From: Methanohalophilus levihalophilus
GTDB lineage: Archaea > Halobacteriota > Methanosarcinia > Methanosarcinales > Methanosarcinaceae
NCBI RefSeq assembly: GCF_017874375.1
Contig: NZ_JAGGLK010000003.1
Span: 1-64,000, forward strand
Direction of reading: 5' to 3'
Length of the DNA: 64,000 nt
Shown: positions 1-64,000 of the stretch, one piece after another
How the letters are laid out: each line of letters opens with the position of its first letter
Numbering within the stretch: position 1 is the first letter of the stretch
The notes under the pieces: generated by a model
Database searches by the model: none
Told to the model about the DNA's origin: nothing
The model's input: the letters and a program-made list of their open reading frames with translations, nothing else
Translations under genes and position numbers: made by a program

Positions 1-48
1 TTGTATATTGTACTAAAGTACGCGAGTCTTTGGGAACTATACATCGCT

Positions 49-108
49 GCTGTGCTCACTCTACTTTTACCTACTCAATTTTTTTCTGAGTAATCGACTA
101 TCAACGAG
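49..108 (+). repeat. Direct repeat copy 1 (~60 bp)
   Basis: This is the first of two near-identical ~60 bp units. Both open with GCTGTGCTCACTCTACTTTT and share a T-rich centre and a TATCAA(C/T)GAG end. The first ~37 bases are identical to the copy at 171. The two copies start 122 bp apart. No coding potential was seen. They could be remnants of a small dispersed repeat or of duplicated non-coding DNA. Confidence 0.8.
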
Positions 109-147
109 CTGGAAGTCTTGTTGAGCGGAGCGAAACAGACGTGTTCT

Positions 148-165
148 CCCGAAGCGCAATTCGGG
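148..165. other. Short inverted repeat between the repeat copies
   Basis: CCCGAA-GCGCAA-TTCGGG forms a perfect 6-bp stem with a 6-nt loop. It lies in the spacer between the two direct-repeat copies, in a stretch richer in GC than its surroundings. It may be part of a transcribed structure or a terminator of a gene lying left of the window. No T-run follows directly. Confidence 0.4.
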
Positions 166-170
166 CGTCG

Positions 171-231
171 GCTGTGCTCACTCTACTTTTACCTACTCAA
201 TTTTTTTCCTGATTAATCTACTATCAATGAG
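171..231 (+). repeat. Direct repeat copy 2 (~60 bp)
   Basis: Second copy of the unit at 49-108. It diverges only in its last third (CCTGATTAATCTACT versus CTGAGTAATCGACT). The stretch 232-358 that follows holds only AT-rich possible promoter sequence (TTATTTATAA near 247, AGTATACTTT near 320) for the gene at 359. Confidence 0.8.
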
Positions 232-358
232 TTCCATCTCTACATTTCTGGTGAGCTTATTTATAAGAGAAATGGAGATTTGAAGAAATTCGCATTTCAA
301 AAACCCTATATGAAATGAAAAGTATACTTTCAGACAGTAATGGGTCTTGGTGTTTTTG

Positions 359-730
359 ATGGCAAAGAGAACTCTTGTTTTTGTTTACAATGCTGACAGT
401 GGATTGATGAATGAAATGAAAGATTATTTTCACAAAATAGTTTCTCCTTCCACATACGGTTGTAATCTTTGTGCTCTCACATACAGCAACACTGGAATGA
501 AAAGTGATTGGAAGTCTTTTGTAGACGATCTTGGCTTGCCTGTTAAGTTTTTGCACAAGGATGAGTTCAGGCAGACATACGGAAAAATGGAAGCTTCATT
601 CCCATGTGCTTTTATGGATGAAGACGGGGAACTATCCCTTCTCATCACATCAGATGAAATTAACCAGAAGACAGATCTTGAAGATCTTAAGAATCTGGTT
701 AAGGACAAAGTTGAAAACATGGATAACTGA
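359..730 (+). CDS. Conserved hypothetical protein, 123 aa
   Basis: I do not recognise a named family. It is a small soluble protein. It opens with a hydrophobic strand (TLVFVYNADSG) and an N-terminal GCNLCALTY segment with a CxxC pair, and ends in a charged helical tail. ATG 359 is chosen. TTG 347 in the same frame would add four residues, and neither start has a clear Shine-Dalgarno, so a short or absent leader is likely. A T-run after the stop (about 749-760) could terminate it. The fold recalls thioredoxin-like or small-molecule-binding proteins, but this is only an impression. Stop TGA. Confidence 0.7.
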   Translation: MAKRTLVFVYNADSGLMNEMKDYFHKIVSPSTYGCNLCALTYSNTGMKSDWKSFVDDLGLPVKFLHKDEFRQTYGKMEASFPCAFMDEDGELSLLITSDEINQKTDLEDLKNLVKDKVENMDN

Positions 731-829
731 AGTTTGATAATCCATAATTTCATTTTTTTTCATAAGGGCCAGTTACCACTACCTATAATTGGAATTGCTT
801 CCAATATTTCTTCAGAAAGGGGTTTGATC

Positions 830-2257
830 ATGAAACAATACGATCTTATCATCATCGGTACTGGCTCTGCGATGAACTATATTGGTTCAATTCTTCAGGA
901 ACATCCTGAAATGAAACTTGCCGTTATTGACAAGGATGACCCGGGTGGGATATGTCTCACGAGAGGTTGTATCCCTTCCAAAATGCTCCTTTATCCGGCA
1001 GAACTTGTTCGAAACATTGAAATTGCAAGAAACTTTGGAATACATAGCAGGATTGACAACATAGATTTCAATACAGTCATGGAAAGAATGCGAAAATCAA
1101 TCTCTTCTGACATTGAAATGATTCGTAGTGGTCTTCAGGAGACAGAAGATTTCGATTACTATCCGGAGGTTGCTGAATTCATATCGCCCTACACTTTGAA
1201 AGTAGGAGATGAAACAATTACTGCCTCCATGATCTTCTTATGCACCGGCTCAAAAACCCTTATTCCACCAATAAAAGGCCTTGAAAATACTGAATACCTG
1301 ACCAGCGATACTGTTCTCCAGATGACTTCTCTTCCGAACAGCATCGTTATTATTGGGGCAGGCTATATCGCAGCGGAATATGGGCATTTCTTTTCGGCAA
1401 TGGGTAGCAAAGTTACCATAATAGGCAGAGGCAATCGTGTTCTATCTCAGGAAGAACCGGAAATCTCCATATTGGTCCGGAGAGAAATGGAGCAGTACAT
1501 GGAAATTTTAACCGGCTATGACGTGACTGAAGTTCGTGAGGAAAACGGTAAGAAAGTAGTAGCAGGGACTTCGTCAGAAGATGGTTCCCAGCTGGAAATC
1601 GAAGCAGAAGCAATTCTGGTAGCAACGGGAAGGGCTTCAAATTCTGATATACTCCATCCTGAAAAAGGTAATGTTGAAGTTGATGAAAGAGGCTGGATCA
1701 AAGTAAACGAACATCTTGAGACCACGTCCCCCAATGTTTGGGCTTTTGGTGATTCAAATGGACAATACCTGTTCAAACATGTGGGAAACCATGAATCTAC
1801 CGTTGTCTATCGCAATGCTATCCTAAAACACGATGTAAGTGTTGATTATCACGCAGTTCCACATGCAGTGTTCTCATGGCCTGAAATTGCTGGGTTAGGT
1901 ATGAGCGAAAATGCAGCAATCGAACACTATGGGGAAGAAAAGATTTCCATTGGCTTCCAACCCTTTGAGGGCACCGGGAAAGGCCTTGCCATGGGTCTTA
2001 AGAACTACTTTGTGAAGGTTATCCTTGAAGCAGAATCCCAAAAAATATTAGGTGCTCATATAATCGGGCCTGAAGCTTCAGTTCTAATTCATGAATTCAT
2101 TCCATTAATGTATACCGAAACACAGAATGTATATCCGCTAATCTATTCAATGGATATCCACCCCTCACTCAGCGAAGTTATAAAGCGGGCTGTAAATTCC
2201 CAGTACACTGTTAATGAATATCATTCCATTCTCATGGAAATGAATTTAATGGAATAA
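830..2257 (+). CDS. Dihydrolipoamide dehydrogenase-like flavoprotein disulfide reductase
   Basis: This 475-aa protein belongs to the class I pyridine nucleotide-disulfide oxidoreductases. Visible features are an N-terminal FAD Rossmann motif (IIIGTGSA, residues 7-14), the redox pair C42/C47 in GGICLTRGCIPSK, a central NAD(P) motif (IIGAGYIAAEYG), the second FAD strand (VWAFGD), and a C-terminal dimerisation domain with the catalytic His-Glu dyad in HPSLSE. It should reduce a disulfide substrate with NAD(P)H or the reverse. No 2-oxoacid dehydrogenase genes lie nearby, so the partner is unknown. Lipoamide, mercuric ion and other thiols are all possible. An in-frame ATG lies upstream, but AGAAAGG precedes ATG 830 and the FAD motif sits correctly from there. 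Confidence 0.9.
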   Translation: MKQYDLIIIGTGSAMNYIGSILQEHPEMKLAVIDKDDPGGICLTRGCIPSKMLLYPAELVRNIEIARNFGIHSRIDNIDFNTVMERMRKSISSDIEMIRSGLQETEDFDYYPEVAEFISPYTLKVGDETITASMIFLCTGSKTLIPPIKGLENTEYLTSDTVLQMTSLPNSIVIIGAGYIAAEYGHFFSAMGSKVTIIGRGNRVLSQEEPEISILVRREMEQYMEILTGYDVTEVREENGKKVVAGTSSEDGSQLEIEAEAILVATGRASNSDILHPEKGNVEVDERGWIKVNEHLETTSPNVWAFGDSNGQYLFKHVGNHESTVVYRNAILKHDVSVDYHAVPHAVFSWPEIAGLGMSENAAIEHYGEEKISIGFQPFEGTGKGLAMGLKNYFVKVILEAESQKILGAHIIGPEASVLIHEFIPLMYTETQNVYPLIYSMDIHPSLSEVIKRAVNSQYTVNEYHSILMEMNLME

Positions 2258-2276
2258 AAAAGGGAAAAAAGAGTTT

Positions 2277-2297
2277 TCCTCCTGTTAATCAGGAGGA
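2277..2297 (-). terminator. Hairpin terminator between convergent genes
   Basis: TCCTCCTG-TTAAT-CAGGAGGA is a perfect 8-bp stem with a 5-nt loop. On the minus strand it is followed by a U-rich tract (CTCTTTTTTCCCTTTTTT), so it suits termination of the NAC gene, whose stop codon lies inside the loop and stem. It may also act on the converging flavoprotein gene. Confidence 0.6.
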
Positions 2298-2639
2298 TAA
2301 TGCGACAATTGCTTCGGCAAGGTCGCCGTTTGCATTTTTGAGAGCTTGTTTTGCCTCGTCTTCGGAGACATTTGCCTGCTCCATGACAAGCCTGATGTCG
2401 TCTTCCGGAATTTCCAACTCTCTTGCTACTTCTTCAGGGGTTCCTACTATCTGGTAAGTGTCTACTCCCTGTGCATTCATTATAGTCACGTTGGCATCAT
2501 TGAATATAATTTCACGATCTGGCATACGGATTATAACCTGTTCCACATCTGCCAACTCGTTGATGTTGATGCCCATTTGCTTCATCATCTGCTTAAGCTT
2601 CTTAGGGTTCATACCCTTTCCACCCATGCCTGGAATCAT
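2289..2639 (-). CDS. nac: Nascent polypeptide-associated complex protein (archaeal alpha-NAC)
   Basis: At 116 aa this matches archaeal NAC. It has a basic Met/Lys-rich N-terminus (GMNPKKLKQMMKQMG) for ribosome contact, a central NAC beta-barrel (about residues 28-70, including MPDREIIFNDANV), and a C-terminal UBA domain (about 76-116). Archaeal NAC is a homodimer that binds nascent chains at the ribosome exit. The start is ATG 2639. A hairpin terminator spans its stop. Confidence 0.95.
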   Translation of the reverse strand: MIPGMGGKGMNPKKLKQMMKQMGININELADVEQVIIRMPDREIIFNDANVTIMNAQGVDTYQIVGTPEEVARELEIPEDDIRLVMEQANVSEDEAKQALKNANGDLAEAIVALSS

Positions 2640-2704
2640 CCTGTATCACCTCTACTGATGTAATGCAGTTTTTATGCAAAAAAAGAAGTTTATAAAAAGT
2701 TAAA

Positions 2705-3028
2705 TTAGTGGCATCCGCCACCGCATGAACCGCAGCTGCTCATGGCTTTTGGATTATCAATAATGAAACCCTTGCCATCAGGAGTCTCGATAAAGTCGAT
2801 TTTTGCTTCATCAAGTTCTTCCTGAACATCAGGTGCCATTACAATCTTAACATCCTTATCGGTAATTGTGACGTCGTCCTCTTTTGTTTCGTTGTCAAGT
2901 GCCATACCGTACTGTACACCACTGCAACCAAGACCTGCGACAAAAATTCTCAGTGCATGGTCTTTTTTATCCTCAGACTCCATCAGGGATTTAAGTTCCT
3001 GAGCTGCGATATCAGTAATTTCTACCAT
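2705..3028 (-). CDS. HesB/IscA-family iron-sulfur cluster assembly accessory protein
   Basis: This 107-aa protein is of the A-type Fe-S carrier family. The three family cysteines are visible: one in GLGCSGVQYGM and the C-terminal pair in CGSCGGGC. The extra Gly/Cys-rich end (SSCGSCGGGCH) gives four cysteines where typical IscA has CGC, so cluster binding could differ slightly. It probably carries Fe-S clusters to methanogen enzymes. AGGAGAGAAC precedes ATG 3028. Confidence 0.9.
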   Translation of the reverse strand: MVEITDIAAQELKSLMESEDKKDHALRIFVAGLGCSGVQYGMALDNETKEDDVTITDKDVKIVMAPDVQEELDEAKIDFIETPDGKGFIIDNPKAMSSCGSCGGGCH

Positions 3029-3103
3029 TTGTTCTCTCCTTTTGTAAGTAAGTATACTTCACTTTAGCCGGGTGTTGCTATATTAAATTGTCGTGCCTAT
3101 CCA

Positions 3104-4147
3104 TTACATGAATTCAACATCGCTGTCAGACGGATTGTCTAGAATTTCAGCAGTTGATGCATTGATTTCTACTGAATTTCTTTTTCCCTTTACTTCCCAG
3201 ACAGGAACATAAACAAGTTCGGTTCGAATCGTTATGTCATCCTTCATCGGCTTAAACCGCTTATGCTCTGAAATAATTGCTTCTCCGACTGTGTTTCCGA
3301 ATTTAACGTCCTTTGTATGCTCTTCAATAATTTTTTCGAGCAAATCTCCCCGAATTTCAGCATCAGTTGTAGACGGACTTCTTATTTCATATTCGCATTC
3401 AACCTGAACGCTATTGCGAATTTCAGGAAGCGTAAACTCTTCCGAATTTCCGTTAACTGCATTGATAAAACCTTCCCCTTCGCCGGAGATATCTATCATT
3501 TTGGACTTAAATTGGTATTCTGAATGAAGGGAATAGACATACTTCCAGAAAGGAACAAACTTCAGTTCTGCATCGCTGACAGAACCAAGCTGAGGTCTTG
3601 CAATTGAAATAGCTTTATCCTTTCTGATATTAATTGGTGAAGATTTCAGGTTAAGCTCAGAAACCTGTGCCTCCTCTGCCTTAATAGAAGCAACAGGTTG
3701 TGTAACCTCCTGGTTTTGTTCACTTGATGTCGAAGTTACAAACATATTATTCTGGAAAGTGTTATCCTCAGCAATAATGTAATTCTCTTCCCTGGGTACA
3801 GCAGTTTCTGTTTCCACAAGATCGATTTCTTCACCTTCGAGATCTGCAAGCACTGCTTTTCCAATCTGGTATGCCAGTTCAGTGCGGTCCCAGATCATAA
3901 TACCTCTTCTTCTTGCATCGGCAACAGTTTCCTGTTCAGCTTCGCCTGTAACAACGAAAAGGCCTACTCCATCGGGAATATGTCTTGAAAAATCATCTAT
4001 TGAATAACGATCAAGTCCGTTTCCAAACTTAATGTACATCTTGTCTCCGTTTTTCTCAGCTATTAAATCCGCGGTACTTGAATCCATAACGTTGTACCCG
4101 GATGAGGTAAATATATCTTTCAATATTTGTGAAAGGTTATTTTTCAT
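3104..4147 (-). CDS. Restriction-endonuclease-like-fold protein, partner of the KaiC-like gene
   Basis: I choose ATG 4147 (347 aa) because GAGGTGGC stands just upstream. A TTG at 4180 would abut the preceding stop and lacks such a site. The first ~110 residues read like a degenerate PD-(D/E)XK domain: Asp in ADLIAEK, then MYIKFG where a nuclease would have ExK, and the IMIWDRTEL strand-helix common in Mrr-like domains. The glutamate of ExK is missing, so activity is doubtful. The middle is low complexity and acidic. The C-terminal half (about 190-347) is a beta-rich domain I do not recognise. It lies 33 nt after the KaiC-like gene in one transcription unit, so the two likely act together. Confidence 0.7.
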   Translation of the reverse strand: MKNNLSQILKDIFTSSGYNVMDSSTADLIAEKNGDKMYIKFGNGLDRYSIDDFSRHIPDGVGLFVVTGEAEQETVADARRRGIMIWDRTELAYQIGKAVLADLEGEEIDLVETETAVPREENYIIAEDNTFQNNMFVTSTSSEQNQEVTQPVASIKAEEAQVSELNLKSSPINIRKDKAISIARPQLGSVSDAELKFVPFWKYVYSLHSEYQFKSKMIDISGEGEGFINAVNGNSEEFTLPEIRNSVQVECEYEIRSPSTTDAEIRGDLLEKIIEEHTKDVKFGNTVGEAIISEHKRFKPMKDDITIRTELVYVPVWEVKGKRNSVEINASTAEILDNPSDSDVEFM

Positions 4148-4180
4148 GAATTGCCACCTCGTATTATGTTTTTGGCTCAA

Positions 4181-4945
4181 TTAAAGGACTCTGGTTGTGG
4201 TTTCAAGTTCAATTCCCTTGTTAGTAATATTATATGATATGGTCTTGCTGGGGGGGATCATGCCACGCATTTTTCTTATGAGAATAGATCTCTCAACTTC
4301 ACTTCCCCGCTCCTTCATCCTGAATTCAATGACTCCGTCACATATGTCCTTCATGGTATTTTCCACAGTAGTATCATGCATTCCTGAAGTCATCAGAATA
4401 AGCTGCACTGCATTTGTTGCTTTCCCCACAGAGGAAATCACTTCAATTGCTTCGACAACATTACTGAGCTCATATGCTCTCAGGAAGAAAGACATTGAGT
4501 CAATAACCCCTCTGTATCTTTCTTTCCGCGGTTCATTCACAACGGCCTTAAGTAAATTCATGGAATCGATGTTCTGTTTGATGAAGTCTTTTGCAGAAAG
4601 ATCGATGGAAAGATGTTTTGGGAGAACATTGTAAAAACGAAGGCTGTATGCGTCGATGAAATCCATCTGGTTGGTGTCAATGTATCCTTCAATATCCCAT
4701 CCGAAGTTTTTCATATCTTCTACAATTTCATTTATTGGGTGTTCGGAGGAAAAATAGTATACTTCTTCTCCACTGGTGAGACCTCCATAAACAAATTGTT
4801 GTGCGAAAACTTCCGAACTGGTGCCGGGTTCTGCCAGAAGTAATATTGTAGTTCCCGGTGGGACGCCCCCTCCCAATTGTACATCAAGACCCGCAACTCC
4901 TGTCGGTGTCCTGTAGCTACCTGATCCATCAAAACTATAGTCCAT
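4181..4945 (-). CDS. KaiC-like RecA-fold protein with degenerate P-loop
   Basis: This 254-aa protein aligns with single-domain KaiC/RadA-like ATPases of archaea (TPTGVAGLDVQLGGGVPPGTTILLL at the start). Where the family has GxxGxGKT, this one reads AEPGTSSE (residues 39-46), without the Lys and Thr. Nucleotide hydrolysis is therefore unlikely. The Walker B strand region (RYRGVIDSMSFF) keeps an Asp. The rest of the fold, including the C-terminal strand pair with ILIRKMRG, is intact, so it may be a structural or regulatory paralogue. AAGGTGA precedes ATG 4945. It is divergent from hisI. Confidence 0.85.
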   Translation of the reverse strand: MDYSFDGSGSYRTPTGVAGLDVQLGGGVPPGTTILLLAEPGTSSEVFAQQFVYGGLTSGEEVYYFSSEHPINEIVEDMKNFGWDIEGYIDTNQMDFIDAYSLRFYNVLPKHLSIDLSAKDFIKQNIDSMNLLKAVVNEPRKERYRGVIDSMSFFLRAYELSNVVEAIEVISSVGKATNAVQLILMTSGMHDTTVENTMKDICDGVIEFRMKERGSEVERSILIRKMRGMIPPSKTISYNITNKGIELETTTRVL

Positions 4946-5073
4946 CTGTTCACCTTATGATGATATGTTATGCAATGTAATTCAAAGTTAATACTAGCAA
5001 ATAGAGGATTGATTACTTTTTATATGAAGCCTCTTACTTTTTATAGTTATAGTATGTCTCAAAGGTGATTACC

Positions 5074-5436
5074 ATGATCGATCTTGATGAACTAAAGTTT
5101 GACAACGGCCTGATACCGGCAATTGCACAGGACAGTGAAACAGGTGAAGTCCTCATGTTTGCCTTCATGAACAGGGAATCTCTTGAACTCACCATCGAAA
5201 CTGGTATAATGCACTACTGGAGCCGCAGCCGACAGAAACTGTGGAAAAAAGGTGAAAGTTCAGGTCATCTTCAGACCGTAAAAGAATTGCTGGTTGACTG
5301 TGATATGGATGTCCTTCTTGCGAAAATAGAACAGGAAGGCGGGGCCTGTCACACCGGTTACAGATCATGTTTCTACCGCAACATCGAAGGTGACGTTGTT
5401 GGCAAGAAGATCTTTAATCCTGAAGACATTTACTAA
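5074..5436 (+). CDS. hisI: Phosphoribosyl-AMP cyclohydrolase (HisI)
   Basis: HisI opens the adenine ring of PR-AMP in step 3 of histidine synthesis. The 120-aa protein shows the family motif [19 protein letters not shown], the metal-site Asp and Cys cluster DCDMD, and [11 protein letters not shown] near the end. An upstream GTG at 5065 is part of the Shine-Dalgarno (AAAGGTGATT), so ATG 5074 is the start. It is a stand-alone enzyme without a HisE fusion. hisH (8741) and hisF (45172) are scattered elsewhere in the window. A TATA-like TTTTTATAG lies at about 5037. Confidence 0.95.
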
Positions 5437-5482
5437 TTTCTTGAAGCATTGAATTAAATACATTCGCCACTATCCATTTAGC

Positions 5483-7327
5483 ATGGATAATTCCAATGAC
5501 CTGAGAGTAGTTCCTGACACCAGCGTTGTCATAGATGGGCGTATTTCCGAAAAAATACGTTCAGGAGAGTATGCTGGTGCGAAGATTTTTGTCCCGGAAG
5601 CCGTGGTTGCGGAAATTGAAGCACAGGCCAACCGTGGACTTGAAATCGGGTACAAAGGCCTTGAGGAATTGCAAGCAATTCAGGATCTGGCTCGCGAAGG
5701 AGAGGTGGATGTTTCTTTTGTTGGAATTCGTCCGGGACCGGATGAGGTTAAGCTGGCAAAGGGTGGCGAAATTGACGCTCTAATTCGTTCCGTAGGCGAG
5801 GAACTGGATGCCAAATTCGTCACAGGGGATCGAATTCAGGCTGAAGTTGCCAGAGCACGGGGAATGAATGTTGAATACCTGAAGCCCTCTTTGTTTGAAG
5901 TAACTCCACTTAAAATCGAAGATTTCTTCACAGATGATACAATGTCGGTACATCTCAAAAACGGTGTCGTTCCCATGGCAAAAAGGGGCAGTATCGGAAA
6001 TGTAGAGTTTGTACCTGTCCGTGAAACACCATGTACGTATGGGGAACTGCACTACATTTCAAGAGAACTGTCTGAAAGAGCAAGATCAGACAATGAATCC
6101 TTCATTGAATTATCGGCCTCAGGCGCATCAGTTTTGCAGATTCGTGACATGAGGATAGCTATTTCGAGTCCACCATTCTCAGACGATATCGAAATTACAG
6201 CAGTTAGACCTGTGGCCTCCGTGAGGCTTGAGGAATACCGCTTAAGCGAACAGCTAAAAGAACGTGTGTTAATGCAGCGTGGTGTCCTGATAGCCGGTCC
6301 TCCCGGAGCAGGAAAATCCACATTTGCTGCAGGGCTTGCTAATTATCTCCACGAAAACGGTTATGTTGTCAAAACCATGGAATCTCCCAGGGATCTTCAG
6401 GTGCCGACTGAAATTACACAGTATGCTCCGCTGGAAGGTGATATGGCGAATACTGCTGATGTATTGCTTCTGGTAAGACCCGATTACACCATTTATGACG
6501 AAGTTCGCAAAACCCATGATTTTGAGATATTCGGAGATATGCGGCTTGCCGGTGTCGGAATGGTTGGCGTAGTTCATGCAAACCGGGCGGTTGATGCGAT
6601 ACAACGTCTGATTGGAAGGGTTGAACTCGGTATTATTCCCCAGGTAGTTGATACTGTCGTTTTTATTGACAAGGGTGAAGTAGCAAAGGTGCAGGTTCTG
6701 GAATTTACAGTGAAAGTGCCATCTGGCATGACCGAAGCAGATCTTGCACGTCCTGTGATTGTGATTTCAGACTTCGAGAGTGGAGTGGTTGAATATGAAA
6801 TCTATACATTTGGAGAGCAGGTAGTTGTAATGCCTGTTTCGGAAGTATCAGGGAAACCCACATGGAAACTTGCTGAAAATGAAATCCGCAGCGTAATGGA
6901 ACGTTATGTAGACGGTCGCGTGGAAGTTGAGATTATTTCCGATAGCAAGGCAGTTGTCAAAGTTGCTGAGTTCGAGATCCCGCAGGTCATAGGAAAGGGT
7001 GGCTCAACCATTGACAAAATTGAAAAGCAGCTGGGAATTGGCATTGACGTGCGTGAGCTAAGTGGGAAACCTGATAAAAAAGGTGAACGAAGTAGATCTT
7101 CCTCTTCTGAACTAAGACCCGTGGTCGAGCAAACAAAACGTCACTTGATTCTTGATGTCCCGGAACTGGCTACTCGTGACGTTGAAATTCTTATCGGACA
7201 GGATTATCTTTTTACAGCTACAGTAAGCAGGCATGGGGAAGTGAAGATCCGGAAGAACTCACATGTAGCAGCGGATATTCTTGATGCCATTGAAGCAGGA
7301 GAAGCTATTGTTGTGAAATCGGTTTGA
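5483..7327 (+). CDS. PIN domain / PilT-type ATPase / KH domain protein
   Basis: This 614-aa protein has three parts. The N-terminal PIN domain (about 1-135) has acidic residues in PDTSVVIDGR, EAVVAEIE, GGEIDAL and TGDRIQAE. A PilT/VirB11-like ATPase follows, with Walker A GPPGAGKS at about 271-278. The KH RNA-binding domain has VIGKGGSTIDKIE at about 502. The combination is a conserved archaeal family thought to process or remodel RNA. Its biological role is not settled. A TATA-like GAATTAAATAC about 27 nt upstream of ATG 5483 suggests a leaderless mRNA. Confidence 0.92.
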   Translation: MDNSNDLRVVPDTSVVIDGRISEKIRSGEYAGAKIFVPEAVVAEIEAQANRGLEIGYKGLEELQAIQDLAREGEVDVSFVGIRPGPDEVKLAKGGEIDALIRSVGEELDAKFVTGDRIQAEVARARGMNVEYLKPSLFEVTPLKIEDFFTDDTMSVHLKNGVVPMAKRGSIGNVEFVPVRETPCTYGELHYISRELSERARSDNESFIELSASGASVLQIRDMRIAISSPPFSDDIEITAVRPVASVRLEEYRLSEQLKERVLMQRGVLIAGPPGAGKSTFAAGLANYLHENGYVVKTMESPRDLQVPTEITQYAPLEGDMANTADVLLLVRPDYTIYDEVRKTHDFEIFGDMRLAGVGMVGVVHANRAVDAIQRLIGRVELGIIPQVVDTVVFIDKGEVAKVQVLEFTVKVPSGMTEADLARPVIVISDFESGVVEYEIYTFGEQVVVMPVSEVSGKPTWKLAENEIRSVMERYVDGRVEVEIISDSKAVVKVAEFEIPQVIGKGGSTIDKIEKQLGIGIDVRELSGKPDKKGERSRSSSSELRPVVEQTKRHLILDVPELATRDVEILIGQDYLFTATVSRHGEVKIRKNSHVAADILDAIEAGEAIVVKSV

Positions 7328-7397
7328 TATTTGATTTCCTTCACCATTATCCTGATATATTCATAAAAACATTTTACAAATCCGGGTGATAATTACA

Positions 7398-8693
7398 ATG
7401 AGAATCTCAATTATAGGTTCCGGTTATGTTGGTTCAGTAACAGCAGCATGTTTTGCAGCTCTTGGACACGAAGTGATTTGCATTGATATAGATGAGAAGA
7501 AAGTAAGTCAAATCAATGATGGGTATCCTCCTGTATGGGAAGAAGGCCTCGAAGATCTCATGCAGAAACATGTTGGAAAGAACCTGATAGCAACTTCAGA
7601 CTACGAATACGCTGTCCAGAATACTGATATTTCATTCATTTGTGTCGGCACTCCCTCAGGCAATGATGGCGGGATTGATCTTTCCATTGTAGGCGCTGCC
7701 AGTAAGAGTCTGGGTTCTGCAATAGCCTCTAAAAGTGGCTATCATGTTGTAGTTGTCAAAAGCACGGTAGTACCCGGTACCACCGAAGATGTTGTCCTGC
7801 CCCTGATTGAAGAGTATTCCGGCCGTATCGCAGGAGAAGGTTTTGGAGTAGCGATGAATCCGGAATTTTTGCGAGAGGGGAGAGCCGTTGATGATTTCAT
7901 GAATCCTGACAAGATTGTTGTGGGTGCCATCGACGAACGCTCAGGAGCACTTGTTTCCGAGTTATATAGAGACGTTGATTGTGAAATCACTTACACCAAT
8001 CCAAAAACCGCAGAAATGATCAAGTATACAAATAATTCTCTTCTTGCAACCAAAATTTCTTTTGCAAACGAAATAGGTAATATCTGCAAAAAACTGGGTA
8101 TAGACACCTACGAAGTGATGAATGCCGTAGGGAAAGATTTCAGGCTAAGTCCTAATTTTCTTAATAGTGGCGCAGGGTTTGGAGGCTCCTGTTTTCCAAA
8201 AGATGTTCGGGCACTAATAGGAAAGGCAAAGGAAATGGATTATTATCCCTCCCTTCTTGAATCCGTAATGGAAGTAAATGAACTACAACCTCTCCAGATG
8301 GTAGAGTTGTTACAGGAGAAGATTCCTGATCTTTCAGGAAAAACCATCTCTGTTTTAGGGCTTGCTTTCAAAGGCAACACTGATGACATAAGGGAATCAC
8401 GCTCAATTCCGGTCATAAAGAAACTGCTCGAACTCGGTGCAGAAGTAAAAACATATGATCCGCTTGCATCAGAAAACATGGAGAACGTTTTTGATACAAT
8501 CACTTACTGTGAAAGCAGTGTTGAATCTCTCAGAGATGCAGATGCTTGTTTAATCATGACTGAGTGGGACGAATTCAGGGATCTGGACGAAGCTTTCTCT
8601 TTGATGAAAGGAAATCTTGTCATAGATGGTCGTCATTTGATTGATCCAGAAGCGCTGTCTACGGAAATCGAGTATGTAGGAATTTGCTGGTGA
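7398..8693 (+). CDS. UDP-glucose/GDP-mannose-type 6-dehydrogenase
   Basis: This 431-aa NAD-dependent enzyme oxidises a nucleotide sugar twice to the uronate, here most likely UDP-glucose to UDP-glucuronate. Visible features are the N-terminal Rossmann GSGYVG, the NPEFLREG substrate loop, the catalytic Cys in GFGGSCFPKD, and a C-terminal sugar-binding Rossmann domain (GLAFKGNTDDIRESRS). The product would feed surface polysaccharide or N-glycan synthesis. GGGTGAT is the Shine-Dalgarno, so ATG 7398 is the start, not GTG 7386. Specificity for UDP-ManNAc cannot be excluded from sequence alone. Confidence 0.9.
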   Translation: MRISIIGSGYVGSVTAACFAALGHEVICIDIDEKKVSQINDGYPPVWEEGLEDLMQKHVGKNLIATSDYEYAVQNTDISFICVGTPSGNDGGIDLSIVGAASKSLGSAIASKSGYHVVVVKSTVVPGTTEDVVLPLIEEYSGRIAGEGFGVAMNPEFLREGRAVDDFMNPDKIVVGAIDERSGALVSELYRDVDCEITYTNPKTAEMIKYTNNSLLATKISFANEIGNICKKLGIDTYEVMNAVGKDFRLSPNFLNSGAGFGGSCFPKDVRALIGKAKEMDYYPSLLESVMEVNELQPLQMVELLQEKIPDLSGKTISVLGLAFKGNTDDIRESRSIPVIKKLLELGAEVKTYDPLASENMENVFDTITYCESSVESLRDADACLIMTEWDEFRDLDEAFSLMKGNLVIDGRHLIDPEALSTEIEYVGICW

Positions 8694-8714
8694 CACCACG
8701 GTTCGTTAAATTGA

Positions 8715-8724
8715 TGTATTAAAA
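8715..8724 (+). promoter_or_regulatory. TATA box of hisH (leaderless)
   Basis: TGTATTAAAA is centred about 22-24 nt before ATG 8741, the usual distance from an archaeal TATA box to the transcription start. No Shine-Dalgarno is seen, so translation probably begins at the mRNA 5' end. Confidence 0.5.
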
Positions 8725-8740
8725 CCATTACTTAATCACC

Positions 8741-9349
8741 ATGAAAAATATCGTGATCATTGACTACGGTCTTGGAAATCTCCGGAGTGTCCAGAAAGGA
8801 CTTGAGCATGCAGGGGCAACGGTAACTATAACAAAAAATCCTGATGAATTAGAGCATGCAGATGGTCTTGTTCTACCGGGAGTCGGGGCATTCAATGATG
8901 CCATGAAAAACATCGTTCCGTTTCTTGAAGGAATAAACAAATTTATTAAATCCGGGAAACCTATGCTCGGGATTTGTCTGGGCCAGCAAATGCTCATGGA
9001 GCATTCCGAGGAAGGAGAGAAAGCTGAAGGACTTGGTCTGATTCCGGGCAACGTTGTCAGGTTTCCTCATTCTGAACTGAAGGTTCCACACATGGGCTGG
9101 AATGCTCTTTCCATAAAGCAGGAGCACCCTTTTTTCAAAGGGATTAAAGACGGTTCCTTTGTCTATTTTGTACATTCTTATTATGTAGATACGGATCTTT
9201 CCCACACACTTGCTTCATGCAACTATGGCCTCGATTTTGCCGCTTCAGTTGTAAATGACAAGGGCAATGTCATGGGAACACAGTTCCACCCCGAGAAAAG
9301 TGGTGAAGTGGGACTAAAAATGCTCCGCAATTTTGTCGATATGTGCTGA
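8741..9349 (+). CDS. hisH: Imidazole glycerol phosphate synthase glutaminase subunit (HisH)
   Basis: HisH hydrolyses glutamine and passes ammonia to HisF (gene at 45172). The 202-aa class I amidotransferase shows the oxyanion strand PGVGAFNDAM, the nucleophile Cys in GICLGQQML, and the His-Glu pair in QFHPEKSGEVG. Length is normal. The next gene follows after 10 nt, so the two are probably cotranscribed. Confidence 0.96.
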   Translation: MKNIVIIDYGLGNLRSVQKGLEHAGATVTITKNPDELEHADGLVLPGVGAFNDAMKNIVPFLEGINKFIKSGKPMLGICLGQQMLMEHSEEGEKAEGLGLIPGNVVRFPHSELKVPHMGWNALSIKQEHPFFKGIKDGSFVYFVHSYYVDTDLSHTLASCNYGLDFAASVVNDKGNVMGTQFHPEKSGEVGLKMLRNFVDMC

Positions 9350-9359
9350 AAGGGATAAC

Positions 9360-10682
9360 ATGGATATTGAAGGATACGCAAAACGGGCCCTTTCAAAGGG
9401 CGAGGAAAATATTGAAAAAAGGCTTGCAGATCGAATTCAGGAAATAAAAGGGTCCACTCCTGAATATTCTCTCGCACTTGCAAAGGCAGCAGTTGAGGAA
9501 GCAAAAGCAACTCTGAATGTAGAAGGGGATGTCCTAACTTCATCCGTTTCCGGTGTCAGCATGGGACGTTTTGGTGTAGGTTCACGAGGAACAGGTGACT
9601 TTTACACCCATGAGAAAATAGCAGAGGTTATAGGCAGCACAAATGCTGTTGTGGACAGCAGCCAGTTGGACGATTCCGGAGCCGTCCAAATTGATGATGA
9701 CAAGTATCTTGTGATTACCATTGATGGGATGCATTCACGCCTGAGCGATTTCCCTTATCTTTCAGGTTTCCATGTTGCAAGAGCTTCTTTGAGGGATGTC
9801 TATGTAATGGGTACCAGACCACTCGCCCTTTTATCTGACATCCATGTTGCAGATGATGGTGATGTGGGTATGATTTTTGACCACATTGCAGGAATAACCA
9901 CTGTTTCCGAACTTACCGGTATTCCTTTGATTACCGGTAGTACTCTCAGAATAGGCGGGGATATGGTTATCGGTGGTCGTATGACCGGTGGTGTGGGGGC
10001 TGTTGGAATTTCATCATCGCTTGCAGCAAGGCAAAACACTGCAGTTGGGGACGTTATTCTAATGACAGAAGGTGCCGGTGGAGGTACGATTTCGACAACG
10101 GCACTTTACTATGGTATGCATGATGTGATTGATGAAACCATAAATATCAAATTCCTTGAAGCATGTGAAGCCCTTCTTGAGTCAGGGTTGGAGAAGAAGG
10201 TACATGCTATGACTGATGTAACTAACGGAGGGGTTCGTGGGGATGCCAAAGAGATCTCCAGAACTGCTGGTGTCAAACTCATATTTGAAGAGGACAAACT
10301 CCGGCCGCTTGTAAATACTCGTGTTCTGGAAATGCTGGAAAAACTCGAAATAGATTACTTGGGTGTTTCACTTGATGCATTGTTGATTATTGCTCCAGCT
10401 GATATCGCTCCTGCAATCATGGAATGTATTCGTAATGCGGGTGTAGCCATCGATATAGTTGGTCGTGTGGAAGAAGGTACAGGTGCCGATTTGATAGTTG
10501 ATGGCGTGACCCGGGACTTTTCACCAAGATTCAGGGAATCTGCTTACACTCCAATCAAGAAGATGATGGGTGAGGAGCAGCCTGATGATTTCGAGACCAT
10601 GAGAAAAGCAATCGATAAGGCTGCAAATGAGGCAATTGAAAAGAAAAGAAAAGTTGTGGAAAGGCTTAGACACCTTTCCTGA
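9360..10682 (+). CDS. AIR synthase-related (PurM-fold) protein
   Basis: This 440-aa protein has the PurM/SelD/ThiL/HypE fold. An ATP-binding half contains the acidic phosphate-Mg segment SQLDDSGAVQIDDDKYLV and the helix SLRDVYVMGTRPLALLSDIHV. A glycine-rich second half has MTDVTNGG, and an extra ~70-residue helical N-terminus precedes them. Such proteins form ATP-dependent acyl-phosphate or aminoimidazole-type intermediates. The substrate of this archaeal branch is not known to me. It is not PurM itself, because the N-terminus is too long. The start at ATG 9360 follows AAAGGGAT, just after the hisH stop. Confidence 0.85.
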   Translation: MDIEGYAKRALSKGEENIEKRLADRIQEIKGSTPEYSLALAKAAVEEAKATLNVEGDVLTSSVSGVSMGRFGVGSRGTGDFYTHEKIAEVIGSTNAVVDSSQLDDSGAVQIDDDKYLVITIDGMHSRLSDFPYLSGFHVARASLRDVYVMGTRPLALLSDIHVADDGDVGMIFDHIAGITTVSELTGIPLITGSTLRIGGDMVIGGRMTGGVGAVGISSSLAARQNTAVGDVILMTEGAGGGTISTTALYYGMHDVIDETINIKFLEACEALLESGLEKKVHAMTDVTNGGVRGDAKEISRTAGVKLIFEEDKLRPLVNTRVLEMLEKLEIDYLGVSLDALLIIAPADIAPAIMECIRNAGVAIDIVGRVEEGTGADLIVDGVTRDFSPRFRESAYTPIKKMMGEEQPDDFETMRKAIDKAANEAIEKKRKVVERLRHLS

Positions 10683-10686
10683 TATT

Positions 10687-11988
10687 TCATTTTGGGTTTT
10701 CTTTTAGTTTGACGGTCAAAACGGGTCCGTCTTTTCCGATTATTTCCACTTTTTCTCCGGGATGGATAGTTTCTTCTGATTCGGCTTTCCAGTATTCTCC
10801 GTGGTAGCGCACATAACCCCTGTTTTCAGGTGAGATCTCGTCAAGTGCTTCTGCACGTTCGCCCACCATATCTTCTCCTACTATGGGTTTTCTCTTTCTC
10901 ACCTGTATGACCTTATACAGGGCAAAAGCAAAGAATATCGCTACAATTGCTGTGGGAACCAGTACATAATATATCATTGTCATTTGTGCCTCCGCTGGAC
11001 CATACCAGCGCGGGAAATCATTCGGAACAAGGAAGACGCTGCCGGCAACCAAGCATATTATTCCGGCTATACCGAATATGCCAAAGCCTGACGCCTGCAA
11101 TTCCAATATCAACAACACAATTCCAATTCCAATGAGGAATATGGCTGCAAGGTTCACATCAAAACCGATCCCGATTAAACCAAGAACGAGGCTTATGCCG
11201 CCGAACACTTCCGCTCCGACTCCAGGGCTTGAAATGCCGAAGATAATCCCGTATATTCCAATCATAAGAAGCAGGGATGAAACTATCGGGTTTGAGATAA
11301 TTTCCATAAATGCAAGTGAAACTCCCGGTTCATAAGGAATTATATCCGCTCCGGAAGTGTTGAGTTGCCTGCCCTTTACGTTTTCACCGTCCACCTGTAC
11401 AAGCAAATCATCGATGTCTTCAGCAATGTACTCGATTACCCCGGCTTCCAGTGCTTCTTCGGCATTCAGGTTGAGGTTTTTGGTGATGAACTCTTCTGCT
11501 GCCGTCACATTTCTGTCGTGCTGGCTCGCTTTTTCCTGTGCAAGGGCTACAATTGCGTTTATGATTTTAGAATCATTGATAGGCTGTGAGCCGGTTGGTG
11601 ATACACTTACCGGTTGGGCTGAACCAATTACGGTAAAGGGTGCCATTGCTGCCACATCGGTGCTGATGAGAATGAGAGTTCCTGCAGACCAGGCCTTTGT
11701 ACCTTCCGGATATACATATCCGATGACGGGAACCGGCGAGTCGTCTATGTTCTCGATGATTTTCAGGGTTTCATCGAGTCCGCCGCCGGGCGTATTTAAG
11801 GTAATTACAAGGGCTTCGTAACCTTCTTCCTCGCAGATTGCAAGTGCATCCGCTACCATATCATCGGCAACAGGTGTAATTGAATCATCCATCTCAAGAA
11901 CCATAACTTCTTCTGCTGAAGCCATCGGGATCAGCAGTAGAAGGATGAGTATGCAAGAAAAGAAAGAAAGGTATTGGAGCCCTTTCAT
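10687..11988 (-). CDS. NfeD/ClpP-class membrane serine protease
   Basis: This 433-aa membrane protease has a signal-type N-terminus (about 1-25). A ClpP-like catalytic domain faces outside, with GGGLDETL, the nucleophile Ser in KAWSAGTLILIS and a Lys in the QEKASQHDRN region forming a Ser-Lys dyad. Four to five membrane helices follow (about 230-375), and then an OB-fold NfeD domain (GERAEALDEI to the end). It sits 16 nt behind a stomatin gene, the classic STOPP-stomatin operon, in which the protease cleaves the stomatin C-terminus (shown for the Pyrococcus pair). GGAGGATC precedes ATG 11988. Confidence 0.93.
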   Translation of the reverse strand: MKGLQYLSFFSCILILLLLIPMASAEEVMVLEMDDSITPVADDMVADALAICEEEGYEALVITLNTPGGGLDETLKIIENIDDSPVPVIGYVYPEGTKAWSAGTLILISTDVAAMAPFTVIGSAQPVSVSPTGSQPINDSKIINAIVALAQEKASQHDRNVTAAEEFITKNLNLNAEEALEAGVIEYIAEDIDDLLVQVDGENVKGRQLNTSGADIIPYEPGVSLAFMEIISNPIVSSLLLMIGIYGIIFGISSPGVGAEVFGGISLVLGLIGIGFDVNLAAIFLIGIGIVLLILELQASGFGIFGIAGIICLVAGSVFLVPNDFPRWYGPAEAQMTMIYYVLVPTAIVAIFFAFALYKVIQVRKRKPIVGEDMVGERAEALDEISPENRGYVRYHGEYWKAESEETIHPGEKVEIIGKDGPVLTVKLKENPK

Positions 11989-12004
11989 GTTTCAGATCCT
12001 CCGC

Positions 12005-12766
12005 TTATTTCTTTGCAAAGGCTTCCGTGAGGGCAGCAATATTGCCCGTGTCTCCGGTATTGGTAACTACGACCATATTGCCTTCCCTTGCAACTTCTGC
12101 AATGGTCTGGAGTTCCCTGAGTTTGATGGCTACAGGTACATCCTGATACAACTTAGCTGCTTCTTTCATCTTCTCGGCTGCCTTGAATTCACCGTCTGAA
12201 AGGATAATACGTGAACGCTTCTCCCTTTCGGCTTCTGCCTGTTTGGCGATTGCGCGAAGCATTGTGTCATCGATACTCACGTCACGCAGGGTTACGGCTG
12301 TAACCTTGATTCCCCAGGGATCTGTGGATGCATCCAGCATTGATTGGATATCCCTGTTGACCTCTTCCCTTGATGAAAGGACGTCGTCGAGTTCCATCTG
12401 GCCGATAACATCACGAAGGGTGGTCTGGGAAAGCGCTGCGGTCGCAAACTTATAATCTTCGACCTCCGTAATTGCAGATTCGGGGTTGAGCACCTTATAG
12501 TACACAACAGCGTCAACGGCCACTGTTACGTTATCATGAGTTATGACTGCCTGTTTTGGGACGTCAATGGTTACGACACGCAGATCAACTTTGACCGCCG
12601 TATCAATGATAGGGATTATGAAGAAAATACCGGGGCCTTTCACCCCGCTAAATCTTCCAAGCCTGAAAATCACAACACGTTCGTATTCCTTTACGACCTT
12701 AATGGCCTGCGTAAGGATAGCTATCACTACAATAATTGCAAGAATTGTAATTTGTTCGAACACCAT
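12005..12766 (-). CDS. Stomatin/prohibitin-like SPFH membrane protein
   Basis: At 253 aa this matches slipin family proteins: one N-terminal membrane helix (about 4-22, ITILAIIVVIAILTQAI), the SPFH core (VVIFRLGRFSGVKGPGIFFI, DLRVVTIDVPKQAVITHDNV), and a helical coiled-coil tail rich in Ala/Glu (AEAEREKRSRII). It forms oligomeric membrane scaffolds and is the likely substrate of the NfeD protease encoded immediately downstream. GGAGAGG stands before ATG 12766. Confidence 0.94.
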   Translation of the reverse strand: MVFEQITILAIIVVIAILTQAIKVVKEYERVVIFRLGRFSGVKGPGIFFIIPIIDTAVKVDLRVVTIDVPKQAVITHDNVTVAVDAVVYYKVLNPESAITEVEDYKFATAALSQTTLRDVIGQMELDDVLSSREEVNRDIQSMLDASTDPWGIKVTAVTLRDVSIDDTMLRAIAKQAEAEREKRSRIILSDGEFKAAEKMKEAAKLYQDVPVAIKLRELQTIAEVAREGNMVVVTNTGDTGNIAALTEAFAKK

Positions 12767-12887
12767 GAGTATACCTCTCCCTGGAAGTAATAATTTGTAA
12801 ATGTTGATAATAAAGGTTGTTGACGAAATATGATTTTTCTTTCAGCAACCTAAATAAACCAGTAGATCAATCACCCCTACAGATACA

Positions 12888-15017
12888 ATGAAAGAGAAAT
12901 GCAATGACTGCGACGGCGCAGGTTATACTTCCGTATCAAAGGAAAAATGCCCTGAATGCAAGGGTTCCGGCAAACCACGTTCTGTTAATCTTATGTCCCT
13001 TTCAGAAAAAGACATGAACAGTTTGTTGAAAGGCTCCGCCGAATGTGAGAAATGTTGTGGGAGCGGAGAAATCGAAGTAAAGGAAGACTGTCTTTCCTGC
13101 AAAGGCGCAGGCTATTTCTACAAATGTGAAATGTGTGGCAAACCCATCGATGAGCCACTTGACGGAAAAGAAGTTTGCAGGAATTGTGGGGAAATTCACA
13201 TTGTCCACCAGTTGGATGATTCGTGTGATATCGCCGAACTTGAAGTAGGAAAACTCTACCATGCAAAGGTAAACAACGTTGTGGATTTCGGTGCTTTCGT
13301 CAATATGAATTCCAATGTTCGGGGTCTTGTCCATTCCAGTAATATCAAGGATAAGCTGGAAGTCGGGGATCACATCATAGTGGAGCTCAATGAACTCCGA
13401 CAGGATGGGAAAATGGATTTGATTCCTAAAACCGTTAAGGAATTCAGGACGGTTGAAGTCGAAAAAGACATTCCTATCCGGAAATCTTCCGAACTCAAGG
13501 ATCTTGTGGGTCGGCTTGTGAAAGTGGAGGGTGAGGTCATACAGGTCAAGCAGACAGGTGGGCCCACGATTTTCATAATATCCGATGAAGAAGGACTTAT
13601 TTCCGCTGCTGCTTTTGAAAAGGCAGGAGAGCGTGCATATCCTGAAATTGACACCGATATGATAGTGAAGGTTACAGGGGATGTAAACCAGAGGGCTGAC
13701 AGACTTCAGGTTGAAGTCCGCAGCATGAAGCATCTCACCGGTGAAAGGGAAAAATCCGTAAAAGCAAGAATTGATGCTGCTCTTGACAAGAAGGCAGAGC
13801 CATCAGAAACGGAATTCCTTGTGGAAAGCGAAATCATGGAAAACTTACGTCCCGCAATGAAGAATGTAGCCCGCGTAATTAAAAAAGCTGTTATTCGTTC
13901 CCGTCCGATTCTATTACGTCACCATGCTGACGCTGATGGTATGACTGCAGCAGTGGCAATCGAGAAAGCAATACTGCCGATGATCCAGGAGATCAATGGT
14001 GCGGATTCCGAACATTATTTTTACAAACGGGCTCCTTCAAAAGCCCCGTTCTATGAAATGATGGATGTCACCAAGGACATTTCCTTCGCTCTCGAAGATT
14101 CAGAGAGGCACGGCCAGAAGCTTCCTCTCATAGTCATGGTTGATAACGGTTCCACCGATGAGGATGTTCCGGCGATGAAATACGTGGAATTGTATGGTAT
14201 GGATATGGTTGTAGTAGATCATCACCATCCGCATGAATCGGTGGATAAGTACCTGAAAGCTCATGTAAACCCGGCCCATGTGGGTGGAGACTTCGGTGTG
14301 ACTGCAGGTATGCTTTCTGCGGAAGTTGCAAGGATGATTAACCCGGATGTGACAGACAAAATCAAACATCTGCCTGCGGTATCTGCTGTGGGAGATCGCT
14401 CCGAGGCTCCTGAAGCTGAACGGTACATAAACCTTGTTTCAGGTTATTATCCGCTTGAAAAGCTTAAGAAAATGGCTCTTGCACTGGACTTTGAAGCCTA
14501 TTGGCTGAAATTCAGCAGTGGGAAACAAATTATCGACGACATCTTGAATCTCTCTGGTTCTTCTCGTCACAGCAAACTGGTTTCATTGCTCTGCGAACAG
14601 GCAAATGAAATGATTGATGAGCAGCTTGAAGCATGTCTTCCAAATGTCAAATCCACGGAATTGCCAAACGGTGCAATCATGAATGTGCTGGATGTGGAAA
14701 ACTACGCTCACAAATTCACCTTCCCGGCACCCGGGAAAACTTCAGGTGAAGTTCATGACAGGCTATGCCGGAAATTCGAGGGCAAACCTGTCATCACCAT
14801 TGGCTACGGTCCTGACTTTGCCGTAATCCGCTCCCGTGGAGTGAAAATGAATATCCCGCAGATGGTACGGGAACTCCATGATGAACTCGTAGGGGCGGGT
14901 GTAAACGGCGGAGGCCACCTTGTTGTAGGCAGCATCAAATTTGTTGAAGGTATGAGAAAAGAAGTGCTTTCCAGACTGGCTGAAAAGGTTGGTGCCGTAG
15001 AAGTGGAGGAAGTTTAA
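12888..15017 (+). CDS. DHH-family RecJ-like phosphoesterase with Zn-finger, S1 and OB domains
   Basis: This 709-aa protein has an N-terminal DnaJ-type CxxCxGxG zinc region (CNDCDGAG, CPECKGSG, CEKCCGSG, CLSCKGAG), then an S1 domain (GKLYHAKVNNVVDFGAFV) and an OB-fold (about 190-290). The DHH domain follows, with RHHADADGMTA, MVDNGSTD, VVDHHHPHE at about 443 and GDRSEAPEA, and a DHHA1 end (GVNGGGHLVVG, about 674). The family is known in archaea as RecJ-related nucleases acting on single-stranded DNA or RNA. The exact substrate is not determined by sequence. CCTAAATAAACC, about 35 nt upstream, may be its TATA box. Confidence 0.92.
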   Translation: MKEKCNDCDGAGYTSVSKEKCPECKGSGKPRSVNLMSLSEKDMNSLLKGSAECEKCCGSGEIEVKEDCLSCKGAGYFYKCEMCGKPIDEPLDGKEVCRNCGEIHIVHQLDDSCDIAELEVGKLYHAKVNNVVDFGAFVNMNSNVRGLVHSSNIKDKLEVGDHIIVELNELRQDGKMDLIPKTVKEFRTVEVEKDIPIRKSSELKDLVGRLVKVEGEVIQVKQTGGPTIFIISDEEGLISAAAFEKAGERAYPEIDTDMIVKVTGDVNQRADRLQVEVRSMKHLTGEREKSVKARIDAALDKKAEPSETEFLVESEIMENLRPAMKNVARVIKKAVIRSRPILLRHHADADGMTAAVAIEKAILPMIQEINGADSEHYFYKRAPSKAPFYEMMDVTKDISFALEDSERHGQKLPLIVMVDNGSTDEDVPAMKYVELYGMDMVVVDHHHPHESVDKYLKAHVNPAHVGGDFGVTAGMLSAEVARMINPDVTDKIKHLPAVSAVGDRSEAPEAERYINLVSGYYPLEKLKKMALALDFEAYWLKFSSGKQIIDDILNLSGSSRHSKLVSLLCEQANEMIDEQLEACLPNVKSTELPNGAIMNVLDVENYAHKFTFPAPGKTSGEVHDRLCRKFEGKPVITIGYGPDFAVIRSRGVKMNIPQMVRELHDELVGAGVNGGGHLVVGSIKFVEGMRKEVLSRLAEKVGAVEVEEV

Positions 15018-15023
15018 ACTTCC

Positions 15024-15638
15024 TCAATCAACCCTTACGATATGAACAAGAGCGTTTACAGGAACGCCTTCTATGTGGTCAGCATTCTTCTTGTCGAGAA
15101 TGACGGCAATTGAGACAGGTTTTGCACCGCTGTCTTTTAACTGTTTGCATACATCGGTTGTTGTGGAACCGGATGAAATTACATCATCAACAACCACACA
15201 GTTCTTTCCGGCAACGTTTCCGAAATTCCTGCTGAAAATGCCTCTCTGGTTTTCCTTTTCTTTCCGGTTATCATAACCGTGGAATATCGCAAAATCAGCG
15301 CCGAGTTCCTCTGCCATGATTGTTGCCATGGGCACTCCGCTGAGTCCGATTCCCACAACCATATCTACGGTTTCACCGCTTTCACTAAGGCTCTCAAGAA
15401 CCATGTCGCAAAGTGCCTGGGAAATGTATCGGAGACGGTATGAGCTTTTACCGATGTTACTCCAGTTTACGGAAATATCCTTTGGTGCAGCAGGTGATGC
15501 AGCGCCTCTTTTTGCTCTCGCAAGAAGCCATGTAACAGTGTCCCTTGAAACATTCAACTCATTGGCAATTTCCCCGGTAACCAGACCGTTTGCCTGCAGT
15601 TCAACTGCTTTCTGTATTAATTCATCAATATTCTTCAT
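15024..15638 (-). CDS. Orotate phosphoribosyltransferase-like HTH regulator (GfcR-type)
   Basis: This 204-aa protein joins an N-terminal HTH (about 10-45, [21 protein letters not shown]) to a type I phosphoribosyltransferase domain with the PRPP loop [15 protein letters not shown]. This arrangement is that of archaeal PyrE-like proteins, one of which (GfcR of haloarchaea) controls sugar catabolism. It is more likely a regulator responding to PRPP or a nucleotide than the true PyrE. ATG 15638 follows GTGGTGCC and is preferred over the longer form. It converges on the DHH gene with a 6-nt gap. Confidence 0.88.
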
Positions 15639-15680
15639 ATTGGCACCACTTTCTACTGACATATCCTATTATCTTTTACC

Positions 15681-16157
15681 TTATACTTTTCTTTTGCGGG
15701 TTTTTTTCAGGGCCGACCCACAAACCGGGCATTCATCTCCGCTGTCAAACTTTCTCCTGCACCCGATGCAACGTTTTCCCCATATAATACGATCTTTGAT
15801 TTTCTTTTGTGAAACCGGCTTTACTTCTATTCCGAGAAGCAATGCAACATTCTGTACTGCATAATCATCTGTCAGGAGTACAGCTTTATCCCTATACTCC
15901 AAAGCCTTGGCAAGAATATCAATATCCGTTCCTGATAACTCCTCAATGTCCCTGGTATTTTTGGCCATTTGGTGGATTTCTGCTACCGTTTCCGGGTCAG
16001 GCTGTTCAACCCTTGCTCCGCTTTCAATTGCCAGTAAACCTTCAATGCTGGATTCTCTGCTTCTTAATTCTTCAACAACACCCGGAACAGTTACAAATGG
16101 GGCATTTTTCCGGTACCTGTTGATAAAAACTGCAGTATCCGCCACGAAGATTTTCAT
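15681..16157 (-). CDS. nob1: Nob1-type PIN endoribonuclease with zinc ribbon
   Basis: This 158-aa protein has a PIN domain (1-~115) with the acidic residues in VADTAVFI, VVEELRSRE, SGTDIDILA and LTDDYAVQN. A zinc ribbon follows (CIGC ... CPVC) with a basic tail. Nob1 cuts the 3' end of pre-16S rRNA in archaea and pre-18S in eukaryotes. Length and domain order match the archaeal family. The start is ATG 16157. Confidence 0.92.
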   Translation of the reverse strand: MKIFVADTAVFINRYRKNAPFVTVPGVVEELRSRESSIEGLLAIESGARVEQPDPETVAEIHQMAKNTRDIEELSGTDIDILAKALEYRDKAVLLTDDYAVQNVALLLGIEVKPVSQKKIKDRIIWGKRCIGCRRKFDSGDECPVCGSALKKTRKRKV

Positions 16158-16199
16158 ATCCCTGCTTATGTATTAATAGGATTAAATAACATCGATGTA

Positions 16200-17561
16200 T
16201 CAGAAAAGGAAGTCCGGGGATAATTCTCCCATGATTTCGATTCCATCAGATTTTATTGTTAGCTCCCTCAGTTTATCATCAGGTATCCCGTGAGCGAGTT
16301 TTTGGATCATTAAACTTCGCTTGATTCCGGCCTTGCTCTTAACGTAATTCAGGGATATTTTGTTATCCATCTGGAATGCTTTTCCGGAATTGCTGTTCGC
16401 TCTTTCAGCGATAGCAAAAATAGATGTAACATTTCTGTTTTTGAGGGTCGCAGCCAAACAACGGATGTAATCAAATCCTTCCTCTCCCAGGTTTTCCAGA
16501 TACCTTTCCAGATCATCTACAAAAACCCGTGTTGCTCCGGTACTTTCAATGAGTTCTTCCAGTTTTGCAATGTGCTTTGGTATTTCAAATGAGTAAGACT
16601 TTTCTTCAAGAACAGTAACCAATTCATCCTCTACCAATTTTCCCATGTCCAGTCCAATTGCAGAAGCCATGCTTTTGAGCCTGTTCGCATTCTCGTCAAA
16701 GCTAACAAAGATTGCATTTTCCCCGGCTTCAGCTCCGGAGCAAACATATTGGAGGCCAAATGTTGTTTTTCCAATTCCTGTATCCCCACAGAGTAAAGTG
16801 GAACTGTTTTTAGGGATGCCGCCGGATGTCATATCGTCAAGTCCGGGAATCCCTGTCGTAGTTGTCTCTCTGATTTCTGAAACAATGTCCCTGCCCCGGG
16901 GTAAGACATTAATTCCATCCCCGGTTATTGAAAACAGATGTTTTCCGGGAATGTACTCCTGACCACGCAGTTTTAAGATCTCAAGATGCCGATTTCTCCT
17001 GGAACTCCTTTTGTCGTTTGAAAGCTGGATTATGCCGTCTACTACATGACTGAGTTCACTTCCGGCTAACTCTTCTTCTGTAAGTTCAGCCGTAATAAGA
17101 ACAAGTGCACCCCATTTCTTCGTCCTCTGGAAGAGATCGTAATAAAAACGTCTTCTCGCATCAAGATCAAAGCTACATCCGATTGCATTTATTGGGTCAA
17201 TTACGATGCGATCAGGACGTATTTTTTCAATTGATTCCTCTAGATTCCACATAAAAGAGTATATGCCCCTGTCAAGGGCTTCCGTGTTGATTGGAACCTG
17301 ATGGATATTTCCCTTTGAAAGCAAAGAAACATTATAGAAGCTCATCCCGGTAAGAAAGTTGTGAACCATTGATGAGGGGTCAGTATCGGATGTCACATAC
17401 ATACAGACTTCTCCTTTCTTTTCAGCAAGGAAAAGGGACTGCATTACCATCGTTGTTTTTCCGGTTCCGGCTGCACCGGCTATCAGGATGGCGGAAGGTT
17501 TGTTTAAACCTCCTTCAAGTATTTCATCAAGCCCTTTTATGTGGGAAACAGTTTCTTCCAT
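16200..17561 (-). CDS. Two-domain KaiC-like ATPase
   Basis: This 453-aa protein carries tandem RecA folds with intact P-loops, GAAGTGKTT in the first and GDTGIGKTT in the second. Each is preceded by the KaiC-style GLDxxLxGG / GLDDMTSGG lead. Walker B strands are DRIVIDPINA and TRVFVDDLERY. Archaeal double KaiC proteins are thought to be signalling ATPases. No KaiA, KaiB or kinase partner is adjacent. ATG 17561 after GGGTGCAACG is chosen over a longer form. It contrasts with the degenerate single-domain relative at 4181. Confidence 0.9.
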   Translation of the reverse strand: MEETVSHIKGLDEILEGGLNKPSAILIAGAAGTGKTTMVMQSLFLAEKKGEVCMYVTSDTDPSSMVHNFLTGMSFYNVSLLSKGNIHQVPINTEALDRGIYSFMWNLEESIEKIRPDRIVIDPINAIGCSFDLDARRRFYYDLFQRTKKWGALVLITAELTEEELAGSELSHVVDGIIQLSNDKRSSRRNRHLEILKLRGQEYIPGKHLFSITGDGINVLPRGRDIVSEIRETTTTGIPGLDDMTSGGIPKNSSTLLCGDTGIGKTTFGLQYVCSGAEAGENAIFVSFDENANRLKSMASAIGLDMGKLVEDELVTVLEEKSYSFEIPKHIAKLEELIESTGATRVFVDDLERYLENLGEEGFDYIRCLAATLKNRNVTSIFAIAERANSNSGKAFQMDNKISLNYVKSKAGIKRSLMIQKLAHGIPDDKLRELTIKSDGIEIMGELSPDFLF

Positions 17562-17682
17562 CGTTGCACCCGGGTGGATATATGTAAAAATATATTGAAG
17601 CACAGCATATAATTATTTTTCCTTCATTTTCATAGGAAAGGTACATATATTTTCTTCCTAAACCTCTCTGTGGTGTAGATTA

Positions 17683-18465
17683 ATGGAACTTGTTGCCTCA
17701 AAGGAAAGGATAGTTGAATTCATTCGTACAAAGTGTGAAGAAGCAGGATGTGGTGGAGTTGTTGTTGGTTTAAGTGGGGGAATAGACTCCAGTCTGGTTG
17801 CATACCTTTCTGCGGAAGCACTTGGTCCTGAAAATGTTCTAGGAATACATATGCCAGAACTGAATGTTACGCCGGCGGAAGATGTGCTGGATGCCACACA
17901 GGTTGCCGGCATTTTAGGAATTGAATTCAAAACCATAGACATTTCCGAAATAGTCGAGTCTTTCCTGAACAATATGCCTGAAGGAAATCCGGCTGAGTCG
18001 TATGCCAATGGCAACCTGAAAGCCAGAATACGAATGTCTATCTTGTATTATTATGCAAATCTTGCAAGATACCTTGTGGGAGGCACAGGGAACAAAACAG
18101 AGATTTTGCTTGGCTATTACACAAAATATGGCGATGGCGGAGTTGATATCGAGCCGATTGGTGATCTTTTCAAAACTGAGGTTAGGCAGATGGCCGATAT
18201 TCTGGACATTCCTGCAGATATTATTAACAAGCCACCATCTGCTGCTCTCTATGTTGGCCAGACAGATGAAGAAGACCTTGGTTTGCCTTATGATACTATT
18301 GACCGGATTCTTTCGTTGCTTCTGGAAGGACTGGATACAAATGTAGTTCAATCGATGGTGGGAGTTTCCGCTGAAGAAATGCATTCACTGCTGGTAAGAA
18401 TCGATTCTAATCTCCACAAAAGAAAAGTTCCGCCAATTGCGGATCTCAGCGATTTGCGCTTCTGA
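17683..18465 (+). CDS. nadE: NAD synthetase (ammonia-dependent NadE)
   Basis: NadE makes NAD from deamido-NAD and ammonia at the expense of ATP. The 260-aa protein shows the PP-loop VGLSGGIDSSLVAYL, the ARIRMSILYY helix, the GTGNKTEILLGYYTKYGDGG loop and the PSAALYVGQTDEE loop. It lacks a glutaminase domain, so it uses free ammonia. GTGGTGTAG lies upstream of ATG 17683, and a TATA-like TACATATATTT lies at about 17642. Confidence 0.96.
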   Translation: MELVASKERIVEFIRTKCEEAGCGGVVVGLSGGIDSSLVAYLSAEALGPENVLGIHMPELNVTPAEDVLDATQVAGILGIEFKTIDISEIVESFLNNMPEGNPAESYANGNLKARIRMSILYYYANLARYLVGGTGNKTEILLGYYTKYGDGGVDIEPIGDLFKTEVRQMADILDIPADIINKPPSAALYVGQTDEEDLGLPYDTIDRILSLLLEGLDTNVVQSMVGVSAEEMHSLLVRIDSNLHKRKVPPIADLSDLRF

Positions 18466-18468
18466 AAC

Positions 18469-19752
18469 TTACCTTGATGGATGAATATATCCATCCTTGT
18501 CTCTCCTGATAAGTGGCATTGACAAATGCCTTCTTGCACAGGGAGGCACTTCGTAAATCCCGATTTCAAGTTCCCTTGGAATTTCAACCATTTCGAGTTC
18601 AGAAGCTGTTGTTTTACAATTGCGGCACCTGTATCCCTGATTTTTCCCTGCGGATTTCATCTTTTTTCCACAGGAAGAGCAGGTCGGGTTTACCAATTCA
18701 GATTTTGTTTCAAGTTTTTTGATTTCAAGTTTCTCAATATTGAATGTTCCTTCTTTGACACTGCCTGATAATACTACAATGTCTTCTGGAATTAGTTTCC
18801 TTACAAGTTCCCTGAAATTTTTGGTTGGTTCAAAAGCGGCGCAGTCTATGGTATTTCCCCTTTCGTCAGTGCTTTGGAAAAAGGTATGCCCTCCTTCGAT
18901 AGTATGAGGAATTGATGTAACTTTCAACTGAATGGTATAGGAATGCAAATCCTGTAAATCTTCAATGAAGGATGCCGGAATCAGGTGCATGTCCGTTCCC
19001 TGGTTTGTCCTGTATAGGAGAGTTCTTTCGGTATTCTCTCCTTCAATCGTATCTGCAGTTTCCCTGATGGCGGCTTTGTTCTTTCCACGGATGCCATAAA
19101 GAACGGGATCAACGGAATGTGGTACACAGACAACCAAATTGTTTGACATATCAACATTGTCCCAGGTTTCAGGATAAGTTGCATTGTCCGCTTTCCAGAC
19201 ACTTTCATCATCAACACGGCGGAGAGTTCCCCAGTTCTCCGGTTGCCTGTAAGCAAGCAATTCATAAGTGTAATCCCACTTCTCTGCAAGGGCTGCACCA
19301 GATGCAGCAAGTGCTCCAATTAACCCCCTGCCGTTTTTGTAGCCACGTGCTTCAAGTTTATTTCTTGAAATGATTTCCTTTGCCCTGTCAATTGTTATGA
19401 CCTGCCGAACCGTTTCAAGGAAAAAGTTTGCAAGCTCTTCCCTGCAGCTTTCGACTTGCCCAGCGTGAATAAACACCACGCCGGGATTTGTGTTCTCATC
19501 CTGGAATTGTGCAAAATCTTCCACCCTTTCTATTACGTGGGAAATCACTTCTTCAGGTCGTTCAGTTTCAATTTGCAGGGCTACAGCTGCATTTCCCCTT
19601 GTTTTGTAAGGAATTGTAGGATTCAAGCGGATAAGTAGTGGTTCATTTGTGATTTTACCGTATTGTTGCAGCTCTTCAAAAAGCAGGGCTCCGAGATATG
19701 TGGTGCACATCCCTGTATTTCGGGAATCGGTGTCATCAAATGCAATTATCAT
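18469..19752 (-). CDS. tiaS: tRNA(Ile2) 2-agmatinylcytidine synthetase (TiaS)
   Basis: TiaS conjugates agmatine to cytidine-34 of tRNA-Ile(CAU) so that it reads AUA codons. The 427-aa protein starts with the diagnostic MIIAFDDTDSRNTGMCTTY kinase-like motif. It continues with the TCKD/FLD domains, an OB-fold (about 290-350), and a zinc ribbon (CSSCGKKM ... YRCRNC). Agmatine would come from PdaD, encoded at 53097. It shares a divergent promoter region with the HTH gene at 19819. Confidence 0.95.
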   Translation of the reverse strand: MIIAFDDTDSRNTGMCTTYLGALLFEELQQYGKITNEPLLIRLNPTIPYKTRGNAAVALQIETERPEEVISHVIERVEDFAQFQDENTNPGVVFIHAGQVESCREELANFFLETVRQVITIDRAKEIISRNKLEARGYKNGRGLIGALAASGAALAEKWDYTYELLAYRQPENWGTLRRVDDESVWKADNATYPETWDNVDMSNNLVVCVPHSVDPVLYGIRGKNKAAIRETADTIEGENTERTLLYRTNQGTDMHLIPASFIEDLQDLHSYTIQLKVTSIPHTIEGGHTFFQSTDERGNTIDCAAFEPTKNFRELVRKLIPEDIVVLSGSVKEGTFNIEKLEIKKLETKSELVNPTCSSCGKKMKSAGKNQGYRCRNCKTTASELEMVEIPRELEIGIYEVPPCARRHLSMPLIRRDKDGYIHPSR

Positions 19753-19783
19753 ATGTTCAACGTCAGCATTCTATAACGGATAT

Positions 19784-19794
19784 GTTTATATAGT
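19784..19794. promoter_or_regulatory. Near-symmetric TATA box between divergent tiaS and HTH gene
   Basis: GTTTATATAG lies about 30 nt before ATG 19819 and about 37 nt before the tiaS start at 19752. The core TATATA can be read on both strands. Only 66 bp separate the two starts, so one element may serve both genes, or a second weaker element (CTATAACGGATATG) may serve tiaS. Confidence 0.4.
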
Positions 19795-19818
19795 TGTGTC
19801 TGGAAGATTCTACTTGTC

Positions 19819-20772
19819 ATGACAAAGGACATTCTGATACATCAAATAATTGATGTACTGGACAGAGCTGATTTTGTAATCTCCAACAGATGCAATATCC
19901 GTCCGCGAAGCTTTGATCTTGCTGCAAGAAAGGGTGATGTCCTTCTTTTCTGCAAGGTTTTATACAATATTGACAGCCTGAATGAGGATACGGCTTCTGA
20001 AATGAGGTCGCTGGCGGAATACCTGGGAGGTTCCCCGGTACTCATTGGCGCTAAAACACGGGATCAGTTGCTTGAGGACAGCGTAGTTTACATGAGGTAT
20101 GACATTCCGGCTCTAAACCTGCAGACGCTTTACGACTGTTTTGTCGAAGATGTTCCTCCACTGGTTTCAGCAGCCCCCGGTGGACTTTACGTTTCAATTG
20201 ACGGTGACGTGCTAAAGGAGGCCCGCAGCAGGATGGCTTTATCTCTTGGAGCTCTTGCAACACATCTGGGTGTTTCACGACGTACCATCAGCAAGTATGA
20301 AGAAGGGTGCATGGATGCTTCCATTGATGTAGTTCTCCAGCTTGAGGAATTGCTGGACGTAGCTCTTGCACGTTCCATTGATATCCTGAATCGGGGACTC
20401 AGGGAAGAAAGACGTGATTTTGAACTTGAAAAGCCGGCCCCCTCTGGTGATAGCATCCTGAGTTTTATCCAGGGTTTGGGTTATGATGTCCTGTCAACGG
20501 ATCAGGCACCCTTTAAGGCAGTTTCCAAAGATCCTTCCACTATTTTCCTTACGGGAATCAGTGAATACAGTGGTTCAATGCTCAAGCGGGCTCACCTGAT
20601 GAGCAGCATCTCCGAGGTTACACAAACCAGATCTGTATACATCATTGAAGGAAACAGCAAATACACTTCAGTGGAAAATACTGTTTTGATTGAAAAGAAA
20701 GAACTTGATTCACTTTCGGATTCTGATGAATTGGATACACTCATAGATGAGCGTTCCAAGGTTTCAAGTTGA
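19819..20772 (+). CDS. Archaeal HTH-type transcriptional regulator with nuclease-like N-terminal domain
   Basis: This 317-aa protein is the conserved archaeal putative HTH regulator family. An N-terminal alpha/beta domain (1-~125; FVISNRCNIRPRSFDLAARKG) resembles a restriction-endonuclease fold. The XRE-type HTH follows (about 133-190, MALSLGALATHLGVSRRTISKYEEG), and a C-terminal domain of similar alpha/beta type (about 210-300). The regulon is unknown. Being divergent from tiaS with a common promoter region, it may regulate itself or tiaS. Confidence 0.88.
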   Translation: MTKDILIHQIIDVLDRADFVISNRCNIRPRSFDLAARKGDVLLFCKVLYNIDSLNEDTASEMRSLAEYLGGSPVLIGAKTRDQLLEDSVVYMRYDIPALNLQTLYDCFVEDVPPLVSAAPGGLYVSIDGDVLKEARSRMALSLGALATHLGVSRRTISKYEEGCMDASIDVVLQLEELLDVALARSIDILNRGLREERRDFELEKPAPSGDSILSFIQGLGYDVLSTDQAPFKAVSKDPSTIFLTGISEYSGSMLKRAHLMSSISEVTQTRSVYIIEGNSKYTSVENTVLIEKKELDSLSDSDELDTLIDERSKVSS

Positions 20773-20790
20773 GTGCTTTTTCCAAAACTC

Positions 20791-20800
20791 TAATATATAC
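20791..20800 (+). promoter_or_regulatory. TATA box of purN (leaderless)
   Basis: TAATATATAC is centred about 25 nt before ATG 20821, and no Shine-Dalgarno is present. Transcription probably starts at or next to the purN start codon and may continue through glyA and folD. Confidence 0.5.
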
Positions 20801-20820
20801 TTATTAACTATGGTTGTCCG

Positions 20821-21429
20821 ATGACTCTCAACATAGCAGTGCTGGTCTCCGGACGGGGCTCAAATCTCCAGTCCATAATCGACAACATTGAAAATGGTTA
20901 CATCAAGGATGCTGCTATCCGTGTTGTTGTTAGCGATAAGGAAGATGCTTACGCGCTTGAGAGAGCCAGAAATCACGGCATTAATGCGGAATTTGTGGAT
21001 CCGTCAGCTTTCTCCGACAAAGATCAATATGAGAGTCGTATTCTGGAGATTCTTGACGGCTATGACGTGGAATTGCTGCTGCTCGCAGGCTATATGCGGT
21101 TGCTGGGTGGCGGTATTGTTCGACATTTCAAAAACAGGATAATAAACATTCATCCTGCTCTTCTTCCTTCTTTTAAAGGGCTTCATGCACAAAAACAGGC
21201 TCTGGAGCATGGGGTAAAAGTTGCAGGCTGCACAGTTCATTTTGTAGATGAAGACATGGATTCTGGTCCTATTATCCTGCAAAAATGTGTTCCGGTACTT
21301 GATGATGATACAGAAGATTCCCTTGCAGAGCGGATTCTCAGGGAAGAGCACCGGATTTATCCTGAAGCTGTGAAATTGTATGCAGAAGGACGTCTTGACA
21401 TTAAAGGCCGCATTGTTTCAATATCATAA
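20821..21429 (+). CDS. purN: Phosphoribosylglycinamide formyltransferase (PurN)
   Basis: PurN transfers a formyl group from 10-formyl-tetrahydrofolate to GAR in purine synthesis. The 202-aa protein shows [13 protein letters not shown], the [15 protein letters not shown] loop and the catalytic Asp region [17 protein letters not shown]. It heads the folate block purN-glyA-folD-DHPS-metV/metF. In Methanosarcina, tetrahydrofolate enzymes serve biosynthesis while tetrahydrosarcinapterin serves methanogenesis. Confidence 0.96.
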
Positions 21430-21472
21430 ATTTATATCAAATCTCGTTAAATCCAAAGGAAAGGAAAAAGGT

Positions 21473-22714
21473 ATGTCTTATATTTCAGAAATCGATCCGG
21501 AAATTGAAGAAGCACTGAAACAGGAGGCAGAAAGGCAGGAATTCAGGCTTAACCTGATTGCCTCCGAAAATTATGCCAGCCGCGCAGTGATGGAAGCACA
21601 GGGTTCCATCATGACAAACAAGTACGCAGAAGGTTATTCTGGAAAGCGCTACTATGGCGGATGCCAGTATGTGGATGTTGCTGAAGATCTTGCAATTGAA
21701 AGGGCAAAAGAAATCTTTGGTGCAGAACACGTAAACGTACAGCCACATTCCGGTTCAGGTTCCAACATGGCAGTTTATTTCTCTGTCCTCAAACCCGGGG
21801 ACAAAATCATGTCTATGGACCTCTCCCACGGTGGGCACCTTTCCCACGGAAGTCCTGTAAGCTTCTCAGGCCAGTTGTATGACATTGTACCTTACGGCGT
21901 TGACCGTGAAACAGAGGAACTTGACTATGACGCTCTCATGGAAATGGCAAAGAAGGAACTTCCGCAGATGATTGTCGTCGGAGCTTCCGCTTATTCAAGG
22001 ATCATTGACTTCAAGCGCTTCAAGGAAATCGCCGATGAAGTGGATGCTTACCTGCTTGCAGATATTGCGCACATTGCCGGCCTCGTTGCTGCAGGTGTTC
22101 ATCCAAGCCCGATTCCATATGCAGATTTTGTTACAACCACCACCCACAAGACCCTCAGGGGCCCTCGTGGTGGAATGATTATGTGTAAGGAAGAATACGC
22201 AAAAGGTGTTGACAAAGCTGTCTTCCCGGGAATCCAGGGCGGTCCGCTCATGCACACAATCGCAGCAAAAGCAGTTGCCTTTAAGGAAGTCCTTTCCACT
22301 GATTTCAGGAAGTACCAGGAGCAGACCATTAAGAACGCCGATGCACTTGCAGGGGCTCTCATTGACAGGGATTTCGATATTATTTCCGGTGGTACTGACA
22401 ATCACCTTATGCTTATGGATCTTAACAAGTTCGATATCACCGGTAAAGACGGTGAAGCTATCATGAGCAAGGCAGGTGTTATCATTAACAAGAATGCGAT
22501 TCCATTTGAAACTCGCGGACCATTCATCACAAGCGGTCTGCGCGCAGGCACTCCGGCTGCAACAACCCGCGGTATGAAGGAAGAGCAGATGGATGACATC
22601 GCAGGATTCCTTGACACAGTTCTCAGGAACCCAACTGATGAGAAGGTCCTTGCTGAAGTGAGTGCTGATGTCCAGCAGCTCTGCAGTGATTTCCCAATCT
22701 ATCAGAATCTCTAA
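21473..22714 (+). CDS. glyA: Serine hydroxymethyltransferase (GlyA)
   Basis: GlyA is a PLP enzyme that turns serine plus tetrahydrofolate into glycine plus methylene-tetrahydrofolate. The 413-aa protein shows [13 protein letters not shown], the [14 protein letters not shown] loop and the PLP lysine in [16 protein letters not shown] 21473 follows the strong AAAGGAAAGGAAAAAGG. The 31-codon in-frame extension upstream overlaps purN and is not used. The folate context suggests tetrahydrofolate, not tetrahydrosarcinapterin, as cofactor. Confidence 0.97.
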
Positions 22715-22724
22715 GGTGTGTTAA

Positions 22725-23603
22725 ATGACAGATGAAAGCAGGATTATCGATGGCAGGGCTCTTTCAAAAAAGATTGAAGAGCAGGTGAAGAGCGAAGTTG
22801 AAGGCTTGAAAGAAAGCACAGGCGTTGTTCCCGGTCTTGCCACTATCCTCGTAGGAGATGATCCTGCTTCCAAAATGTACGTACGCCTTAAACACAAAGC
22901 ATGCGAAAGGGTTGGTATCAATGCGGAAGATCAGAATCTTGATGCATCCGTTTCTCAGAAAGAGCTTCTTGCTTTGATTGAATCCCTTAATTCAAGGGAA
23001 GATATTCACGGTATACTTTTGCAACTTCCACTTCCTCCACAATTGGATGCAGAGGAAGCCATGCAGGCAATTGCTCCCACAAAAGATGTTGACGGTTTCC
23101 ATCCCTGCAATGTCGGGAACCTGCTCATCGGGGATGAACAACTTGTTCCCTGTACGCCCGCCGGAATAATCAAGGCACTTGATGAATACGGCGTGGAAAT
23201 TCAGGGCAAGAATGCGGTAATCATAGGTCACAGCAATGTGGTTGGGAAGCCCATGGCTGCAATGCTTCTAAACCGCAATGCCACGGTTTCAGTGTGCCAT
23301 GTTTTTACTGATGATCTCAAGCGCTACACAAAAGAGGCGGATATTCTTATTGTTGCTACCGGAGTCAAGCACCTCATCAAAGCCGATATGGTTAAAGAAG
23401 GCGTTGTGATATTTGATGCCGGCATCACCGAGGAAGACGGCAAAGTTTACGGTGATGTTGACTTTGAGAACGTTTCAAAAAAGGCTTCTCTCATTACCCC
23501 TGTTCCGGGTGGCGTGGGTCCTATGACCATTGCAACTCTTCTTACACATGTCACGCTTGCCGCAAAGCATTTTGCAGGGCAGCGGGCGCACTTATATAAG
23601 TGA
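22725..23603 (+). CDS. folD: Methylene-tetrahydrofolate dehydrogenase/cyclohydrolase (FolD)
   Basis: FolD interconverts methylene-, methenyl- and 10-formyl-tetrahydrofolate. The 292-aa protein shows the catalytic YVRLKHKAC helix, [16 protein letters not shown] and the NADP loop [12 protein letters not shown], then [11 protein letters not shown] near the end. AAGGTGT precedes ATG 22725, 10 nt after glyA. It supplies formyl-THF to PurN. Confidence 0.97.
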
Positions 23604-23630
23604 TAAAGTAAGCTTTGTATTGGTAATTCC

Positions 23631-24854
23631 ATGGTCGTTGATGTTGACATATGCGGACTGAAGGTTGGGGACAGGCATCCTGTCCATATCATGGGAGTAA
23701 TGAACCTAAGCCGCGAATCTTTTTACAAAGGGTCAGTTGTCAAAGGCGATGCCTTGCTGGATGTTGCCCAGAAAATGATTGATGAGGGAGCAACCATTCT
23801 GGATCTTGGGGCACGTTCCACATGGCCTCTTGCAGATCCAATTTCAAGGGAGGAAGAACGTAATCGTTTGCTACCAGCCCTTGATGCACTTGCTGGTAAT
23901 GTTGATGCGGTTATTTCCGTAGATACCATGTTTTCTGATCTCGCGGAAGCAGCCCTGAATAAAGGTGCTGATGTAATTAATGATGTTTCCGGATTTGCCA
24001 TCGATGAAAAAATGGTTGACGTTGTAGCGGATTTCAGCTGTCCGACTGTTGTAATGGCATCCAAAAAAGTTCCCGGGGATGTTCTCGGAATGGATGAAGT
24101 GATGCAATCTCTGGCGAATATTCTCCAGATAAGTGAGGATAAGGGGATTGACACTGACAGGGTAATCCTTGATCCGGCCATCGGGAAATGGATTCCTGAA
24201 AAAATCCCTATGTACGATTTTGAAACATTTGATCGTTTTGAGCGACTCAAAACTTTCAACAAACCGATTCTGGCAGCTCTTTCACGTAAATCCTGTATAG
24301 GTGAAGTCCTGGATAAACCTGCAGAAGACAGACTCTACGGAAGTCTTGCAGCTACTGCCATTGCAGTCCAGAAAGGCGCTCACATTATTCGCACTCACGA
24401 TGTGGCTCCAACCCTTGATGCTGTCAAAGTGGCAGCTGCAATTCGAGGAAACCCTCCTGTGGAAATTGACGGTGAACGGGAAGTGCAGATGCTGGAAATA
24501 GCAGATCCTGATGATTCCGTGAGGTTGATGCAGTCCCTGGGCGTTACTTCCACGGGTGCGCAAATAATGAAAAACAAGACTGTGATGTTCAATTTACTTG
24601 TCAAAAACGTAACTACGACTGAAGCTCTCATTATCAAACAGGAAATCCTCGCAAGAGGCGGGGATGCAGCTCTTGAAAGAAATGCTGTATCCCATGAAAC
24701 CGAGAAGACGGATCTCGTTGTGATGGGGACCCTGCTGCAGCTCAAAAAACTGGCAGAGAAGCTTCAGGGGCAAGCACGTGGTCTTCCAAAGATTGCGGAA
24801 ATGATTGATGCAGTTCTTCGGGAATACAATGATATAGAATACCGTTACCAGTGA
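23631..24854 (+). CDS. Dihydropteroate synthase-related protein
   Basis: At 407 aa this is longer than bacterial FolP (~280). The first ~275 residues are the DHPS TIM barrel: VHIMGVMNLSRESFYKG, ILDLGARST, VISVDTMFSD, INDVSGF, VILDPAIGKW, LAALSRKSCIGEV and IIRTHDV. A C-terminal alpha/beta extension of ~125 residues follows. It could join p-aminobenzoate to a pterin for folate synthesis in this cluster, or be a methanopterin-side homologue. The folate neighbours favour the former, but relatives of this long type are poorly defined. Confidence 0.85.
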   Translation: MVVDVDICGLKVGDRHPVHIMGVMNLSRESFYKGSVVKGDALLDVAQKMIDEGATILDLGARSTWPLADPISREEERNRLLPALDALAGNVDAVISVDTMFSDLAEAALNKGADVINDVSGFAIDEKMVDVVADFSCPTVVMASKKVPGDVLGMDEVMQSLANILQISEDKGIDTDRVILDPAIGKWIPEKIPMYDFETFDRFERLKTFNKPILAALSRKSCIGEVLDKPAEDRLYGSLAATAIAVQKGAHIIRTHDVAPTLDAVKVAAAIRGNPPVEIDGEREVQMLEIADPDDSVRLMQSLGVTSTGAQIMKNKTVMFNLLVKNVTTTEALIIKQEILARGGDAALERNAVSHETEKTDLVVMGTLLQLKKLAEKLQGQARGLPKIAEMIDAVLREYNDIEYRYQ

Positions 24855-24860
24855 AATAAA

Positions 24861-25472
24861 ATGATAATTTCTTCTTCCAAACCATTCGAGGAAATTCTTT
24901 CCATGCTGGATGATGCCGGCAAAATCTTTGTTATAGGATGCGGAGTCTGTGCCACAAAACTCCATGTCGGCGGGGAGCCTGAAGTAGAGGATATGTGCCG
25001 CAAACTCAGGGAGGCAGGCAAGGATGTTATTGGTGGAACTGTCACAAAAGCGGCATGCAGCGTAAAGTCACTGGATTATCTTCTGGACCTTGATCCAAAG
25101 ATTAAAGATGCTGATTCCCTTCTCATAATGTCCTGCGGAAGCGGGCTTTCCATAATTGCCTCAGTTACGGATGCGGAAGTTCATCCTGCTACAAACACGG
25201 ATTCTCTTGGCGGGATCTCCTGTGGGGATGTAAAGGAAGAACAGTGTGTGATGTGCGGAGACTGTATTGCGGACTTTTTCGGGGGAATCTGCCCCACAGC
25301 CCGGTGTCCCAAGGGTTTGCTGAATGGCCCCTGCGGCGGTTCAATGGATGGCAAATGCGAGGTTGATCCCGAAAAAGATTGTGTGTGGGAATTAATTTAC
25401 ATCAAGCTTAGGGATACTAATCGGTTGGATTTGCTGGATAGGATGTTTGAGCCGAAGGAATATGATGCTTGA
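24861..25472 (+). CDS. metV: MetV-like zinc/Fe-S protein, methylene-THF reductase partner
   Basis: This 203-aa protein belongs to the methylene-tetrahydrofolate reductase C-terminal-like family. The N-terminal domain has CGVCATKLHVGGEPEV. The C-terminal Cys-rich part has CVMCGDC, CPTARCPKGLLNGPCGG and CEVDPEKDC. In acetogens MetV pairs with MetF. Here metF is the next conserved gene, but a 3.4-kb KAP gene lies between. It begins 6 nt after the DHPS-like gene, so it belongs to that operon. Confidence 0.88.
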   Translation: MIISSSKPFEEILSMLDDAGKIFVIGCGVCATKLHVGGEPEVEDMCRKLREAGKDVIGGTVTKAACSVKSLDYLLDLDPKIKDADSLLIMSCGSGLSIIASVTDAEVHPATNTDSLGGISCGDVKEEQCVMCGDCIADFFGGICPTARCPKGLLNGPCGGSMDGKCEVDPEKDCVWELIYIKLRDTNRLDLLDRMFEPKEYDA

Positions 25473-25700
25473 GGCTCCCTTATATTCTTACTTTCAAATT
25501 CAATTATTAAGATAATCCCATCTACTTTTTGATATTTTCTTAATTTGAATAGTCAGGAACTTCCAACTTCAATTTAACAAGCTCCGAATGAATATTTTTG
25601 ATTACAAAGGAAAAGTTTAATTGTGGCATCGTCTTTCATGTATCAAAAATAAAAGTTAGGACAAAACAGCTTTCAAAAGATGAACTTTCTAAAAAGCGAA

Positions 25701-25706
25701 TATAAA
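25701..25706 (+). promoter_or_regulatory. TATA box of the KAP gene (leaderless)
   Basis: TATAAA, within CGAATATAAATG, lies about 24 nt upstream of ATG 25727, with no Shine-Dalgarno. The 254-bp gap before the gene (25473-25726) is AT-rich and otherwise shows no gene or strong structure. Confidence 0.55.
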
Positions 25707-25726
25707 TGTGAGAATATGGCGATAAC

Positions 25727-28700
25727 ATGTACCAATTCAACCTTCTTTCAGATGAAGTTTCAGATGACGATTATTTTGAAGATAAGACTCACGAAAATGT
25801 AGCTGAAACATTGTTTAATCTAATAGACTCTAATGATCGAGGCTTTACAATCGGTTTGGAAGGAGAATGGGGCTCCGGAAAATCAACAGTAATTTCTATT
25901 TTAAAAAAGAAACTTGAGGGAAAAGCTTTCCATTATTTTTATTTTGATGCATGGGCACATGAAGGCGATCATCTTCGGAGGATATTTTTAGAATCTTTGT
26001 TAGATCAGTTGGGCATGAAGAGTAGAAAAATCGATGAGCTAAAAGCAAAGATTTCAAATCGCACTCGTAAAACCTTTACTCACACAAATCAATATGGTAC
26101 AACTCTTGGGAAACTGATGGCATTTTCAGTCATGGCTGTTCCACTGGGTGCTGGCCTTGTTTCAGGAGTTGATAGTTCACAACTATCATTTCAATGGGGT
26201 GGAAACCCACATTGGCCTTTTTGGATTGGGGTAATTCTATCAATAATGCCTTTTTTTGTTGTTGTTGCGAATATTGGCTACTTAGCTGCACGCAAAGAAG
26301 ATGGTATGAAAAGTTTGTTCAATGCAAATAACTGGGTATTTTTAGAACGTAAAGATGACGTAACCGCTACTCAGGAAATATCTTCTGAAGAGGAGCGTTC
26401 TTCAATTGAGTTTGAAAGATATTTTGGCGACATCATGGATGAGCTTTTCAAGGATAACCCTTCTAGCAAGCTAGTTATCGTTGTTGATAATTTAGATCGT
26501 ATTGAAGCAAAAGATTCTTTGAAAATTTGGTCAACTCTGCAAACGTTTCTTCAGAAGAGAAATCCTTCAAATTCTGGTTGTCAATGGTATGAAAATATCT
26601 GGATTATTGTACCTCATGACAAAAATGGACTTTCTAAACTTTGGGAAAATAAGGAACATTTGGACGAAGACAATTACGGGGAATGTGGAAAAAATTCAAA
26701 TGGTTTTAGCAGTAGTGCATGTGCAAAATCGTTCTTTGATAAATGTTTCCAAATACGTCTTGAAGTTCCAAAACCCGTTTTGACTGGCTGGGAAGGCTTT
26801 GCTCGAAAAATGATAGATCAAGCGTTTGTAAATTGGAATGAAGAGGACAAAATAACAGTTTTTAGGATTCTACAATTAACACGTAAGCATGTTGGGGATG
26901 CTCCGACTCCTCGTGAAATTAAGAATTATGTTAATCAAGTTGGTCTGCTGAGGTTGCATGTCTTCAAAGAAATTCCAGTAGAAAGTATAGCCTACTACGT
27001 AATTCACAAATATTTGTATAATACCGATACTGAAAAAATAAAAGAGAACTTGAAAGACGGTCAATTGCCTGAAGAAACTGACAGGCATTTTTTGCCTTCT
27101 GAATGTGACAAACACTTAGCAGGGATTGTTTTTGGTGTTAGTCCAGAAATAGGTCAGCAATTACTTCTTGAACCTGAAATTGAAAAAGATTTGCAAGATG
27201 GAAATGGGGAACAATTAAAAGATTTGATGAGAATGCATGGGGATGGATTCTGGTCTGTATTTGATCTTCATATAAGCAGATTATCAACACATTTTGATTT
27301 GTTCAAATACTCTAAAGCAATTTATGAAGAGTTATGGGAAGATTATGGGTATAAATGCACTCAATTTGTGCAAAAGGCACAAAAATCGTTTTTAGTAGAT
27401 CCGTCGACTCTCCCAATAAATGAAAACATTGACGGTTATTTGCCAATAATCAAAATGTCCTCAGACAAGGATTTCCTTGAATCAGTTTGGAATAATGCTT
27501 TAGCAGATCTAGGAGAAAAAATTAGGACACGCGATGGGTTTGACTACGAAAGCAATGTTAGAGGTGTTGAAAAAATAGCTGAGAGTATGGGAAACACATC
27601 TTTCCAAGGGATGACGCTCCACGATATTGATTCGAAAAATTGGATAAAATGGGCTCAAGCTTCTAATTTGCAACAAATACCAGCTTATAAGTGGGTTCTT
27701 CCTCCACAAGATATAGTAGATTCCATTGCTGAGAACATCCCTCCTTCTCCTTCAATTGTACCTGGTACAAAAGAACTCTTCATTTACTCTATTAATTCGG
27801 GAATAAGGAAATGGGAAATGCTTCCTCAAGCATGTCAAAACCACATATTTTGGAATAATGGTACGGCATCGAACGGGAATCAACCATCTAGGGAAGCACT
27901 TGATATTTTAATTTGGCTGACATTTTATTGTGAATCTTGTAGGGATAAGATAGCAGAGTTGCTCAAAACAGGACAATTCCATAACTTTGTCTATCATCAT
28001 CAAGATCAGACTTTGGATATTGATTCTGCCTTCATAATGGCTTACTATTTCAAAAACAAATTGCATGATATTAAAGTTCCACCACTTGCTAATTCAATAA
28101 ATGGATTTCAATTGATGCGTGATGTTTGGCTAACCAGAAACAAAGAGAATGCAAAAGGGATGTTTGAAAATCTGAAAAAATTCAATCAGCTTGACATTTT
28201 GTGGGAGCTTGCTGAAAATCCAGAAAATAAGCTTGTTGCTGACATTCTTGAATTGGCTGTTGACAATGAAATTGCAGACTTGTTTAGTTGCTCAGAATCG
28301 CTCAATAAATTGCACTTTGTAATGGCGTTAATTGGAGATGATTCAAGCGGTATAAATGCTAAATTATTAGATGAGTTCATGAAGCATTCGGAAATCGGAA
28401 ATGAGATAAAATCCTCCTCAACTTTAGACGTTTCAAATTATTCAGATGAACTTCTTTTGATTTTGAAGAAAACGACTGATAAGGAAATACTTGATACTCT
28501 TGCATCAGCTTTAGTCCGACTAGAAAAAGAAGGATGGGATACATGTTTTGCTGAGGATACCTCTCTTGCAGACCTCGCCTTAATGATGAAGGCTAAGAAA
28601 TCGAGCTTTTCACTCGGAAATGCATTTTTGAATTCAATTTTTGAAATCGCTGAACAATGGGCTATGGATGATATTCATTTAAATGCTCAACAAAAGGAAA

Positions 28701-29161
28701 GATGGCATAAGTTTGTGGATCTACTTGGGGACAGTTTCCAAAAACGCTACAAAGATAAAATCACTAAACTAATTCTTGACGAACACTTTTCTGTAACAGA
28801 TGAATTTTATGAATATAATAAACAATTTGTTGAATACAAAAAACTAGTGACAGACGGTAGATCTGATATTCAAGATCTAGTTGAAGAATCTCTAAAAGAA
28901 GACGGTGATTTTATTAGCTTAGGGTTCTTGGATACAGTTTTAGAAAATGATGTGAATAGAGATTTTCTTCCTGCGTCACATATTCCAGATGTTCTCTCAG
29001 ATCCTTTTCACGAGTTATACTGGGCTCAAAAGGATGTGGAAAAGCAGGATCTTCTTAAACGAATAGCTAAAAAATTCAAAGTTGAAATTGAGGAGCAAAC
29101 ACCAGAGTCCGATGATGATACAGATGACTCAACAGTTGAAGATTCTATTGGTGAAGAATAA
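25727..29161 (+). CDS. KAP-family P-loop NTPase, 1144 aa, with membrane insertion
   Basis: This is a STAND-like KAP NTPase (Kidins220/ARMS-PifA family). Walker A GEWGSGKST is at about 46-54, followed by the family signature FDAWAHEGDHLRRIF (about 73-87). Two membrane helices (about 128-147 and 164-187) sit inside the NTPase as usual for KAP. Walker B is LVIVVDNLDRIE (about 249-260). The C-terminal ~700 residues are helical, with no domain I recognise, and end in an acidic tail. KAP proteins in prokaryotes are often linked with exclusion of phage or plasmids, but no function is shown here. Codon and base use are clearly more AT-rich than its neighbours, and it separates metV from metF, so acquisition by transfer is likely. 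Confidence 0.88.
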   Translation: MYQFNLLSDEVSDDDYFEDKTHENVAETLFNLIDSNDRGFTIGLEGEWGSGKSTVISILKKKLEGKAFHYFYFDAWAHEGDHLRRIFLESLLDQLGMKSRKIDELKAKISNRTRKTFTHTNQYGTTLGKLMAFSVMAVPLGAGLVSGVDSSQLSFQWGGNPHWPFWIGVILSIMPFFVVVANIGYLAARKEDGMKSLFNANNWVFLERKDDVTATQEISSEEERSSIEFERYFGDIMDELFKDNPSSKLVIVVDNLDRIEAKDSLKIWSTLQTFLQKRNPSNSGCQWYENIWIIVPHDKNGLSKLWENKEHLDEDNYGECGKNSNGFSSSACAKSFFDKCFQIRLEVPKPVLTGWEGFARKMIDQAFVNWNEEDKITVFRILQLTRKHVGDAPTPREIKNYVNQVGLLRLHVFKEIPVESIAYYVIHKYLYNTDTEKIKENLKDGQLPEETDRHFLPSECDKHLAGIVFGVSPEIGQQLLLEPEIEKDLQDGNGEQLKDLMRMHGDGFWSVFDLHISRLSTHFDLFKYSKAIYEELWEDYGYKCTQFVQKAQKSFLVDPSTLPINENIDGYLPIIKMSSDKDFLESVWNNALADLGEKIRTRDGFDYESNVRGVEKIAESMGNTSFQGMTLHDIDSKNWIKWAQASNLQQIPAYKWVLPPQDIVDSIAENIPPSPSIVPGTKELFIYSINSGIRKWEMLPQACQNHIFWNNGTASNGNQPSREALDILIWLTFYCESCRDKIAELLKTGQFHNFVYHHQDQTLDIDSAFIMAYYFKNKLHDIKVPPLANSINGFQLMRDVWLTRNKENAKGMFENLKKFNQLDILWELAENPENKLVADILELAVDNEIADLFSCSESLNKLHFVMALIGDDSSGINAKLLDEFMKHSEIGNEIKSSSTLDVSNYSDELLLILKKTTDKEILDTLASALVRLEKEGWDTCFAEDTSLADLALMMKAKKSSFSLGNAFLNSIFEIAEQWAMDDIHLNAQQKERWHKFVDLLGDSFQKRYKDKITKLILDEHFSVTDEFYEYNKQFVEYKKLVTDGRSDIQDLVEESLKEDGDFISLGFLDTVLENDVNRDFLPASHIPDVLSDPFHELYWAQKDVEKQDLLKRIAKKFKVEIEEQTPESDDDTDDSTVEDSIGEE

Positions 29162-29198
29162 ATGTGCACAATTTGTAGTTCACAATCTCCGCGATGAG

Positions 29199-29207
29199 TT
29201 TAAAAAC
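29199..29207 (+). promoter_or_regulatory. TATA-like element of metF
   Basis: TTTAAAAAC lies about 27 nt before ATG 29230. It supports a separate leaderless metF transcript starting there and argues against the in-frame ATG 29194, which is upstream of this element. Confidence 0.4.
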
Positions 29208-29229
29208 CAAAGTCACATATAATCCCGGG

Positions 29230-30108
29230 ATGACTTCCACATTCCGTGACAAACTCAACTCAAACCAATTCATCATTACCACAGAAATCTCTCCGCCCAA
29301 GGGCGTTGATCCGGCATCAGCCCTTGAAGATGCAGAATTTGTCAGGGATTACGTGGATGCCTTCAATATCACTGACAACCAGCGTGCTGTCATGCGGATG
29401 TCTCCTCTGGCAATGGGAAAACTCCTGCTGGATGCCGGTCATGAAGTTATCATGCAGCTCACCTGCCGGGATCGCAACCGTCTTGCATTGCAATCCGATC
29501 TTCTCGGTGCTTACGGGCTTGGTGTGCGGAATATCTGTCTTATGACAGGGGACTACCCCACAAAGGGCGATCACCCCGGCTCGAAACCTGTATACGATCT
29601 CGATGCTGTGCAACTCCTGCAAGCCGTAAGCCGTATGGAAAATGGTAAGGATATGGCTGGAAATTCACTGGAATCAACACCTGTCTTTGTGAAAGGGGCG
29701 GTGTGCAATACCGATCCTGAGAACGTAATGCAATTAGTAAAACTTGAGAAAAAGGCACGTGTGGGGCTGGATTTCCTTCAGACTCAGGCTGTCTATGATG
29801 TGGGACGGTTTGAGGATTTCGTTGAGAGCATTTCCCATCTGGAAGTTCCCATACTTGCCGGATTGATTCCTCTTAAATCCGTAAAGATGGCAGAATTTAT
29901 GAACAAAAACGTTCCCGGAATAAAAGTGGATAATGAACTGATTTTCCGTTTGGAATCCTCGGAAGACCCGGCTAAGGAAGGAGCTTTAATATGTGCGGAA
30001 CATATCCGGGAGCTGAAAAAGATTTGCAGGGGAATTCACCTTATGCCAGTTGGTAACAATCGCAGCATCCCGACAATTCTTGAACTAAGCGGCTTATACG
30101 AAAAATAA
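29230..30108 (+). CDS. metF: Methylene-tetrahydrofolate reductase (MetF)
   Basis: This flavin TIM-barrel enzyme reduces methylene- to methyl-tetrahydrofolate. Features seen in its 292 aa are the first strand ITTEISPPKGVD, ITDNQRAVMRMSP, MQLTCRDRNRLALQSD, NICLMTGDYP and FLQTQAVYDV. ATG 29230 gives the normal N-terminus, and a TATA-like box lies 27 nt upstream. ATG 29194 would add 12 residues. It should work with the MetV-like protein, and the product could feed methionine synthesis. Confidence 0.93.
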   Translation: MTSTFRDKLNSNQFIITTEISPPKGVDPASALEDAEFVRDYVDAFNITDNQRAVMRMSPLAMGKLLLDAGHEVIMQLTCRDRNRLALQSDLLGAYGLGVRNICLMTGDYPTKGDHPGSKPVYDLDAVQLLQAVSRMENGKDMAGNSLESTPVFVKGAVCNTDPENVMQLVKLEKKARVGLDFLQTQAVYDVGRFEDFVESISHLEVPILAGLIPLKSVKMAEFMNKNVPGIKVDNELIFRLESSEDPAKEGALICAEHIRELKKICRGIHLMPVGNNRSIPTILELSGLYEK

Positions 30109-30131
30109 TAATTTACTTCCAATCACGCTGG

Positions 30132-31388
30132 ATGGACATAACAATGCTCACGCAGATTGATCATGCAAAAAACGGTACAGTAACTCCTGAAATGCAATAT
30201 GTTGCAAAAAAGGAAGGTATGGACGAAAACACGGTTCTTTCCCGTGTGGCTGAGGGAAGTCTTGTAATAATGGTCAGGGATGGCTGCCCACCAACTGCCA
30301 TAGGTAAAGGTGCATCCACAAAGATCAATGTTAACCTTGGTACGTCTGCTGCAAGCATCAATCCCGCTTCTGAATTGCAAAAAGCTGCAATCGCCGAAAA
30401 ATATGGCGCTGATACAATTACTGATCTTTCTATGGGTGGCAGCATTTCAAGAATCAGGAAGAGCATTTTTGAAAACACTACGCTTCCAATTACCACGGTT
30501 CCGATATATCAGGCAATTGTTGAAAAAGGTCTTAAAACTGTAACAGAAGACGATATTATTTCATACCTGAGATTGCAGGTTGAAGAGGGTGTAAGTTCTG
30601 TTGTTCTTCATTGTGTCGATAAGAAAATGCTCGAAACCGTAAAAGGCTCAGGCAGGGTAATGGGCATGGTCTCAAAGGGCGGTTCCTTTACCAGTGTTTT
30701 CATGCTCACCAATGATTGCGATAATCCTTACCTTAACAACTTTGAAGAGGTTCTTGATATCCTGAGGGAGAAGGATGTCGTTCTTTCCCTTGGAAATACA
30801 ATGCGAAGTGGCTGTATACACGATCCAAGGGATCCTGCGCAGCTGATGGAGATGCAGACCAATGCCAATCTTGCTAATCTTGCCAACAAGGCCGGTGTGC
30901 AGGTAATTATTGAAGGAATGGGTGGACATGTTGCAGCATCCGCAATTCCTGAATTTGTTGAACTCTACAAATCAACATCTCCGCATCCTCTTTTTGTTGC
31001 CGGTCCCCTGCCAACGGATGTTGCACTAGGTTATGACCACATCGCGGGGGCTGTTGGTGCAAGTATGGCAACTGGGGCAGGCGCTGATTACCTTTGCTAC
31101 ATAACTCCTTCCGAACACCTTGCCCTTCCAACTCCTGATCAGGTTCGTGAGGGGTTGGTGGCATTTAAGATTGCAGCTCATATTGGGGATTCAATTAAAT
31201 ACGGGATAAGTGAAAAAGATCGACTGCTGGCCGAGAGGCGTGCAAGTTTTGACTGGGAAGGGCAGATGGAACTTGCCTTCGATTCTGACAGACCAAGGGA
31301 TATTTGTCCCATGGTTGGCCCATGTTCCATGTGCGGGGAGTATTGTGCTATTCAGATAATGGGGGAGTACCTTGAAGGTAAAGAGTGA
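30132..31388 (+). CDS. thiC: Phosphomethylpyrimidine synthase (ThiC)
   Basis: ThiC is a radical SAM enzyme turning AIR into HMP phosphate for thiamine. The 418-aa protein has the archaeal length, without the bacterial N-terminal domain. It shows GCPPTAIGKGAS, DLSMGG, GSRVMGMVSKGGS-like strands and LGNTMRSGCIHD. The C-terminal cluster motif reads CSMCGEYC, that is CX2CX3C, one residue shorter than the textbook CX2CX4C. Starts at 30132 and 30144 are both possible, and neither has a strong Shine-Dalgarno. It overlaps cofE by 17 nt. Confidence 0.93.
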   Translation: MDITMLTQIDHAKNGTVTPEMQYVAKKEGMDENTVLSRVAEGSLVIMVRDGCPPTAIGKGASTKINVNLGTSAASINPASELQKAAIAEKYGADTITDLSMGGSISRIRKSIFENTTLPITTVPIYQAIVEKGLKTVTEDDIISYLRLQVEEGVSSVVLHCVDKKMLETVKGSGRVMGMVSKGGSFTSVFMLTNDCDNPYLNNFEEVLDILREKDVVLSLGNTMRSGCIHDPRDPAQLMEMQTNANLANLANKAGVQVIIEGMGGHVAASAIPEFVELYKSTSPHPLFVAGPLPTDVALGYDHIAGAVGASMATGAGADYLCYITPSEHLALPTPDQVREGLVAFKIAAHIGDSIKYGISEKDRLLAERRASFDWEGQMELAFDSDRPRDICPMVGPCSMCGEYCAIQIMGEYLEGKE

Positions 31389-32175
31389 CAATGCCGGCAA
31401 ATTCATAGGATTGCTCGGTATCCGGACCGAACTGATAAAGCCGGGTGATTCCATTGTTGCAATTCTTGAGGCTGCTTTTGAAGAAAATGACATCTTCCCT
31501 GAAGATGGGGATATAGTCGTTCTTGCGGAATCAGCTGTTGCAACGGCAGAAAACAGGGTTGTAAAACTGTCTGAGGTGGAACCGGGACAGGAGGCTGTCC
31601 GCTATGCTCACAGATTCAGCCTTGATCCGAGGGAAATGGAACTCGTGCTCCTTGAATGTGATGAAGTATTCGGTGGAGTTGCCGGTGCAGCACTGACTAT
31701 CACAAAAGGAAATCTGTCCCCGAATGCTGGAATTGATGGCTCAAATGCTCCTGAAGGGCACGTTGTACTGTTGCCTGAAGATGCGCAAAAGAGTGCCGGT
31801 CAAATCAGGAAAGCTTTTAATGATAAATACGGTTGTAGAGTAGGAATCATAATAGGGGATAGCAGGACACAACCCATGCGGCTTGGATGTGTTGGGATTG
31901 CCCTTGGAACTTCCGGTATTGTTCCGGTTGAGGATTCACGGGGTTCTCTTGATCTTTTTGGCAAACCTCTGAGCATTACTCACAAGGCTGTTGCAGACAA
32001 CCTTGTTTCAGCAGCCCAGCTGGTTATGGGAGAGGCCGGAGAACGGATTCCCTGTGTTATAATACGGAACTCAGGAATCAGGATTGTCGATGCAGATGTA
32101 CCGATGCCTCTGTTTTCAAGCGATGAATGCATGTATTTCAGCAACATCCGCAAATCTCCCGGAAAAGACATTTAA
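31372..32175 (+). CDS. cofE: Coenzyme F420-0:L-glutamate ligase (CofE)
   Basis: CofE adds glutamates to F420-0 with GTP. The 267-aa protein shows GIRTELIKPGDSI, the acidic DGDIVVLAESAVATAENR strand, IIIGDSRTQPMRLGCVGIALG and DLFGKPL. TTG 31372 is used, with GGGGGAG 7 nt upstream inside thiC, and no other in-frame start is close. F420 is the main hydride carrier of methanogens. Confidence 0.95.
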   Translation: MKVKSDNAGKFIGLLGIRTELIKPGDSIVAILEAAFEENDIFPEDGDIVVLAESAVATAENRVVKLSEVEPGQEAVRYAHRFSLDPREMELVLLECDEVFGGVAGAALTITKGNLSPNAGIDGSNAPEGHVVLLPEDAQKSAGQIRKAFNDKYGCRVGIIIGDSRTQPMRLGCVGIALGTSGIVPVEDSRGSLDLFGKPLSITHKAVADNLVSAAQLVMGEAGERIPCVIIRNSGIRIVDADVPMPLFSSDECMYFSNIRKSPGKDI

Positions 32176-32300
32176 GGCGGTTAGATTTATATATTAAAAT
32201 ACCACTTGGTTATGTGGGGAGTTTACAAAACTGCACACAACGCAAACCATTTGAAAGAAGGGGTTGTATATAGCAGTCAAAGGTCAAAAGGTGATCAAAA

Positions 32301-32570
32301 ATGAGCAATGTTGTTTTACTTGATTTTAGCGCTACATGGTGTGGCCCTTGCCAGATGCAGAAACCAATCCTCAAGGAAATCGAGGATGAAATGGGAGACA
32401 AAGTCGAAGTCAAGCTTATTGATGTGGATCAGCACCCGGATCTCGCAGGTAAATACGGGATCCACGCAGTACCCACACTAATCATCGAAAAGGATGGAGC
32501 TGAAGTTCGCCGCTTTACCGGCGTAACCAGCAAGGATGTCCTTAACTCAGAGTTATCACAATTACTCTGA
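32301..32570 (+). CDS. Thioredoxin
   Basis: This 89-aa protein with the redox motif WCGPCQMQKP has the thioredoxin fold, including the cis-Pro loop AVPTLIIEKDG. It is short at the N-terminus, like other methanogen thioredoxins. AAAGGTGATC is a near-perfect Shine-Dalgarno. The ~120-nt leader holds a TATA-like TTTATATATTAAAA at about 32187. A T-rich tract follows the stop. Confidence 0.95.
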   Translation: MSNVVLLDFSATWCGPCQMQKPILKEIEDEMGDKVEVKLIDVDQHPDLAGKYGIHAVPTLIIEKDGAEVRRFTGVTSKDVLNSELSQLL

Positions 32571-32572
32571 TT

Positions 32573-32596
32573 CTTTTTTTCTTTTTTTGTTTTCCA
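32573..32596 (+). terminator. Oligo-T terminator after thioredoxin
   Basis: Two uninterrupted T-runs (CTTTTTTTCTTTTTTTG) follow the thioredoxin stop directly without a hairpin, the usual archaeal intrinsic terminator form. Confidence 0.55.
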
Positions 32597-32689
32597 ATTT
32601 ACATTTCATATAAGTGGGTTTTAGTTGGATTTCATTTCAGGAAAATGATTTTAATTCGGGCAGGATATAACAAACCTGTTATAGAACAA

Positions 32690-32699
32690 TTTATATAAT
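32690..32699 (+). promoter_or_regulatory. TATA box of the 64-aa membrane protein (leaderless)
   Basis: TTTATATAAT is centred about 25 nt before ATG 32720. The same arrangement precedes the sensor kinase at 36324. Confidence 0.55.
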
Positions 32700-32719
32700 T
32701 ATGTGTTTAATTATACTCC

Positions 32720-32914
32720 ATGGATCTGAAAAAAGTTCACTATTTAACGATCATCGGTTTTGGGATAGTTATTTTTCTGGTAGTCATTATGGCTTCAATT
32801 GCTTTTTTGGTGATGGAACTCTCCCCTACTTATGTAGTGATGATGATCACTGCTCTCTGTGTTTATCTTCCTGTGTTCTCAATAGTTGGCTTTAAAATCT
32901 TAAGCAAGGCTTAA
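32720..32914 (+). CDS. Small two-helix membrane protein, paralogue of the sensor-kinase anchor
   Basis: This 64-aa protein consists only of two membrane helices (about 8-33 and 38-60). It aligns along its whole length with residues ~8-70 of the histidine kinase at 36324. Shared segments are V(M/L)ELS, TALC, LP(V/I)FSI(V/L)GF and KIL/QIL, with one gap. No kinase or PAS sequence follows the stop. It has its own TATA box and a leaderless start. It may be a remnant of a duplicated kinase or a modulator that pairs with the kinase's membrane domain. The function is not known. Confidence 0.75.
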   Translation: MDLKKVHYLTIIGFGIVIFLVVIMASIAFLVMELSPTYVVMMITALCVYLPVFSIVGFKILSKA

Positions 32915-32982
32915 AGATTTTATTTTCCATTTCTCGGTAGCCTAAAATACATTGTGCCCCTTCTCCTTTCCGAGGGACGTCT

Positions 32983-33990
32983 TTGGATAAGCTTATAGAA
33001 ATGGGTTTACTGGTCTACCGGCAGAAAAATTCACGTGGTGGGTTTAAACCACATATAGGTCTCAAATTCAGATCCAAAGAAGGGGACGTGCTCTCATTTG
33101 TGGTTGATACAACCCGTACTCCTCAGAAATATCCTCAACCGGATGCTTATCTCATCACCCATGCTCATTCTGATCATCATGGCAGCTCAGCTATGCGCTC
33201 CGAGAGGGCTGCCTGCACGGAGAAAACGGCGAAAGCACTTGAGTTGCGTCATGGAAAGAATTATGAAGGTAATCTTGTCACTGAAAATGGTGAAGGTGAA
33301 ATTGCCGATGTAAAAGTCCGGACTTATAGCACTGGGCACACGGAAGGCTCTGTGGCTTTTGGCTGGGAAAACGAAAACGGGGTTCGCATTCTGGTCACAG
33401 GTGACGTAAAGGATGCATCAAATTTGCCGAAATGTGATGTACTCATAACCGAAGCAAACTACGGTGATCCCGGAGATCCGTTCTGCCACTTTAAAGATGA
33501 TCTGGAAGCTTTTGAAGAGGTTCTTTTTTCAGAGGAAAGAGTTGCTTTTGGTGCTTATTCATTTGGAAAAGCACAAAGAGCAGTGCAATTAATCCGGCAG
33601 ATGGGGTATGAGGGCCCGATTTCCATGGAGTCTACTTCTCTTGAACTTACACGTTCCCTGACTCATGAGGCAGGTGAACTGGTTGATATCGGGATGTCGG
33701 AAAAGGTAAGCATAGTTCCACCTCATCATCTTGGAAAGCTTTCTTCCTCAATTTCCAAATATGTGTTGTCCGCCAGGCAGGATCATCCTTTTCCCTCGGT
33801 TTGTCTCAGTGACCACCTTGATGCACCGGGCCTTGTGGATATGGTTGAGCAAATAGATCCGGAAGCTGTTGTGGTCTACCATCCTACCGGACATCGGCCG
33901 TCACGATTTGCTTCCCATTTATGCTCACTCGGCTTTGAAGCAATTTCCACTGAGAATATCTCAAATGTATTGAGCAATGAGTTCCTGTGA
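32983..33990 (+). CDS. Metallo-beta-lactamase-fold nuclease-like protein
   Basis: This 335-aa MBL-fold protein has the metal motif THAHSDHHG, a later STGHTEGS histidine, the Asp of LVTGDVKDAS, and a C-terminal HPTGHRPSRFAS segment. The beta-CASP-like YSFGKAQRAVQLI helix points to the RNA 3'-end processing exonuclease group (COG1236). It could process RNA or DNA. TTG 32983 after GAGGGACG is preferred, and ATG 33001 is the alternative. Confidence 0.85.
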   Translation: MDKLIEMGLLVYRQKNSRGGFKPHIGLKFRSKEGDVLSFVVDTTRTPQKYPQPDAYLITHAHSDHHGSSAMRSERAACTEKTAKALELRHGKNYEGNLVTENGEGEIADVKVRTYSTGHTEGSVAFGWENENGVRILVTGDVKDASNLPKCDVLITEANYGDPGDPFCHFKDDLEAFEEVLFSEERVAFGAYSFGKAQRAVQLIRQMGYEGPISMESTSLELTRSLTHEAGELVDIGMSEKVSIVPPHHLGKLSSSISKYVLSARQDHPFPSVCLSDHLDAPGLVDMVEQIDPEAVVVYHPTGHRPSRFASHLCSLGFEAISTENISNVLSNEFL

Positions 33991-34065
33991 AAAAGCGGAC
34001 AATAAATGTTTATATAGGTTATGACGTCTATGAACATCCACAACATTCACTCAGGAGAATGACCC

Positions 34066-34455
34066 TTGAAGAAAAATACTAAGGAAAGCTCCAAAAACGC
34101 TGAAGAAAAAGCTTCTTCTGCAAAAACAGCAGATTCTGCTGGCAAAATAGCTATCAAGGAGATGACCCCTGAAGAAAAGCGTACCTCGCAGATTCAGGGC
34201 ATTATCAAAACCGCAGTTGCTGCATATCTTGGAGTTGTGGCCGGAGCAATTGCTTATTTCCAGCTTGATGCAGCTACTGGCACACAGTGGTATGCTTTGC
34301 TTGCTATCATTGCAATACTTGCTTATTATGTACAGCGCCTGATCTTTCCGATACTTAAGATCGATCCAAAAGAATTCGGTATCAAGGGATGGCTCTATGT
34401 TGAATTCATCGTAATCGATTTCTGTCTTGTTACCTGGACTCTTCTGCTTAATTGA
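34066..34455 (+). CDS. EMC6-like archaeal membrane protein
   Basis: This 129-aa protein has a charged, Lys/Ala/Ser-rich N-terminus (~45 residues) and then three membrane helices (about 50-70, 76-96, 108-128). This layout matches archaeal homologues of EMC6, a subunit of the ER membrane insertase. It may assist membrane protein insertion. It starts at TTG 34066 after CAGGAGAATG, with a TATA-like GTTTATATAGG at about 34009. It overlaps the region just ahead of RLI. Confidence 0.7.
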   Translation: MKKNTKESSKNAEEKASSAKTADSAGKIAIKEMTPEEKRTSQIQGIIKTAVAAYLGVVAGAIAYFQLDAATGTQWYALLAIIAILAYYVQRLIFPILKIDPKEFGIKGWLYVEFIVIDFCLVTWTLLLN

Positions 34456-34487
34456 TAAGATGTCCTGATAGCCTTAAAGGGATTAGC

Positions 34488-36257
34488 ATGCGAATTGCAA
34501 TATTAAACAGGGATAGGTGTCAGCCCCGCAGATGTAGTCATGAATGTGAAAAATTTTGTCCTCGGGTGAGAACCGGGGATGAGACTATTGTTTTTGGAGA
34601 TGACGGGAAACCCATTATTTCCGAGGAAATGTGTGTGGGATGTGGCATTTGCATAAACAAATGTCCCTTTGATGCTATAATGATTATCGGCTTGCCCGAA
34701 GAACTGGATAAGCCAACCCATAGATACGGGGAAAATGGTTTTGCTCTCTATGGCCTTCCGACACCTGAAGTTGGAAGGGTATCAGGTATCCTGGGTCCCA
34801 ATGGTATCGGAAAAAGTACCTGTGTCCAGATACTTTCCGGGAATATGATCCCCAATTTCGGGGAAGGAAATACCGACTGGGACGTCGTGCTGGAGCATTT
34901 TGCCGGTACTTCCATGTACGATTATTTCAAAAAGGTTGCAGATGGTGCAGTGCGTCTTTCCCAGAAACCGCAATATGTGGATATGATTCCCAAGGCTTTC
35001 AAGGGTAAAACCCGTGATCTCCTTGCCGGTGTCGATGATTCCGGTAAGCTCGATGACCTAATTGAAAGACTTTCACTATCACATATAATTGACCGCAATA
35101 TAGGCGATTTAAGCGGCGGTGAGCTGCAGCGTGTTGCAATTGCCGCGTGTGCTGCTAAAGATGCGGATTTCTATTTCTTTGATGAAATCAGTCCTTATCT
35201 TGATATCCACCAGAGAATCAAAGTTTCCCAGCTTATTCAGGAAATCGCAGAGGATAGGGCGGTGCTCGTGGTTGAGCACGATCTCGCCATCCTTGATATG
35301 CTTTCCGATGCGGTGCACATTGCATATGGTATGCCAGCAGGGTACGGCGTGATTACTCACCCCAAGGGTGTAAGGGTTGCAATAAACCAGTACCTAAAGG
35401 GTTATTTACCCGAGGAAAACGTACGTGTAAGGCCGGATGCCATTACTTTTGAAGTTCATCCACCAAGATCTGAAACTGATGTAGCAACCCTTGTGGAGTA
35501 TGACAGTTTCACGAGAAGCTATGAGGGCGGTTTCTCCATGAATGTGGATGAAGGTTCCCTTAAGGAAGGTGAAGTGCTCGGTATTGTAGGGCCAAATGGT
35601 ATAGGCAAGTCCACATTTGTGAAAGTACTCGCAGGCGTTGAGGAACCTGACGAAGGGGAAATGGATCTGGATGTTGAGATATCCTATAAACCCCAGTACA
35701 TCAAAGCGGATCAGCCAATCCCTGTGAACTTTTTCCTGAGGGGTATATCCAAGAAATTTGATTCAAGCTATTACCAGTCTGAAATTGCAGCACCTCTCAA
35801 CCTTGAGAAGCTGTATGACAGGCTTCTTACCGATCTCAGTGGTGGCGAACTGCAGAGGGTAGCTATCGCTGCATGTCTTTCCCGTGATGCGGACATGTAC
35901 ATTCTTGACGAACCCAGTGCACACCTTGATGTTGAGCAGCGTGCTCTTGCAACAAAGACTATCAAGCGGTTTGCGGAAAACAGCAAGAAGACCGCCATGG
36001 TTGTTGACCATGACATCTATATGATTGATATGTTGAGTGAGAGGCTCATTGTGTTTGAAGGTGAACCGGCGATCCATGGTTTGGCTCACTCTCCCACAGG
36101 CATGCAGGAAGGCATGAACAAGTTCCTTGCTAACCTCGATATTACTTTCAGGAGGGATGAGGACACTCGCAGGCCACGTGTTAACAAAAAGGATTCAAAC
36201 CTTGATCGGAAACAGAAGTCCATGGGCGAGTATTACTATTACAATGTCGGAGAGTGA
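34488..36257 (+). CDS. ABCE1/RLI ribosome recycling ATPase
   Basis: This 589-aa protein has an N-terminal Fe-S domain with two 4Fe-4S sets (CQPRRCSHECEKFCP, CVGCGICINKCP) and two ABC domains. Walker A motifs are GPNGIGKST in both, with signatures LSGGELQRVAIAA in both. The hinge/HLH insert of the family is present. ABCE1 splits ribosomal subunits after termination. ATG 34488 follows AAAGGGA, and a longer frame upstream overlaps the EMC6-like gene and adds no conserved sequence. Confidence 0.97.
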   Translation: MRIAILNRDRCQPRRCSHECEKFCPRVRTGDETIVFGDDGKPIISEEMCVGCGICINKCPFDAIMIIGLPEELDKPTHRYGENGFALYGLPTPEVGRVSGILGPNGIGKSTCVQILSGNMIPNFGEGNTDWDVVLEHFAGTSMYDYFKKVADGAVRLSQKPQYVDMIPKAFKGKTRDLLAGVDDSGKLDDLIERLSLSHIIDRNIGDLSGGELQRVAIAACAAKDADFYFFDEISPYLDIHQRIKVSQLIQEIAEDRAVLVVEHDLAILDMLSDAVHIAYGMPAGYGVITHPKGVRVAINQYLKGYLPEENVRVRPDAITFEVHPPRSETDVATLVEYDSFTRSYEGGFSMNVDEGSLKEGEVLGIVGPNGIGKSTFVKVLAGVEEPDEGEMDLDVEISYKPQYIKADQPIPVNFFLRGISKKFDSSYYQSEIAAPLNLEKLYDRLLTDLSGGELQRVAIAACLSRDADMYILDEPSAHLDVEQRALATKTIKRFAENSKKTAMVVDHDIYMIDMLSERLIVFEGEPAIHGLAHSPTGMQEGMNKFLANLDITFRRDEDTRRPRVNKKDSNLDRKQKSMGEYYYYNVGE

Positions 36258-36294
36258 GCTTTTGACTGGCATATTTCTGTCACTACGTGAGGTT

Positions 36295-36306
36295 TTTATA
36301 TATTAA
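36295..36306 (+). promoter_or_regulatory. TATA box of the sensor kinase (leaderless GTG start)
   Basis: TTTTATATATTA is centred about 25 nt before GTG 36324. No Shine-Dalgarno precedes the GTG. Confidence 0.55.
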
Positions 36307-36323
36307 AATTTCAATTATTCATT

Positions 36324-37658
36324 GTGAAATTTGAATTTTTAGAAAAACGGGATCTTTGGACACTATTCATCATATTCTGCTATGCTGTAGTTGTTTTTTC
36401 GATTGTGGTTATATTCTCACTTTCTTTTTATGTTCTGGAATTGAGTCATGTACATTTCTTAATATTGCTGGTCACGGCTCTCTGTCTATTCCTGCCAATT
36501 TTTTCAATACTGGGATTTCAAATTTTAAAGCATAAAACCAGGCGTCTATCACAGGAACTTCTGATAAAGGAGAATGCTGTTGAAAAATCCATTAATGCAA
36601 TTGGCTTTGCAGACATGAATTCAAATTTAATTTATGCCAACCCTGCTTTCGTTGGGATGTGGGGATACGATAACGAATCACAGGTTCTTGGAAAGCCTCT
36701 CTTTAGTTTCTGGAAAAGAAAAGATCGTGCTGAGAAAATAATAGCAACATTGCTTTCTGAGGGGAAATGGGAAGGAGAAACGATAGGTGTTAAGAAGGAT
36801 GGTTCGGAATTCCCATCCATTCTAGCAGCAAATGTGATTATGTCCAAAGATGGCGAATTGCTTGGCATAATGGGATCTGCAGTTGATATTACTGAATACA
36901 AGAAAGCAGAAGAAGCTATTATAAATGCAAGAATTGCGGCTGAAAGTGCCAATATGTCCAAGACTGAACTTTTAAGAAACGTGAGCCATGAGCTTCGCAC
37001 TCCCCTTAACTCTATTATAGGTTTTTCTAACATACTTGTTGATGGTGAGCATACTGAACCACTAAATGAGATCCAGCTAAAATACGCGAAAAAGGTCTTG
37101 AAAAATGGTGAACAGCTATTGAGCGTTATTAACAACATTCTAGCTATTGCAAATATTGATCTAAGAAAAACGGAACTTGACATTCATCATTTTGATTTGC
37201 AGGAAACTATCAATGATGTTGCTGTTTCCATGGTGCCTTTATCTATGTCGAAAGAGATTACGATATCATTTGATGTGGATGAGAGCATTGGTACCATTGA
37301 GGCTGACAAGGAAAAAATCAAACAGGTTTTGTATAACCTGATTGATAATGCTATAAAATTTACGCCTCCGAAGGGTTTTATATCAGTGGCAGCGAAAAAA
37401 GCCAGGAATTTCGTGGAAATGTCCATAAAAGACACAGGTGTTGGTTTTTCCCCGGAAGATCAAAAAAGGCTATTCATTTCTTTTATGCAACTTGATGGTT
37501 CGATGACAAGGGACTACGGAGGTGTTGGTATCGGGCTTCCAATTGCGAAAAATTTTGTAGAATTGCACGGCGGTGAGATATGGGTTGAAAGCGAGGTTGG
37601 TAAAGGAAGTACTTTCTCATTTAAAGTTCCCATAGAGAAAGTAAATTCAGATGAGTAA
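36324..37658 (+). CDS. PAS-domain membrane sensor histidine kinase
   Basis: This 444-aa kinase has two membrane helices (about 12-38, 42-68) with almost no extracytoplasmic loop, so sensing may occur in the membrane or through the PAS domain (about 82-195; ADMNSNLIYANPAF, GSAVDITEYKKAEE). The HisKA domain has the phosphoacceptor H222 in NVSHELRTPLNS. The ATPase domain has an N box (LYNLIDNAIKFTP), G1 (IKDTGVGFSPED) and G2 (YGGVGIGLPIAK). No response regulator is adjacent. Its membrane anchor has a free-standing paralogue at 32720. Confidence 0.93.
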   Translation: MKFEFLEKRDLWTLFIIFCYAVVVFSIVVIFSLSFYVLELSHVHFLILLVTALCLFLPIFSILGFQILKHKTRRLSQELLIKENAVEKSINAIGFADMNSNLIYANPAFVGMWGYDNESQVLGKPLFSFWKRKDRAEKIIATLLSEGKWEGETIGVKKDGSEFPSILAANVIMSKDGELLGIMGSAVDITEYKKAEEAIINARIAAESANMSKTELLRNVSHELRTPLNSIIGFSNILVDGEHTEPLNEIQLKYAKKVLKNGEQLLSVINNILAIANIDLRKTELDIHHFDLQETINDVAVSMVPLSMSKEITISFDVDESIGTIEADKEKIKQVLYNLIDNAIKFTPPKGFISVAAKKARNFVEMSIKDTGVGFSPEDQKRLFISFMQLDGSMTRDYGGVGIGLPIAKNFVELHGGEIWVESEVGKGSTFSFKVPIEKVNSDE

Positions 37659-37685
37659 TCATTCCATCAATAATTCCTCAAAATA

Positions 37686-37910
37686 TCTATAAAAAGAAGG
37701 GGAAGAACATGAGCAGCAAGAGTCAGCAAGGTGGTCCCTTAGCATCGTTTTCTGCTATGTCCTGCTCTTCCCATCGTTTTTGTCGTTTTTCAGGCACATA
37801 AGGCTGGGGTACGTTTTTGGGGTAGTTGGGGAGCTCCAACCTCTGCACCAATGCCGCTGTCCGGGCTTGAACCGGGCTGTGTCCTGACACAACGGTACTA
37901 TTTCTTTTAG
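37686..37910. ncRNA. Candidate structured non-coding RNA island (strand uncertain)
   Basis: The 477-bp gap 37659-38135 has no supported gene. Its first half (about 37700-37900) is much richer in G+C than the flanks and has several helices. CCGCTGT (37854-37860) pairs with ACAACGG (37889-37895), enclosing a CCGG-GCTTGAA-CCGG hairpin and a TGTGT-CCTG-ACACA hairpin; GTTGG/CCAAC forms another near 37826-37840. A plus-strand TATA (TCTATAAAAAG, 37686-37696) and a minus-strand TATA (ATATATATAA, 37929-37938) flank it, and T-runs follow either end. On the minus strand the GGTTCAAGCC loop mimics a tRNA T-arm. I found no match to tRNA, SRP RNA or RNase P RNA. 37911-38135 is AT-rich with nothing seen. 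Confidence 0.45.
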
Positions 37911-38135
37911 ATATATTCTTTAATCCTAATATATATAATCATTGTTTGTGACAATCATTAAAACTTATTATTTGGGCAATGAGGATATTTATGCAGGGGT
38001 CAAATCAATGTCACTATTTTCCATATATGCCACAAATGTCTTAATTTTCATCGAGAACATCTTAATTTCTTGAGTATCTGATGGATGTTTAAATTTGAAG
38101 TGTAAAAATGGTGCGAGAAATTCATCCTCTCAAAA

Positions 38136-38507
38136 TCAGTAAATCTCATAGGACACATCAATTCGGGCATCTGAGTCTATTGATTCAAAAACAACGTAAT
38201 ACTTGCCATCGTGTGGAGCTTCAAACGATAGCTGGGTTTTGATTGTATCCACTCTAATATCCATGGTGTCAAACGTCCTTAGCGATTCATACCTGTTGAA
38301 ATTGGTTGAATCAAGAACGTAGATGTTTATCGGGACGTTTCCGGTATCTGCACTAATATCCACGATGTCATATTCCAGAATTTCAAATTCATAGTACTGG
38401 TAAGTTCCCTTTTCGATAACAAACGTCTCTTCAGCGGACTCATATACGCATCCCATTGCCAGTGCAGTTAACAGGATTATCAGGGATAAAAATAGTTTTG
38501 AATTCAA
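38136..38507 (-). CDS. Small predicted lipoprotein
   Basis: This 123-aa protein starts with a hydrophobic signal ending in the lipobox-like LAMGC (Cys at 20). The mature part (~100 residues) is beta-rich and acidic (YYEFEILEYDIVDI, GKYYVVFESID), resembling the PPC-type pre-peptidase C-terminal fold. It is probably lipid-anchored outside the membrane. I do not recognise a named family. It is followed on the same strand by two other envelope genes upstream (38584, 38910), possibly one group. Confidence 0.7.
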   Translation of the reverse strand: MNSKLFLSLIILLTALAMGCVYESAEETFVIEKGTYQYYEFEILEYDIVDISADTGNVPINIYVLDSTNFNRYESLRTFDTMDIRVDTIKTQLSFEAPHDGKYYVVFESIDSDARIDVSYEIY

Positions 38508-38583
38508 AATACCACCATAGAAGCACTGAACGCTTTTCTATAATAAGCTGTTGGATCAAAAGTATTCTGGATGTTTAAGGCAC

Positions 38584-38889
38584 TTAGCTGCGGTTCCTGC
38601 TCATGTACCATGACAGGAATTCACTGTAAACAACAATTCCGGTAATTGTAAACCAGGTAACAAAGAGCATATGGTAGTTGTTTATTGGGACCTGTCCCTC
38701 GCCAAGCAGGAAGTGCTCATGGGAAAGGAAACTTTGTGTCATCTCGGGAAGAATCAGGGCAGCGAGCAAAAAAGGCAATGTAAGCAGTATCATTGCGAAG
38801 AAAGATGATACCCTGAACATTAGAAATATTGTTGCCACAGACAGCAGGACAAAAAGCAGAACCGATGCGACAAGCATTAATATATCCAT
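38584..38889 (-). CDS. Small membrane protein, three helices
   Basis: This 101-aa protein has three hydrophobic stretches: about 2-24, 30-50 and 72-93. The middle loop SHEHFLLGEGQVPINNYH is polar, and the C-terminus is basic (SWYMSRNRS). No family is recognised. It lies 20 nt after the large envelope protein gene on the same strand and is likely cotranscribed. Confidence 0.6.
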   Translation of the reverse strand: MDILMLVASVLLFVLLSVATIFLMFRVSSFFAMILLTLPFLLAALILPEMTQSFLSHEHFLLGEGQVPINNYHMLFVTWFTITGIVVYSEFLSWYMSRNRS

Positions 38890-38909
38890 TAAATCCCTCT
38901 GTCTGTATT

Positions 38910-40637
38910 TTAATGTCGTCGATTTATATATAGGTATACTCCAAAGGGCCCTATAAGTATGATTGAGAATACTGCGAGGTATGCCTTGAGCAGGAAGCCG
39001 GTTATTCCAAGTCTTCCCATTTGTTCTGTTTCAATCCTTTCAACTGTCTCTTCCAATGTTTCTTCTCCGGAAAATATGGTCAGGATATTTGAGACCTCTT
39101 TTCCTTTTTCATTTGCTGTCTGGTAATTGAGTTCTGCGGCCGGTAGCTGGAAGTCATCGGCTCCTGCCAGAATTACATATTTGAGGATCTTGGTTTGCTG
39201 TGGTTCAAGTGATCCGGACCATGCAGTTTCACCGCTCACGAATTCAATGCCTGCGGGAATATCATCGTTGATCTCAACAGTCGCTTCCGTAGTACCCTCA
39301 TTTATGGCGGTAAGGGTTATCCATACAATATCCCCTTCCTGTGCATACTCAATATCCGAGGACTTTGAAATTCCAATCTTTGTACCTTCAACAACTACTT
39401 TCCCCGGAATGTTTGAATTAATTTCATAGCTTCCGCCCTGATGGTTGTATTCAACAGCTGCAGATGGCAAAGTGAAATTTCCAGGTACATTGGCCGCAAT
39501 TGTGTATTCGATTTTCCTGGATGATTCTGCAGGGACTATAACATCCCATTCGGGGGAATCGTAATCAATAAGAAGGAATGAATCGGGGATTTCATCCCTG
39601 ACGTTCACAGAAGTATCCGAGGGTGCATAGTTGCTCACTGTCAGAAATACCTCTAAAGTAGAATCATCAACATTTGTAAGGGACAAAATGTTTCCTTCAT
39701 GCTCTTTACTGATGGATATGAAAGGCTCTGCGGTTGTACTCTTACTTGTTTCCGCAGACAGTTCATTGGCAAGATAATCGGAAGCTTCAACTTCAAACTT
39801 AATCATCATTTCTTTATCTACCGGTGAGACTGGCGGCCGGACTTCAAATATTGCGGATTTGGATTTTCCGGGGTTGATTATTTCTGTCTGGAATGAATCT
39901 GGAGAAATGCTGCCTGTATCCAGTGAACCCATCAGATTCACCCCACGAAGCGGGATTTCACCTGTGTTCTTCACAATGACTTCTACATTTACGGTTTCAT
40001 TACAACGGTAACTTTCACTCAGGTTGCCGGCAACTACCTCTAAGGCAGGTACACCTGGGCCGTAGAATTCAATAACAACTGAATCTATATCTATGAATGT
40101 GAGCCTTACCTTGGTGTCACCATACTGCTTCACATCCCGTATCTCAAATTGTTCTTCAGCTTCTTCCCCGTTATAGGTATTTTTCAGCACAGCTTCCGCT
40201 TCGTTTAGTTCCAGCAATTCCACTGAAACATCGCTGTAATCAATAACTTCTCCCGGTGAAATCCGATGTCTTTCCCTGAAGATCCATACTTTCTCAAACT
40301 CCCGCTGGAAGACATTTACTGTTATTGTTCCGTCAGATATGCTTTCGGTTGCTATTTTCAGGGAACTATCATAGACGTATTCATTGCTTGAGGAATCATC
40401 CAGATAGAAGTCATCGGCATAGTCCCCGTTTCGGTAAAAGAGTATTCGGAAGCCTTCTCCTTCAGGTGCATAGTTGCGTATTGTAAATATCCCGGTTTCT
40501 GCTCTCTCACCATCTCCTATCGTAAAAGTACCCTGATGGATCCAGATCTCTTCGTGCTGGTAGTCGTATCCGAGTGCAGGAATGCAAAAAAGGGATAGTA
40601 GGATGAAGACAATGATAATTTTTGGGCAGGGATTCAT
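38910..40637 (-). CDS. Large secreted/membrane-anchored protein with COG1361-type repeats
   Basis: This 575-aa protein has a signal peptide (about 1-24, ending near IPALGY). A long beta-rich ectodomain contains repeated NEW3/CARDB-like segments (NVEVIVKNTGEIPLRGVNL, VWITLTAINEGTTEATVEIND), and a C-terminal membrane helix (about 548-568) is followed by NRRH. This matches the S-layer-associated COG1361 family of methanogens. There is no PGF motif. ATG 40637 is chosen over GTG 40658, since a TATA-like ACTTTAAAAGC lies about 30 nt upstream of it. Confidence 0.75.
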   Translation of the reverse strand: MNPCPKIIIVFILLSLFCIPALGYDYQHEEIWIHQGTFTIGDGERAETGIFTIRNYAPEGEGFRILFYRNGDYADDFYLDDSSSNEYVYDSSLKIATESISDGTITVNVFQREFEKVWIFRERHRISPGEVIDYSDVSVELLELNEAEAVLKNTYNGEEAEEQFEIRDVKQYGDTKVRLTFIDIDSVVIEFYGPGVPALEVVAGNLSESYRCNETVNVEVIVKNTGEIPLRGVNLMGSLDTGSISPDSFQTEIINPGKSKSAIFEVRPPVSPVDKEMMIKFEVEASDYLANELSAETSKSTTAEPFISISKEHEGNILSLTNVDDSTLEVFLTVSNYAPSDTSVNVRDEIPDSFLLIDYDSPEWDVIVPAESSRKIEYTIAANVPGNFTLPSAAVEYNHQGGSYEINSNIPGKVVVEGTKIGISKSSDIEYAQEGDIVWITLTAINEGTTEATVEINDDIPAGIEFVSGETAWSGSLEPQQTKILKYVILAGADDFQLPAAELNYQTANEKGKEVSNILTIFSGEETLEETVERIETEQMGRLGITGFLLKAYLAVFSIILIGPFGVYLYINRRH

Positions 40638-40663
40638 CTTTATATTCTTATGTTGCACAGCTT

Positions 40664-41623
40664 TTAAAGTTTATTGTAGTTTGATGCCGTTTCGTTCGGA
40701 TCTTCATCAGATGTCTGATGATGGTTGTAGTTGTGCAGGTATTTCTGAACTTGACTATGTGTGTGTTCATGGATATGGAGATGCACATGTCCTTCCGCAT
40801 CACTGATAGTTTTTGTTAATTCAGCAACGGCCTCATCGAGACTGAGTGGCAGTTCCTCGCAGTCATATCCGAAGCATGTAAGCACTTTGAACAGCTTGAA
40901 TACGTCAGGTGCTTCAAGATCATTTTCCTTTAGCAGTTCCCAGTCAGAAAAAATATCTCTTGGGGGTCCTTCAGCAACTATTTCCTGATTGATGATGTAA
41001 ATACGATCTGCCAACTCAGGCAGACTGTTTACATCGTGGGTCGCTATGATTGTAGTAATTCCATCCCTGTTGAGCCTCTTAAGAAGTCTTATGAGCTCGG
41101 CCCGGCTTTTCGGATCAAGGTTTGCCGTGGGCTCGTCAAGAATGATGATTCTCGGCTCCATTGAAAGAACTGCGGCAATAGCAGCTCTTTTTTTCTGCCC
41201 GTAACTCAGGTTGTGTGGGACCCTGTCTTCGAATCCCTCAAGACCTACAAGGGCAAGTGCAGTCTTGACCCGTTGACGCACCTCATCTTCCTGCAATCCC
41301 ATATTGATAGGCCCAAAGGCAACATCATCAAAGATTGTGGGCATGAATAACTGATCATCGGGATCCTGAAATACCACACCCACATTGTGTATTCTTTCGC
41401 CTGTTTGCAGGGATGAGATGTCCTTTCCGAAAATGCTTATGTTCCCATCAGGATTTTTAATGGTGCCGTTGAGGTGTAAAAAAAGAGTTGTTTTGCCTGC
41501 GCCGTTTGGGCCGACGACTCCTACTTTTTCACCTGGAAAAACTTCCATGTTGACATTTTTCAGGGCCCGGGTTCCGTCAGGATAAGTATAGTTGAGCCCC
41601 TGCACCTTGATAGCTTCTTTCAT
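40664..41623 (-). CDS. cbiO: Nickel/cobalt ECF transporter ATPase (CbiO/NikO) with His-rich tail
   Basis: This 319-aa ABC ATPase has Walker A GPNGAGKTT, signature LSYGQKKRAAIA, Walker B RIIILDEPTANLD and the H-loop TIIATHDV. The last ~60 residues carry a histidine-rich stretch (HVHLHIHEHTH, then HNYNHH), a likely metal-binding tail. It energises the transporter formed with the Q and M components. It starts at ATG 41623 after GGTGCC and overlaps the Q gene by 4 nt (ATGA). Confidence 0.93.
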   Translation of the reverse strand: MKEAIKVQGLNYTYPDGTRALKNVNMEVFPGEKVGVVGPNGAGKTTLFLHLNGTIKNPDGNISIFGKDISSLQTGERIHNVGVVFQDPDDQLFMPTIFDDVAFGPINMGLQEDEVRQRVKTALALVGLEGFEDRVPHNLSYGQKKRAAIAAVLSMEPRIIILDEPTANLDPKSRAELIRLLKRLNRDGITTIIATHDVNSLPELADRIYIINQEIVAEGPPRDIFSDWELLKENDLEAPDVFKLFKVLTCFGYDCEELPLSLDEAVAELTKTISDAEGHVHLHIHEHTHSQVQKYLHNYNHHQTSDEDPNETASNYNKL

Positions 41624-42384
41624 AGTGGCACCAGATGATACGTATGTAAGAGAATTGCAAAACTGATTAAAGAGGCGCATATTATGTAATCTTTTGCTTC
41701 CATTTTAAATGTTGTAAGGGTTGCCGGATTTCCTGTATATCCTTTTGCAACCATTGATTGGTAGACACGTTCTGCCCGATCATAGCTTTTGAGAATCAGC
41801 ATTCCTATCAGGTTTCCCAGTATTGAAAGACCATATTTATTTGTTTTGAGGCTGAAACCTTTGGCAGTAATGGCTTTCCACATTCTCTGGAATTCATCGA
41901 TCATGACAAAGATGTAGCGGTATGTAAACATAAGCATCTGGACAAGGGTAGCCGGCACTTTCAGCATATAGAGGGCTTTTATAGTGTTGTCAAACCTCAT
42001 GCTTCCAAGCATTACGACAACGATTGTTACAGCGGCTGTTCCTCTGATTATGATTAGCAATGCATATTCCAGTCCCTCTGATGTAAAAGGAAACCCTGCG
42101 ATGCTAAAGATCGATGTTCCGCTTGTAGTCAGGGGCAGGACAAAAAGAAGAGGGAAAAGGAACAGGAAAACCCACTTAATTCTGTGGATTACAAACGACG
42201 TGGGGATTTTGGATATCATGGATATCGCTACAGATGAGAACAATCCGATAAGGGCAAGCCGGATATCTCCAAGAAAAACAAATGAAAAAACAAGGGTTGA
42301 AAATGCAATAATCTTTGCTCGGGGATCAAGGCGGTGTATGGGAGATTCCATGGATGCATACAGATCAATATGCGGATATTTCAT
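41620..42384 (-). CDS. cbiQ: Nickel/cobalt ECF transporter T-component (CbiQ/NikQ)
   Basis: This 254-aa integral membrane protein has five or six helices. The two short coupling motifs of T-components are visible as AEF-like Ala-Arg-Gly segments (ERMWKAITAKGF, AERVYQSMVAKGY). The N-terminus SPIHRLDPRAKI is typical of CbiQ. It links the ATPase to the substrate-binding M subunit. The start is ATG 42384. Confidence 0.93.
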   Translation of the reverse strand: MKYPHIDLYASMESPIHRLDPRAKIIAFSTLVFSFVFLGDIRLALIGLFSSVAISMISKIPTSFVIHRIKWVFLFLFPLLFVLPLTTSGTSIFSIAGFPFTSEGLEYALLIIIRGTAAVTIVVVMLGSMRFDNTIKALYMLKVPATLVQMLMFTYRYIFVMIDEFQRMWKAITAKGFSLKTNKYGLSILGNLIGMLILKSYDRAERVYQSMVAKGYTGNPATLTTFKMEAKDYIICASLISFAILLHTYHLVPL

Positions 42385-42405
42385 CGTTCATACACCTTTA
42401 TTGGC

Positions 42406-42876
42406 TTATTCTCCATGTATTTTCCGGGCTTTCAGGATCATTGCAATTCCGGCAATTCCTGCAATGTATCCGATTCCTGCAACAATATTCGCAGCAAGCG
42501 GCAGTTCTGTGTTTTCGGGACTGGTTTCTGAGGCAACATCTCCAGTTTCCCCTTTTAGGTTAAAATTGAGTTCGTCCTGATGTCCCATTTGTGAAACAAT
42601 TACCCTGTACTCGGAAACTCCCAGTTTCGGGGTAAAGTGGTATAATCCCTCCTCATCGGTAACCCCTTCAAGATAAACCTCTTCATCACCATTTTTGATG
42701 GCATAAACTGTAATTTCGCCATTTATAATTGGGTCTCCACCGCCATACCATGCCTTAATTTCCACTTCGTTTACCTGTTCCATGAGGTAAACCCTGTGTG
42801 CGGAAACAGGCAATGCTATGGTTGAAAAAATGATTGCTGCAAAAACTATGATACAACAAACTCTGCCGTATTTCAT
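42406..42876 (-). CDS. Accessory exported subunit of the nickel transporter (NikL-like)
   Basis: This 156-aa protein has a signal peptide (1-26, ending VSAHRV), a beta-sandwich of the carboxypeptidase-regulatory type (ITVYAIKNGDEEVYLEGVTDEEGLYHF), and a C-terminal membrane helix (about 128-148). Its position between cbiQ and cbiM fits the NikL/NikN-type small component of nickel ECF transporters. The His just after the signal site may bind metal. GAGGTG precedes ATG 42876. Confidence 0.75.
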   Translation of the reverse strand: MKYGRVCCIIVFAAIIFSTIALPVSAHRVYLMEQVNEVEIKAWYGGGDPIINGEITVYAIKNGDEEVYLEGVTDEEGLYHFTPKLGVSEYRVIVSQMGHQDELNFNLKGETGDVASETSPENTELPLAANIVAGIGYIAGIAGIAMILKARKIHGE

Positions 42877-42889
42877 TTCTTTACACCTC

Positions 42890-43504
42890 TTATCCTATTT
42901 TCAGGAGTTCGGGTCTCACTTTGAGTACAAAACCGACTACTGCACCGGTTATTATTCCTTCTACAATTATGATTGGAATATGGGCTATAATGGCTGCATA
43001 AGCCACTTCGGTAAATTCCTCTCCTGTAGTTACAAGGGCCGCAGCCAGTAAAATGGCAGTTATTGCTGTAGCAAGCCCTCCACAAACAGCTCCGATTGCA
43101 GGCGGATTTATTCCAAGTGAACAACCTTTCCGGAAAATGAAATGCACAATCAATGCCGGAATCCCCACATTCATGGTATTGACTCCCAGAACTGTAATTC
43201 CTCCGTGCTGGAATAGTAATGCCTGCAAAACCAGCCCGATAAACATTGCCGGATATGCCATTAGACCAAGTACAACTCCCAGGAGACCGTTGAGCACCAG
43301 ATGCACAGTTGTTGGTCCAAGGGATATGTGAATCAGGGAAGCAACAAAAAACGCCGCAGTCAGGATGGATATTTTTGGAATTTCATCCAATGTGTCGTTT
43401 TTCCTTTTGTCCAGCCAGAGGGTGACTGCAAGCAAGATGGCTGTTATTATCCAGCCGGTACCAATAACTACCGGCGATAGTATGCCATCTGATATGTGAA
43501 CCAT
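42890..43504 (-). CDS. cbiM: Nickel/cobalt ECF transporter substrate-binding subunit (CbiM/NikM)
   Basis: This 204-aa membrane protein has six helices. The N-terminus MVHISDGILSP holds the His used for metal binding in this family. Conserved segments include HISLGPTTVHLVLNGLLG and FQHGGITVLGVNTMNVGIP, with further histidines. With a DUF4198-type NikK partner in the operon, nickel is the likely metal, needed for F430, CODH and hydrogenases. GAGGAAG precedes ATG 43504. Confidence 0.93.
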   Translation of the reverse strand: MVHISDGILSPVVIGTGWIITAILLAVTLWLDKRKNDTLDEIPKISILTAAFFVASLIHISLGPTTVHLVLNGLLGVVLGLMAYPAMFIGLVLQALLFQHGGITVLGVNTMNVGIPALIVHFIFRKGCSLGINPPAIGAVCGGLATAITAILLAAALVTTGEEFTEVAYAAIIAHIPIIIVEGIITGAVVGFVLKVRPELLKIG

Positions 43505-43580
43505 TTAACTTCCTCTTGTGAGAATTCCTAAATTTAATCCGAACTAGTGTTATGAATCGATAATTAGTTATTAACTAGTA

Positions 43581-43610
43581 TAAAAAAAGATTGGGGGGAG
43601 AATACTCCCC
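43581..43610 (-). terminator. Hairpin terminator after the DUF4198 gene
   Basis: GGGGAG-AATA-CTCCCC (43595-43610) is a 6-bp GC stem followed on the minus strand by a U-tract (ATCTTTTTTTAT). It lies between the DUF4198 gene and cbiM, so the DUF4198 gene may be made in excess of the membrane subunits, as is common for binding proteins. The adjacent TTTTATACTAG could serve as TATA for cbiM. Confidence 0.6.
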
Positions 43611-43612
43611 TT

Positions 43613-44602
43613 TTATTTCCTTCTGGAAGTTATCAGGATTGCCGCAATCATTCCGATTGCTGCAAAAGCAACTTCAAATCCGGGCACACTGGTATTTCCA
43701 TTTCCTGAAGTTTCTTTTGCCTCTTCAGCTGTTTGCTGTGCTTCTTCAACAGCTTCCTGTAACTCGACAAGATCGATTTCTTCTGATGCGGGGAATTCCT
43801 CGAGTACCGGTACAATGAATACACCTCTTACAGGCTGCCCATTTTCAGGTTCCATTGTTGCGCCCACAAACCAGATTCCCGGTTCATCAAGCGTGTATAC
43901 GAATTCACCTTCATCATTGGATTTTGTGAGTCGTGTGAACACCATGGGTGCATCATAAGGGTACATTTCTTCTGCTTCTTCAACAATGTCAATTGCAGGT
44001 TCAAGCTCGTGATAAATTTCGACTTCCACATCAGCGCCTGCAAGGCTTTCGCCGTTATAGAGCGCTTTTCCTGCAAACACAAACCCTTCTTCCATTCCAT
44101 AAGGTCTCATATAAGGAATAATCTCGGTTTCCTGATCAACTTCGGCGTCCCAACCGATCCACATTTCTTCCCCGCAGTGGATCACAGCTTTGGTGTAGTC
44201 AATCATGTCTTCTTCCCCATCCTCATATTTCACAGAAATGACCGTGTCTCCAAGCTGATCTACAACAAAAGAAGTCCTGTAGGCAACAAAGGTTCCCATG
44301 TTTCCATCTTCATCCATGCTGTCAACAGTGACTTCTTCAATTTCCAGTTGTTCAACTGCGCCGTCTGGCTTGGTTATTGAGACTTCAACTTCCGGATCCA
44401 TGTCAAAGGAAATATGCTCATATGGGTGGCCCCAGGCCATGTAGATTGTCTTGGTATCGCCAAGTTCAGCAATATAATCTTCTGGTGTTACATCCCACAT
44501 GTTTTCATCATCAGATGGAAATACCATGGTGAAGTGGGCACTTGCCATACCTGCGGTAAGCAGTATAAAGGCAATAGCCATTGTTGTTATTATTTTTTTC
44601 AT
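43613..44602 (-). CDS. DUF4198 (NikK-like) exported protein with PGF-CTERM signal
   Basis: This 329-aa protein has a signal peptide (1-22, ending ASAHF) and an acidic ectodomain of the DUF4198 nickel-transport type (HFTMVFPSDDENMW, MAWGHPYEH, beta-sandwich GKALYNGESLAGADVEVE). A Glu/Ala-rich coiled linker (about 270-300) follows, and then a C-terminal TSVPGFEVAFAAI helix with SRRK: a PGF-CTERM archaeosortase signal. It is probably a surface-anchored nickel collector for the transporter encoded downstream. AAGGAGAG precedes ATG 44602, and a TATA-like AATATATATTAG lies about 60 nt upstream. Confidence 0.85.
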   Translation of the reverse strand: MKKIITTMAIAFILLTAGMASAHFTMVFPSDDENMWDVTPEDYIAELGDTKTIYMAWGHPYEHISFDMDPEVEVSITKPDGAVEQLEIEEVTVDSMDEDGNMGTFVAYRTSFVVDQLGDTVISVKYEDGEEDMIDYTKAVIHCGEEMWIGWDAEVDQETEIIPYMRPYGMEEGFVFAGKALYNGESLAGADVEVEIYHELEPAIDIVEEAEEMYPYDAPMVFTRLTKSNDEGEFVYTLDEPGIWFVGATMEPENGQPVRGVFIVPVLEEFPASEEIDLVELQEAVEEAQQTAEEAKETSGNGNTSVPGFEVAFAAIGMIAAILITSRRK

Positions 44603-44731
44603 AAAACACTCTCCTTGTTATCATTGACAATTTGCTGCGCTATAAGTGTTACTAATATATATTATTTTGCTACTACTGACTACAAACTATCCGCTAAATC
44701 TGGCCTGCAAAGGTCTAAATCGATTCGAAAA

Positions 44732-45160
44732 TCACGCGCATGCTTCACAGTCTATTGATGCCTGCACATAAAAAATGTAAAACTCTCTTACATTCTCTTT
44801 ATCGAGGAAAGTTGCGATGTGGCTGTTCTTTTCCCCTTCTTCAAATACAATCCATCTGCCATCGGAAGTTTCTCGACAATCAGTAATCCTGGGAATGTCG
44901 TATTCTTTCAGGTTTTTCAGGATGACGTGCACATTTAGATACCTGTCCTTCGGTATGTCCCGAAGCATGTACTTAACAGGTGAAACAAAGGCACGCCTGC
45001 TGTACATCATATAAGCCACCCCATTCCTTTGTTCAATACTATATTTTCCACTGTTGTTACATGAAATTTTCGAGACGATTTTTAGTATAACTGGAATCTC
45101 CCGTATTAAATACAATTTCTCCAGCTCCCGGCAGCAATATTTAATACACGGATGATTCAT
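44732..45160 (-). CDS. Conserved hypothetical protein, up to 142 aa
   Basis: I recognise no family. It is a basic, soluble protein. It has a central [24 protein letters not shown] segment and ends in DCEACA. The start is uncertain: ATG 45160 overlaps the hisF promoter, and a shorter form from the Met-Met at about 45014 is possible. Its 3' end lies 130 bp from the divergent-facing nickel operon promoter. Confidence 0.55.
45138..45146 (+). promoter_or_regulatory. TATA box of hisF
   Basis: TATTTAATA is centred about 30 nt before ATG 45172. No Shine-Dalgarno is present, which fits a very short leader or none. Confidence 0.45.
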
Positions 45161-45171
45161 TATCCATTATC

Positions 45172-46002
45172 ATGCTCACAAAAAGAATAATCCCATGTCT
45201 CGATGTCACCCTTGATGAAGAAGGTGGTACCGTTGTAAAAGGCGTGGAATTCGTTGACCTGAGAAAAGCTGGTGACCCCGTGGAGCTTGCGAAACAGTAC
45301 AATGAACAGGGTGCTGATGAGCTAGTATTTCTTGATATCACCGCATCCCATGAAGGCAGGGACACCATGATAGATGTCATTGAGCGTACTGCCAACGAGG
45401 TCTTTATTCCATTGACTGTTGGTGGTGGGATCAGTTCTGTTGAGCGTATTCGCGAGATTCTAAGGGCTGGTGCGGATAAGGTTTCAATTAATACCGCTGC
45501 TATCAAAAACCCGGAACTTGTGCGGGAAGCCTCCACAATTTTTGGTTCCCAGTGTATTGTAGTCGCCATAGACTGCAAGAGAAATCCGGATGTTGAGAAT
45601 AATTCCGATAAAACTATTCTTACACTTGAAGACGGAACTAAAGTCTGGTACGAAGTTGTAATTTACGGAGGCCGCAAACCTACAGGCATTGATGCTGTCC
45701 AGTGGGCTAAAAAAGTTGAGGAGCTTGGTGCAGGCGAAATTCTTCTTACCAGCATGGACCGCGATGGCACCTACGATGGCTTTGATGTTCCTATTACCCG
45801 CAAGCTTTCCGAAGAACTTGAAATCCCGATCATTGCATCAGGAGGCGTTGGCAACCCCGAGCACATGTACAACGGATTTAGGGATGCAAAAGCTGATGCG
45901 GGTTTAGCTGCCAGCATTTTTCACTTCGGGGAATACACAGTGGACGATGTAAAAGAGTATCTTCGCAGCCGTGACGTTCCGGTGCGTAATCGAAAAGGGT
46001 GA
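45172..46002 (+). CDS. hisF: Imidazole glycerol phosphate synthase cyclase subunit (HisF)
   Basis: HisF uses ammonia from HisH to form IGP and AICAR. The 276-aa (beta-alpha)8 barrel has the catalytic Asp in [12 protein letters not shown] and the second Asp in [15 protein letters not shown]. The phosphate loops are TVGGGISS and [10 protein letters not shown]. It is ~36 kb from hisH in this window. It overlaps the Shine-Dalgarno of mazG. Confidence 0.97.
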
Positions 46003-46007
46003 ATTTC

Positions 46008-46295
46008 ATGCAGATCTCCGAATTCCAGCGGCTCATGCGTGACCTCTACTCAGAAAATGACAAACGCAGAGGACCAGCCGCAACGACTCTCTGGCTGGTG
46101 GAAGAAGTTGGGGAACTTGCAGAGTCCATACGTCGGGATGATAGGGAAAATCTGCGGGAAGAACTGGCGGATTGTTTTGCCTGGATAGGCGCTCTGGCTA
46201 ACCTCTATGATATTGATCTCGAAGAAGTGTTTTGTGAGAAGTATCCTGATTCCTGCCCAACATGCGGCATGAAACCCTGCATTTGTACAGACTGA
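46008..46295 (+). CDS. MazG-type nucleotide pyrophosphohydrolase
   Basis: This 95-aa all-alpha protein has the MazG metal motif EEVGELAESIRRDDRENLREE with ELAD-C downstream. It hydrolyses a (d)NTP or a related nucleotide to the monophosphate. The C-terminus has a small Cys cluster (CPTCGMKPCIC), probably a zinc site. GGGTGAA is the Shine-Dalgarno, so ATG 46008 is used. It sits 5 nt after hisF, so a phosphoribosyl-ATP pyrophosphohydrolase-like role (HisE step) is a reasonable guess given MazG/HisE kinship. Confidence 0.88.
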   Translation: MQISEFQRLMRDLYSENDKRRGPAATTLWLVEEVGELAESIRRDDRENLREELADCFAWIGALANLYDIDLEEVFCEKYPDSCPTCGMKPCICTD

Positions 46296-46387
46296 GAACT
46301 TGCTTTACTAATATCCCCTTTCAACATAGTGAATTTTTTACACAATGATTAAATAGCTTTAGTACCCTTCACAGAAGGGGTTACTTT

Positions 46388-47356
46388 ATGAGTAAAACTA
46401 CTAACCACATAAAAATTATATCATTGCTATTGCTTGTCTTAATCGCAACTTTCACAGGCGGATGCATAAAATCTTTTGATGAAAATAGTCAGGTTCATGT
46501 TTCCAATGTGGACGTGGCTGCAGACAAAGTTCGAAGTTCTTTTGTTGACCTTAATGTAACATCCACAATTGAAAATCGTGGGGTTGGAGCATCAGACAAT
46601 ATAACTTTGATCCTGAAAGCTTACAACACAAATACCGGTTTCCTGGAATTTGAAGGTGAGGAAGAACTTGGAATCTTAGAGGGAGATTCCTTTGTGGATG
46701 ATAGCATGGTTATTACTCTTCCAAAGAGGGATGGCTATGATCTCCGGATCAGGATTTTTGAAAATGGGAAGGAACTTTCAGGCGGCTATTTCCAGATAAG
46801 GAATCTTGAGAGTCTGCCTGCCGACGTAAATGAAATCGGGATAGAAATTCAGGAAATGGATTTCCTTGTAAAGGACGTAGATAGTGGAAAGGTCACTTTC
46901 CAGGCTGATGTTTATCTCGCAAATGAAGGGCTTGACAAAAACGATAACTATCGTATGCTTCTCAAAGCCCGGGAGATGGACACACGTCTAATTGCTGATA
47001 AGGTTTGGACTTCCACAGGGAGCTTTGCTCCTGATGCCACTATAATACGCAGTGTAAATCTCACAGTTCCGGATAACTACAATTACGCCGTGGAAGTTAT
47101 TTTGTGGGACGGTGACACAATCATCAACCGAGGAGAGGATTATGTACAGCTCAATCCGACGGTAGAGATTGACAGAGATACACGAATACAATCCAAGAAT
47201 GTGGATACCAGTGACTTCATAATGGAAGAACCACAGGAGGAGTTGGATTATGGTGAATATGAAGCGCCTGGAACACCTGGATTCAGTAGTTTGCTGGTGG
47301 TGTGTTCACTGCTTGGTGCAGCGTTTGTTTTAATCAGGAGGAGTAAGGATGAGTGA
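46388..47356 (+). CDS. Lipobox-containing surface protein with PGF-CTERM end
   Basis: This 322-aa protein begins with a signal ending in FTGGC (lipobox Cys at 27). Two beta-sandwich CARDB-like domains of the methanogen DUF7490 type follow (about 35-140 and 150-260). It ends with an acidic linker and GTPGFSSLLV, a membrane helix and RRSKDE, a PGF-CTERM-type sorting signal. Having both an N-terminal lipid site and a C-terminal archaeosortase signal is unusual. The 92 bp before it show no clear Shine-Dalgarno besides AGGGG. Confidence 0.75.
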   Translation: MSKTTNHIKIISLLLLVLIATFTGGCIKSFDENSQVHVSNVDVAADKVRSSFVDLNVTSTIENRGVGASDNITLILKAYNTNTGFLEFEGEEELGILEGDSFVDDSMVITLPKRDGYDLRIRIFENGKELSGGYFQIRNLESLPADVNEIGIEIQEMDFLVKDVDSGKVTFQADVYLANEGLDKNDNYRMLLKAREMDTRLIADKVWTSTGSFAPDATIIRSVNLTVPDNYNYAVEVILWDGDTIINRGEDYVQLNPTVEIDRDTRIQSKNVDTSDFIMEEPQEELDYGEYEAPGTPGFSSLLVVCSLLGAAFVLIRRSKDE

Positions 47357-47585
47357 AGATACGATGACAGAAATGGAGAAGCTCAAAGGATATTTCAAAC
47401 AGGGTAGTCTGGTTATCCTGATGCTGCTGATTCTTATGACGAGTTTCCAGTTTTACTTTGCATTAAACGATGCGATCTATACATGGTTTGAATATGAGTA
47501 TGTATCATTGATTCGTGCCCTGTATAATCTGGCAATTCTGGCAGTTTGTCTTTATGTCGTAGTACGTTACTATGTGCGGAAGTGA
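47349..47585 (+). CDS. Small membrane protein, two helices
   Basis: This 78-aa protein has a short charged N-terminus and two membrane helices (about 18-38, 52-72), ending in basic RYYVRK. It overlaps the end of the surface-protein gene by 8 nt and is preceded by AGGAGGAGTAAGG, so translation is coupled. It probably works with that protein. The family is unknown. Confidence 0.7.
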   Translation: MSEDTMTEMEKLKGYFKQGSLVILMLLILMTSFQFYFALNDAIYTWFEYEYVSLIRALYNLAILAVCLYVVVRYYVRK

Positions 47586-47660
47586 TTTTGACTTCCGCCC
47601 TCTCTTTTTCTCATTTTCCTACAATATATATCACATCAGGACATACCCACAAGCAGTATT

Positions 47661-50048
47661 ATGATGAAAAAACCTGAATTACTTGCCCCGGTTGGAGACT
47701 GGGACTCGCTGGTTGCGGCTGTTGAAAATGGCGCAGATGCTGTTTACATGGGAAGTGATCTGTTCAGTGCCCGGGCCTACGCAACCAATTTTTCTGAAGA
47801 GGAGCTTGAAGAAGCCATTGATTTTGTCCACATCCGGGGAGTGAAAGCTTATGTCACTGTCAACACCCTGATAAAAGACAGTGAATTCGAAGATGCCATT
47901 GATTTGCTTTACCAGATTTGCAATATGGGTGCAGATGCTGTGATTGTTCAGGATATCGGCCTGCTCAGTGAAGCCCTGCAAGCCTATCCAGAACTTCCTC
48001 TTCATGCAAGTACCCAGATGACAGCACACAATATCCCTTCTGTTGAACTGCTCGCGGAAATGGGAGTAAAACGAATTGTACTTTCACGTGAAATGAGCTT
48101 TGAATCCATCAAAAACCTGAAAGAAACCTGTGGGATTGAAATCGAGGTTTTTGTTCACGGGGCTCTTTGCATCTGCTATTCCGGGCAATGCCTGATGAGC
48201 AGTATGATCGGGGGCAGAAGCGGTAACAGGGGATACTGTGCACAACCATGCCGTCGCAAATATGAGCTTACCAAAAACGGACAGGAAATTGAAACCCCGG
48301 GAGATTACCTGCTGAGTCCGCAGGATCTCTGTGCAGCTTCCATGATTCCTGAACTCATTGAAGCAGGTGTGGATTCTTTCAAGATAGAAGGTCGGATGAA
48401 AAGACCGGAGTATGTTGCCGGTGTTGTACGGATGTATCGTACTTTCATTGACAGGTATGTTGAATCCCCGGAGTCCTATTATGTGTCAGAAGATGAGATT
48501 GAGGATCTGATGCAGTTGTTCAATCGTGGTTTTACTTCTGCTTATCTTGAAGGGCAAGATCGTGGGATGATGAGTAGGGAAAATCCGGCAAACCGTGGAT
48601 TGGAATTGGGTAAAGTAATCGGTTACAATCGTAACTATGGGCAGGTCAGGGTAAAACTACAACGCGCATTAAAGCAGGGAGACGGCATTTCTATCGGGGA
48701 AACCGGCATCCATGCAACTACTATTTATCGGAATGGGAAAAGGATCAAAGAGGCTTTTCCCGGAGATATTGTTGAAATCTCGTCCCCAATGGTAGAAAAC
48801 GAGAAGTTTGTTTTCAAAACCTCCGATTTTTCACAAATTGATACTCTTCAAAAGACCTATACATCACCTCACCCTTTGCGAAAAATTCCTGTTGATATTG
48901 AGGCAAGGATCAAAGTGGGAAATCCAATTGAAATCCGGATGAAGGATACGGATTCACTTTCAGTTCAGGTCTCATCTGATTTTGATGTTGAAGAAGCAAA
49001 AAGCAGGCCTATGGATTCTGAAAAGATTGAAGAACAGCTACGTAAACTTGGAAATACCATCTTTGAAGCTAGTAGCATAAACGTTGAAATTGAAGGCAAT
49101 GTTTTTGTTCCCCTGAAAGCACTCAATAATCTTCGTAATGAAGCTGCTGAGATACTTGCGGAGAAACGTGCTGAATCCTCTCATCGTGCTTGTGAATTAT
49201 ACATTCTACCTGAGTTTTCGATAGACTATAGTGAAGAAGTCCCTTCTCTATCGGTTGCGGTTTCTTCCTTCAAAGGTGCTGAAGAGGCAGTACTTGGCGG
49301 TGCAAATACTATATATTTTGATTATCCGATTTCACCAGTGGATTTCAAGCGTGCGCGGTTCCTCTGTCAGGAACACAGATGCAGGCTCTATCTCTTTACT
49401 CCGCGTATATGCATGGATTCAGAAATGGCAGATGTTCTGAAAGTCTTTGAAATGGCCGTCGAATGCGATGGTATTATAGCATCCAATGCAGGAGTTCTCA
49501 ATCTCGCCCACCAACGAGGAATTCCGGTAATAGCAGATTCGCCACTGAATGTTTTCAATAGCTATTCCTCTTCTTTCCTGAAAGGAAAAGGCAGCGTAAT
49601 GTCCACGGTCTCACCGGAATTGACTCTTGAGGAAATCAATGAAATTGCAATGTCATTTGAGTCGGAGGCAATTGTTGAGGGAAGACTGGAACTCATGGTC
49701 TCCGAATACTGCCTCCTTGCAGAACTTCTGGGTTGCAGTGGACCATCAGAGAGTATCTGCAAAAAAGCAAGGTATGAGTTTGTGGATGAGAAAGGTTTTT
49801 CTTTCCCGGTCATCACGGATGAACATTGCAGGACTCATATCCTTAACTCAAAGAAACTCAGCATGCTTGGAAAATTACAGGATATCATAGATGCGGGTGT
49901 AAGAAGTATCCGCATCGATGCCAGGTGGGATGAAGACGACATCATGGGAGTAACATCTGCTTACAGGAAAGCTCTGGATGCTGGAAAAATGGTAGAGAGG
50001 AAAGGCAAAATCTATACGAGAGGTCACTATTACAGAGGAGTCCTATGA
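47661..50048 (+). CDS. U32-family peptidase-like protein with DUF3656
   Basis: This 795-aa protein has an N-terminal TIM-barrel U32 domain: LLAPVGDWDSLVAAVENGADAVY (start), VFVHGALCICYSGQCLMS, GYCAQPCRRKY (Cys pairs) and FKIEGRMKRPEYV. A beta-barrel part follows (about 320-400), and then a second half with DUF3656-like and further barrel sequence. U32 relatives (YhbU, RlhA, TrhP) act in RNA hydroxylation or prephenate-dependent modification, so an RNA-modification role is as likely as proteolysis. A TATA-like AATATATATC lies about 34 nt upstream. Confidence 0.88.
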   Translation: MMKKPELLAPVGDWDSLVAAVENGADAVYMGSDLFSARAYATNFSEEELEEAIDFVHIRGVKAYVTVNTLIKDSEFEDAIDLLYQICNMGADAVIVQDIGLLSEALQAYPELPLHASTQMTAHNIPSVELLAEMGVKRIVLSREMSFESIKNLKETCGIEIEVFVHGALCICYSGQCLMSSMIGGRSGNRGYCAQPCRRKYELTKNGQEIETPGDYLLSPQDLCAASMIPELIEAGVDSFKIEGRMKRPEYVAGVVRMYRTFIDRYVESPESYYVSEDEIEDLMQLFNRGFTSAYLEGQDRGMMSRENPANRGLELGKVIGYNRNYGQVRVKLQRALKQGDGISIGETGIHATTIYRNGKRIKEAFPGDIVEISSPMVENEKFVFKTSDFSQIDTLQKTYTSPHPLRKIPVDIEARIKVGNPIEIRMKDTDSLSVQVSSDFDVEEAKSRPMDSEKIEEQLRKLGNTIFEASSINVEIEGNVFVPLKALNNLRNEAAEILAEKRAESSHRACELYILPEFSIDYSEEVPSLSVAVSSFKGAEEAVLGGANTIYFDYPISPVDFKRARFLCQEHRCRLYLFTPRICMDSEMADVLKVFEMAVECDGIIASNAGVLNLAHQRGIPVIADSPLNVFNSYSSSFLKGKGSVMSTVSPELTLEEINEIAMSFESEAIVEGRLELMVSEYCLLAELLGCSGPSESICKKARYEFVDEKGFSFPVITDEHCRTHILNSKKLSMLGKLQDIIDAGVRSIRIDARWDEDDIMGVTSAYRKALDAGKMVERKGKIYTRGHYYRGVL

Positions 50049-50470
50049 ACGTATTTCTTTCAGGTTCGATTCGGGGTGGCCGACAGAAGCTCTCCACATA
50101 CCAACAGGTTGCAGAGATTATTGAAAATCTAGGGCATGAAATCAGCACTCACCACGTTGCAGACCCGCTGGTTGAAGAAAAAGAAGTCGGAATGGCTGAA
50201 TCGGAAATCTTCAGCCGGGATATGTATCTTCTTGACAGGAGTGACTGCATGGTTGCGGAAGTTTCAGTTGCGTCCACAGGAGTAGGCTATGAGGTGTGTT
50301 CTGCTCTCAATATGGGACTTCCTGTTTTGTGCATTTACGAAGAAGGTTCAACGGTTTCAGCTATGATTCTGGGAAACACAAACGCAAATCTTCATATTGG
50401 AATTTATTCCGATTTTCAGGAACTGGAGAAAATAATCAGTAGCTTCTTTTTATCCTGCATCGGTAAATAA
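50045..50470 (+). CDS. Nucleoside 2-deoxyribosyltransferase / DNPH1-like hydrolase
   Basis: This 141-aa Rossmann-like protein has the family motifs FLSGSIRGGRQ, the Asp in RDMYLLDRSDCMVAE, and the catalytic Glu in STGVGYEVCSAL. DNPH1 (Rcl) cleaves the glycosidic bond of deoxynucleoside monophosphates and may clean the nucleotide pool. It overlaps the U32 gene by 4 nt (ATGA), with GAGGAGTC upstream. Confidence 0.85.
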   Translation: MNVFLSGSIRGGRQKLSTYQQVAEIIENLGHEISTHHVADPLVEEKEVGMAESEIFSRDMYLLDRSDCMVAEVSVASTGVGYEVCSALNMGLPVLCIYEEGSTVSAMILGNTNANLHIGIYSDFQELEKIISSFFLSCIGK

Positions 50471-50498
50471 TAAATATTGAACCTGCATATTTTAACAC

Positions 50499-50750
50499 AT
50501 GGTAGGAACTGAGATACTTCTCATTCTGGTTGCTATAATTGTGGCATTGATAATCTGGAAGATTCTCAAGACCGTCAAGAGCATGATCATTAACACAATA
50601 CTTGGTTTGCTCATAATATTTGGCGGTAATATCATCTTCGGCTTGGGGATTTCATATTCGGCAGTGGTAATTCTTACCTGTGCCATTGGAGGTCCGATTG
50701 GTGCCTTCCTGATTATACTGCTTGACCAGATTGGTATTTTTAACTTTTAA
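50499..50750 (+). CDS. BofA-like small membrane protein
   Basis: This 83-aa protein has an N-terminal helix (4-25) and a hydrophobic hairpin with the IINTILGLLIIFGGNIIFGLGI segment typical of the pro-sigmaK processing inhibitor (BofA) family, widespread in archaea with unknown function. A TATA-like ATAATAAATATT lies about 28 nt before ATG 50499, so it is leaderless. Its stop overlaps that of the convergent methyltransferase by 4 nt. Confidence 0.75.
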   Translation: MVGTEILLILVAIIVALIIWKILKTVKSMIINTILGLLIIFGGNIIFGLGISYSAVVILTCAIGGPIGAFLIILLDQIGIFNF

Positions 50751-51379
50751 ACGAGTTTTCTGGCCACAAAGGAAATTGAATGACGGGAATACTTATTCCC
50801 GTGAAAATTCTTTTCCCTTTTTTCTTCTTTTAAATCAATAAACTCAAACCCGGAGAACAGTTCTTTAAGTTCTTCTTTTGTAAAATAGTGATAGATTATA
50901 CAGTTTTTCCGGGAAAAAGTGTGAGGTTCTACTTCCTCTCCACCATAGCGGAAATCACCTCTTCCGAAGGCTTCGAAAAATAAGATGCCTTCTGGTTTGA
51001 GAATGCGGGAAATTTCACCTGCAGCTTCCGTCCTCTCATTTTCAAGGAGATGCTGCAGGACTCCGGTACAGATTGCTGCGTTGAACGAGTTGTCCTTGAA
51101 AGGGATGTGAGTGGCACTTGAGTGAAACAGGGGCAACGAAATATCCCTGCCTTCAGATTTTTTCCGCAAATTTCTCAAAGCTTCAATGGAAATGTCTGTT
51201 CCGTAGAGTTCATGATCTTTTGAAAGGGGGAGGCAGTATCTTCCCTTCCCGCACCCTACGTCCAGAATCTTCGAATTATCCCGAAGAAAGCTCTTGATTT
51301 CAGGAAGATTGCGTGCTTCTGTCCAGCGCACATGCCTGTGTTCTTCTTCCCAGGCGTCAAAGTGCGGCTTTTTTGTCAT
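50747..51379 (-). CDS. Class I SAM-dependent methyltransferase
   Basis: This 210-aa protein has motif [16 protein letters not shown], the acidic GTDIS after strand 2, [11 protein letters not shown] (motif IV) and [14 protein letters not shown]. The substrate cannot be deduced. It starts inside the lysS stop (ATGA overlap), so it is translationally coupled to lysS. Confidence 0.85.
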
Positions 51380-52962
51380 GGCCGGAATTCAGCAGCTTCG
51401 GCAAACCGTTCGGCGAGGAAATCTTTCTCAAGGGAAGAGAGGAACCAGCCTGCTTTTGGCCCGGAAGCCTGACCCAGAACGGAAAGATAGATTGCCTTAA
51501 AGAGAGTCTTCGGGCTTAGTGAGAGTTCATCCACTGCGAGTATTTCCTTGATACGCTGGTGAAGTTCGCCTGTTTCTTCCTTTGCGGAATAGATCAAATT
51601 GTGATAATCAGAGCCATCCAGTTCGTCTGCTGCCTGCAGGGATTCTGCCATTGCCTGCAAAAACGCACGCTGCTCATCTGTGAGAGTAGCAGCTTCAGGG
51701 GGCATGTTCTCCTGCACACTGAACTTAACCATATCAGGTGCGAACATATCAAGCCAGGAAGCGACGTTGTTTGTCAGTTCCTTTATGCATTTCTCTTTAT
51801 CTACATCGTAGCCGGCGCGTTCCACGATTTTCATGATTTTGTCAAAATCACCGTGTGCAACCTGATAAATAGTTGTCATATGCTTGAATGGGATGTCGGT
51901 GTGACAGAGGCCGGATGCGTGTGAAAGACTAAGTACGGTCTTGTCGTTTTCTGAAGTCTCTTCGGTGGAGTTGAGGCGTTCAAAAGTGTCCACGAGTGTC
52001 AGCAATGGCATTGCCGGGTCGAAGCGTATATGCTTTTCCGGTTTTGTGCGGATGATAAGATATCTCAAAACTTCCGGAGGCACAACTTTCAGCATGTCTG
52101 AAATGGATACTACAACGCCTGTGGATGAGGACATTGCACCTTCTTTGCCTAACATAATCCATTCATAGACGATGGGGTGTGGCGCGTCATATCCGAATAC
52201 CTCTTTTGTGATTCTCTTTCCAGTATCATAAGAGCCACCACGGGAAGCATGGTCTTTTCCGAATGGTTCAACTGTAACACCAAGTATTTTCCAGCGGGCA
52301 GGCCAGTCAACACGCCATGTTAATTTCCCGCCACCCTGAATAGAAACTTCTCCGGAATCACCGCATTCACAATCATAGGAAACCATTTCGGTATCCGGAT
52401 TAAAACCGGTTACCTTTGTGCTGTTGATTCTTCCACAACTGTTACAAATAGGGTTGAAGGGACTCCAGTCTTCGGTAACTTCCTTGCCGGATTCCTCTTT
52501 CAGGATTGTCGCAATCTTATCACGGTTAAGAAGCGCGTCCTTGATAGCTTCGTTATACATGCCGGTCTTGTACATTTCATCAGCACGGTAAATTTCCGGA
52601 TGGATGCCAAGTTTGCCGAGAGCTTCAAGGAAAGGTTTCAGGAAATGTTCTGCATAGCTTCCACAATCCCCACATGGGCATGGTATTTCGGAAAGTGGTT
52701 TGCCTACATGTTCCTCATAACTGTCATCAAGGAATGGGTAGACCTTTCTTAATGGGTCGTAGGTATCCGCAATATAGATCAACCTGGCATCGGCTCCTTT
52801 GTCCGAAAGGGTACGGTATGCTGCATCTGCGGTTACAACCTCTCGCATATTTCCGATATGGATGTGTCCTGAAGGTGTAATTCCACTTGCTACAAGATGC
52901 TTGTTTCCTTTGGTCAGGACTTCTTCTGCCACTACGTCTGCCCAGTGCCTGATTTCTGCCAT
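51376..52962 (-). CDS. lysS: Lysyl-tRNA synthetase, class I (LysS)
   Basis: This 528-aa class I LysRS has the HIGH-type motif SGHIHIGN, the KMSKS-type motif EGAMSSSTG, and a zinc-like Cys set CNSCG ... CECG. The C-terminal helical anticodon-binding domain is present. Archaea often carry this class instead of class II. Methanosarcina has both. ATG 52962 follows GGTGAAAAC, which is preferred over GTG 52971 lying inside that site. Confidence 0.96.
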
Positions 52963-53096
52963 TGTTTTCACCAGTGATATGATAATTTGGATTTATTAGT
53001 TAAGGGATAGGCATCTAAAGGTGTTATCTTTTAAATGCCTATCTAAGACTATCATTGGGGAAATGTATTTATCTATCTGGCCTGATACCAAAAACC

Positions 53097-53639
53097 ATGA
53101 TTCCCCGAAAAGCTTTTCCTACCAAAGGTACAGGTGTCCACAGGGATAAGCTTGCTTCTTTTGAACTCGCCCTACGGGATGCGGGAATCGAGAAATTCAA
53201 TCTTGTAAAAGTGTCCAGCATTCTCCCTCCAAATTGCAGTGTCGTTACCAAGGAGGAAGGACTGTCCGATTTGAGTCCGGGTGAAATCGTTTACTGTGTT
53301 TTGGCCCGGAACCAGACTGATGAACCACACCGTTTGATAGCTTCTGCAATCGGGACTGCCATTCCCTTAAATGAAGAAAATTACGGCTATATCTCCGAGC
53401 ACCACTCATTCGGAGAAGATGAAGAAACCGCCGGAATGTACGCAGAGGATATTGCAGCAACCATGCTGGCAACGACACTGGGAATTGAGTTTGATGCGGA
53501 TTCCGCATGGCAGGAGCGGGAACAGATCTACAAGGCCAGAGGTCATATTTTCAATACAACTAACATCTGCCAGATTGCAAAAGGAGATAAGGACGGTCTC
53601 TGGACTACGGTCGTTGCAGCCATGGTTTTTGTGGGATAA
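53097..53639 (+). CDS. pdaD: Pyruvoyl-dependent arginine decarboxylase (PdaD)
   Basis: PdaD makes agmatine from arginine. The 180-aa proenzyme self-cleaves at the Ser-Ser pair (S40-S41) in LVKVSSILPPNC to form the pyruvoyl group. The catalytic Glu region is ISEHHSFGEDEETAG. ATG 53097 gives the standard MIPRKAFPTKGTGVH N-terminus, and a TATA-like TGTATTTATC lies 28 nt upstream. Agmatine feeds polyamine synthesis, which DHS (54703) needs, and TiaS (18469). Confidence 0.95.
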   Translation: MIPRKAFPTKGTGVHRDKLASFELALRDAGIEKFNLVKVSSILPPNCSVVTKEEGLSDLSPGEIVYCVLARNQTDEPHRLIASAIGTAIPLNEENYGYISEHHSFGEDEETAGMYAEDIAATMLATTLGIEFDADSAWQEREQIYKARGHIFNTTNICQIAKGDKDGLWTTVVAAMVFVG

Positions 53640-54683
53640 TTATTCAACTATCTCAGTTTCAATCTCTTCCAGATCACAGAAATCGGACCTGAAGTTGTAA
53701 GCTCCTGCATTGATAAAAGTAATCGTGTCCCCGATTTCCGGCTTTTTTCCAAGGTAAACCCGGTACCTGAACAGGTCCATTGAGCATGGGGTGCAGCCCT
53801 TGATAACAAAAGGTTCGCCGGATTTGTTGTCAAGCTCACCTTCAACACGCAGTTTTACAGGAACAAGAATTGCATCCATATCGCTGTTGTAAACGGAAGC
53901 ATTCACGATGACATTATTGTCGTAAACACCGGTGACATGTGTTACAAGTTTCCCGGCAGGCGCAGCGATAAACCTTCCGGGTTCAATCATCAACTGCACG
54001 TTTTTACCGTGCAGGTAATCCCTGAAATCTGTAACACGTTTGAATATGCCGACAATAACATCGGCGTTGCTGTTGGCGTATTTTGAAGGCAATCCGCCAC
54101 CGATATTCAAGATGTCAATTGCATCAATTGTTTCCGGGGAAAGAACATTTTCGATGTCACGCTGTAATTTCCACTCGCTGACATTCTGGGTTTTCCTGTG
54201 GAAGTGAATTCCCAGTTTATCGATTTTTGGATTCTCTTTTAATTCACCAATGCGCTGGTTGATAACCGCTGATGGCATTCCAAACACAAAAAAGCGCTCT
54301 GTGCGAAGGGAGTTTTCCTTCAGCTTGAGGCGAAGCATGAGATTGATTTTCCAATCCCTGTTTTCAAGGGTTTCAAGCAGGATGTCCAGATCGGATTCAT
54401 TGTCCACCACGAAATAGCGGATTCCGAGGTTGTAAAGTTCTTCAATTTTATCCTGTGTCCATCCCTGTGAAAGGAATAATATTCTGGACATGTCCCGGAC
54501 ATGCTTGAGTTCGTTTTCCATGTGGACACTAAAAAGACAATCTGTGTTATCTTCAAGAATACGGCTGACTTTCTGGTTGGTTTTGGAGCTGTAGGATACA
54601 ATATCAGCAATACTCTCAACTTTATGATATTGCTCAAGGACAACGTTTTTTGAAAGGACAAATCTGGGTTCAGGTACGGCCAT
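53640..54683 (-). CDS. PLP-dependent decarboxylase, alanine racemase fold (type III)
   Basis: This 347-aa protein resembles ornithine/diaminopimelate/carboxynorspermidine decarboxylases. The PLP lysine is K34 in YSSKTN, the counterpart of YAVKAN. Also visible are the phosphate loop INIGGGLPS-like, MIEPGRFIAAPAG, the Cys-Asp loop GCTPCSMDLFR and INAGAYNF. The usual HVGS stretch is altered to IHFHRKTQ, so the substrate may differ from ornithine. The position between DHS and convergent pdaD points to polyamine metabolism. The start is ATG 54683, 20 nt after DHS. Confidence 0.85.
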   Translation of the reverse strand: MAVPEPRFVLSKNVVLEQYHKVESIADIVSYSSKTNQKVSRILEDNTDCLFSVHMENELKHVRDMSRILFLSQGWTQDKIEELYNLGIRYFVVDNESDLDILLETLENRDWKINLMLRLKLKENSLRTERFFVFGMPSAVINQRIGELKENPKIDKLGIHFHRKTQNVSEWKLQRDIENVLSPETIDAIDILNIGGGLPSKYANSNADVIVGIFKRVTDFRDYLHGKNVQLMIEPGRFIAAPAGKLVTHVTGVYDNNVIVNASVYNSDMDAILVPVKLRVEGELDNKSGEPFVIKGCTPCSMDLFRYRVYLGKKPEIGDTITFINAGAYNFRSDFCDLEEIETEIVE

Positions 54684-54702
54684 TTAAATCTCCGGAATCG
54701 TT

Positions 54703-55644
54703 TTAGTTTTTCAGTAGTCCTTCACTTTCAAGTTCATCCAGTGCCCTGATCATGGCAAGAGGGAAAGTAATGCTCACATCCCCGATGACGGTTGCCACAT
54801 CACTTTCGTCCTTTACCTTCCCCCAGGATTTTGCTTCATTTGTGTTGGCACCGGACATGCTGCCGGAAGTTCGGTGTGCTGTTGTCATGTAAACCGCATA
54901 TTCCGCACCACCATTGAGTAATGTGGAAAGAATAGCATGGTGCTTGGAAATAGATCCTCCAAGTGCGATAACCCCCTTCCTGTCATCATGGCTTGTCGCA
55001 TACAGGATATTTCCGAAATCCTTGACAACGTCAACCACGAAATCGGGGTGATCCTGCTGGAATAGGTATAGATGGAATCCAAAGGCTCCGTCTGTTATTG
55101 CAGGGCAGAATATCGGGACATTATTTCGTGCAGCCTGATAAAGGATGGAGTGAGGGTCATCCAGCAAGAGGCCGATTTCCCTGAGCATTTCGGAAACAGT
55201 CCAACGGTTTTGTTTTTCATACAGTTTTTCGAGAATGTCGGTAATCATGTCTTCAAAATTCATGTAGCTTTCATTCTGGATCAGCAGGTTTCCAACACGA
55301 TTGATTCCCTGCTCATGGAGTTCCACATCGTCCGTCTGGAAATTTCCTATCCTGAACACTTCTCCGGTAGCTTTCATAATGTCTTCTTCAAGGCCACCTA
55401 CGGTTGTCACAATAACATCGGCAATTCCCAGTTTGATGAGTTGCGCGAAAAATCCTCTCAGGCCGGATGTGACCATGTTGGATGTGAATGTAAGGAATAC
55501 CTTCGCTGAATCCTTTTTCATCTTGACGATAACGTCTGAAGCACGCTGCAATTCAACACTCTGGAATCCGACATACTCGTAGGAGTCAACCAGTTCGGAG
55601 ACACGCATGTCTTTTTTCCATTGAAGATCCTTTACCTGAACCAT
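54703..55644 (-). CDS. dys: Deoxyhypusine synthase (DHS)
   Basis: DHS transfers the aminobutyl group of spermidine to a lysine of aIF5A. The 313-aa protein shows TFTSNMVTSGLRGFFAQLI, VTTVGGLEEDIMK, the NAD-binding LGGSISKHH and the active lysine K276 in KSWGKVKDE. It is first in a two-gene unit with the PLP decarboxylase. The start is ATG 55644. Confidence 0.95.
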   Translation of the reverse strand: MVQVKDLQWKKDMRVSELVDSYEYVGFQSVELQRASDVIVKMKKDSAKVFLTFTSNMVTSGLRGFFAQLIKLGIADVIVTTVGGLEEDIMKATGEVFRIGNFQTDDVELHEQGINRVGNLLIQNESYMNFEDMITDILEKLYEKQNRWTVSEMLREIGLLLDDPHSILYQAARNNVPIFCPAITDGAFGFHLYLFQQDHPDFVVDVVKDFGNILYATSHDDRKGVIALGGSISKHHAILSTLLNGGAEYAVYMTTAHRTSGSMSGANTNEAKSWGKVKDESDVATVIGDVSITFPLAMIRALDELESEGLLKN

Positions 55645-55765
55645 TAATAATCACGACTGTGTACGAATCCGATTTTCATTTTGGTTCGTAGCTGTGTTAT
55701 AGTCGTAGAAGCAGTTTTTATTTAAAAAGGTGATTGTATTCTCTGACTTTTCGGGGCATCGAAAG

Positions 55766-55776
55766 TTATATATTTA
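55766..55776 (+). promoter_or_regulatory. TATA box of the dtxR-feoB operon
   Basis: TTATATATTTA lies about 60 nt before ATG 55830, predicting a leader of about 35 nt with a GGTGTGATT Shine-Dalgarno. I saw no convincing palindromic operator around it. Confidence 0.5.
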
Positions 55777-55829
55777 GAAGTATCAAAGTTAGCATCTCCT
55801 AATAATCCATTTTCTGGTGTGATTTCCGT

Positions 55830-56510
55830 ATGGCTACTGGAAAAACAGAAGAATATCTTGAAACAATTCTCAGTCTCATCAGCAAGACCAGCTCTCCTGC
55901 AAAAAACAAGGATATTGCAAATGAACTGGACATTGCACCGGCAACTGCTACTGAAATGATTCAGCGTTTGTCAGATGAAGGGTTTGTTAAGTATATTCCA
56001 TACAAAGGCGTTGAATTAACTGATGAAGGTATCAGGAAAGCCACAGAATTACAGCACAGGCACAACATTCTCCGTGATTTTCTATCCCAGGTTCTTCGCA
56101 TAGATGATGTGGCTGCTGACAGGGAAGCCTGTGTGCTTGAACATTCCGCTTCCGAACTTGTGGTTGAGAGCATGCTTTCCTATATGGAGGAAAAGGGAGT
56201 TGTTCGCAAGCATATTGCTGACATCTCGGATACCTGCCGCAGCACAGATGGGGATTACGTTCGCCTGAATGATCTCCACGAAGGTGAAATGGCAACAGTT
56301 GCACTTATCCATCTCCCCAAATCAGATCGCGACAGGCTGACTTCTCTGGGTATGGTTACAGGAGAAGACATTGAAATTAAACGAAGACAAAAACAGGGCT
56401 GTCTTTCTATTCTTACAAAGGGAACTGAAATTGCCCTTGGTAAGGACATCGCAAATAAAATCTTCGTAATGTTAAAGGGCCAGCATTATGCTGGAGGTGA
56501 AGTAGATTAA
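55830..56510 (+). CDS. DtxR-family metal-dependent repressor with FeoA/SH3 domain
   Basis: This 226-aa protein has an N-terminal winged helix (1-~65; TEEYLETILSLISK, IAPATATEMIQRLSDEGFVKY), a dimerisation and metal-binding domain (about 66-130; RHNILRDFL, DREACVLEHSASE) and a C-terminal FeoA-like SH3 domain (about 150-220). It should sense Fe(II) or Mn(II) and control the coupled feoB. Its last codons contain the GGAGGTGA Shine-Dalgarno of feoB. Confidence 0.93.
   Translation: MATGKTEEYLETILSLISKTSSPAKNKDIANELDIAPATATEMIQRLSDEGFVKYIPYKGVELTDEGIRKATELQHRHNILRDFLSQVLRIDDVAADREACVLEHSASELVVESMLSYMEEKGVVRKHIADISDTCRSTDGDYVRLNDLHEGEMATVALIHLPKSDRDRLTSLGMVTGEDIEIKRRQKQGCLSILTKGTEIALGKDIANKIFVMLKGQHYAGGEVD
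56493..56500 (+). promoter_or_regulatory. Shine-Dalgarno deciding the feoB ATT start
   Basis: GGAGGTGA is a full match to the archaeal anti-SD and lies 5 nt before ATT 56506. It is inside the dtxR coding end. No ATG, GTG or TTG in the feoB frame occurs between here and GTG 56572. Confidence 0.7.
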
Positions 56511-58476
56511 AAGCTGCTGTCCACCTTCTTCAGGTCAGCCTATAGACCTAAGTTCCAAAAATATTGCTTTTGTGGGAAATCCCAGTGTAGGAAAAAGTGC
56601 TTTTTTCTCAAGGGTCACTGGAATTGGTGTAATAGTTTCCAACTACCCCGGTACGACTGTGGAAATCACAAAAGGTACGGTACAGGTAGGCAGAAGGACT
56701 GTAAATGTCGCTGATTTGCCGGGAATTTATTCTCTGGGTGCGGCAACAGAAGACGAAAAAGTATCCAAGCGATATCTTTTGAAGGAGCATCCTGATGTAA
56801 TTGTTAATGTGGTGGATGCAACCCGGCTGGAACGCAATCTTTTCCTGACACTCCAGATTCTTGAGCTTGGAATTCCCACAGTGGTTGCGCTTAACCAGAT
56901 TGATGCTGCCCGTGAAATGGGAATTGAGGTCGATACTGAAAAGCTCTCCGAATTGCTAGGTGTTCCTGTTATACCTACTGTTGCGACTAAAGGAACCGGG
57001 CTTGATGAGGTCATGAAAAAGGCGGTAGATCCTTCTCTTTCCTTTGATGGCAGAATTCGTGTTCACTATGACAATCACATAAGAAATGCAGTTGAAGATC
57101 TCGGCGCAAAATTCCCTGATGTTGATAAAGTAACAAGACTGCGTGCCCTTGAAGCTGATGTTGAATTTACAGAACTATCATGTGGAAAAGATGTTGCAGA
57201 AGCACTCCTTAGTGAAGCTTCAACCCTTGCAAACAACATCGAGCAGGTACACAACATGCCTGTATCGGATACAATTGCAAGGGATCTTTATGGTGAAGCA
57301 GGGCAGGTTACCAGGATTGTGGTATCTCAGGGAGATGTAGAAAACAAGCTTAAGCATCGTATCGATTCAATGCTGACATCCGAATATGCCGGCATACTTG
57401 GCCTGATTGCGGCTTTACTGTTAACTTTCTTTATGGTATTCCGTGTTGGAGGATTCCTTGAAGAGGGGATTGTGTACATTTTTGAGACTTACCTGATTGA
57501 ACCTGCGCGTTTGGTGATGGCAGGATATCATCCTGTTATCAACAATGTGGTTATTTATTCGTTGCTTGGCATCGAGGCCGGCTTTGCGATTGCAGTGCCG
57601 TACATCGGAATTTTCTATATCGTCCTCTCGATTCTGGAGGACTCGGGCTATCTAACCCGTGCGGCTTACATTATGGATCGTGTAACGCATAAACTGGGAC
57701 TGCACGGGCGCTCCGTCATTCCTCTTGTACTGGGATTTGGTTGCAGTGTTCCTGCAATAATGGCTACCCGGACTCTCAATACAATGCGGGAGCGCAGGAT
57801 TGCTTCAGTACTCATCTCATTGATACCATGTTCTGCCCGAACCATCATCATTCTTGGTCTGGTGGGAACATTCGTGGGATTCTGGGCAGCAGTTTCTATC
57901 TACGTTCTTGAGCTAGTCATCATACTTTCAGTTGGCTGGCTGCTGGGGCGAGCCCTTCCCGGGGAGCGCACAGGACTTATCATGGAAATCAGCCCGTTGA
58001 GAACGCCAGATGCTGTGGCTACCCTGAAGAAAACATGGATAAGAGTTCGTGAATTCATCTATGTTGCTTTCCCCCTTCTGATTGCAGGCAGCGCCATTCT
58101 CGGGGCGCTTGAAGTTACAGGCATTCTGGATTCGTTTGATGAACTTGTGTCTCCTATCTCGGTAGGACTTCTGGGTTTGCCGGCATTTGCAGCAACTGCT
58201 CTTGTTTTCGGGATACTGCGAAAAGAAATGGCTCTTGAAATCCTTGCAGTGCTTGCGGGAACTGCAAATTTCCTGATGATACTGACGCCTCTGCAAATGT
58301 ATGTGTTTGCGGTAATAACCACTATCTATGTACCGTGTGTTGCAACCATTGCAATACTCAAACATGAGCTTGGCACAAGGGATACGATAGCATTATCCTC
58401 ATTTACGATAATCCTTGCATTCACGGTAGGTGCGATTATCAATTATGTTGGATCAAATTGGTCAGGTGTTATTTGA
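56506..58476 (+). CDS. feoB: Ferrous iron transporter FeoB, apparent ATT start
   Basis: FeoB imports Fe(II). From ATT 56506 the protein has 656 aa: Cys-Cys N-terminus (KSCCPPSSG), G1 GNPSVGKS (24-31), G2 at NYPGTTVE, G3 DLPGIYSL, G4 NQID, a helical linker, then the two Gate regions with ILEDSGYLTRAAYIMDR, GFGCSVPAIMATRT and IPCSARTIIILG. GTG 56572 would begin right at the P-loop and drop strand 1 (KNIAFV), so it is not credible. The only candidate with a ribosome site is ATT, overlapping the dtxR stop (GATTAA). AT(A/T) codons further in lack a Shine-Dalgarno. Confidence 0.9.
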   Translation: MKSCCPPSSGQPIDLSSKNIAFVGNPSVGKSAFFSRVTGIGVIVSNYPGTTVEITKGTVQVGRRTVNVADLPGIYSLGAATEDEKVSKRYLLKEHPDVIVNVVDATRLERNLFLTLQILELGIPTVVALNQIDAAREMGIEVDTEKLSELLGVPVIPTVATKGTGLDEVMKKAVDPSLSFDGRIRVHYDNHIRNAVEDLGAKFPDVDKVTRLRALEADVEFTELSCGKDVAEALLSEASTLANNIEQVHNMPVSDTIARDLYGEAGQVTRIVVSQGDVENKLKHRIDSMLTSEYAGILGLIAALLLTFFMVFRVGGFLEEGIVYIFETYLIEPARLVMAGYHPVINNVVIYSLLGIEAGFAIAVPYIGIFYIVLSILEDSGYLTRAAYIMDRVTHKLGLHGRSVIPLVLGFGCSVPAIMATRTLNTMRERRIASVLISLIPCSARTIIILGLVGTFVGFWAAVSIYVLELVIILSVGWLLGRALPGERTGLIMEISPLRTPDAVATLKKTWIRVREFIYVAFPLLIAGSAILGALEVTGILDSFDELVSPISVGLLGLPAFAATALVFGILRKEMALEILAVLAGTANFLMILTPLQMYVFAVITTIYVPCVATIAILKHELGTRDTIALSSFTIILAFTVGAIINYVGSNWSGVI

Positions 58477-58510
58477 TCGATAAATCTTCTGAAAGTGGTG
58501 GTAAATCTGC

Positions 58511-59773
58511 TCATTTCTCAATGTCCAGAATTTTAAATCCCCCTGCTTTTGGTGGAAAGTATATTAATCCAGCATGACTTAATTGTGCCACGATTGCTTC
58601 AAATTTCCATTCTGGAACCGCTGTAGAAACCAATAATTGATTCATAGGGATTAGGTTTTCCTTGCCAAATGCCTTTTTTAAATCAGTATAAAATATCCTT
58701 TCATCGTCTGATAGTCGATAAAGGAGCTCAGTTTTTAAATTCATTTTTTGTATGAAAAGGGAATGATTATACATTTCACCCCATGTATCAAATGCTGTAT
58801 CAACATCTTCTTTTTCTACCTTTTCTCTAAAATTAAGCCTTGCAACTGCAGATGCTAATTTTGGAACTGCGCTACCCAATTCTTGATTATAACTTGCATA
58901 TTCGCTTTGTCGAAAATCCTCATACATTTCCTGTACCTTGAATTCAATGTGGGATTCTAGCTTTTTAGGAATTTGTGGTTGATACAAAAGGGAATCGAGC
59001 ATATATCCTCTGGCAAGAGGCGCCTGATCAAAAAATTTATCTCGATAGAAGTCAGCAGACTTTAATTCAGTGTCTAGGGTAAATGGTATGTGGACAGATA
59101 TATTGTCTGGATTTTTGTATGTAACATTCACTTCTGAACTAAACAAAGGATTCAATTGTCGTTTTGATTTGGTATAGCTGTAGAAGTTATTTGATTTTGT
59201 TTGGTTGAATTCACGTGGGATAAGTCCCATCATATTTTTGAACATGCTCCATCTTGGTTCATTAGTCAAAGCAGCTGCATCGATACCGCCTTTCATATTA
59301 CTACCCAGAATTGGTGTTGAAGCTGTGTACATTGCAACGCTGTAGCTGATGTTCTCTAGATAATCAGTTGTTGCTACAAACGGTGTTTTAAAAAAGTCTA
59401 AATATTCCTCCAAATCCATCATTTTTCGATGTGTAATTTTGCTAGGGTCGACATATTCCCATCTACTAACATATTTCGTATCATTCCACAAAAAACCATT
59501 TTTTAGAGATGTCACATTTCTTTCAGATTCTTTAACGTAAACCCTTATAAGGCGGTTTTTTTCCGGGGCTTTCCCATTTTCAATCTCATAATAGATTTCC
59601 CTCCCATCTTTCCAAAAGGGAGATGGATCAAGACGAAATTTTCTCTGGCTACGGCCAGTGTATCTGACAAACCCCATGTTCTCATGTTCAAAAAACAGGC
59701 TATATTCATAACCAGACATTTCATAACCATACATTCGTTCGCTAAGAGTTTTATCATATCTAAAAGAGGGCAT
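58511..59773 (-). CDS. Uncharacterised accessory protein with MCM-lid-like C-terminal region
   Basis: I do not recognise this 420-aa protein as a whole. It is mostly soluble, aromatic-rich and without a P-loop. Residues ~305-345 (PKLASAVARLNFREKVEKED and after) resemble the helical lid of MCM AAA+ proteins. The last ~75 residues look like a winged helix (FYTDLKKAF, VPEWKFEAIVAQLSHAGLIY). It is clearly AT-richer than its neighbours and has no partner genes, so it may have been acquired. It could derive from a replication-type protein of a mobile element. The start is ATG 59773. Confidence 0.6.
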   Translation of the reverse strand: MPSFRYDKTLSERMYGYEMSGYEYSLFFEHENMGFVRYTGRSQRKFRLDPSPFWKDGREIYYEIENGKAPEKNRLIRVYVKESERNVTSLKNGFLWNDTKYVSRWEYVDPSKITHRKMMDLEEYLDFFKTPFVATTDYLENISYSVAMYTASTPILGSNMKGGIDAAALTNEPRWSMFKNMMGLIPREFNQTKSNNFYSYTKSKRQLNPLFSSEVNVTYKNPDNISVHIPFTLDTELKSADFYRDKFFDQAPLARGYMLDSLLYQPQIPKKLESHIEFKVQEMYEDFRQSEYASYNQELGSAVPKLASAVARLNFREKVEKEDVDTAFDTWGEMYNHSLFIQKMNLKTELLYRLSDDERIFYTDLKKAFGKENLIPMNQLLVSTAVPEWKFEAIVAQLSHAGLIYFPPKAGGFKILDIEK

Positions 59774-59922
59774 TTTCTCGTCTCTATCATAGCTTAATTC
59801 ATATATAGAAATCTCATTTTGTGCTTATATACTTGCTCTAACCATTATGAAAAATTTCATTGATATAGTGATAGAGAACGCAAAAATTAGAATAGTAGTG
59901 ATACAATGGTGTGGGCTATAAT

Positions 59923-60195
59923 ATGAAATTAAAATCGGCAGCTTTTTATTATTTAGCTTTTCATTTTATTGTAATGACCCGGATGACCAATTCACACCAA
60001 AAAAATGCAATCTCTGCTATGAAAGACATTTTTGAAATGGATAAGTCACGGGATCCTGAAGCAACTGAAGTAAACTCATTACTTGAATCCCTTGGAACTC
60101 ATGGTTCTTTGGTAGGCAAAACTGCGGTGTACAACGGATCTGAATTATCCCATGTGCATACAAAAAAGGCAGTTACTAAAGACAAACGCTTATGA
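59923..60195 (+). CDS. Possible small protein, 90 aa
   Basis: An open frame starts at ATG 59923 after AT-rich DNA, with no clear Shine-Dalgarno. It begins MKLKSAAFYYLAFHF with one hydrophobic stretch, followed by a polar segment. No family is recognised. It ends 6 nt inside the convergent nuclease gene. It may be real or spurious. The stretch 59774-59922 shows only AT-rich sequence. Confidence 0.3.
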   Translation: MKLKSAAFYYLAFHFIVMTRMTNSHQKNAISAMKDIFEMDKSRDPEATEVNSLLESLGTHGSLVGKTAVYNGSELSHVHTKKAVTKDKRL

Positions 60196-60984
60196 AATTC
60201 CCGGGACGAAGTTCAAAAGCTCAATTATTTTTCGTGAAGTTTTGCCTTCAACTTCTTCCTCAAGACCATAGTCTCTTATCACGTGATTATCCAGAGATAT
60301 GTCGTCAAGATAACCGTACCAATAAACTACAAGGCCGGTCCCATAGAGTTTCTCATACTCGATGAACTGCTTTCGAATATAATGCTCATGTTCGGAGTGG
60401 TTTCCAAAAACCGCCTTGCTTTCAATCCAGAGAACCTTTTTTCCATCAACTTCCATCGGCTCTTCAAGCAAAAAATCAGGCGTTTTAGATGAATTAGTGT
60501 CCCTTAAATCGTCTTCAGTCTAATACACAATGTCTTTTCCGTCAAGCCATTCAGCAATAATTTCCTCGCCCATCTCTCCCCTGTGGGCCTGCATGTGGTG
60601 AGCCCAGGGTGAGAAAAAGGGATCCAATTCGATTGCTTCGTAAATTTCAGATGCAAGTCTCCTGTCAGGGAGTTCATCAAGATGCTTAAGTGTGCGCTTC
60701 TTTGGGTATCCCATCTGCTGCAGGAGATTGGATGTCACAAGAGTAGGTGGGAGCTGGTAGATGTCAGAGATTTCCATTATAGTCTTGCCGTTTTTCCAGA
60801 GACGCAGGTTTCTTTCAGTATGCTTCTCCATGTTGTGAAAGTTCTTCTTCACATGATCGACTATTTTCTGATTAAGAATTGTCCCTATAACGCCTCTTGG
60901 CTGGCCAAATTTAAGTGAGAGATTTTCAATATCATCAATAGCATTAACGGACTCACTTATCTGGTCATATGTTTTTTTATCCAT
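60190..60984 (-). CDS. CDIN1/C15orf41-like TPD nuclease, read through an in-frame TAG
   Basis: If codon 155 (TAG, 60520-60522) is read, this is one 264-codon gene ending at TAA. The N-terminal half (1-~150) is helical with a winged-helix part (GKTIMEISDIYQLPPTLVTS). After the TAG comes TEDDLRDTNSSKTPDFLLEE, then the PD-(D/E)XK core: P169-D170 of the TPD motif, E188-S-K190 in LWIESKAVFG, and GTGLVVYWYGYLDD. This matches human CDIN1, whose TPDF and HWIESKASFG segments align, in one continuous frame. Without readthrough the catalytic half is lost. ATG 60984 overlaps the stop of the glycosylase gene by 8 nt. Pyrrolysine insertion is the likely decoding in this lineage; a pseudogene is the alternative. 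Confidence 0.8.
60520..60522 (-). other. In-frame amber codon (putative pyrrolysine) in the CDIN1-like gene
   Basis: TAG stands between KDIVY and TEDDL at codon 155, between the winged-helix half and the nuclease core. The frame is unchanged over the 330 nt that follow, and those residues are conserved in the family. The next in-frame stop is the normal TAA at 60190. Confidence 0.75.
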
Positions 60985-61618
60985 TGAATTCCCCGGCAAT
61001 TGGACACAAATTACATTTTTTCTTAACGCAATATTTCTTTGCGTATTCCACTATGAGTGCGTGGTATTCCATATACATATCGACATCATCAGGAAGATTG
61101 TTCTCAAACAAATCCTGTAATTGATAATAATTTCCTTCGATGCCAACGCATTTCATTATTCTTTTGGTATAAGCATCTATAACAAACTTTTGTTTTTTTG
61201 CAGCATAGAGCACAATGCTGTCTGCGGTTTCGGGACCTACTCCATCAAGTGCCAGCAAAGTACTGCGCAGATCACCAAGAGGAAGGGAGAACAGTTCTTC
61301 CATTCTGTTATCAGAAAAAAAGATGGCCAGATTTTTTAATCTTTTTGCTTTCTGCCGGTAAAAACCTGTACAATAAACCAGTTTTTCCAGCAATTCAATT
61401 TCTGATGATGCGATACTTTCAGCATCCATCAGATTTCTTTCCTTAAGATTCCTGATGGCTTCTTCTACATTTTCCCATCTGGTTTGCTGGGTAAGGAGTG
61501 CACCAACGATTATTTCAAAAGGGGTGTCAGCAGGCCACCAGTTCTGTTTTCCGAATTCATTCAGGAGCTAGTTATAGATTCCTGGAACAAGAATCTTTTC
61601 AGGTTTTTTCTCCTTCAT
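60977..61618 (-). CDS. HhH-GPD DNA glycosylase (COG2231, endonuclease III-related), read through an in-frame TAG
   Basis: If codon 17 (TAG, 61568-61570) is read, the gene runs from ATG 61618 for 213 codons. The sequence after TAG is LLNEFGKQNWWPADTPFEII, then GALLTQQT, GFYRQKAKRL, the helix-hairpin-helix LDGVGPETADSI (124-135) and the catalytic Asp D148 in FVIDAYTKR. A MagIII-like 3-methyladenine glycosylase family (COG2231) fits best. Glu stands in the HhH where Nth has its Lys. The C-terminal cysteines (CVKKKCNLC) lack the fourth Cys of a 4Fe-4S loop. No ATG, GTG or TTG lies between TAG and ATG 61429, which would delete the conserved WWP-LTQQT part. GAGGAG precedes ATG 61618, inside the upstream gene. 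Confidence 0.8.
61568..61570 (-). other. In-frame amber codon (putative pyrrolysine) in the glycosylase gene
   Basis: TAG at codon 17 sits in KILVPGIYN-TAG-LLNEFGKQNWWP. Residues on both sides belong to the first helix of the HhH-GPD domain (family pattern IYxxLLxxFGxQxWWP), so the amber replaces a normal residue inside the fold. Confidence 0.75.
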
Positions 61619-62084
61619 CAGACCAGAACTCCTCTTCATAGTCCTTTGGGAGGTTGTCCATTAGTGAATCAAGTTTTGATGGCTTCTTTTCCTCAGTAAT
61701 ATCCTGAAGCTCTTCCTCATTGTCAGGTTGGGGGCTGCTCTCAATAGTTTCTTCCACGGTTTCAGTATATACTTCCACTTGTTCCTCGGGGATTGATTCA
61801 CGGACAACTTCAACCTCTGGTGCCACTATTTTTTCCTGACGGGTAACGGGCTTTGGAGACTCTTCAACTTCCTCTTTCCTTGCGTGTGTGTGTGTCCTGC
61901 GTAACCTGACATCCCGTGCGTATGTATCCTCAACAATTTGGGAAGAACCTTTTGTTTTGTGAGTATAGCGATATCCGATGGAACAGTTTTCTTCTCCGGT
62001 TCTCCAGTCTATATGGAACAGGTGGCAATCCTTGCCTCTGCATCCATTTGAGCTGTCAAGGGGGCAATTTTGTGGAAGGGGCAT
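61599..62084 (-). CDS. Cys-cluster protein with acidic disordered tail
   Basis: In this 161-aa protein the first ~45 residues carry four cysteines (NCPLDSSNGCRGKDC ... ENCSIGY), probably a zinc or Fe-S site. The remaining ~100 residues are Glu/Pro-rich, low complexity and likely disordered. No named family. It overlaps the glycosylase start by 20 nt and so belongs to the DNA-processing operon. The start is ATG 62084, 16 nt after prs. Confidence 0.75.
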   Translation of the reverse strand: MPLPQNCPLDSSNGCRGKDCHLFHIDWRTGEENCSIGYRYTHKTKGSSQIVEDTYARDVRLRRTHTHARKEEVEESPKPVTRQEKIVAPEVEVVRESIPEEQVEVYTETVEETIESSPQPDNEEELQDITEEKKPSKLDSLMDNLPKDYEEEFWSDEGEKT

Positions 62085-62100
62085 TGAGGTCAGTCTCCTT

Positions 62101-62949
62101 TTAGAGTTCTTTTATTGCATCTGCAATTAGCGGCGCAACAGTAATTTTGCTCTGTGCTTTTTCAAGGGTGTCGCTTGAAATAATCTCTGTAACTCCTGCG
62201 TTATAAAGTCTTACGACGGCATTCCTTGCAAGGACCGGATGTACACATGCAACATATACTTCTGCAGCTCCCTGTTCCTTAAGCATGCGAATGGATTCTG
62301 CCATTGTTCCGCCGGTTGCAATCATGTCATCAAGGATGATTACTTCCTTGCCTACAACATCGATTTCCTTGTCTTTTATGGTTACACTGTCCCCGCTATG
62401 CCTTGTTTTCTCAAAGTAGTCGTAAGGGATTCCCACGTCTGAAGATGCGCTTTTTGCAAGTTCCAATGCTCCTGCATCGGGGGAGATAATAAGCGGGTCC
62501 TTCAGGTTCAGCGAACGGATGTAATTTCCGAATAAATGTGATGCGTCCAGATCAAAGGAATCGGCATTAAAGTGTTCAAGAACAGTTTTCTCGTGGATGT
62601 TTACAGTAAAAACCCTGTCCGCATTGATTGTGCGGGCAATTGCACGTGCACTGACCGGCTCACCGGCTTTGAAAACCTTGTCCTGTCGCGCATATCCCAT
62701 ATAGGGAATCACTACATTGATTTTTGGCGCATTCTCGCATGCATCGATGAGCTGGAGAAGTGCTATCAGGTCGCTATCCTGTGGTGTGCTCTGGATAATC
62801 GTTACATCATCGATCCCATCGTCAAGAATACGTGTATAGTATTCACCGTCAGGAAATTGTTTGTATTCGCAGATTGTAGGCTGGATTCCAAGTTGCTGGG
62901 CAACTCTTGAAGCGAGTAATTGTGATGCTGGTCCGGCTATTATTTTCAC
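62101..62949 (-). CDS. prs: Ribose-phosphate pyrophosphokinase (Prs)
   Basis: Prs makes PRPP from ribose 5-phosphate and ATP. This 282-aa archaeal form shows YKQFPDGEYYTRI, PYMGYARQDKVFK, the IISPDAGALELAK loop and the PRPP-binding VIILDDMIATGGT. It is shorter than bacterial Prs (~315). PRPP supplies the histidine and purine genes in this window. It heads the operon running down to 60190. Confidence 0.96.
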   Translation of the reverse strand: MKIIAGPASQLLASRVAQQLGIQPTICEYKQFPDGEYYTRILDDGIDDVTIIQSTPQDSDLIALLQLIDACENAPKINVVIPYMGYARQDKVFKAGEPVSARAIARTINADRVFTVNIHEKTVLEHFNADSFDLDASHLFGNYIRSLNLKDPLIISPDAGALELAKSASSDVGIPYDYFEKTRHSGDSVTIKDKEIDVVGKEVIILDDMIATGGTMAESIRMLKEQGAAEVYVACVHPVLARNAVVRLYNAGVTEIISSDTLEKAQSKITVAPLIADAIKEL

Positions 62950-63019
62950 AACATTCCCTCTCTTAGGAGTTATGGTAAGATTTGGTTAGAAATGTGTTTG
63001 TGACTTATAAGGGATTGGG

Positions 63020-63493
63020 TTATTCAAGTTCTTCCTTCACTTTTTCAAGTACTTTGATATCACTAATGGAAGTCACAGGATAGTTCCCGGTTTCATCCTT
63101 TTCAATGGCTTTAACCATGTCCCATATTGTAAGAAGTGCACAGCTAACTCCGGTTATAGCTTCCATCTCAACCCCGGTTTTCCCGATGGATTTCACGGTA
63201 GCTTCCGCTGTAATCCCGTCGTCGTCAATTTTAAAATCCATTTCAATTCCGTCAATGGGAAGTGGATGGCACAGGGGAATTAATTCCGGTGTTTTCTTAA
63301 TTGCCATGATGCCAGCTACACGGGCGGTTGCCAGAACGTTACCCTTTTCCACTTCACCTTCCCGAATTCGGGTTAAACTGTCTTCAGATAAAAAGATTTT
63401 ACCGGAGGCAGTTGCCCTGCGGTAAGCTCTTCCCTTTTCGGCAATATCCACCATCTGGGCACGGCCGTTTTTGATATGGGTAAAATCTTTCAA
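63020..63493 (-). CDS. moaC: Cyclic pyranopterin monophosphate synthase (MoaC)
   Basis: MoaC completes ring closure to cPMP in molybdopterin synthesis, needed for formylmethanofuran dehydrogenase. The 157-aa protein shows MVDIAEKGRAYRRATA, AGIMAIKKTPELIPLCHPL (catalytic Lys and His), KTGVEMEAITGVS and LLTIWDMVKAIEK. Two adjacent TTG codons (63496, 63493) follow AAGGTGAT; the second has the better spacing. Confidence 0.95.
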   Translation of the reverse strand: MKDFTHIKNGRAQMVDIAEKGRAYRRATASGKIFLSEDSLTRIREGEVEKGNVLATARVAGIMAIKKTPELIPLCHPLPIDGIEMDFKIDDDGITAEATVKSIGKTGVEMEAITGVSCALLTIWDMVKAIEKDETGNYPVTSISDIKVLEKVKEELE

Positions 63494-63519
63494 CAAATCA
63501 CCTTAAATAGTCAATATAC

Positions 63520-63702
63520 TCAGTCGATTCGAAGGTTCTGCCTTTGCTCGTAATCTTTTAGTGTCGCATCAAGTGCTTCAATCAAATCGCGTGCTTCGGT
63601 TACATTAAGCTTTATGATTTCCTCGCCTTCGGCATGGTTAATGATTACTCTAAGGCGATGCCTTTCGATATCCACTGATATTTTCCTGTCTTTTTCAGTC
63701 AT
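63520..63702 (-). CDS. Small conserved protein, 60 aa
   Basis: This short soluble protein (RKISVDIERHRLRVIINHAE, then EARDLIEALDATLKD) has a beta-beta-alpha look. I recognise no family, and it does not show the Pcc1 pattern. It starts inside the end of the nnr gene (8-nt overlap) and precedes moaC by 26 nt, so the three are likely one operon. Confidence 0.7.
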   Translation of the reverse strand: MTEKDRKISVDIERHRLRVIINHAEGEEIIKLNVTEARDLIEALDATLKDYEQRQNLRID

Positions 63703-64000
63703 GTTTTGTACCTCTCCCCATTATTGCTTTTGGGATTTTTTCAATTATGTCCGTAGCAACAAGGCCGTAGCCCTTTTCCACAAATGCAAGATCTCCGGCA
63801 GCACCGTTGATAAAAGCTCCGTTGCCTGCCGCGTCAATTGCATCGTAAAGTGCAAATAATGCTCCCACAATTCCTGCGAGGACGTCCCCCGTCCCACCGA
63901 CTGTCATGCCGGGATTGCCGGTCTTGTTTATCCTGTATTGTTTTCCATCTGAAATAATGTCTGAACTGCCCTTTAAGAGCGTTGTAACATTTTCCCGGAT
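63695..64000 (-). CDS. nnr: NAD(P)H-hydrate dehydratase/epimerase, 3' end (partial)
   Basis: The gene runs off the right edge. The visible 101 codons are the C-terminal part of the ADP-dependent NAD(P)HX dehydratase (YjeF/NnrD) domain. They include the signature NPGMTVGGTGDVLAGIVGAL and the closing helices HGA-like NGAAGDLAFVEKGYGLVATD. The enzyme repairs hydrated NAD(P)H. Whether the N-terminal epimerase domain is fused cannot be seen. Confidence 0.9.
   Translation of the reverse strand: MRENVTTLLKGSSDIISDGKQYRINKTGNPGMTVGGTGDVLAGIVGALFALYDAIDAAGNGAFINGAAGDLAFVEKGYGLVATDIIEKIPKAIMGRGTKHD

What the first reader, a model, noticed from the sequence alone, without database searches (positions are those of the whole stretch)
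25473..29229. KAP NTPase inserted between metV and metF of the folate cluster
metV and metF products normally work together and the flanking genes form a tight co-directional block. A 1144-aa KAP protein with much more AT-rich composition, its own leaderless TATA promoter and a long AT-rich upstream gap sits between them, and metF seems to have gained or kept its own TATA box. KAP proteins are known from phage/plasmid exclusion (PifA), so this may be a defence gene picked up in a housekeeping locus. Its ~700-residue helical C-terminus is unassigned.
Basis: partly seen in the sequence, partly recalled or inferred. Interest (0 to 1): 0.6.

Follow-up and report, generated by a model that had tools for sequence, protein, structure and literature searches.

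The report
Membrane KAP ATPase inserted beside metF
A methanogen carries, between two vitamin-pathway genes, a recently acquired gene for a membrane-anchored ATP-driven protein of a widespread bacterial family that tends to travel with anti-virus genes, so it is most likely a transferred, untested defence gene that landed where the neighbouring gene has its own promoter.

Summary
An intact 1144-aa KAP NTPase gene (25727-29161) lies between metV and metF in a Methanosarcinaceae genome. It is an insertion: none of seven same-genus genomes carries it, and six of them have metV and metF about 30 bp apart. Only 3 of 112 family genomes have the gene, at three unrelated sites.

The metF TATA box was kept, not gained. 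It is conserved in the genera with interrupted junctions. The metV|metF gap is interrupted in 13 of 33 family genomes (7 of 13 genera) by different cargo, so this is a permissive junction.

The C-terminus is now assigned as a predicted ~650-residue alpha-solenoid. The N-terminal NTPase has two inserted membrane helices and resembles the defence ATPases RdrA, BrxC and Avs3/4.

The protein belongs to a sparse family of ~1100-aa KAP proteins in many bacterial phyla. The archaeal copies nest in a clade in which 6 of 11 bacterial members sit inside Type I restriction-modification operons. A single-gene, membrane-linked anti-virus sensor/effector is the best explanation (0.6). Function is untested. 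The closest named system is probably Tmn, whose sequence I could not obtain. New member of a known kind.

The parts
24861..25472 (+). metV (DUF5981, methylene-THF reductase C-terminal-like); upstream flank of the insertion
   Evidence: Pfam PF12225 E 2.2e-31; orthologue found in all 20 genomes searched
25473..25726 (+). AT-rich gap brought with or created by the insertion; no repeats and no gene remnants
   Evidence: No repeats of 12 bp or more within 25440-25740; only trivial tblastn matches to proteins neighbouring the relatives
25700..25707 (+). putative TATA box (ATATAAAT) of the KAP gene, 20-27 bp before its ATG
   Evidence: sequence; inference, not tested
25727..29161 (+). KAP NTPase gene, 1144 aa
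   Evidence: Pfam KAP_NTPase; 62% identical intact homologue in G034; start supported by alignment from M1
25727..27136 (+). NTPase module (about residues 1-470): Walker A GEWGSGKST (46-54), FDAWAHEGD (73-81), Walker B VVDNLDR (252-258), K339, R396, N403
   Evidence: key residues invariant in 50 family members; predicted fold close to RdrA, ORC/Cdc6, BrxC
26102..26290 (+). two transmembrane helices (residues 126-147 and 163-188) inserted in the NTPase domain
   Evidence: model helices; hydropathy, two peaks in 45 of 50 family members
27140..29095 (+). C-terminal alpha-solenoid (about residues 472-1123)
   Evidence: model of this part alone, pLDDT 87, pTM 0.77, nearly all helical; best matches are HEAT/ARM-type solenoids at modest Z
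29192..29205 (+). conserved metF promoter element CGATGAGTTTAAAA (TATA about -31 from the metF ATG at 29230)
   Evidence: only match in the window, 0 expected; TATA at the same distance in all metF loci of genera g1, g3, g4, g5, g13 and g14 that were inspected
29230..30108 (+). metF (methylenetetrahydrofolate reductase), re-set start
   Evidence: Pfam PF02219 E 4.5e-33; start from comparison of loci

Best explanation
Shown: a single foreign gene encoding a KAP-family NTPase has been inserted between metV and metF of one Methanosarcinaceae species. The junction receives insertions repeatedly in this family, and metF there carries its own conserved TATA element, which probably makes insertions tolerable. 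Inferred: the protein is a single-gene antiviral (or anti-plasmid) sensor/effector. It is anchored in the membrane by two helices inserted in the NTPase domain. The C-terminal solenoid recognises an infection product or holds the ATPase inactive. Release lets the NTPase domains oligomerise with ATP, as STAND- and RdrA-like ATPases do, and the membrane helices then act on the membrane so that the infected cell stops growing. The archaeal copies descend from a bacterial clade whose members often sit inside Type I restriction-modification operons, in the position that PrrC takes in some of them (from memory). There the KAP may act as a second layer when restriction is beaten; in the archaeon it works without that operon.
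For: Insertion: absent from 7 congeners, metV-metF about 30 bp apart in six of them, 3 of 112 family genomes at three different sites. Junction. Family: 80 loci in many phyla with fixed architecture and invariant Walker A and B, K339, R396, N403. Tree: archaeal pair plus Marinifilaceae L098 (support 99), inside a 13-row clade (100). Restriction context: hsdM/hsdS/hsdR by Pfam and BLAST, 6 of 11 in the clade against 2 of 37 outside, p 8e-4. Other neighbours: Type IIG, DISARM methylase, Gabija, DRT, McrBC, recombinases, integrases. Structure: NTPase closest to RdrA (Z 16.0, 319 residues, 5.0 A), then ORC/Cdc6, BrxC, Avs3. Purifying selection: dN 0.25, dS 1.12. Precedent: Tmn, a KAP NTPase with two transmembrane domains, blocks phages in E. 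coli (PMC11846954).
Against: No functional test. In the archaeon the gene has no defence neighbours and no restriction operon beside it; only one weak, short HsdR-like match was found in the genome. Guilt by association has no matched control beyond the in-family comparison, and the clade members are related, so the p-value overstates independence. ORC/Cdc6 and other AAA+ proteins give structural scores within 2-3 Z of RdrA, so the fold does not single out defence. The sensing and killing steps are inferred.
Confidence: 0.6

Rival explanations
1. A membrane-linked KAP ATPase with a non-defence job, such as handling membrane complexes, secretion or DNA transfer for a mobile element. It was dropped at a permissive site and is kept for that reason.
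For: Plasmid and transposon copies exist: Thermaerobacter plasmid, Yersinia ruckeri plasmid beside Tni-type transposition genes. Two relatives lie in viral contigs. KAP proteins as a class are functionally diverse.
Against: No transposase, integrase or replication gene accompanies it in the archaeon. In its own clade the recurrent partners are restriction genes.
Confidence: 0.2
2. A plasmid- or conjugation-exclusion gene in the manner of F-plasmid PifA, acting on incoming plasmids rather than viruses.
For: PADLOC PifA profile matches residues 12-133 (E 3.4e-12).
Against: The match covers only the N-terminal P-loop part; QatA and PDC-S20 match as well. The solenoid is not covered by any of them.
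Confidence: 0.12
3. A gene that became part of folate metabolism: metV-KAP-metF as a new functional unit.
For: Co-directional position between two enzymes that work together.
Against: Absent from every other metV-metF pair examined. The two other archaeal copies are elsewhere. metF keeps its own promoter element. The same gap receives unrelated genes in other genera.
Confidence: 0.03
4. A decaying passenger with no present function.
For: Orphan gene, AT-rich, one species.
Against: Intact 1144-codon frame, all catalytic motifs kept, dN/dS about 0.22 against the 62% identical G034 copy.
Confidence: 0.05

Closest known systems
Tmn (TmnA), single-gene anti-phage KAP NTPase of E. coli
   Same: KAP family NTPase with two unusual transmembrane domains (PMC11846954)
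   Different: No Tmn sequence could be obtained, so homology over the full length was not tested. A 1091-aa E. coli KAP protein (WP_129547191), whose relation to Tmn is unknown, matches the family profile over positions 15-1086
PifA (F plasmid, T7 exclusion)
   Same: KAP P-loop, N-terminal match E 3.4e-12
   Different: match limited to residues 12-133; no counterpart to the solenoid found
QatA of QatABCD
   Same: N-terminal KAP-type ATPase match, E 5.8e-12
   Different: 51 bits against the NCBIfam cut-off of 600; no qatB, qatC or qatD next to the gene
RdrA of RADAR
   Same: closest solved fold for the NTPase module (Z 16.0, 319 residues, 5.0 A)
   Different: 10% identity; the flanking genes here are metV and metF, not an rdrB deaminase
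PrrC and other genes lodged within Type I restriction-modification operons
   Same: bacterial relatives occupy the same slot, after hsdS and before hsdR
   Different: no homology shown; the archaeal gene has no hsd genes beside it; the PrrC position is from memory

Membership tests
KAP P-loop NTPase family (PF07693) | significant match to the family profile above its cut-off | tested here: met
   85.4 bits against cut-off 20, residues 23-409
KAP P-loop NTPase family (PF07693) | intact Walker A and Walker B | tested here: met
   GEWGSGKST and VVDNLDR; the glycines, lysine, serine and aspartates tested are invariant in 50 members
KAP P-loop NTPase family (PF07693) | transmembrane segments inserted in the NTPase domain | tested here: met
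   predicted helices 126-147 and 163-188 between Walker A and B
Tmn | full-length homology to TmnA | not testable with these tools
   no TmnA sequence reachable in the collections; the source paper PMC7985843 is not held
Tmn | KAP NTPase with two transmembrane domains | tested here: met
   definition from PMC11846954
Tmn | blocks phage propagation | not testable with these tools
   needs an experiment
PifA | match over most of the 720-position PADLOC profile | tested here: not met
   best stretch 15-138 of 720
QatABCD | QatA above the NCBIfam cut-off | tested here: not met
   51 bits against 600
QatABCD | adjacent qatB, qatC, qatD | tested here: not met
   neighbours are metV and metF
RADAR (RdrA) | same fold in the NTPase module | tested here: inconclusive
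   Z 16.0 for RdrA, ORC/Cdc6 at 14.2; a shared fold only
RADAR (RdrA) | adjacent rdrB adenosine deaminase | tested here: not met
   neighbours are metV and metF
Type I restriction-modification accessory gene | located within an hsdM-hsdS-hsdR operon | tested here: not met
   not in this genome; met for 6 bacterial relatives of the same clade

The most novel reading that the evidence does not exclude
The clade is an undescribed class of restriction-linked guard: a membrane-anchored KAP ATPase with a solenoid sensor, encoded between hsdS and hsdR, that fires when a virus disables restriction. Methanosarcinaceae acquired it from bacteria and run it as a single-gene, restriction-independent defence.
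Probability: 0.2. Interest if true: 0.72.

Novelty: new member of a known kind. Interest (0 to 1): 0.42.

Why it matters
KAP NTPases are implicated in immunity (PifA, QatA, Tmn), but what they sense and do is largely open. This work ties one long KAP family to Type I restriction operons in several bacterial phyla and to lone insertions in methanogens, and gives it a domain layout with a candidate sensor (the solenoid) and a candidate effector (the membrane helices). It also suggests a simple rule for where foreign genes settle in an archaeal operon: next to a gene that has its own TATA box.

Tried and rejected
- First scans of genome contigs and viral contigs with the single sequence found nothing; the three-row alignment was needed.
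- No phage record matched.
- Target-site duplication or terminal repeats around the insertion: none seen.
- Gene remnants in the 254-bp gap: none.
- A second KAP copy at the other rearrangement breakpoint in G000 (C2:184000-203000): none.
- A Type I restriction operon in G000: only one weak, short HsdR-like match.
- Metabolic partnership with metV/metF: rejected, because the gene is absent from all other metV-metF pairs examined.
- Site-specific hotspot driven by one integrase: not supported. The cargo at metV|metF differs between genera and no shared integrase was seen among the inserts scanned, so a permissive junction is the simpler account.
- RM linkage counts use BLAST seeds taken from these loci plus Pfam; divergent hsd genes could be missed.

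Full report
WHAT IS THERE. The window holds a conserved block tiaS-(HTH regulator)-purN-glyA-folD-DHPS-metV-[insert]-metF-thiC-cofE. The insert is one gene, 25727-29161 (+), 1144 aa, with a 254-bp gap in front of it. It matches Pfam KAP_NTPase at E 5.5e-24. It is the most AT-rich of the long genes of the window: 35.8% GC against a median of 45.0%, GC3 0.25 against 0.39. Its codon-usage distance is raised but only 9th of 49, so composition alone would not prove foreign origin.

IT IS AN INSERTION. Of seven other genomes of the genus, none carries the gene. Six have metV and metF about 30 bp apart. In the seventh, G002, the closest by metF identity (80%), the junction is a rearrangement breakpoint: downstream of metV comes purH and upstream of metF a methyltransferase gene, which in the window's own genome lie about 4 kb apart on contig 2. 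Among 112 genomes of the family, three carry the gene: this one, G034 (62% identical) and the contig end in G452 (the L122 locus, Methanosarcina sp. UBA8098, judged the same by its coordinates), each in a different neighbourhood. A draw of 393 genomes of the phylum gave no other full-length copy.

WHY THIS SITE. The metF coding frame listed at 29194 begins with twelve codons that overlie a conserved element, CGATGAGTTTAAAAACC. A TATA part stands about 30-33 bp before the ATG at 29230 and before matching ATGs in the genera with interrupted junctions (g1, g3, g4, g5, g8, g13, g14) and in g11. The 14-letter pattern CGATGNNTTTAAAA occurs once in the window, with none expected by chance. It was not seen at that distance in genera g6 and g7, in the g2 genome inspected, or in three outgroup genomes of the order, and in all of these metV and metF are uninterrupted. 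Across the family the metV|metF gap is interrupted in 13 of 33 genomes and 7 of 13 genera, against 0 of 27 genomes for glyA|folD and 1 of 21 for HTHreg|purN. The cargo differs: an AAA_14-DUF4143 ATPase, HTH regulators, unknown proteins. The metF|thiC junction shows a similar number of breaks, but there thiC is usually missing from the locus, so the two are not alike. I read this as a permissive junction: metF is transcribed on its own, so insertions upstream cost little. This is correlation over few genera, and no transcript was mapped. No repeats mark the insertion ends in the window, so the mechanism of insertion is unknown.

THE PROTEIN. Alignment of 50 relatives shows invariant G46, W48, G49, S50, G51, K52, S53 (Walker A), D254, N255, D257, R258 (Walker B), K339, R396 and N403. 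Two hydrophobic peaks lie in the insert between Walker A and B in 45 of 50. The AlphaFold2 model has mean pLDDT 84 but pTM only 0.49, so the relative placement of the domains is uncertain. The NTPase module (1-470) is closest to RdrA of RADAR (Z 16.0, rmsd 5.0 A, 319 residues), then ORC/Cdc6 (14.2), BrxC (13.0) and Avs3 (12.7). The C-terminal part modelled alone (residues 472-1144, pLDDT 87, pTM 0.77) is nearly all helical and matches HEAT/ARM solenoids such as importins and beta-catenin at Z near 8, a level at which only the general arrangement should be read.

THE FAMILY AND ITS COMPANY. A scan of 84,980 species genomes with a three-row alignment found 113 relatives, 80 kept, mostly 1090-1200 aa, in Pseudomonadota, Bacteroidota, Planctomycetota, Acidobacteriota, Chloroflexota, Spirochaetota and others. 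Distribution is sparse: 5 of 395 genomes in one bacterial order and 1 of 393 in another. Plasmid copies exist beside transposases and Tni-type transposition genes. In the tree the two archaeal proteins join a Marinifilaceae protein (support 99) within a 13-row clade (support 100). In that clade six of eleven bacterial members lie directly behind hsdM and hsdS (L098, L103, L104, L106, L108, L116), five of them with hsdR further downstream. In the Kangiella locus the order is hsdM-hsdS-KAP-mcrB-mcrC-hsdR. Outside the clade two of 37 have a Type I gene near (Fisher p 8e-4; the rows are related, so the p-value is optimistic). Other neighbours across the family match Type IIG enzymes, DISARM methylase, Gabija GajB, DRT, McrBC, recombinases and integrases; no matched control set was run for these.

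HOW IT MOST LIKELY WORKS. Shown: intact NTPase motifs, purifying selection (dN 0.25, dS 1.12 between G000 and G034), predicted membrane helices within the NTPase domain, a predicted solenoid, and a mobile, defence-associated family. Inferred: the solenoid senses or is held by a partner; ATP-driven oligomerisation follows; the membrane helices deliver the effect; the infected cell stops. In bacterial members of the clade the slot after hsdS is the one PrrC takes in some Type I operons (from memory), which suggests a second layer that acts when restriction fails. In the archaeon there is no such operon beside the gene, and only one weak, short HsdR-like match in the genome, so it must work alone or with unlinked partners.

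KNOWN OR NEW. It is a KAP NTPase by every test made. It is not PifA or QatA by profile coverage and score. Tmn, described as a KAP family NTPase with two unusual transmembrane domains that inhibits T2, P1, phiVi and phiX (PMC11846954), is the most likely named relative. No Tmn sequence could be reached, so this stays open. Literature searches for KAP proteins with Type I restriction operons returned nothing relevant, within the limits of the held open-access papers.

Noticed in passing
L041 (G034:C75:16000-31218), 10500-10563, 11111-11207, 15123-15219: The 3' end of a DnaQ-like exonuclease gene occurs three times in the same orientation, with a cytidine-deaminase-like gene between two copies and the KAP gene between the next two. 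This looks like repeated insertion at a gene end with duplication of that end.
   Followed up: partly
L054 (G005:C2:1224000-1242000) and L059 (G004:C14:185000-204000): Partial duplicates of metV and DHPS lie several kb from the intact metV in two same-genus genomes, a sign of local duplication in the folate cluster.
   Followed up: partly
L061:6224-8149, L060:8556-10481: A 641-aa hydantoinase/oxoprolinase-like gene sits between DHPS and metV in same-genus genomes but not in the window's genome or G002.
   Followed up: no
L040 and L056 (G002): The metV|metF junction is a breakpoint of a rearrangement relative to the window's genome, joined to the methyltransferase|purH junction of contig 2.
   Followed up: partly
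window 58511-59773: A second AT-rich gene (35.9% GC, GC3 0.26), 420 aa, with only a weak MCM AAA-lid match; possibly also acquired.
   Followed up: no
L215 (G753:C60), L104: Kangiella operon hsdM-hsdS-KAP-mcrB-mcrC-hsdR, with KAP and McrBC both lodged between hsdS and hsdR.
   Followed up: partly

Follow-up and report, generated by a model that had tools for sequence, protein, structure and literature searches.

In organisms that carry the pyl genes, the in-frame UAG codons of the methyltransferases MtmB, MtbB and MttB are read as pyrrolysine (Pyl), as is proposed here for a TPD/CDIN1-like gene of Methanohalophilus levihalophilus. However, the Pyl of MtmB, MtbB and MttB is catalytic and conserved, whereas the position at issue here (column 155 of the TPD alignment) is variable and lies outside the conserved motif residues. 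On a larger scale, an archaeal "Pyl code", in which TAG serves as a sense codon genome-wide, was reportedly described by Kivenson et al. in 2025. The present genome shares with such archaea a great scarcity of TAG terminators and many internal TAGs in unrelated genes, but some of its TAGs still coincide with the ends of orthologous genes. Mass spectrometry has detected Pyl in Thg1 (tRNA-His guanylyltransferase) of Methanosarcina acetivorans, whose codon for it is specific to that species and dispensable (PMC2933860; Heinemann et al., 2009). Like the TPD gene, Thg1 is a non-methyltransferase gene with a single species-specific amber codon that its relatives lack and that is taken as neutral; the two differ in that Pyl was observed in the Thg1 protein, where it is not essential for activity, whereas in the TPD product its presence is presumed. 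An amber codon has also been proposed to encode Pyl in the citrate synthase gene of Methanohalophilus mahii (PMC3017947), a housekeeping gene with an internal UAG in the same genus, although gene and species differ from the present case. As for the protein family, the product matches the TPD family (PF14811/CDIN1, C15orf41) across almost the whole model, and the TPD...ESK residues are invariant in its archaeal relatives; unlike CDIN1 (C15orf41), the gene described here is archaeal and interrupted by a TAG. For human C15ORF41, nuclease activity was not detected (PMC7261414).

The gene lies in a 64,000-nucleotide stretch of DNA that was analysed as a whole (the window), and the features that concern it are as follows.

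60190 to 60984, minus strand: TPD/CDIN1-like (PF14811) putative nuclease gene, recognized by translation, by the Pfam TPD match of the joined protein and by 40 stop-free relatives
60520 to 60522, minus strand: in-frame TAG at codon 155, presumably read as Pyl; TAT (Tyr) in the nearest relative
60193 to 60519, minus strand: part after the TAG, with T168-P169-D170, E188 and K190 (pN/pS 0.154; alignment)
60977 to 61618, minus strand: HhH-GPD/endonuclease III-like DNA glycosylase gene, 213 residues, with one in-frame TAG (Pfam HhH-GPD, E 8.3e-17)
61568 to 61570, minus strand: in-frame TAG of the glycosylase gene, codon 17 counting from ATG 61618; AAA (Lys) in the nearest relative

Translation of the minus-strand frame from 60984 to 60190 bore out the initial annotation, which had described a CDIN1-like gene with a single in-frame TAG: the frame has 264 codons, the TAG is codon 155, and 109 further codons follow before a TAA. 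After shuffling with base composition retained, at least 109 open codons follow 0.25% of TAGs. On the joined protein, Pfam TPD matches residues 107-238 with an E value of 1.2e-47 (161.6 bits against a cut-off of 27) and covers nearly the full model; taken separately, the two halves give E values of 3.6e-7 and 1.4e-33. Codon 155 lies inside this domain, which spans it, and the proposal that Pyl would sit between a winged-helix half and a nuclease core has to be dropped, as the TPD/nuclease domain starts near residue 107. The same annotation had placed the TPD...ESK residues beyond the TAG, and rightly, since T168, P169, D170, E188 and K190 are all downstream of it and invariant in a 30-sequence alignment. 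The product is putatively a PD-(D/E)XK-type TPD/CDIN1-like protein with a predicted nuclease activity. No solved relative emerged from a profile search against PDB sequences, and Foldseek with the predicted structure gave no match at E<=0.001, the weak hits including several endonucleases and Hjc. Modelled with moderate confidence (pLDDT 65), the structure would place residue 155 in a short strand ahead of a conserved TE..LR segment. A reading as two genes, each with a start of its own, was discarded, because the homologues are single frames and the first in-frame ATG, GTG or TTG past the TAG is codon 172, beyond P169-D170.

The TPD/CDIN1-like gene is present in 41 of the 60 genomes searched, the source genome included, and none of the 40 relatives carries an internal stop; the TAG is found in the source genome only. 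The homologues cross this point with a sense codon, as had been anticipated, none is split at the place of the TAG, and the downstream half is undecayed. Column 155 of the 30-sequence alignment holds L (13 sequences), R (8), Y (3), S (3), F (1) and C (1), plus the TAG. The nearest relative, a Methanohalophilus sp. bin (G002), is 77% identical and has TAT at codon 155, one base from TAG. Identity to this relative is 76% before the TAG and 78% after it, and pN/pS, with synonymous sites near saturation, is 0.161 and 0.154, respectively; at the sequence level, both halves are under equal purifying constraint. At columns of the alignment that are conserved in the others, neither half shows a departure unique to the source genome. 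Dating of the TAG through lineage-specific changes gave 0 versus 1 unique departures after the TAG, a comparison of low power, and the species is represented in these comparisons by one genome. The copy in another genome (G005) is split by one extra A in an A-run near residue 52, a frameshift that is unrelated to the TAG and is perhaps a sequencing error.

The organism had been supposed to decode UAG as Pyl, and the genome agrees with this, being that of a member of the Methanosarcinaceae with a complete pylTSBCD set. On contig C2, from 319372 to about 323692 on the minus strand, tRNA-Pyl, PylS, PylB, PylC and PylD are encoded in this order; pylT was found by ARAGORN with anticodon CTA, and PylS (408 residues), PylB, PylC and PylD all exceed curated cut-offs. 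The MttB gene of the source genome has one TAG. Within the same genus, MttB of M. portucalensis has been shown by mass spectrometry to contain Pyl (PMC4928046), and deletion of pylT in M. acetivorans blocked growth on methylamines (cited in PMC4928046). Because pylTSBCD is complete, mttB has a TAG and the genome is a Methanohalophilus, Pyl read-through is the best reading of codon 155. A PYLIS-type hairpin was not found after the UAG of the TPD gene, where 103 nt fold no better than shuffles (z = +0.66); this agrees with a model in which Pyl-tRNA and release factor compete without required cis elements (PMC8211752, PMC9499178).

It is thus very probable that the locus is one intact gene in which a sense codon has mutated to UAG and is read as Pyl, a neutral capture at a tolerant site, as reported for Thg1 (PMC2933860). 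In this model, the TAG would have arisen by mutation from TAY or a similar sense codon, and charged tRNA-Pyl would compete with release factor at the UAG. Insertion of Pyl at the tolerant residue 155 would yield the 264-residue protein, and the remaining translation would stop to give a 154-residue fragment without the catalytic residues. The same read-through may take place in the upstream glycosylase gene and in many others, UAG drifting into coding sequence because so few genes of this genome use it as a terminator. Both Pyl as the inserted residue and the efficiency of read-through are what we infer from sequence.

The start of the TPD gene overlaps the stop of the upstream glycosylase gene by 8 bases (ATGGATAA), and the two genes are adjacent in 18 of the 21 genomes compared; this conserved pairing of glycosylase and nuclease suggests a shared role in DNA repair. 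Strong matches to the glycosylase gene occur in 30 relatives, none of which has a stop, and its TAG, too, is found only in the source genome. NCBIfam glycosylase models score below their cut-offs on this gene, and two weaker HhH-GPD matches lie elsewhere in the source genome. Two neighbouring TAG genes are unsurprising, since the density of such genes (14-22 among 1230) predicts, by a rough estimate, 0.16-0.4 adjacent pairs by chance. Gene callers truncate genes with internal TAGs, here two consecutive ones, and the TAG of the glycosylase gene would make them place its start wrongly, at an internal codon. Also in the window, a 420-residue protein (58511-59773, minus strand) belongs to no NCBIfam family, and its one Pfam match, to MCM-lid, stays below threshold.

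TAG use was sampled in 1.264 Mb of the source genome (about 60% of it), 1.2 Mb of G003 and 0.354 Mb of G002, and the frames either side of each stop in called genes were compared with other genomes under identity filters on both sides. Among candidates with homologues, homology spanned the stop for 11 of 36 TAGs against 4 of 450 TAA/TGA stops in the source genome (Fisher p 8e-11), for 7 of 31 against 5 of 444 in G003 (p 1.6e-6) and for 4 of 13 against 3 of 129 in G002 (p 0.0013), p values that serve as a guide because the filters were picked after an earlier, noisy all-frames test had been swamped by shadow frames. In the 1.264 Mb of the source genome, at least 11 genes have homology running across an internal TAG; joined-frame Pfam matches include ftr, a D12-class DNA adenine methylase, HD-domain proteins, a SAM methyltransferase, an FAD oxidoreductase and others. 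Orthologue-checked gene ends comprise 353 TAA, 302 TGA and 7 TAG (about 1%), the mttB Pyl codon being among the 7; with mttB excluded, TAG stands at 6 of 661 ends, all 6 with a TAA or TGA within 25 codons. In the window, none of the 66 called frames besides the TPD gene ends in TAG. The few TAGs that seem to terminate genes in the source genome suggest that UAG is not exclusively a sense codon. The genome clearly illustrates how UAG, having become rare as a stop, drifts into ordinary genes.

Among the genes with internal TAGs, the strongest case is that of a core enzyme of methanogenesis, Ftr, which works in the oxidative branch during methylotrophic growth.

C2:92058-92948, plus strand: ftr (formylmethanofuran:tetrahydromethanopterin formyltransferase), Pfam PF01913 and PF02741 on the joined frame

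The TAG of ftr lies at C2:92169 (codon 38), where relatives carry CAG, and no start codon occurs between it and codon 49. The gene is single copy in the source genome and 94% identical to ftr of G002. Since Ftr is a core enzyme, termination at this TAG should be lethal or nearly so. More tentatively, it is possible that UAG now functions essentially as a sense codon, on which the sole ftr and the glycosylase-nuclease pair depend, and that Pyl, normally tied to methylamines, is indispensable on every substrate. If the sole ftr truly requires Pyl, the pyl genes should be essential on all substrates.

In an alternate scenario, the nonsense mutation is recent or the two genes are pseudogenes at an early stage, with nuclease and glycosylase both hit and being lost. 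This is unlikely. It would explain why two overlapping genes each hold a premature stop, the comparison covers a single genome of the species, and the two weaker HhH-GPD matches might cover loss of the glycosylase. However, both stops are TAG, and the genome encodes the full pyl set and shows a strong excess of internal stops for this triplet alone. The sole ftr has a TAG of the same kind. In addition, there is no other lesion and no excess of changes at conserved columns, and constraint is equal on both sides, although a nonsense mutation of recent date would leave this comparison unchanged, the synonymous sites being almost saturated between the two genomes. A single-base sequencing or assembly error, for which the availability of one genome of the species leaves some room, is extremely improbable, as the assembly is in 5 contigs and 98.8% complete, errors would not favour TAG over TAA or TGA, and two other Methanohalophilus genomes show the internal-TAG excess as well.

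It had further been suggested that nuclease production may depend on Pyl supply. Such a dependence follows in principle, in that the conserved TPD...ESK residues would not be made without read-through; however, nothing shows regulation. A regulatory use, by which the UAGs would tie the output of a DNA-repair nuclease and glycosylase to Pyl supply, and hence to methylamine availability, is very unlikely. Although both genes of a conserved pair need read-through, the TAG is species-unique at both sites, column 155 is variable, no RNA element follows the UAG, unrelated genes including the sole ftr also carry TAGs, and the roughly estimated density of TAG genes already predicts 0.16-0.4 adjacent pairs by chance. 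The idea of a special codon or regulatory link thus finds no footing in these data, and the TAG of the TPD gene looks more like an accident tolerated under a loosened genetic code than like a special switch.

Several other frames with TAGs were observed in the source genome. The D12-class N6-adenine DNA methylase gene (C2:459798-460730, minus strand) has its TAG at codon 201, where E stands in the nearest relative. In-frame TAGs also occur in genes at C3:248356-249504, C2:138906-139565, C2:263962-265449, C2:341907-343742, C2:260300-261814 and C2:591248-594334, and their types are FAD oxidoreductase, SAM methyltransferase, HD-domain proteins and NosD-type beta-helix proteins. At C3:256010-257038 (minus strand), two adjoining frames that appear integrase-like by eye each meet a TAG that is followed by a long open continuation.

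Follow-up and report, generated by a model that had tools for sequence, protein, structure and literature searches.

The window, which comprises the first 64,000 nucleotides of contig NZ_JAGGLK010000003.1 of Methanohalophilus levihalophilus, contains a gene for an HhH-GPD DNA glycosylase that is interrupted at codon 17 by an in-frame TAG. This raises the question of whether the amber codon ends translation, regulates it, or is read as an amino acid. In all likelihood it is a sense codon for pyrrolysine (Pyl), acquired by a young and probably neutral substitution in a genome in which TAG is mostly a rare sense codon. This reading is based on the TAG itself, the presence of the Pyl genes, homology that continues past the site, the purifying selection seen over the gene, other TAG-bearing genes, and a TAG in trpF that is shared with a sister species.

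The glycosylase gene and its orthologs

The glycosylase gene (MagIII/endonuclease III fold) is located on the minus strand at 60977..61618, and encodes 213 residues when the TAG is counted as one residue. The frame reads MKEKKPEKILVPGIYN-TAG-LLNEFGKQNWWPADTPFEII... (window:60977-61618:-), and the residues after the TAG are LLNEFGKQNWWPADTPF... in the same frame. Translation starts at the ATG at 61618, with AGGAG about ten bases upstream. The end of the upstream gene (61599..62084, minus strand) overlaps this start by 20 bases, through which the two genes are likely translationally coupled. The TAG (61568..61570, minus strand) is the only stop within the 213 codons; the first ATG, GTG or TTG that follows it is the ATG of codon 64 (61427..61429, minus strand). 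The preliminary description, which gave the right coordinates and named no strand, had reported one in-frame TAG at codon 17, no start codon between the TAG and codon 64, and conserved WWP and LLTQQT segments 3' of the TAG. All of these were borne out, with the TAG at 61570-61568, the next ATG at 61429, and the segments WWPA and LTQQT invariant in the 27 aligned sequences. A PYLIS-like RNA structure, which is not obligatory, was not found after the UAG (z +0.91; 172 of 200 shuffled sequences fold equally well or better).

The encoded protein matches the Pfam family PF00730 (HhH-GPD) with 62 bits, above the gathering score of 26.2. By sequence (phmmer), its best solved relative is MagIII of Helicobacter pylori (1pu6, E 3e-22). 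An AlphaFold2 model built with 27 sequences has a mean pLDDT of 91, and places residue 17 within a helix of residues 7-22, the first of the protein. Foldseek searches with this model retrieved endonuclease III (8a5f, E 1.5e-10) and MagIII (1pu7, E 2e-9). In the MagIII alignment, Glu130 lines up with the lysine of endonuclease III, and the aspartate is retained as Asp148; neither residue varies among the 27 sequences. Glutamate in place of the catalytic lysine of endonuclease III, with the aspartate kept, marks a monofunctional glycosylase. The protein is thus probably a MagIII-like monofunctional HhH-GPD enzyme; its score of 109.9 bits does not reach the cut-off of 192 for the NCBIfam MagIII equivalog NF010494. 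The H. pylori 3-methyladenine DNA glycosylase MagIII (PDB 1PU6/1PU7) is alike in fold and in the glutamate at the lysine position, and is the closest solved relative in sequence; however, the identity is about 30%, and the archaeal enzyme has three invariant cysteines in its C-terminal region. These are Cys197, Cys202 and Cys205, each invariant in the 27 sequences. The iron-sulphur motif of endonuclease III has a fourth cysteine, which is absent here.

Orthologs were surveyed in 119 genomes of the order, 116 of which gave a match. Matches above 240 bits were taken as full-length orthologs, and were found in 88 genomes including that of the window. All 87 others begin to match at query residue 14 or earlier, so the protein is conserved on both sides of the codon-17 TAG. 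None of the 87 contains an internal TAG; one contains a TGA (G047) and one a TAA (G026). Another 13 genomes matched with 138-153 bits from about residue 31 onward, among them one with a TAG inside (G050); these represent a more distant form and were left out of the ortholog counts. At codon 17, the 29 relatives compared have Thr (12), Leu (7), Lys (5), Ile (2), His (2) or Ala (1), and none has TAG. The nearest relative, a metagenome-assembled genome of Methanohalophilus sp. (G002), is 79% identical and has AAA (Lys) at this codon. Tyr15 and Leu18, which flank the TAG, are invariant in all of the 27 sequences that could be aligned from 30 loci; site 17 is therefore free to vary inside a conserved helix. 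Among the orthologs examined, no other species has the TAG at codon 17; this species is represented by one strain.

The gene has been under purifying selection. Compared with G002, dN/dS is 0.114 over 212 codons; taken separately, codons 18-63 give 0.109 and the part that begins at codon 64 gives 0.114. When the amino acid changes that followed the divergence from G002 were polarised by 25 other sequences, 26 fell on the lineage of the window, 16 on that of G002, and 3 were undecided. The excess of 26 vs 16 is not significant in a simple 1:1 comparison (chi-square about 2.4). The 26 changes are evenly spread, with 2 before the TAG, 6 in codons 18-63 (46 codons) and 18 beyond (150 codons). Only V36I departs from columns that are invariant in the 26 other aligned sequences. 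This pattern speaks against a dead glycosylase gene, in a comparison with G002 that also covers the time before the TAG arose.

Pyrrolysine decoding and TAG usage in the genome

The genome encodes a tRNA-Pyl with a CUA anticodon (found by ARAGORN), in one cluster with pylS, pylB, pylC and pylD. The products PylS (701 bits), PylB (544), PylC (470) and PylD (352) all score above the NCBIfam cut-offs, and the N-terminal domain of pylS is present in all eight genomes of the genus. The classical TAG of the methylamine methyltransferase gene mtmB occurs in two of its three copies; the third homolog (G000:C1:629393-630742, L094) lacks it, and by eye has Met at that place. In Methanohalophilus portucalensis, pyrrolysine in MttB is reported to have been found by mass spectrometry (PMC4928046). 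Decoding of amber by Pyl-tRNA is described as competing with the release factor, with no need for an RNA element (PMC9499178).

TAG usage was counted in 364 kb of the 2.12 Mb genome, that is, in 15 stretches of 20 kb and the window. Among the 329 ends of open reading frames of at least 100 amino acids were 161 TAA, 158 TGA and 10 TAG. The frame stays open for at least 40 codons past 6 of the 10 TAG, compared with 58 of the 319 TAA or TGA (Fisher p 0.005). The codon-usage score of the extensions is also higher on average after TAG, with a Mann-Whitney p of only 0.06, as downstream genes that share the frame score well too.

The gene pylB is an exception. It is located at L032:5244-6299 and ends in a TAG one base before the ATG of pylC (L032:5242). 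This arrangement is found in all eight genomes of the genus, and the extension beyond the TAG scores as non-coding. Since pylB ends in this way, UAG appears to be mostly sense yet sometimes stop in this genome. TAG also ends pylB in 25 of 30 further family genomes. Of another 20 pylB ends, 14 were resolved, with TAG in 3, and 6 had no recognised motif; in the g5 genomes pylB ends in TGA and has an altered C terminus. A review of 2010 mentions the pylB TAG in three other species, where it was taken as a stop (PMC2933860). Such a TAG could tie the translation of pylC to the level of Pyl-tRNA, which is speculation.

In the window, two further genes carry an in-frame TAG. One belongs to the TPD family (PF14811) and lies in the same operon as the glycosylase gene (60190..60999, minus strand; listed from the TTG at 60999, with an ATG at 60984). 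Its TAG (60520..60522, minus strand) is codon 160 counted from 60999, and lies inside the PF14811 match (residues 112-243). At this site 29 relatives have Tyr, Leu, Arg, Ser, Phe or Ile, and none has TAG. By coordinates, the glycosylase gene lies directly beside the TPD gene in 25 of the 41 genomes that have a TPD match, and the two form a conserved repair-like pair. The other is feoB, encoding the ferrous iron transport protein B (56488..58476, plus strand), with a TAG at codon 6 from the ATG at 56488 (56503..56505, plus strand). The usual call of this gene is truncated, because its standard open reading frame does not start before GTG 56572, a codon within the VGNPSVGKS loop (the GTPase G1 loop); the TAG precedes any usable start. 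The G002 protein aligns over residues 1-662 and has TTG at the amber site, which may itself be a start codon. A readable start was present in 10 of the 11 feoB loci compared.

From the 364 kb, 40 TAG-bearing frames were listed and 10 were scanned; many of the rest resemble antisense frames or reading ahead of a start, and were left out of the count. In 5 of the 10 scanned proteins the TAG lies inside a Pfam match, namely PAS/histidine kinase (L037:16666-18300), LeuB, Dam, TrpF and, with a weak match, a lipocalin-like protein; TPD is in addition to these. The Dam methylase frame (L041:9795-10730) has its TAG shortly before DPPY. An acetyltransferase-like TAG-interrupted frame (L041:11529-12122) and an integrase-like frame with two TAGs (L044:5440-7038) gave no Pfam match. 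Of the eight genomes of the genus, this one alone has the LeuB TAG; in the relatives the sequence reads on across the site. The trpF gene (L046:3171-3848; G000:C3:523189-523827), which is single-copy in the genome, carries a TAG that the sister species G002 has at the same codon, whereas five other aligned species have Thr. This shared codon is the strongest sign here of a long-lived sense amber. In total, eight TAG-bearing genes (one weak) in 364 kb would correspond to about 45 per genome, a figure extrapolated from the part of the 2.12 Mb that was sampled, as are all genome-wide TAG figures given here. The idea that ambers are specific to repair genes was rejected, since they also occur in functionally unrelated genes. 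In one genome (G005), the matches to TPD, trpF and feoB were each split into two adjacent pieces, a pattern suggestive of frameshifts or assembly errors there.

On these data, PylS would charge tRNA-Pyl(CUA) with pyrrolysine, and the ribosome would insert it at the glycosylase UAG, where Pyl-tRNA would compete with the release factor; an RNA element would not be required. Borrel et al. (2014) state that an in-frame amber turns into a stable mutation in a background of this kind (PMC4153887), which is in keeping with this course. The product would be a glycosylase of 213 residues whose first helix contains pyrrolysine, at a position tolerant of many residues. The codon would be recent in this species, most likely having drifted from a sense codon such as the Lys codon AAA, against a background of rare TAG stops and of occasional TAG sense codons across many unrelated genes. 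On sequence grounds, pyrrolysine is probably incorporated at codon 17; the efficiency of this step, the neutrality of the change and the activity of the enzyme are likewise inferred.

Alternative readings of the codon-17 TAG

It is quite unlikely that the codon is a fresh nonsense mutation in a gene that is dead or dying in this strain, or a sequencing error. The TAG is private to one genome, the selection measured against G002 includes time before it arose, and slightly more changes fell on its own lineage (26 vs 16). However, there is no other stop or frameshift in the 213 codons, V36I is the single departure at otherwise invariant columns, and it is TAG in particular that interrupts TPD and several other genes. 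Random errors are an unlikely source because the trpF TAG is common to G002. An internal restart at Met64 can be given almost no credence. The ATG at codon 64 does open a frame of 150 codons, which would yield a 150-residue protein; but this product would be without helices 1-3 and would also lose the WWPA and LTQQT segments, which are invariant. Moreover, codons 18-63 have evolved as slowly as the rest, and changes are not enriched there (6 in 46 vs 18 in 150 codons). A conserved restart after the TAG was not found, and Met64 is not conserved in the 27 aligned sequences. Both observations that the preliminary description had named as evidence against readthrough are thus absent: no conserved alternative start follows the TAG, and purifying selection is not lost (dN/dS about 0.11, pre-TAG period included). 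It is equally hard to credit that a tRNA other than tRNA-Pyl misreads the codon as a near-cognate; nothing specific favours this, and a dedicated CUA tRNA and its synthetase are present.

Reading of the early amber, as proposed from the sequence at the outset, is supported by the Pyl gene set, the unbroken homology across the TAG, and the ambers inside other conserved domains. The further proposal that it forms an effective on/off switch is very unlikely in the broad sense that the early TAG ties glycosylase output to pyrrolysine supply, methylamine metabolism or the status of Pyl-tRNA. Termination at this early TAG would leave only 16 residues, and the operon partner TPD also carries a TAG. 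An amber introduced in Methanosarcina acetivorans is reported to be read through at 20-30% (PMC2933860), so glycosylase output may be lowered; no sign was found that this level is regulated, as an on/off switch would demand. However, the codon is found in none of the 87 other full-length orthologs, its position is variable, the RNA downstream is unstructured (z +0.91), and ambers also occur in trpF, leuB, dam, feoB and a histidine kinase gene. The single-copy trpF would be needed at any time that tryptophan is made. The Pyl cassette of Methanosarcina is reported to be constitutively expressed (PMC4153887). Slightly less probable again is the narrower form, in which the glycosylase and TPD nuclease genes make up a pyrrolysine-gated repair operon in which the amber at codon 17 acts as a nearly all-or-none gate. 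If it were true, scarce Pyl-tRNA would lead to less glycosylase, and a base-excision step would be linked to methylamine metabolism. Several points weigh against the reading of the TAG as a pyrrolysine sense codon: pylB ends in TAG in all eight genomes of the genus, so TAG is not always sense; the count of changes leans towards a faster lineage, though not significantly; the codon-usage comparison of the extensions is only suggestive; and with a single strain, a strain-private mutation or sequencing error at this codon keeps a small probability. Because unrelated genes show the same thing, the glycosylase amber is best regarded as a new example of a known phenomenon and not as a special switch.

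Known systems and biological meaning

The phenomenon is already known, and its direct precedents are Thg1 of M. acetivorans and the citrate synthase of Methanohalophilus mahii. Thg1 (tRNA-His guanylyltransferase) is likewise a housekeeping gene in which just one species has an in-frame amber; the amber is read as pyrrolysine, is not essential for activity, and was ascribed to neutral evolution (PMC2933860). It differs in gene and genus, and pyrrolysine was physically observed in Thg1, whereas it is predicted in the glycosylase. The M. mahii gene belongs to the same genus and to central metabolism, and its early amber was suggested to encode pyrrolysine (PMC3017947). It is another gene in another species, and pyrrolysine is likewise only proposed. 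'Ca. Methanomethylophilus alvus' is reported to have many unrelated genes with in-frame TAG and a very low usage of TAG as a stop (16 proteins, 1.6%; PMC4153887). That organism belongs to a different order, and here TAG ends 10 of the 329 sampled reading frames, several of which are themselves readthrough candidates. A publication on an amber in this glycosylase was not found in a search mostly of open-access papers; the word 'glycosylase' does not occur in PMC3639795.

A wider rule has also been put forward. Kivenson et al. (Science, 2025) reportedly described an 'Archaeal Pyl code', in which all TAG codons are pyrrolysine in Pyl-encoding archaea. The present genome appears to be alike in using TAG as a sense codon genome-wide; however, the strict form of this code is not established here, because TAG seems to be the end of pylB at least. 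With a trpF amber that two species have in common and an amber that is kept at the end of pylB, the question of sense versus stop for UAG is directly testable within one genus.

With these results, the likely pyrrolysine proteins of Methanohalophilus come to include an enzyme of DNA repair, the product of its operon partner and those of several biosynthetic genes. Such TAG-bearing genes are cut short or missed by standard gene calling. Codon 17 of the glycosylase gene offers a clean test site for pyrrolysine decoding, as it concerns a single residue, at a variable position, with a sense codon in the sister species.
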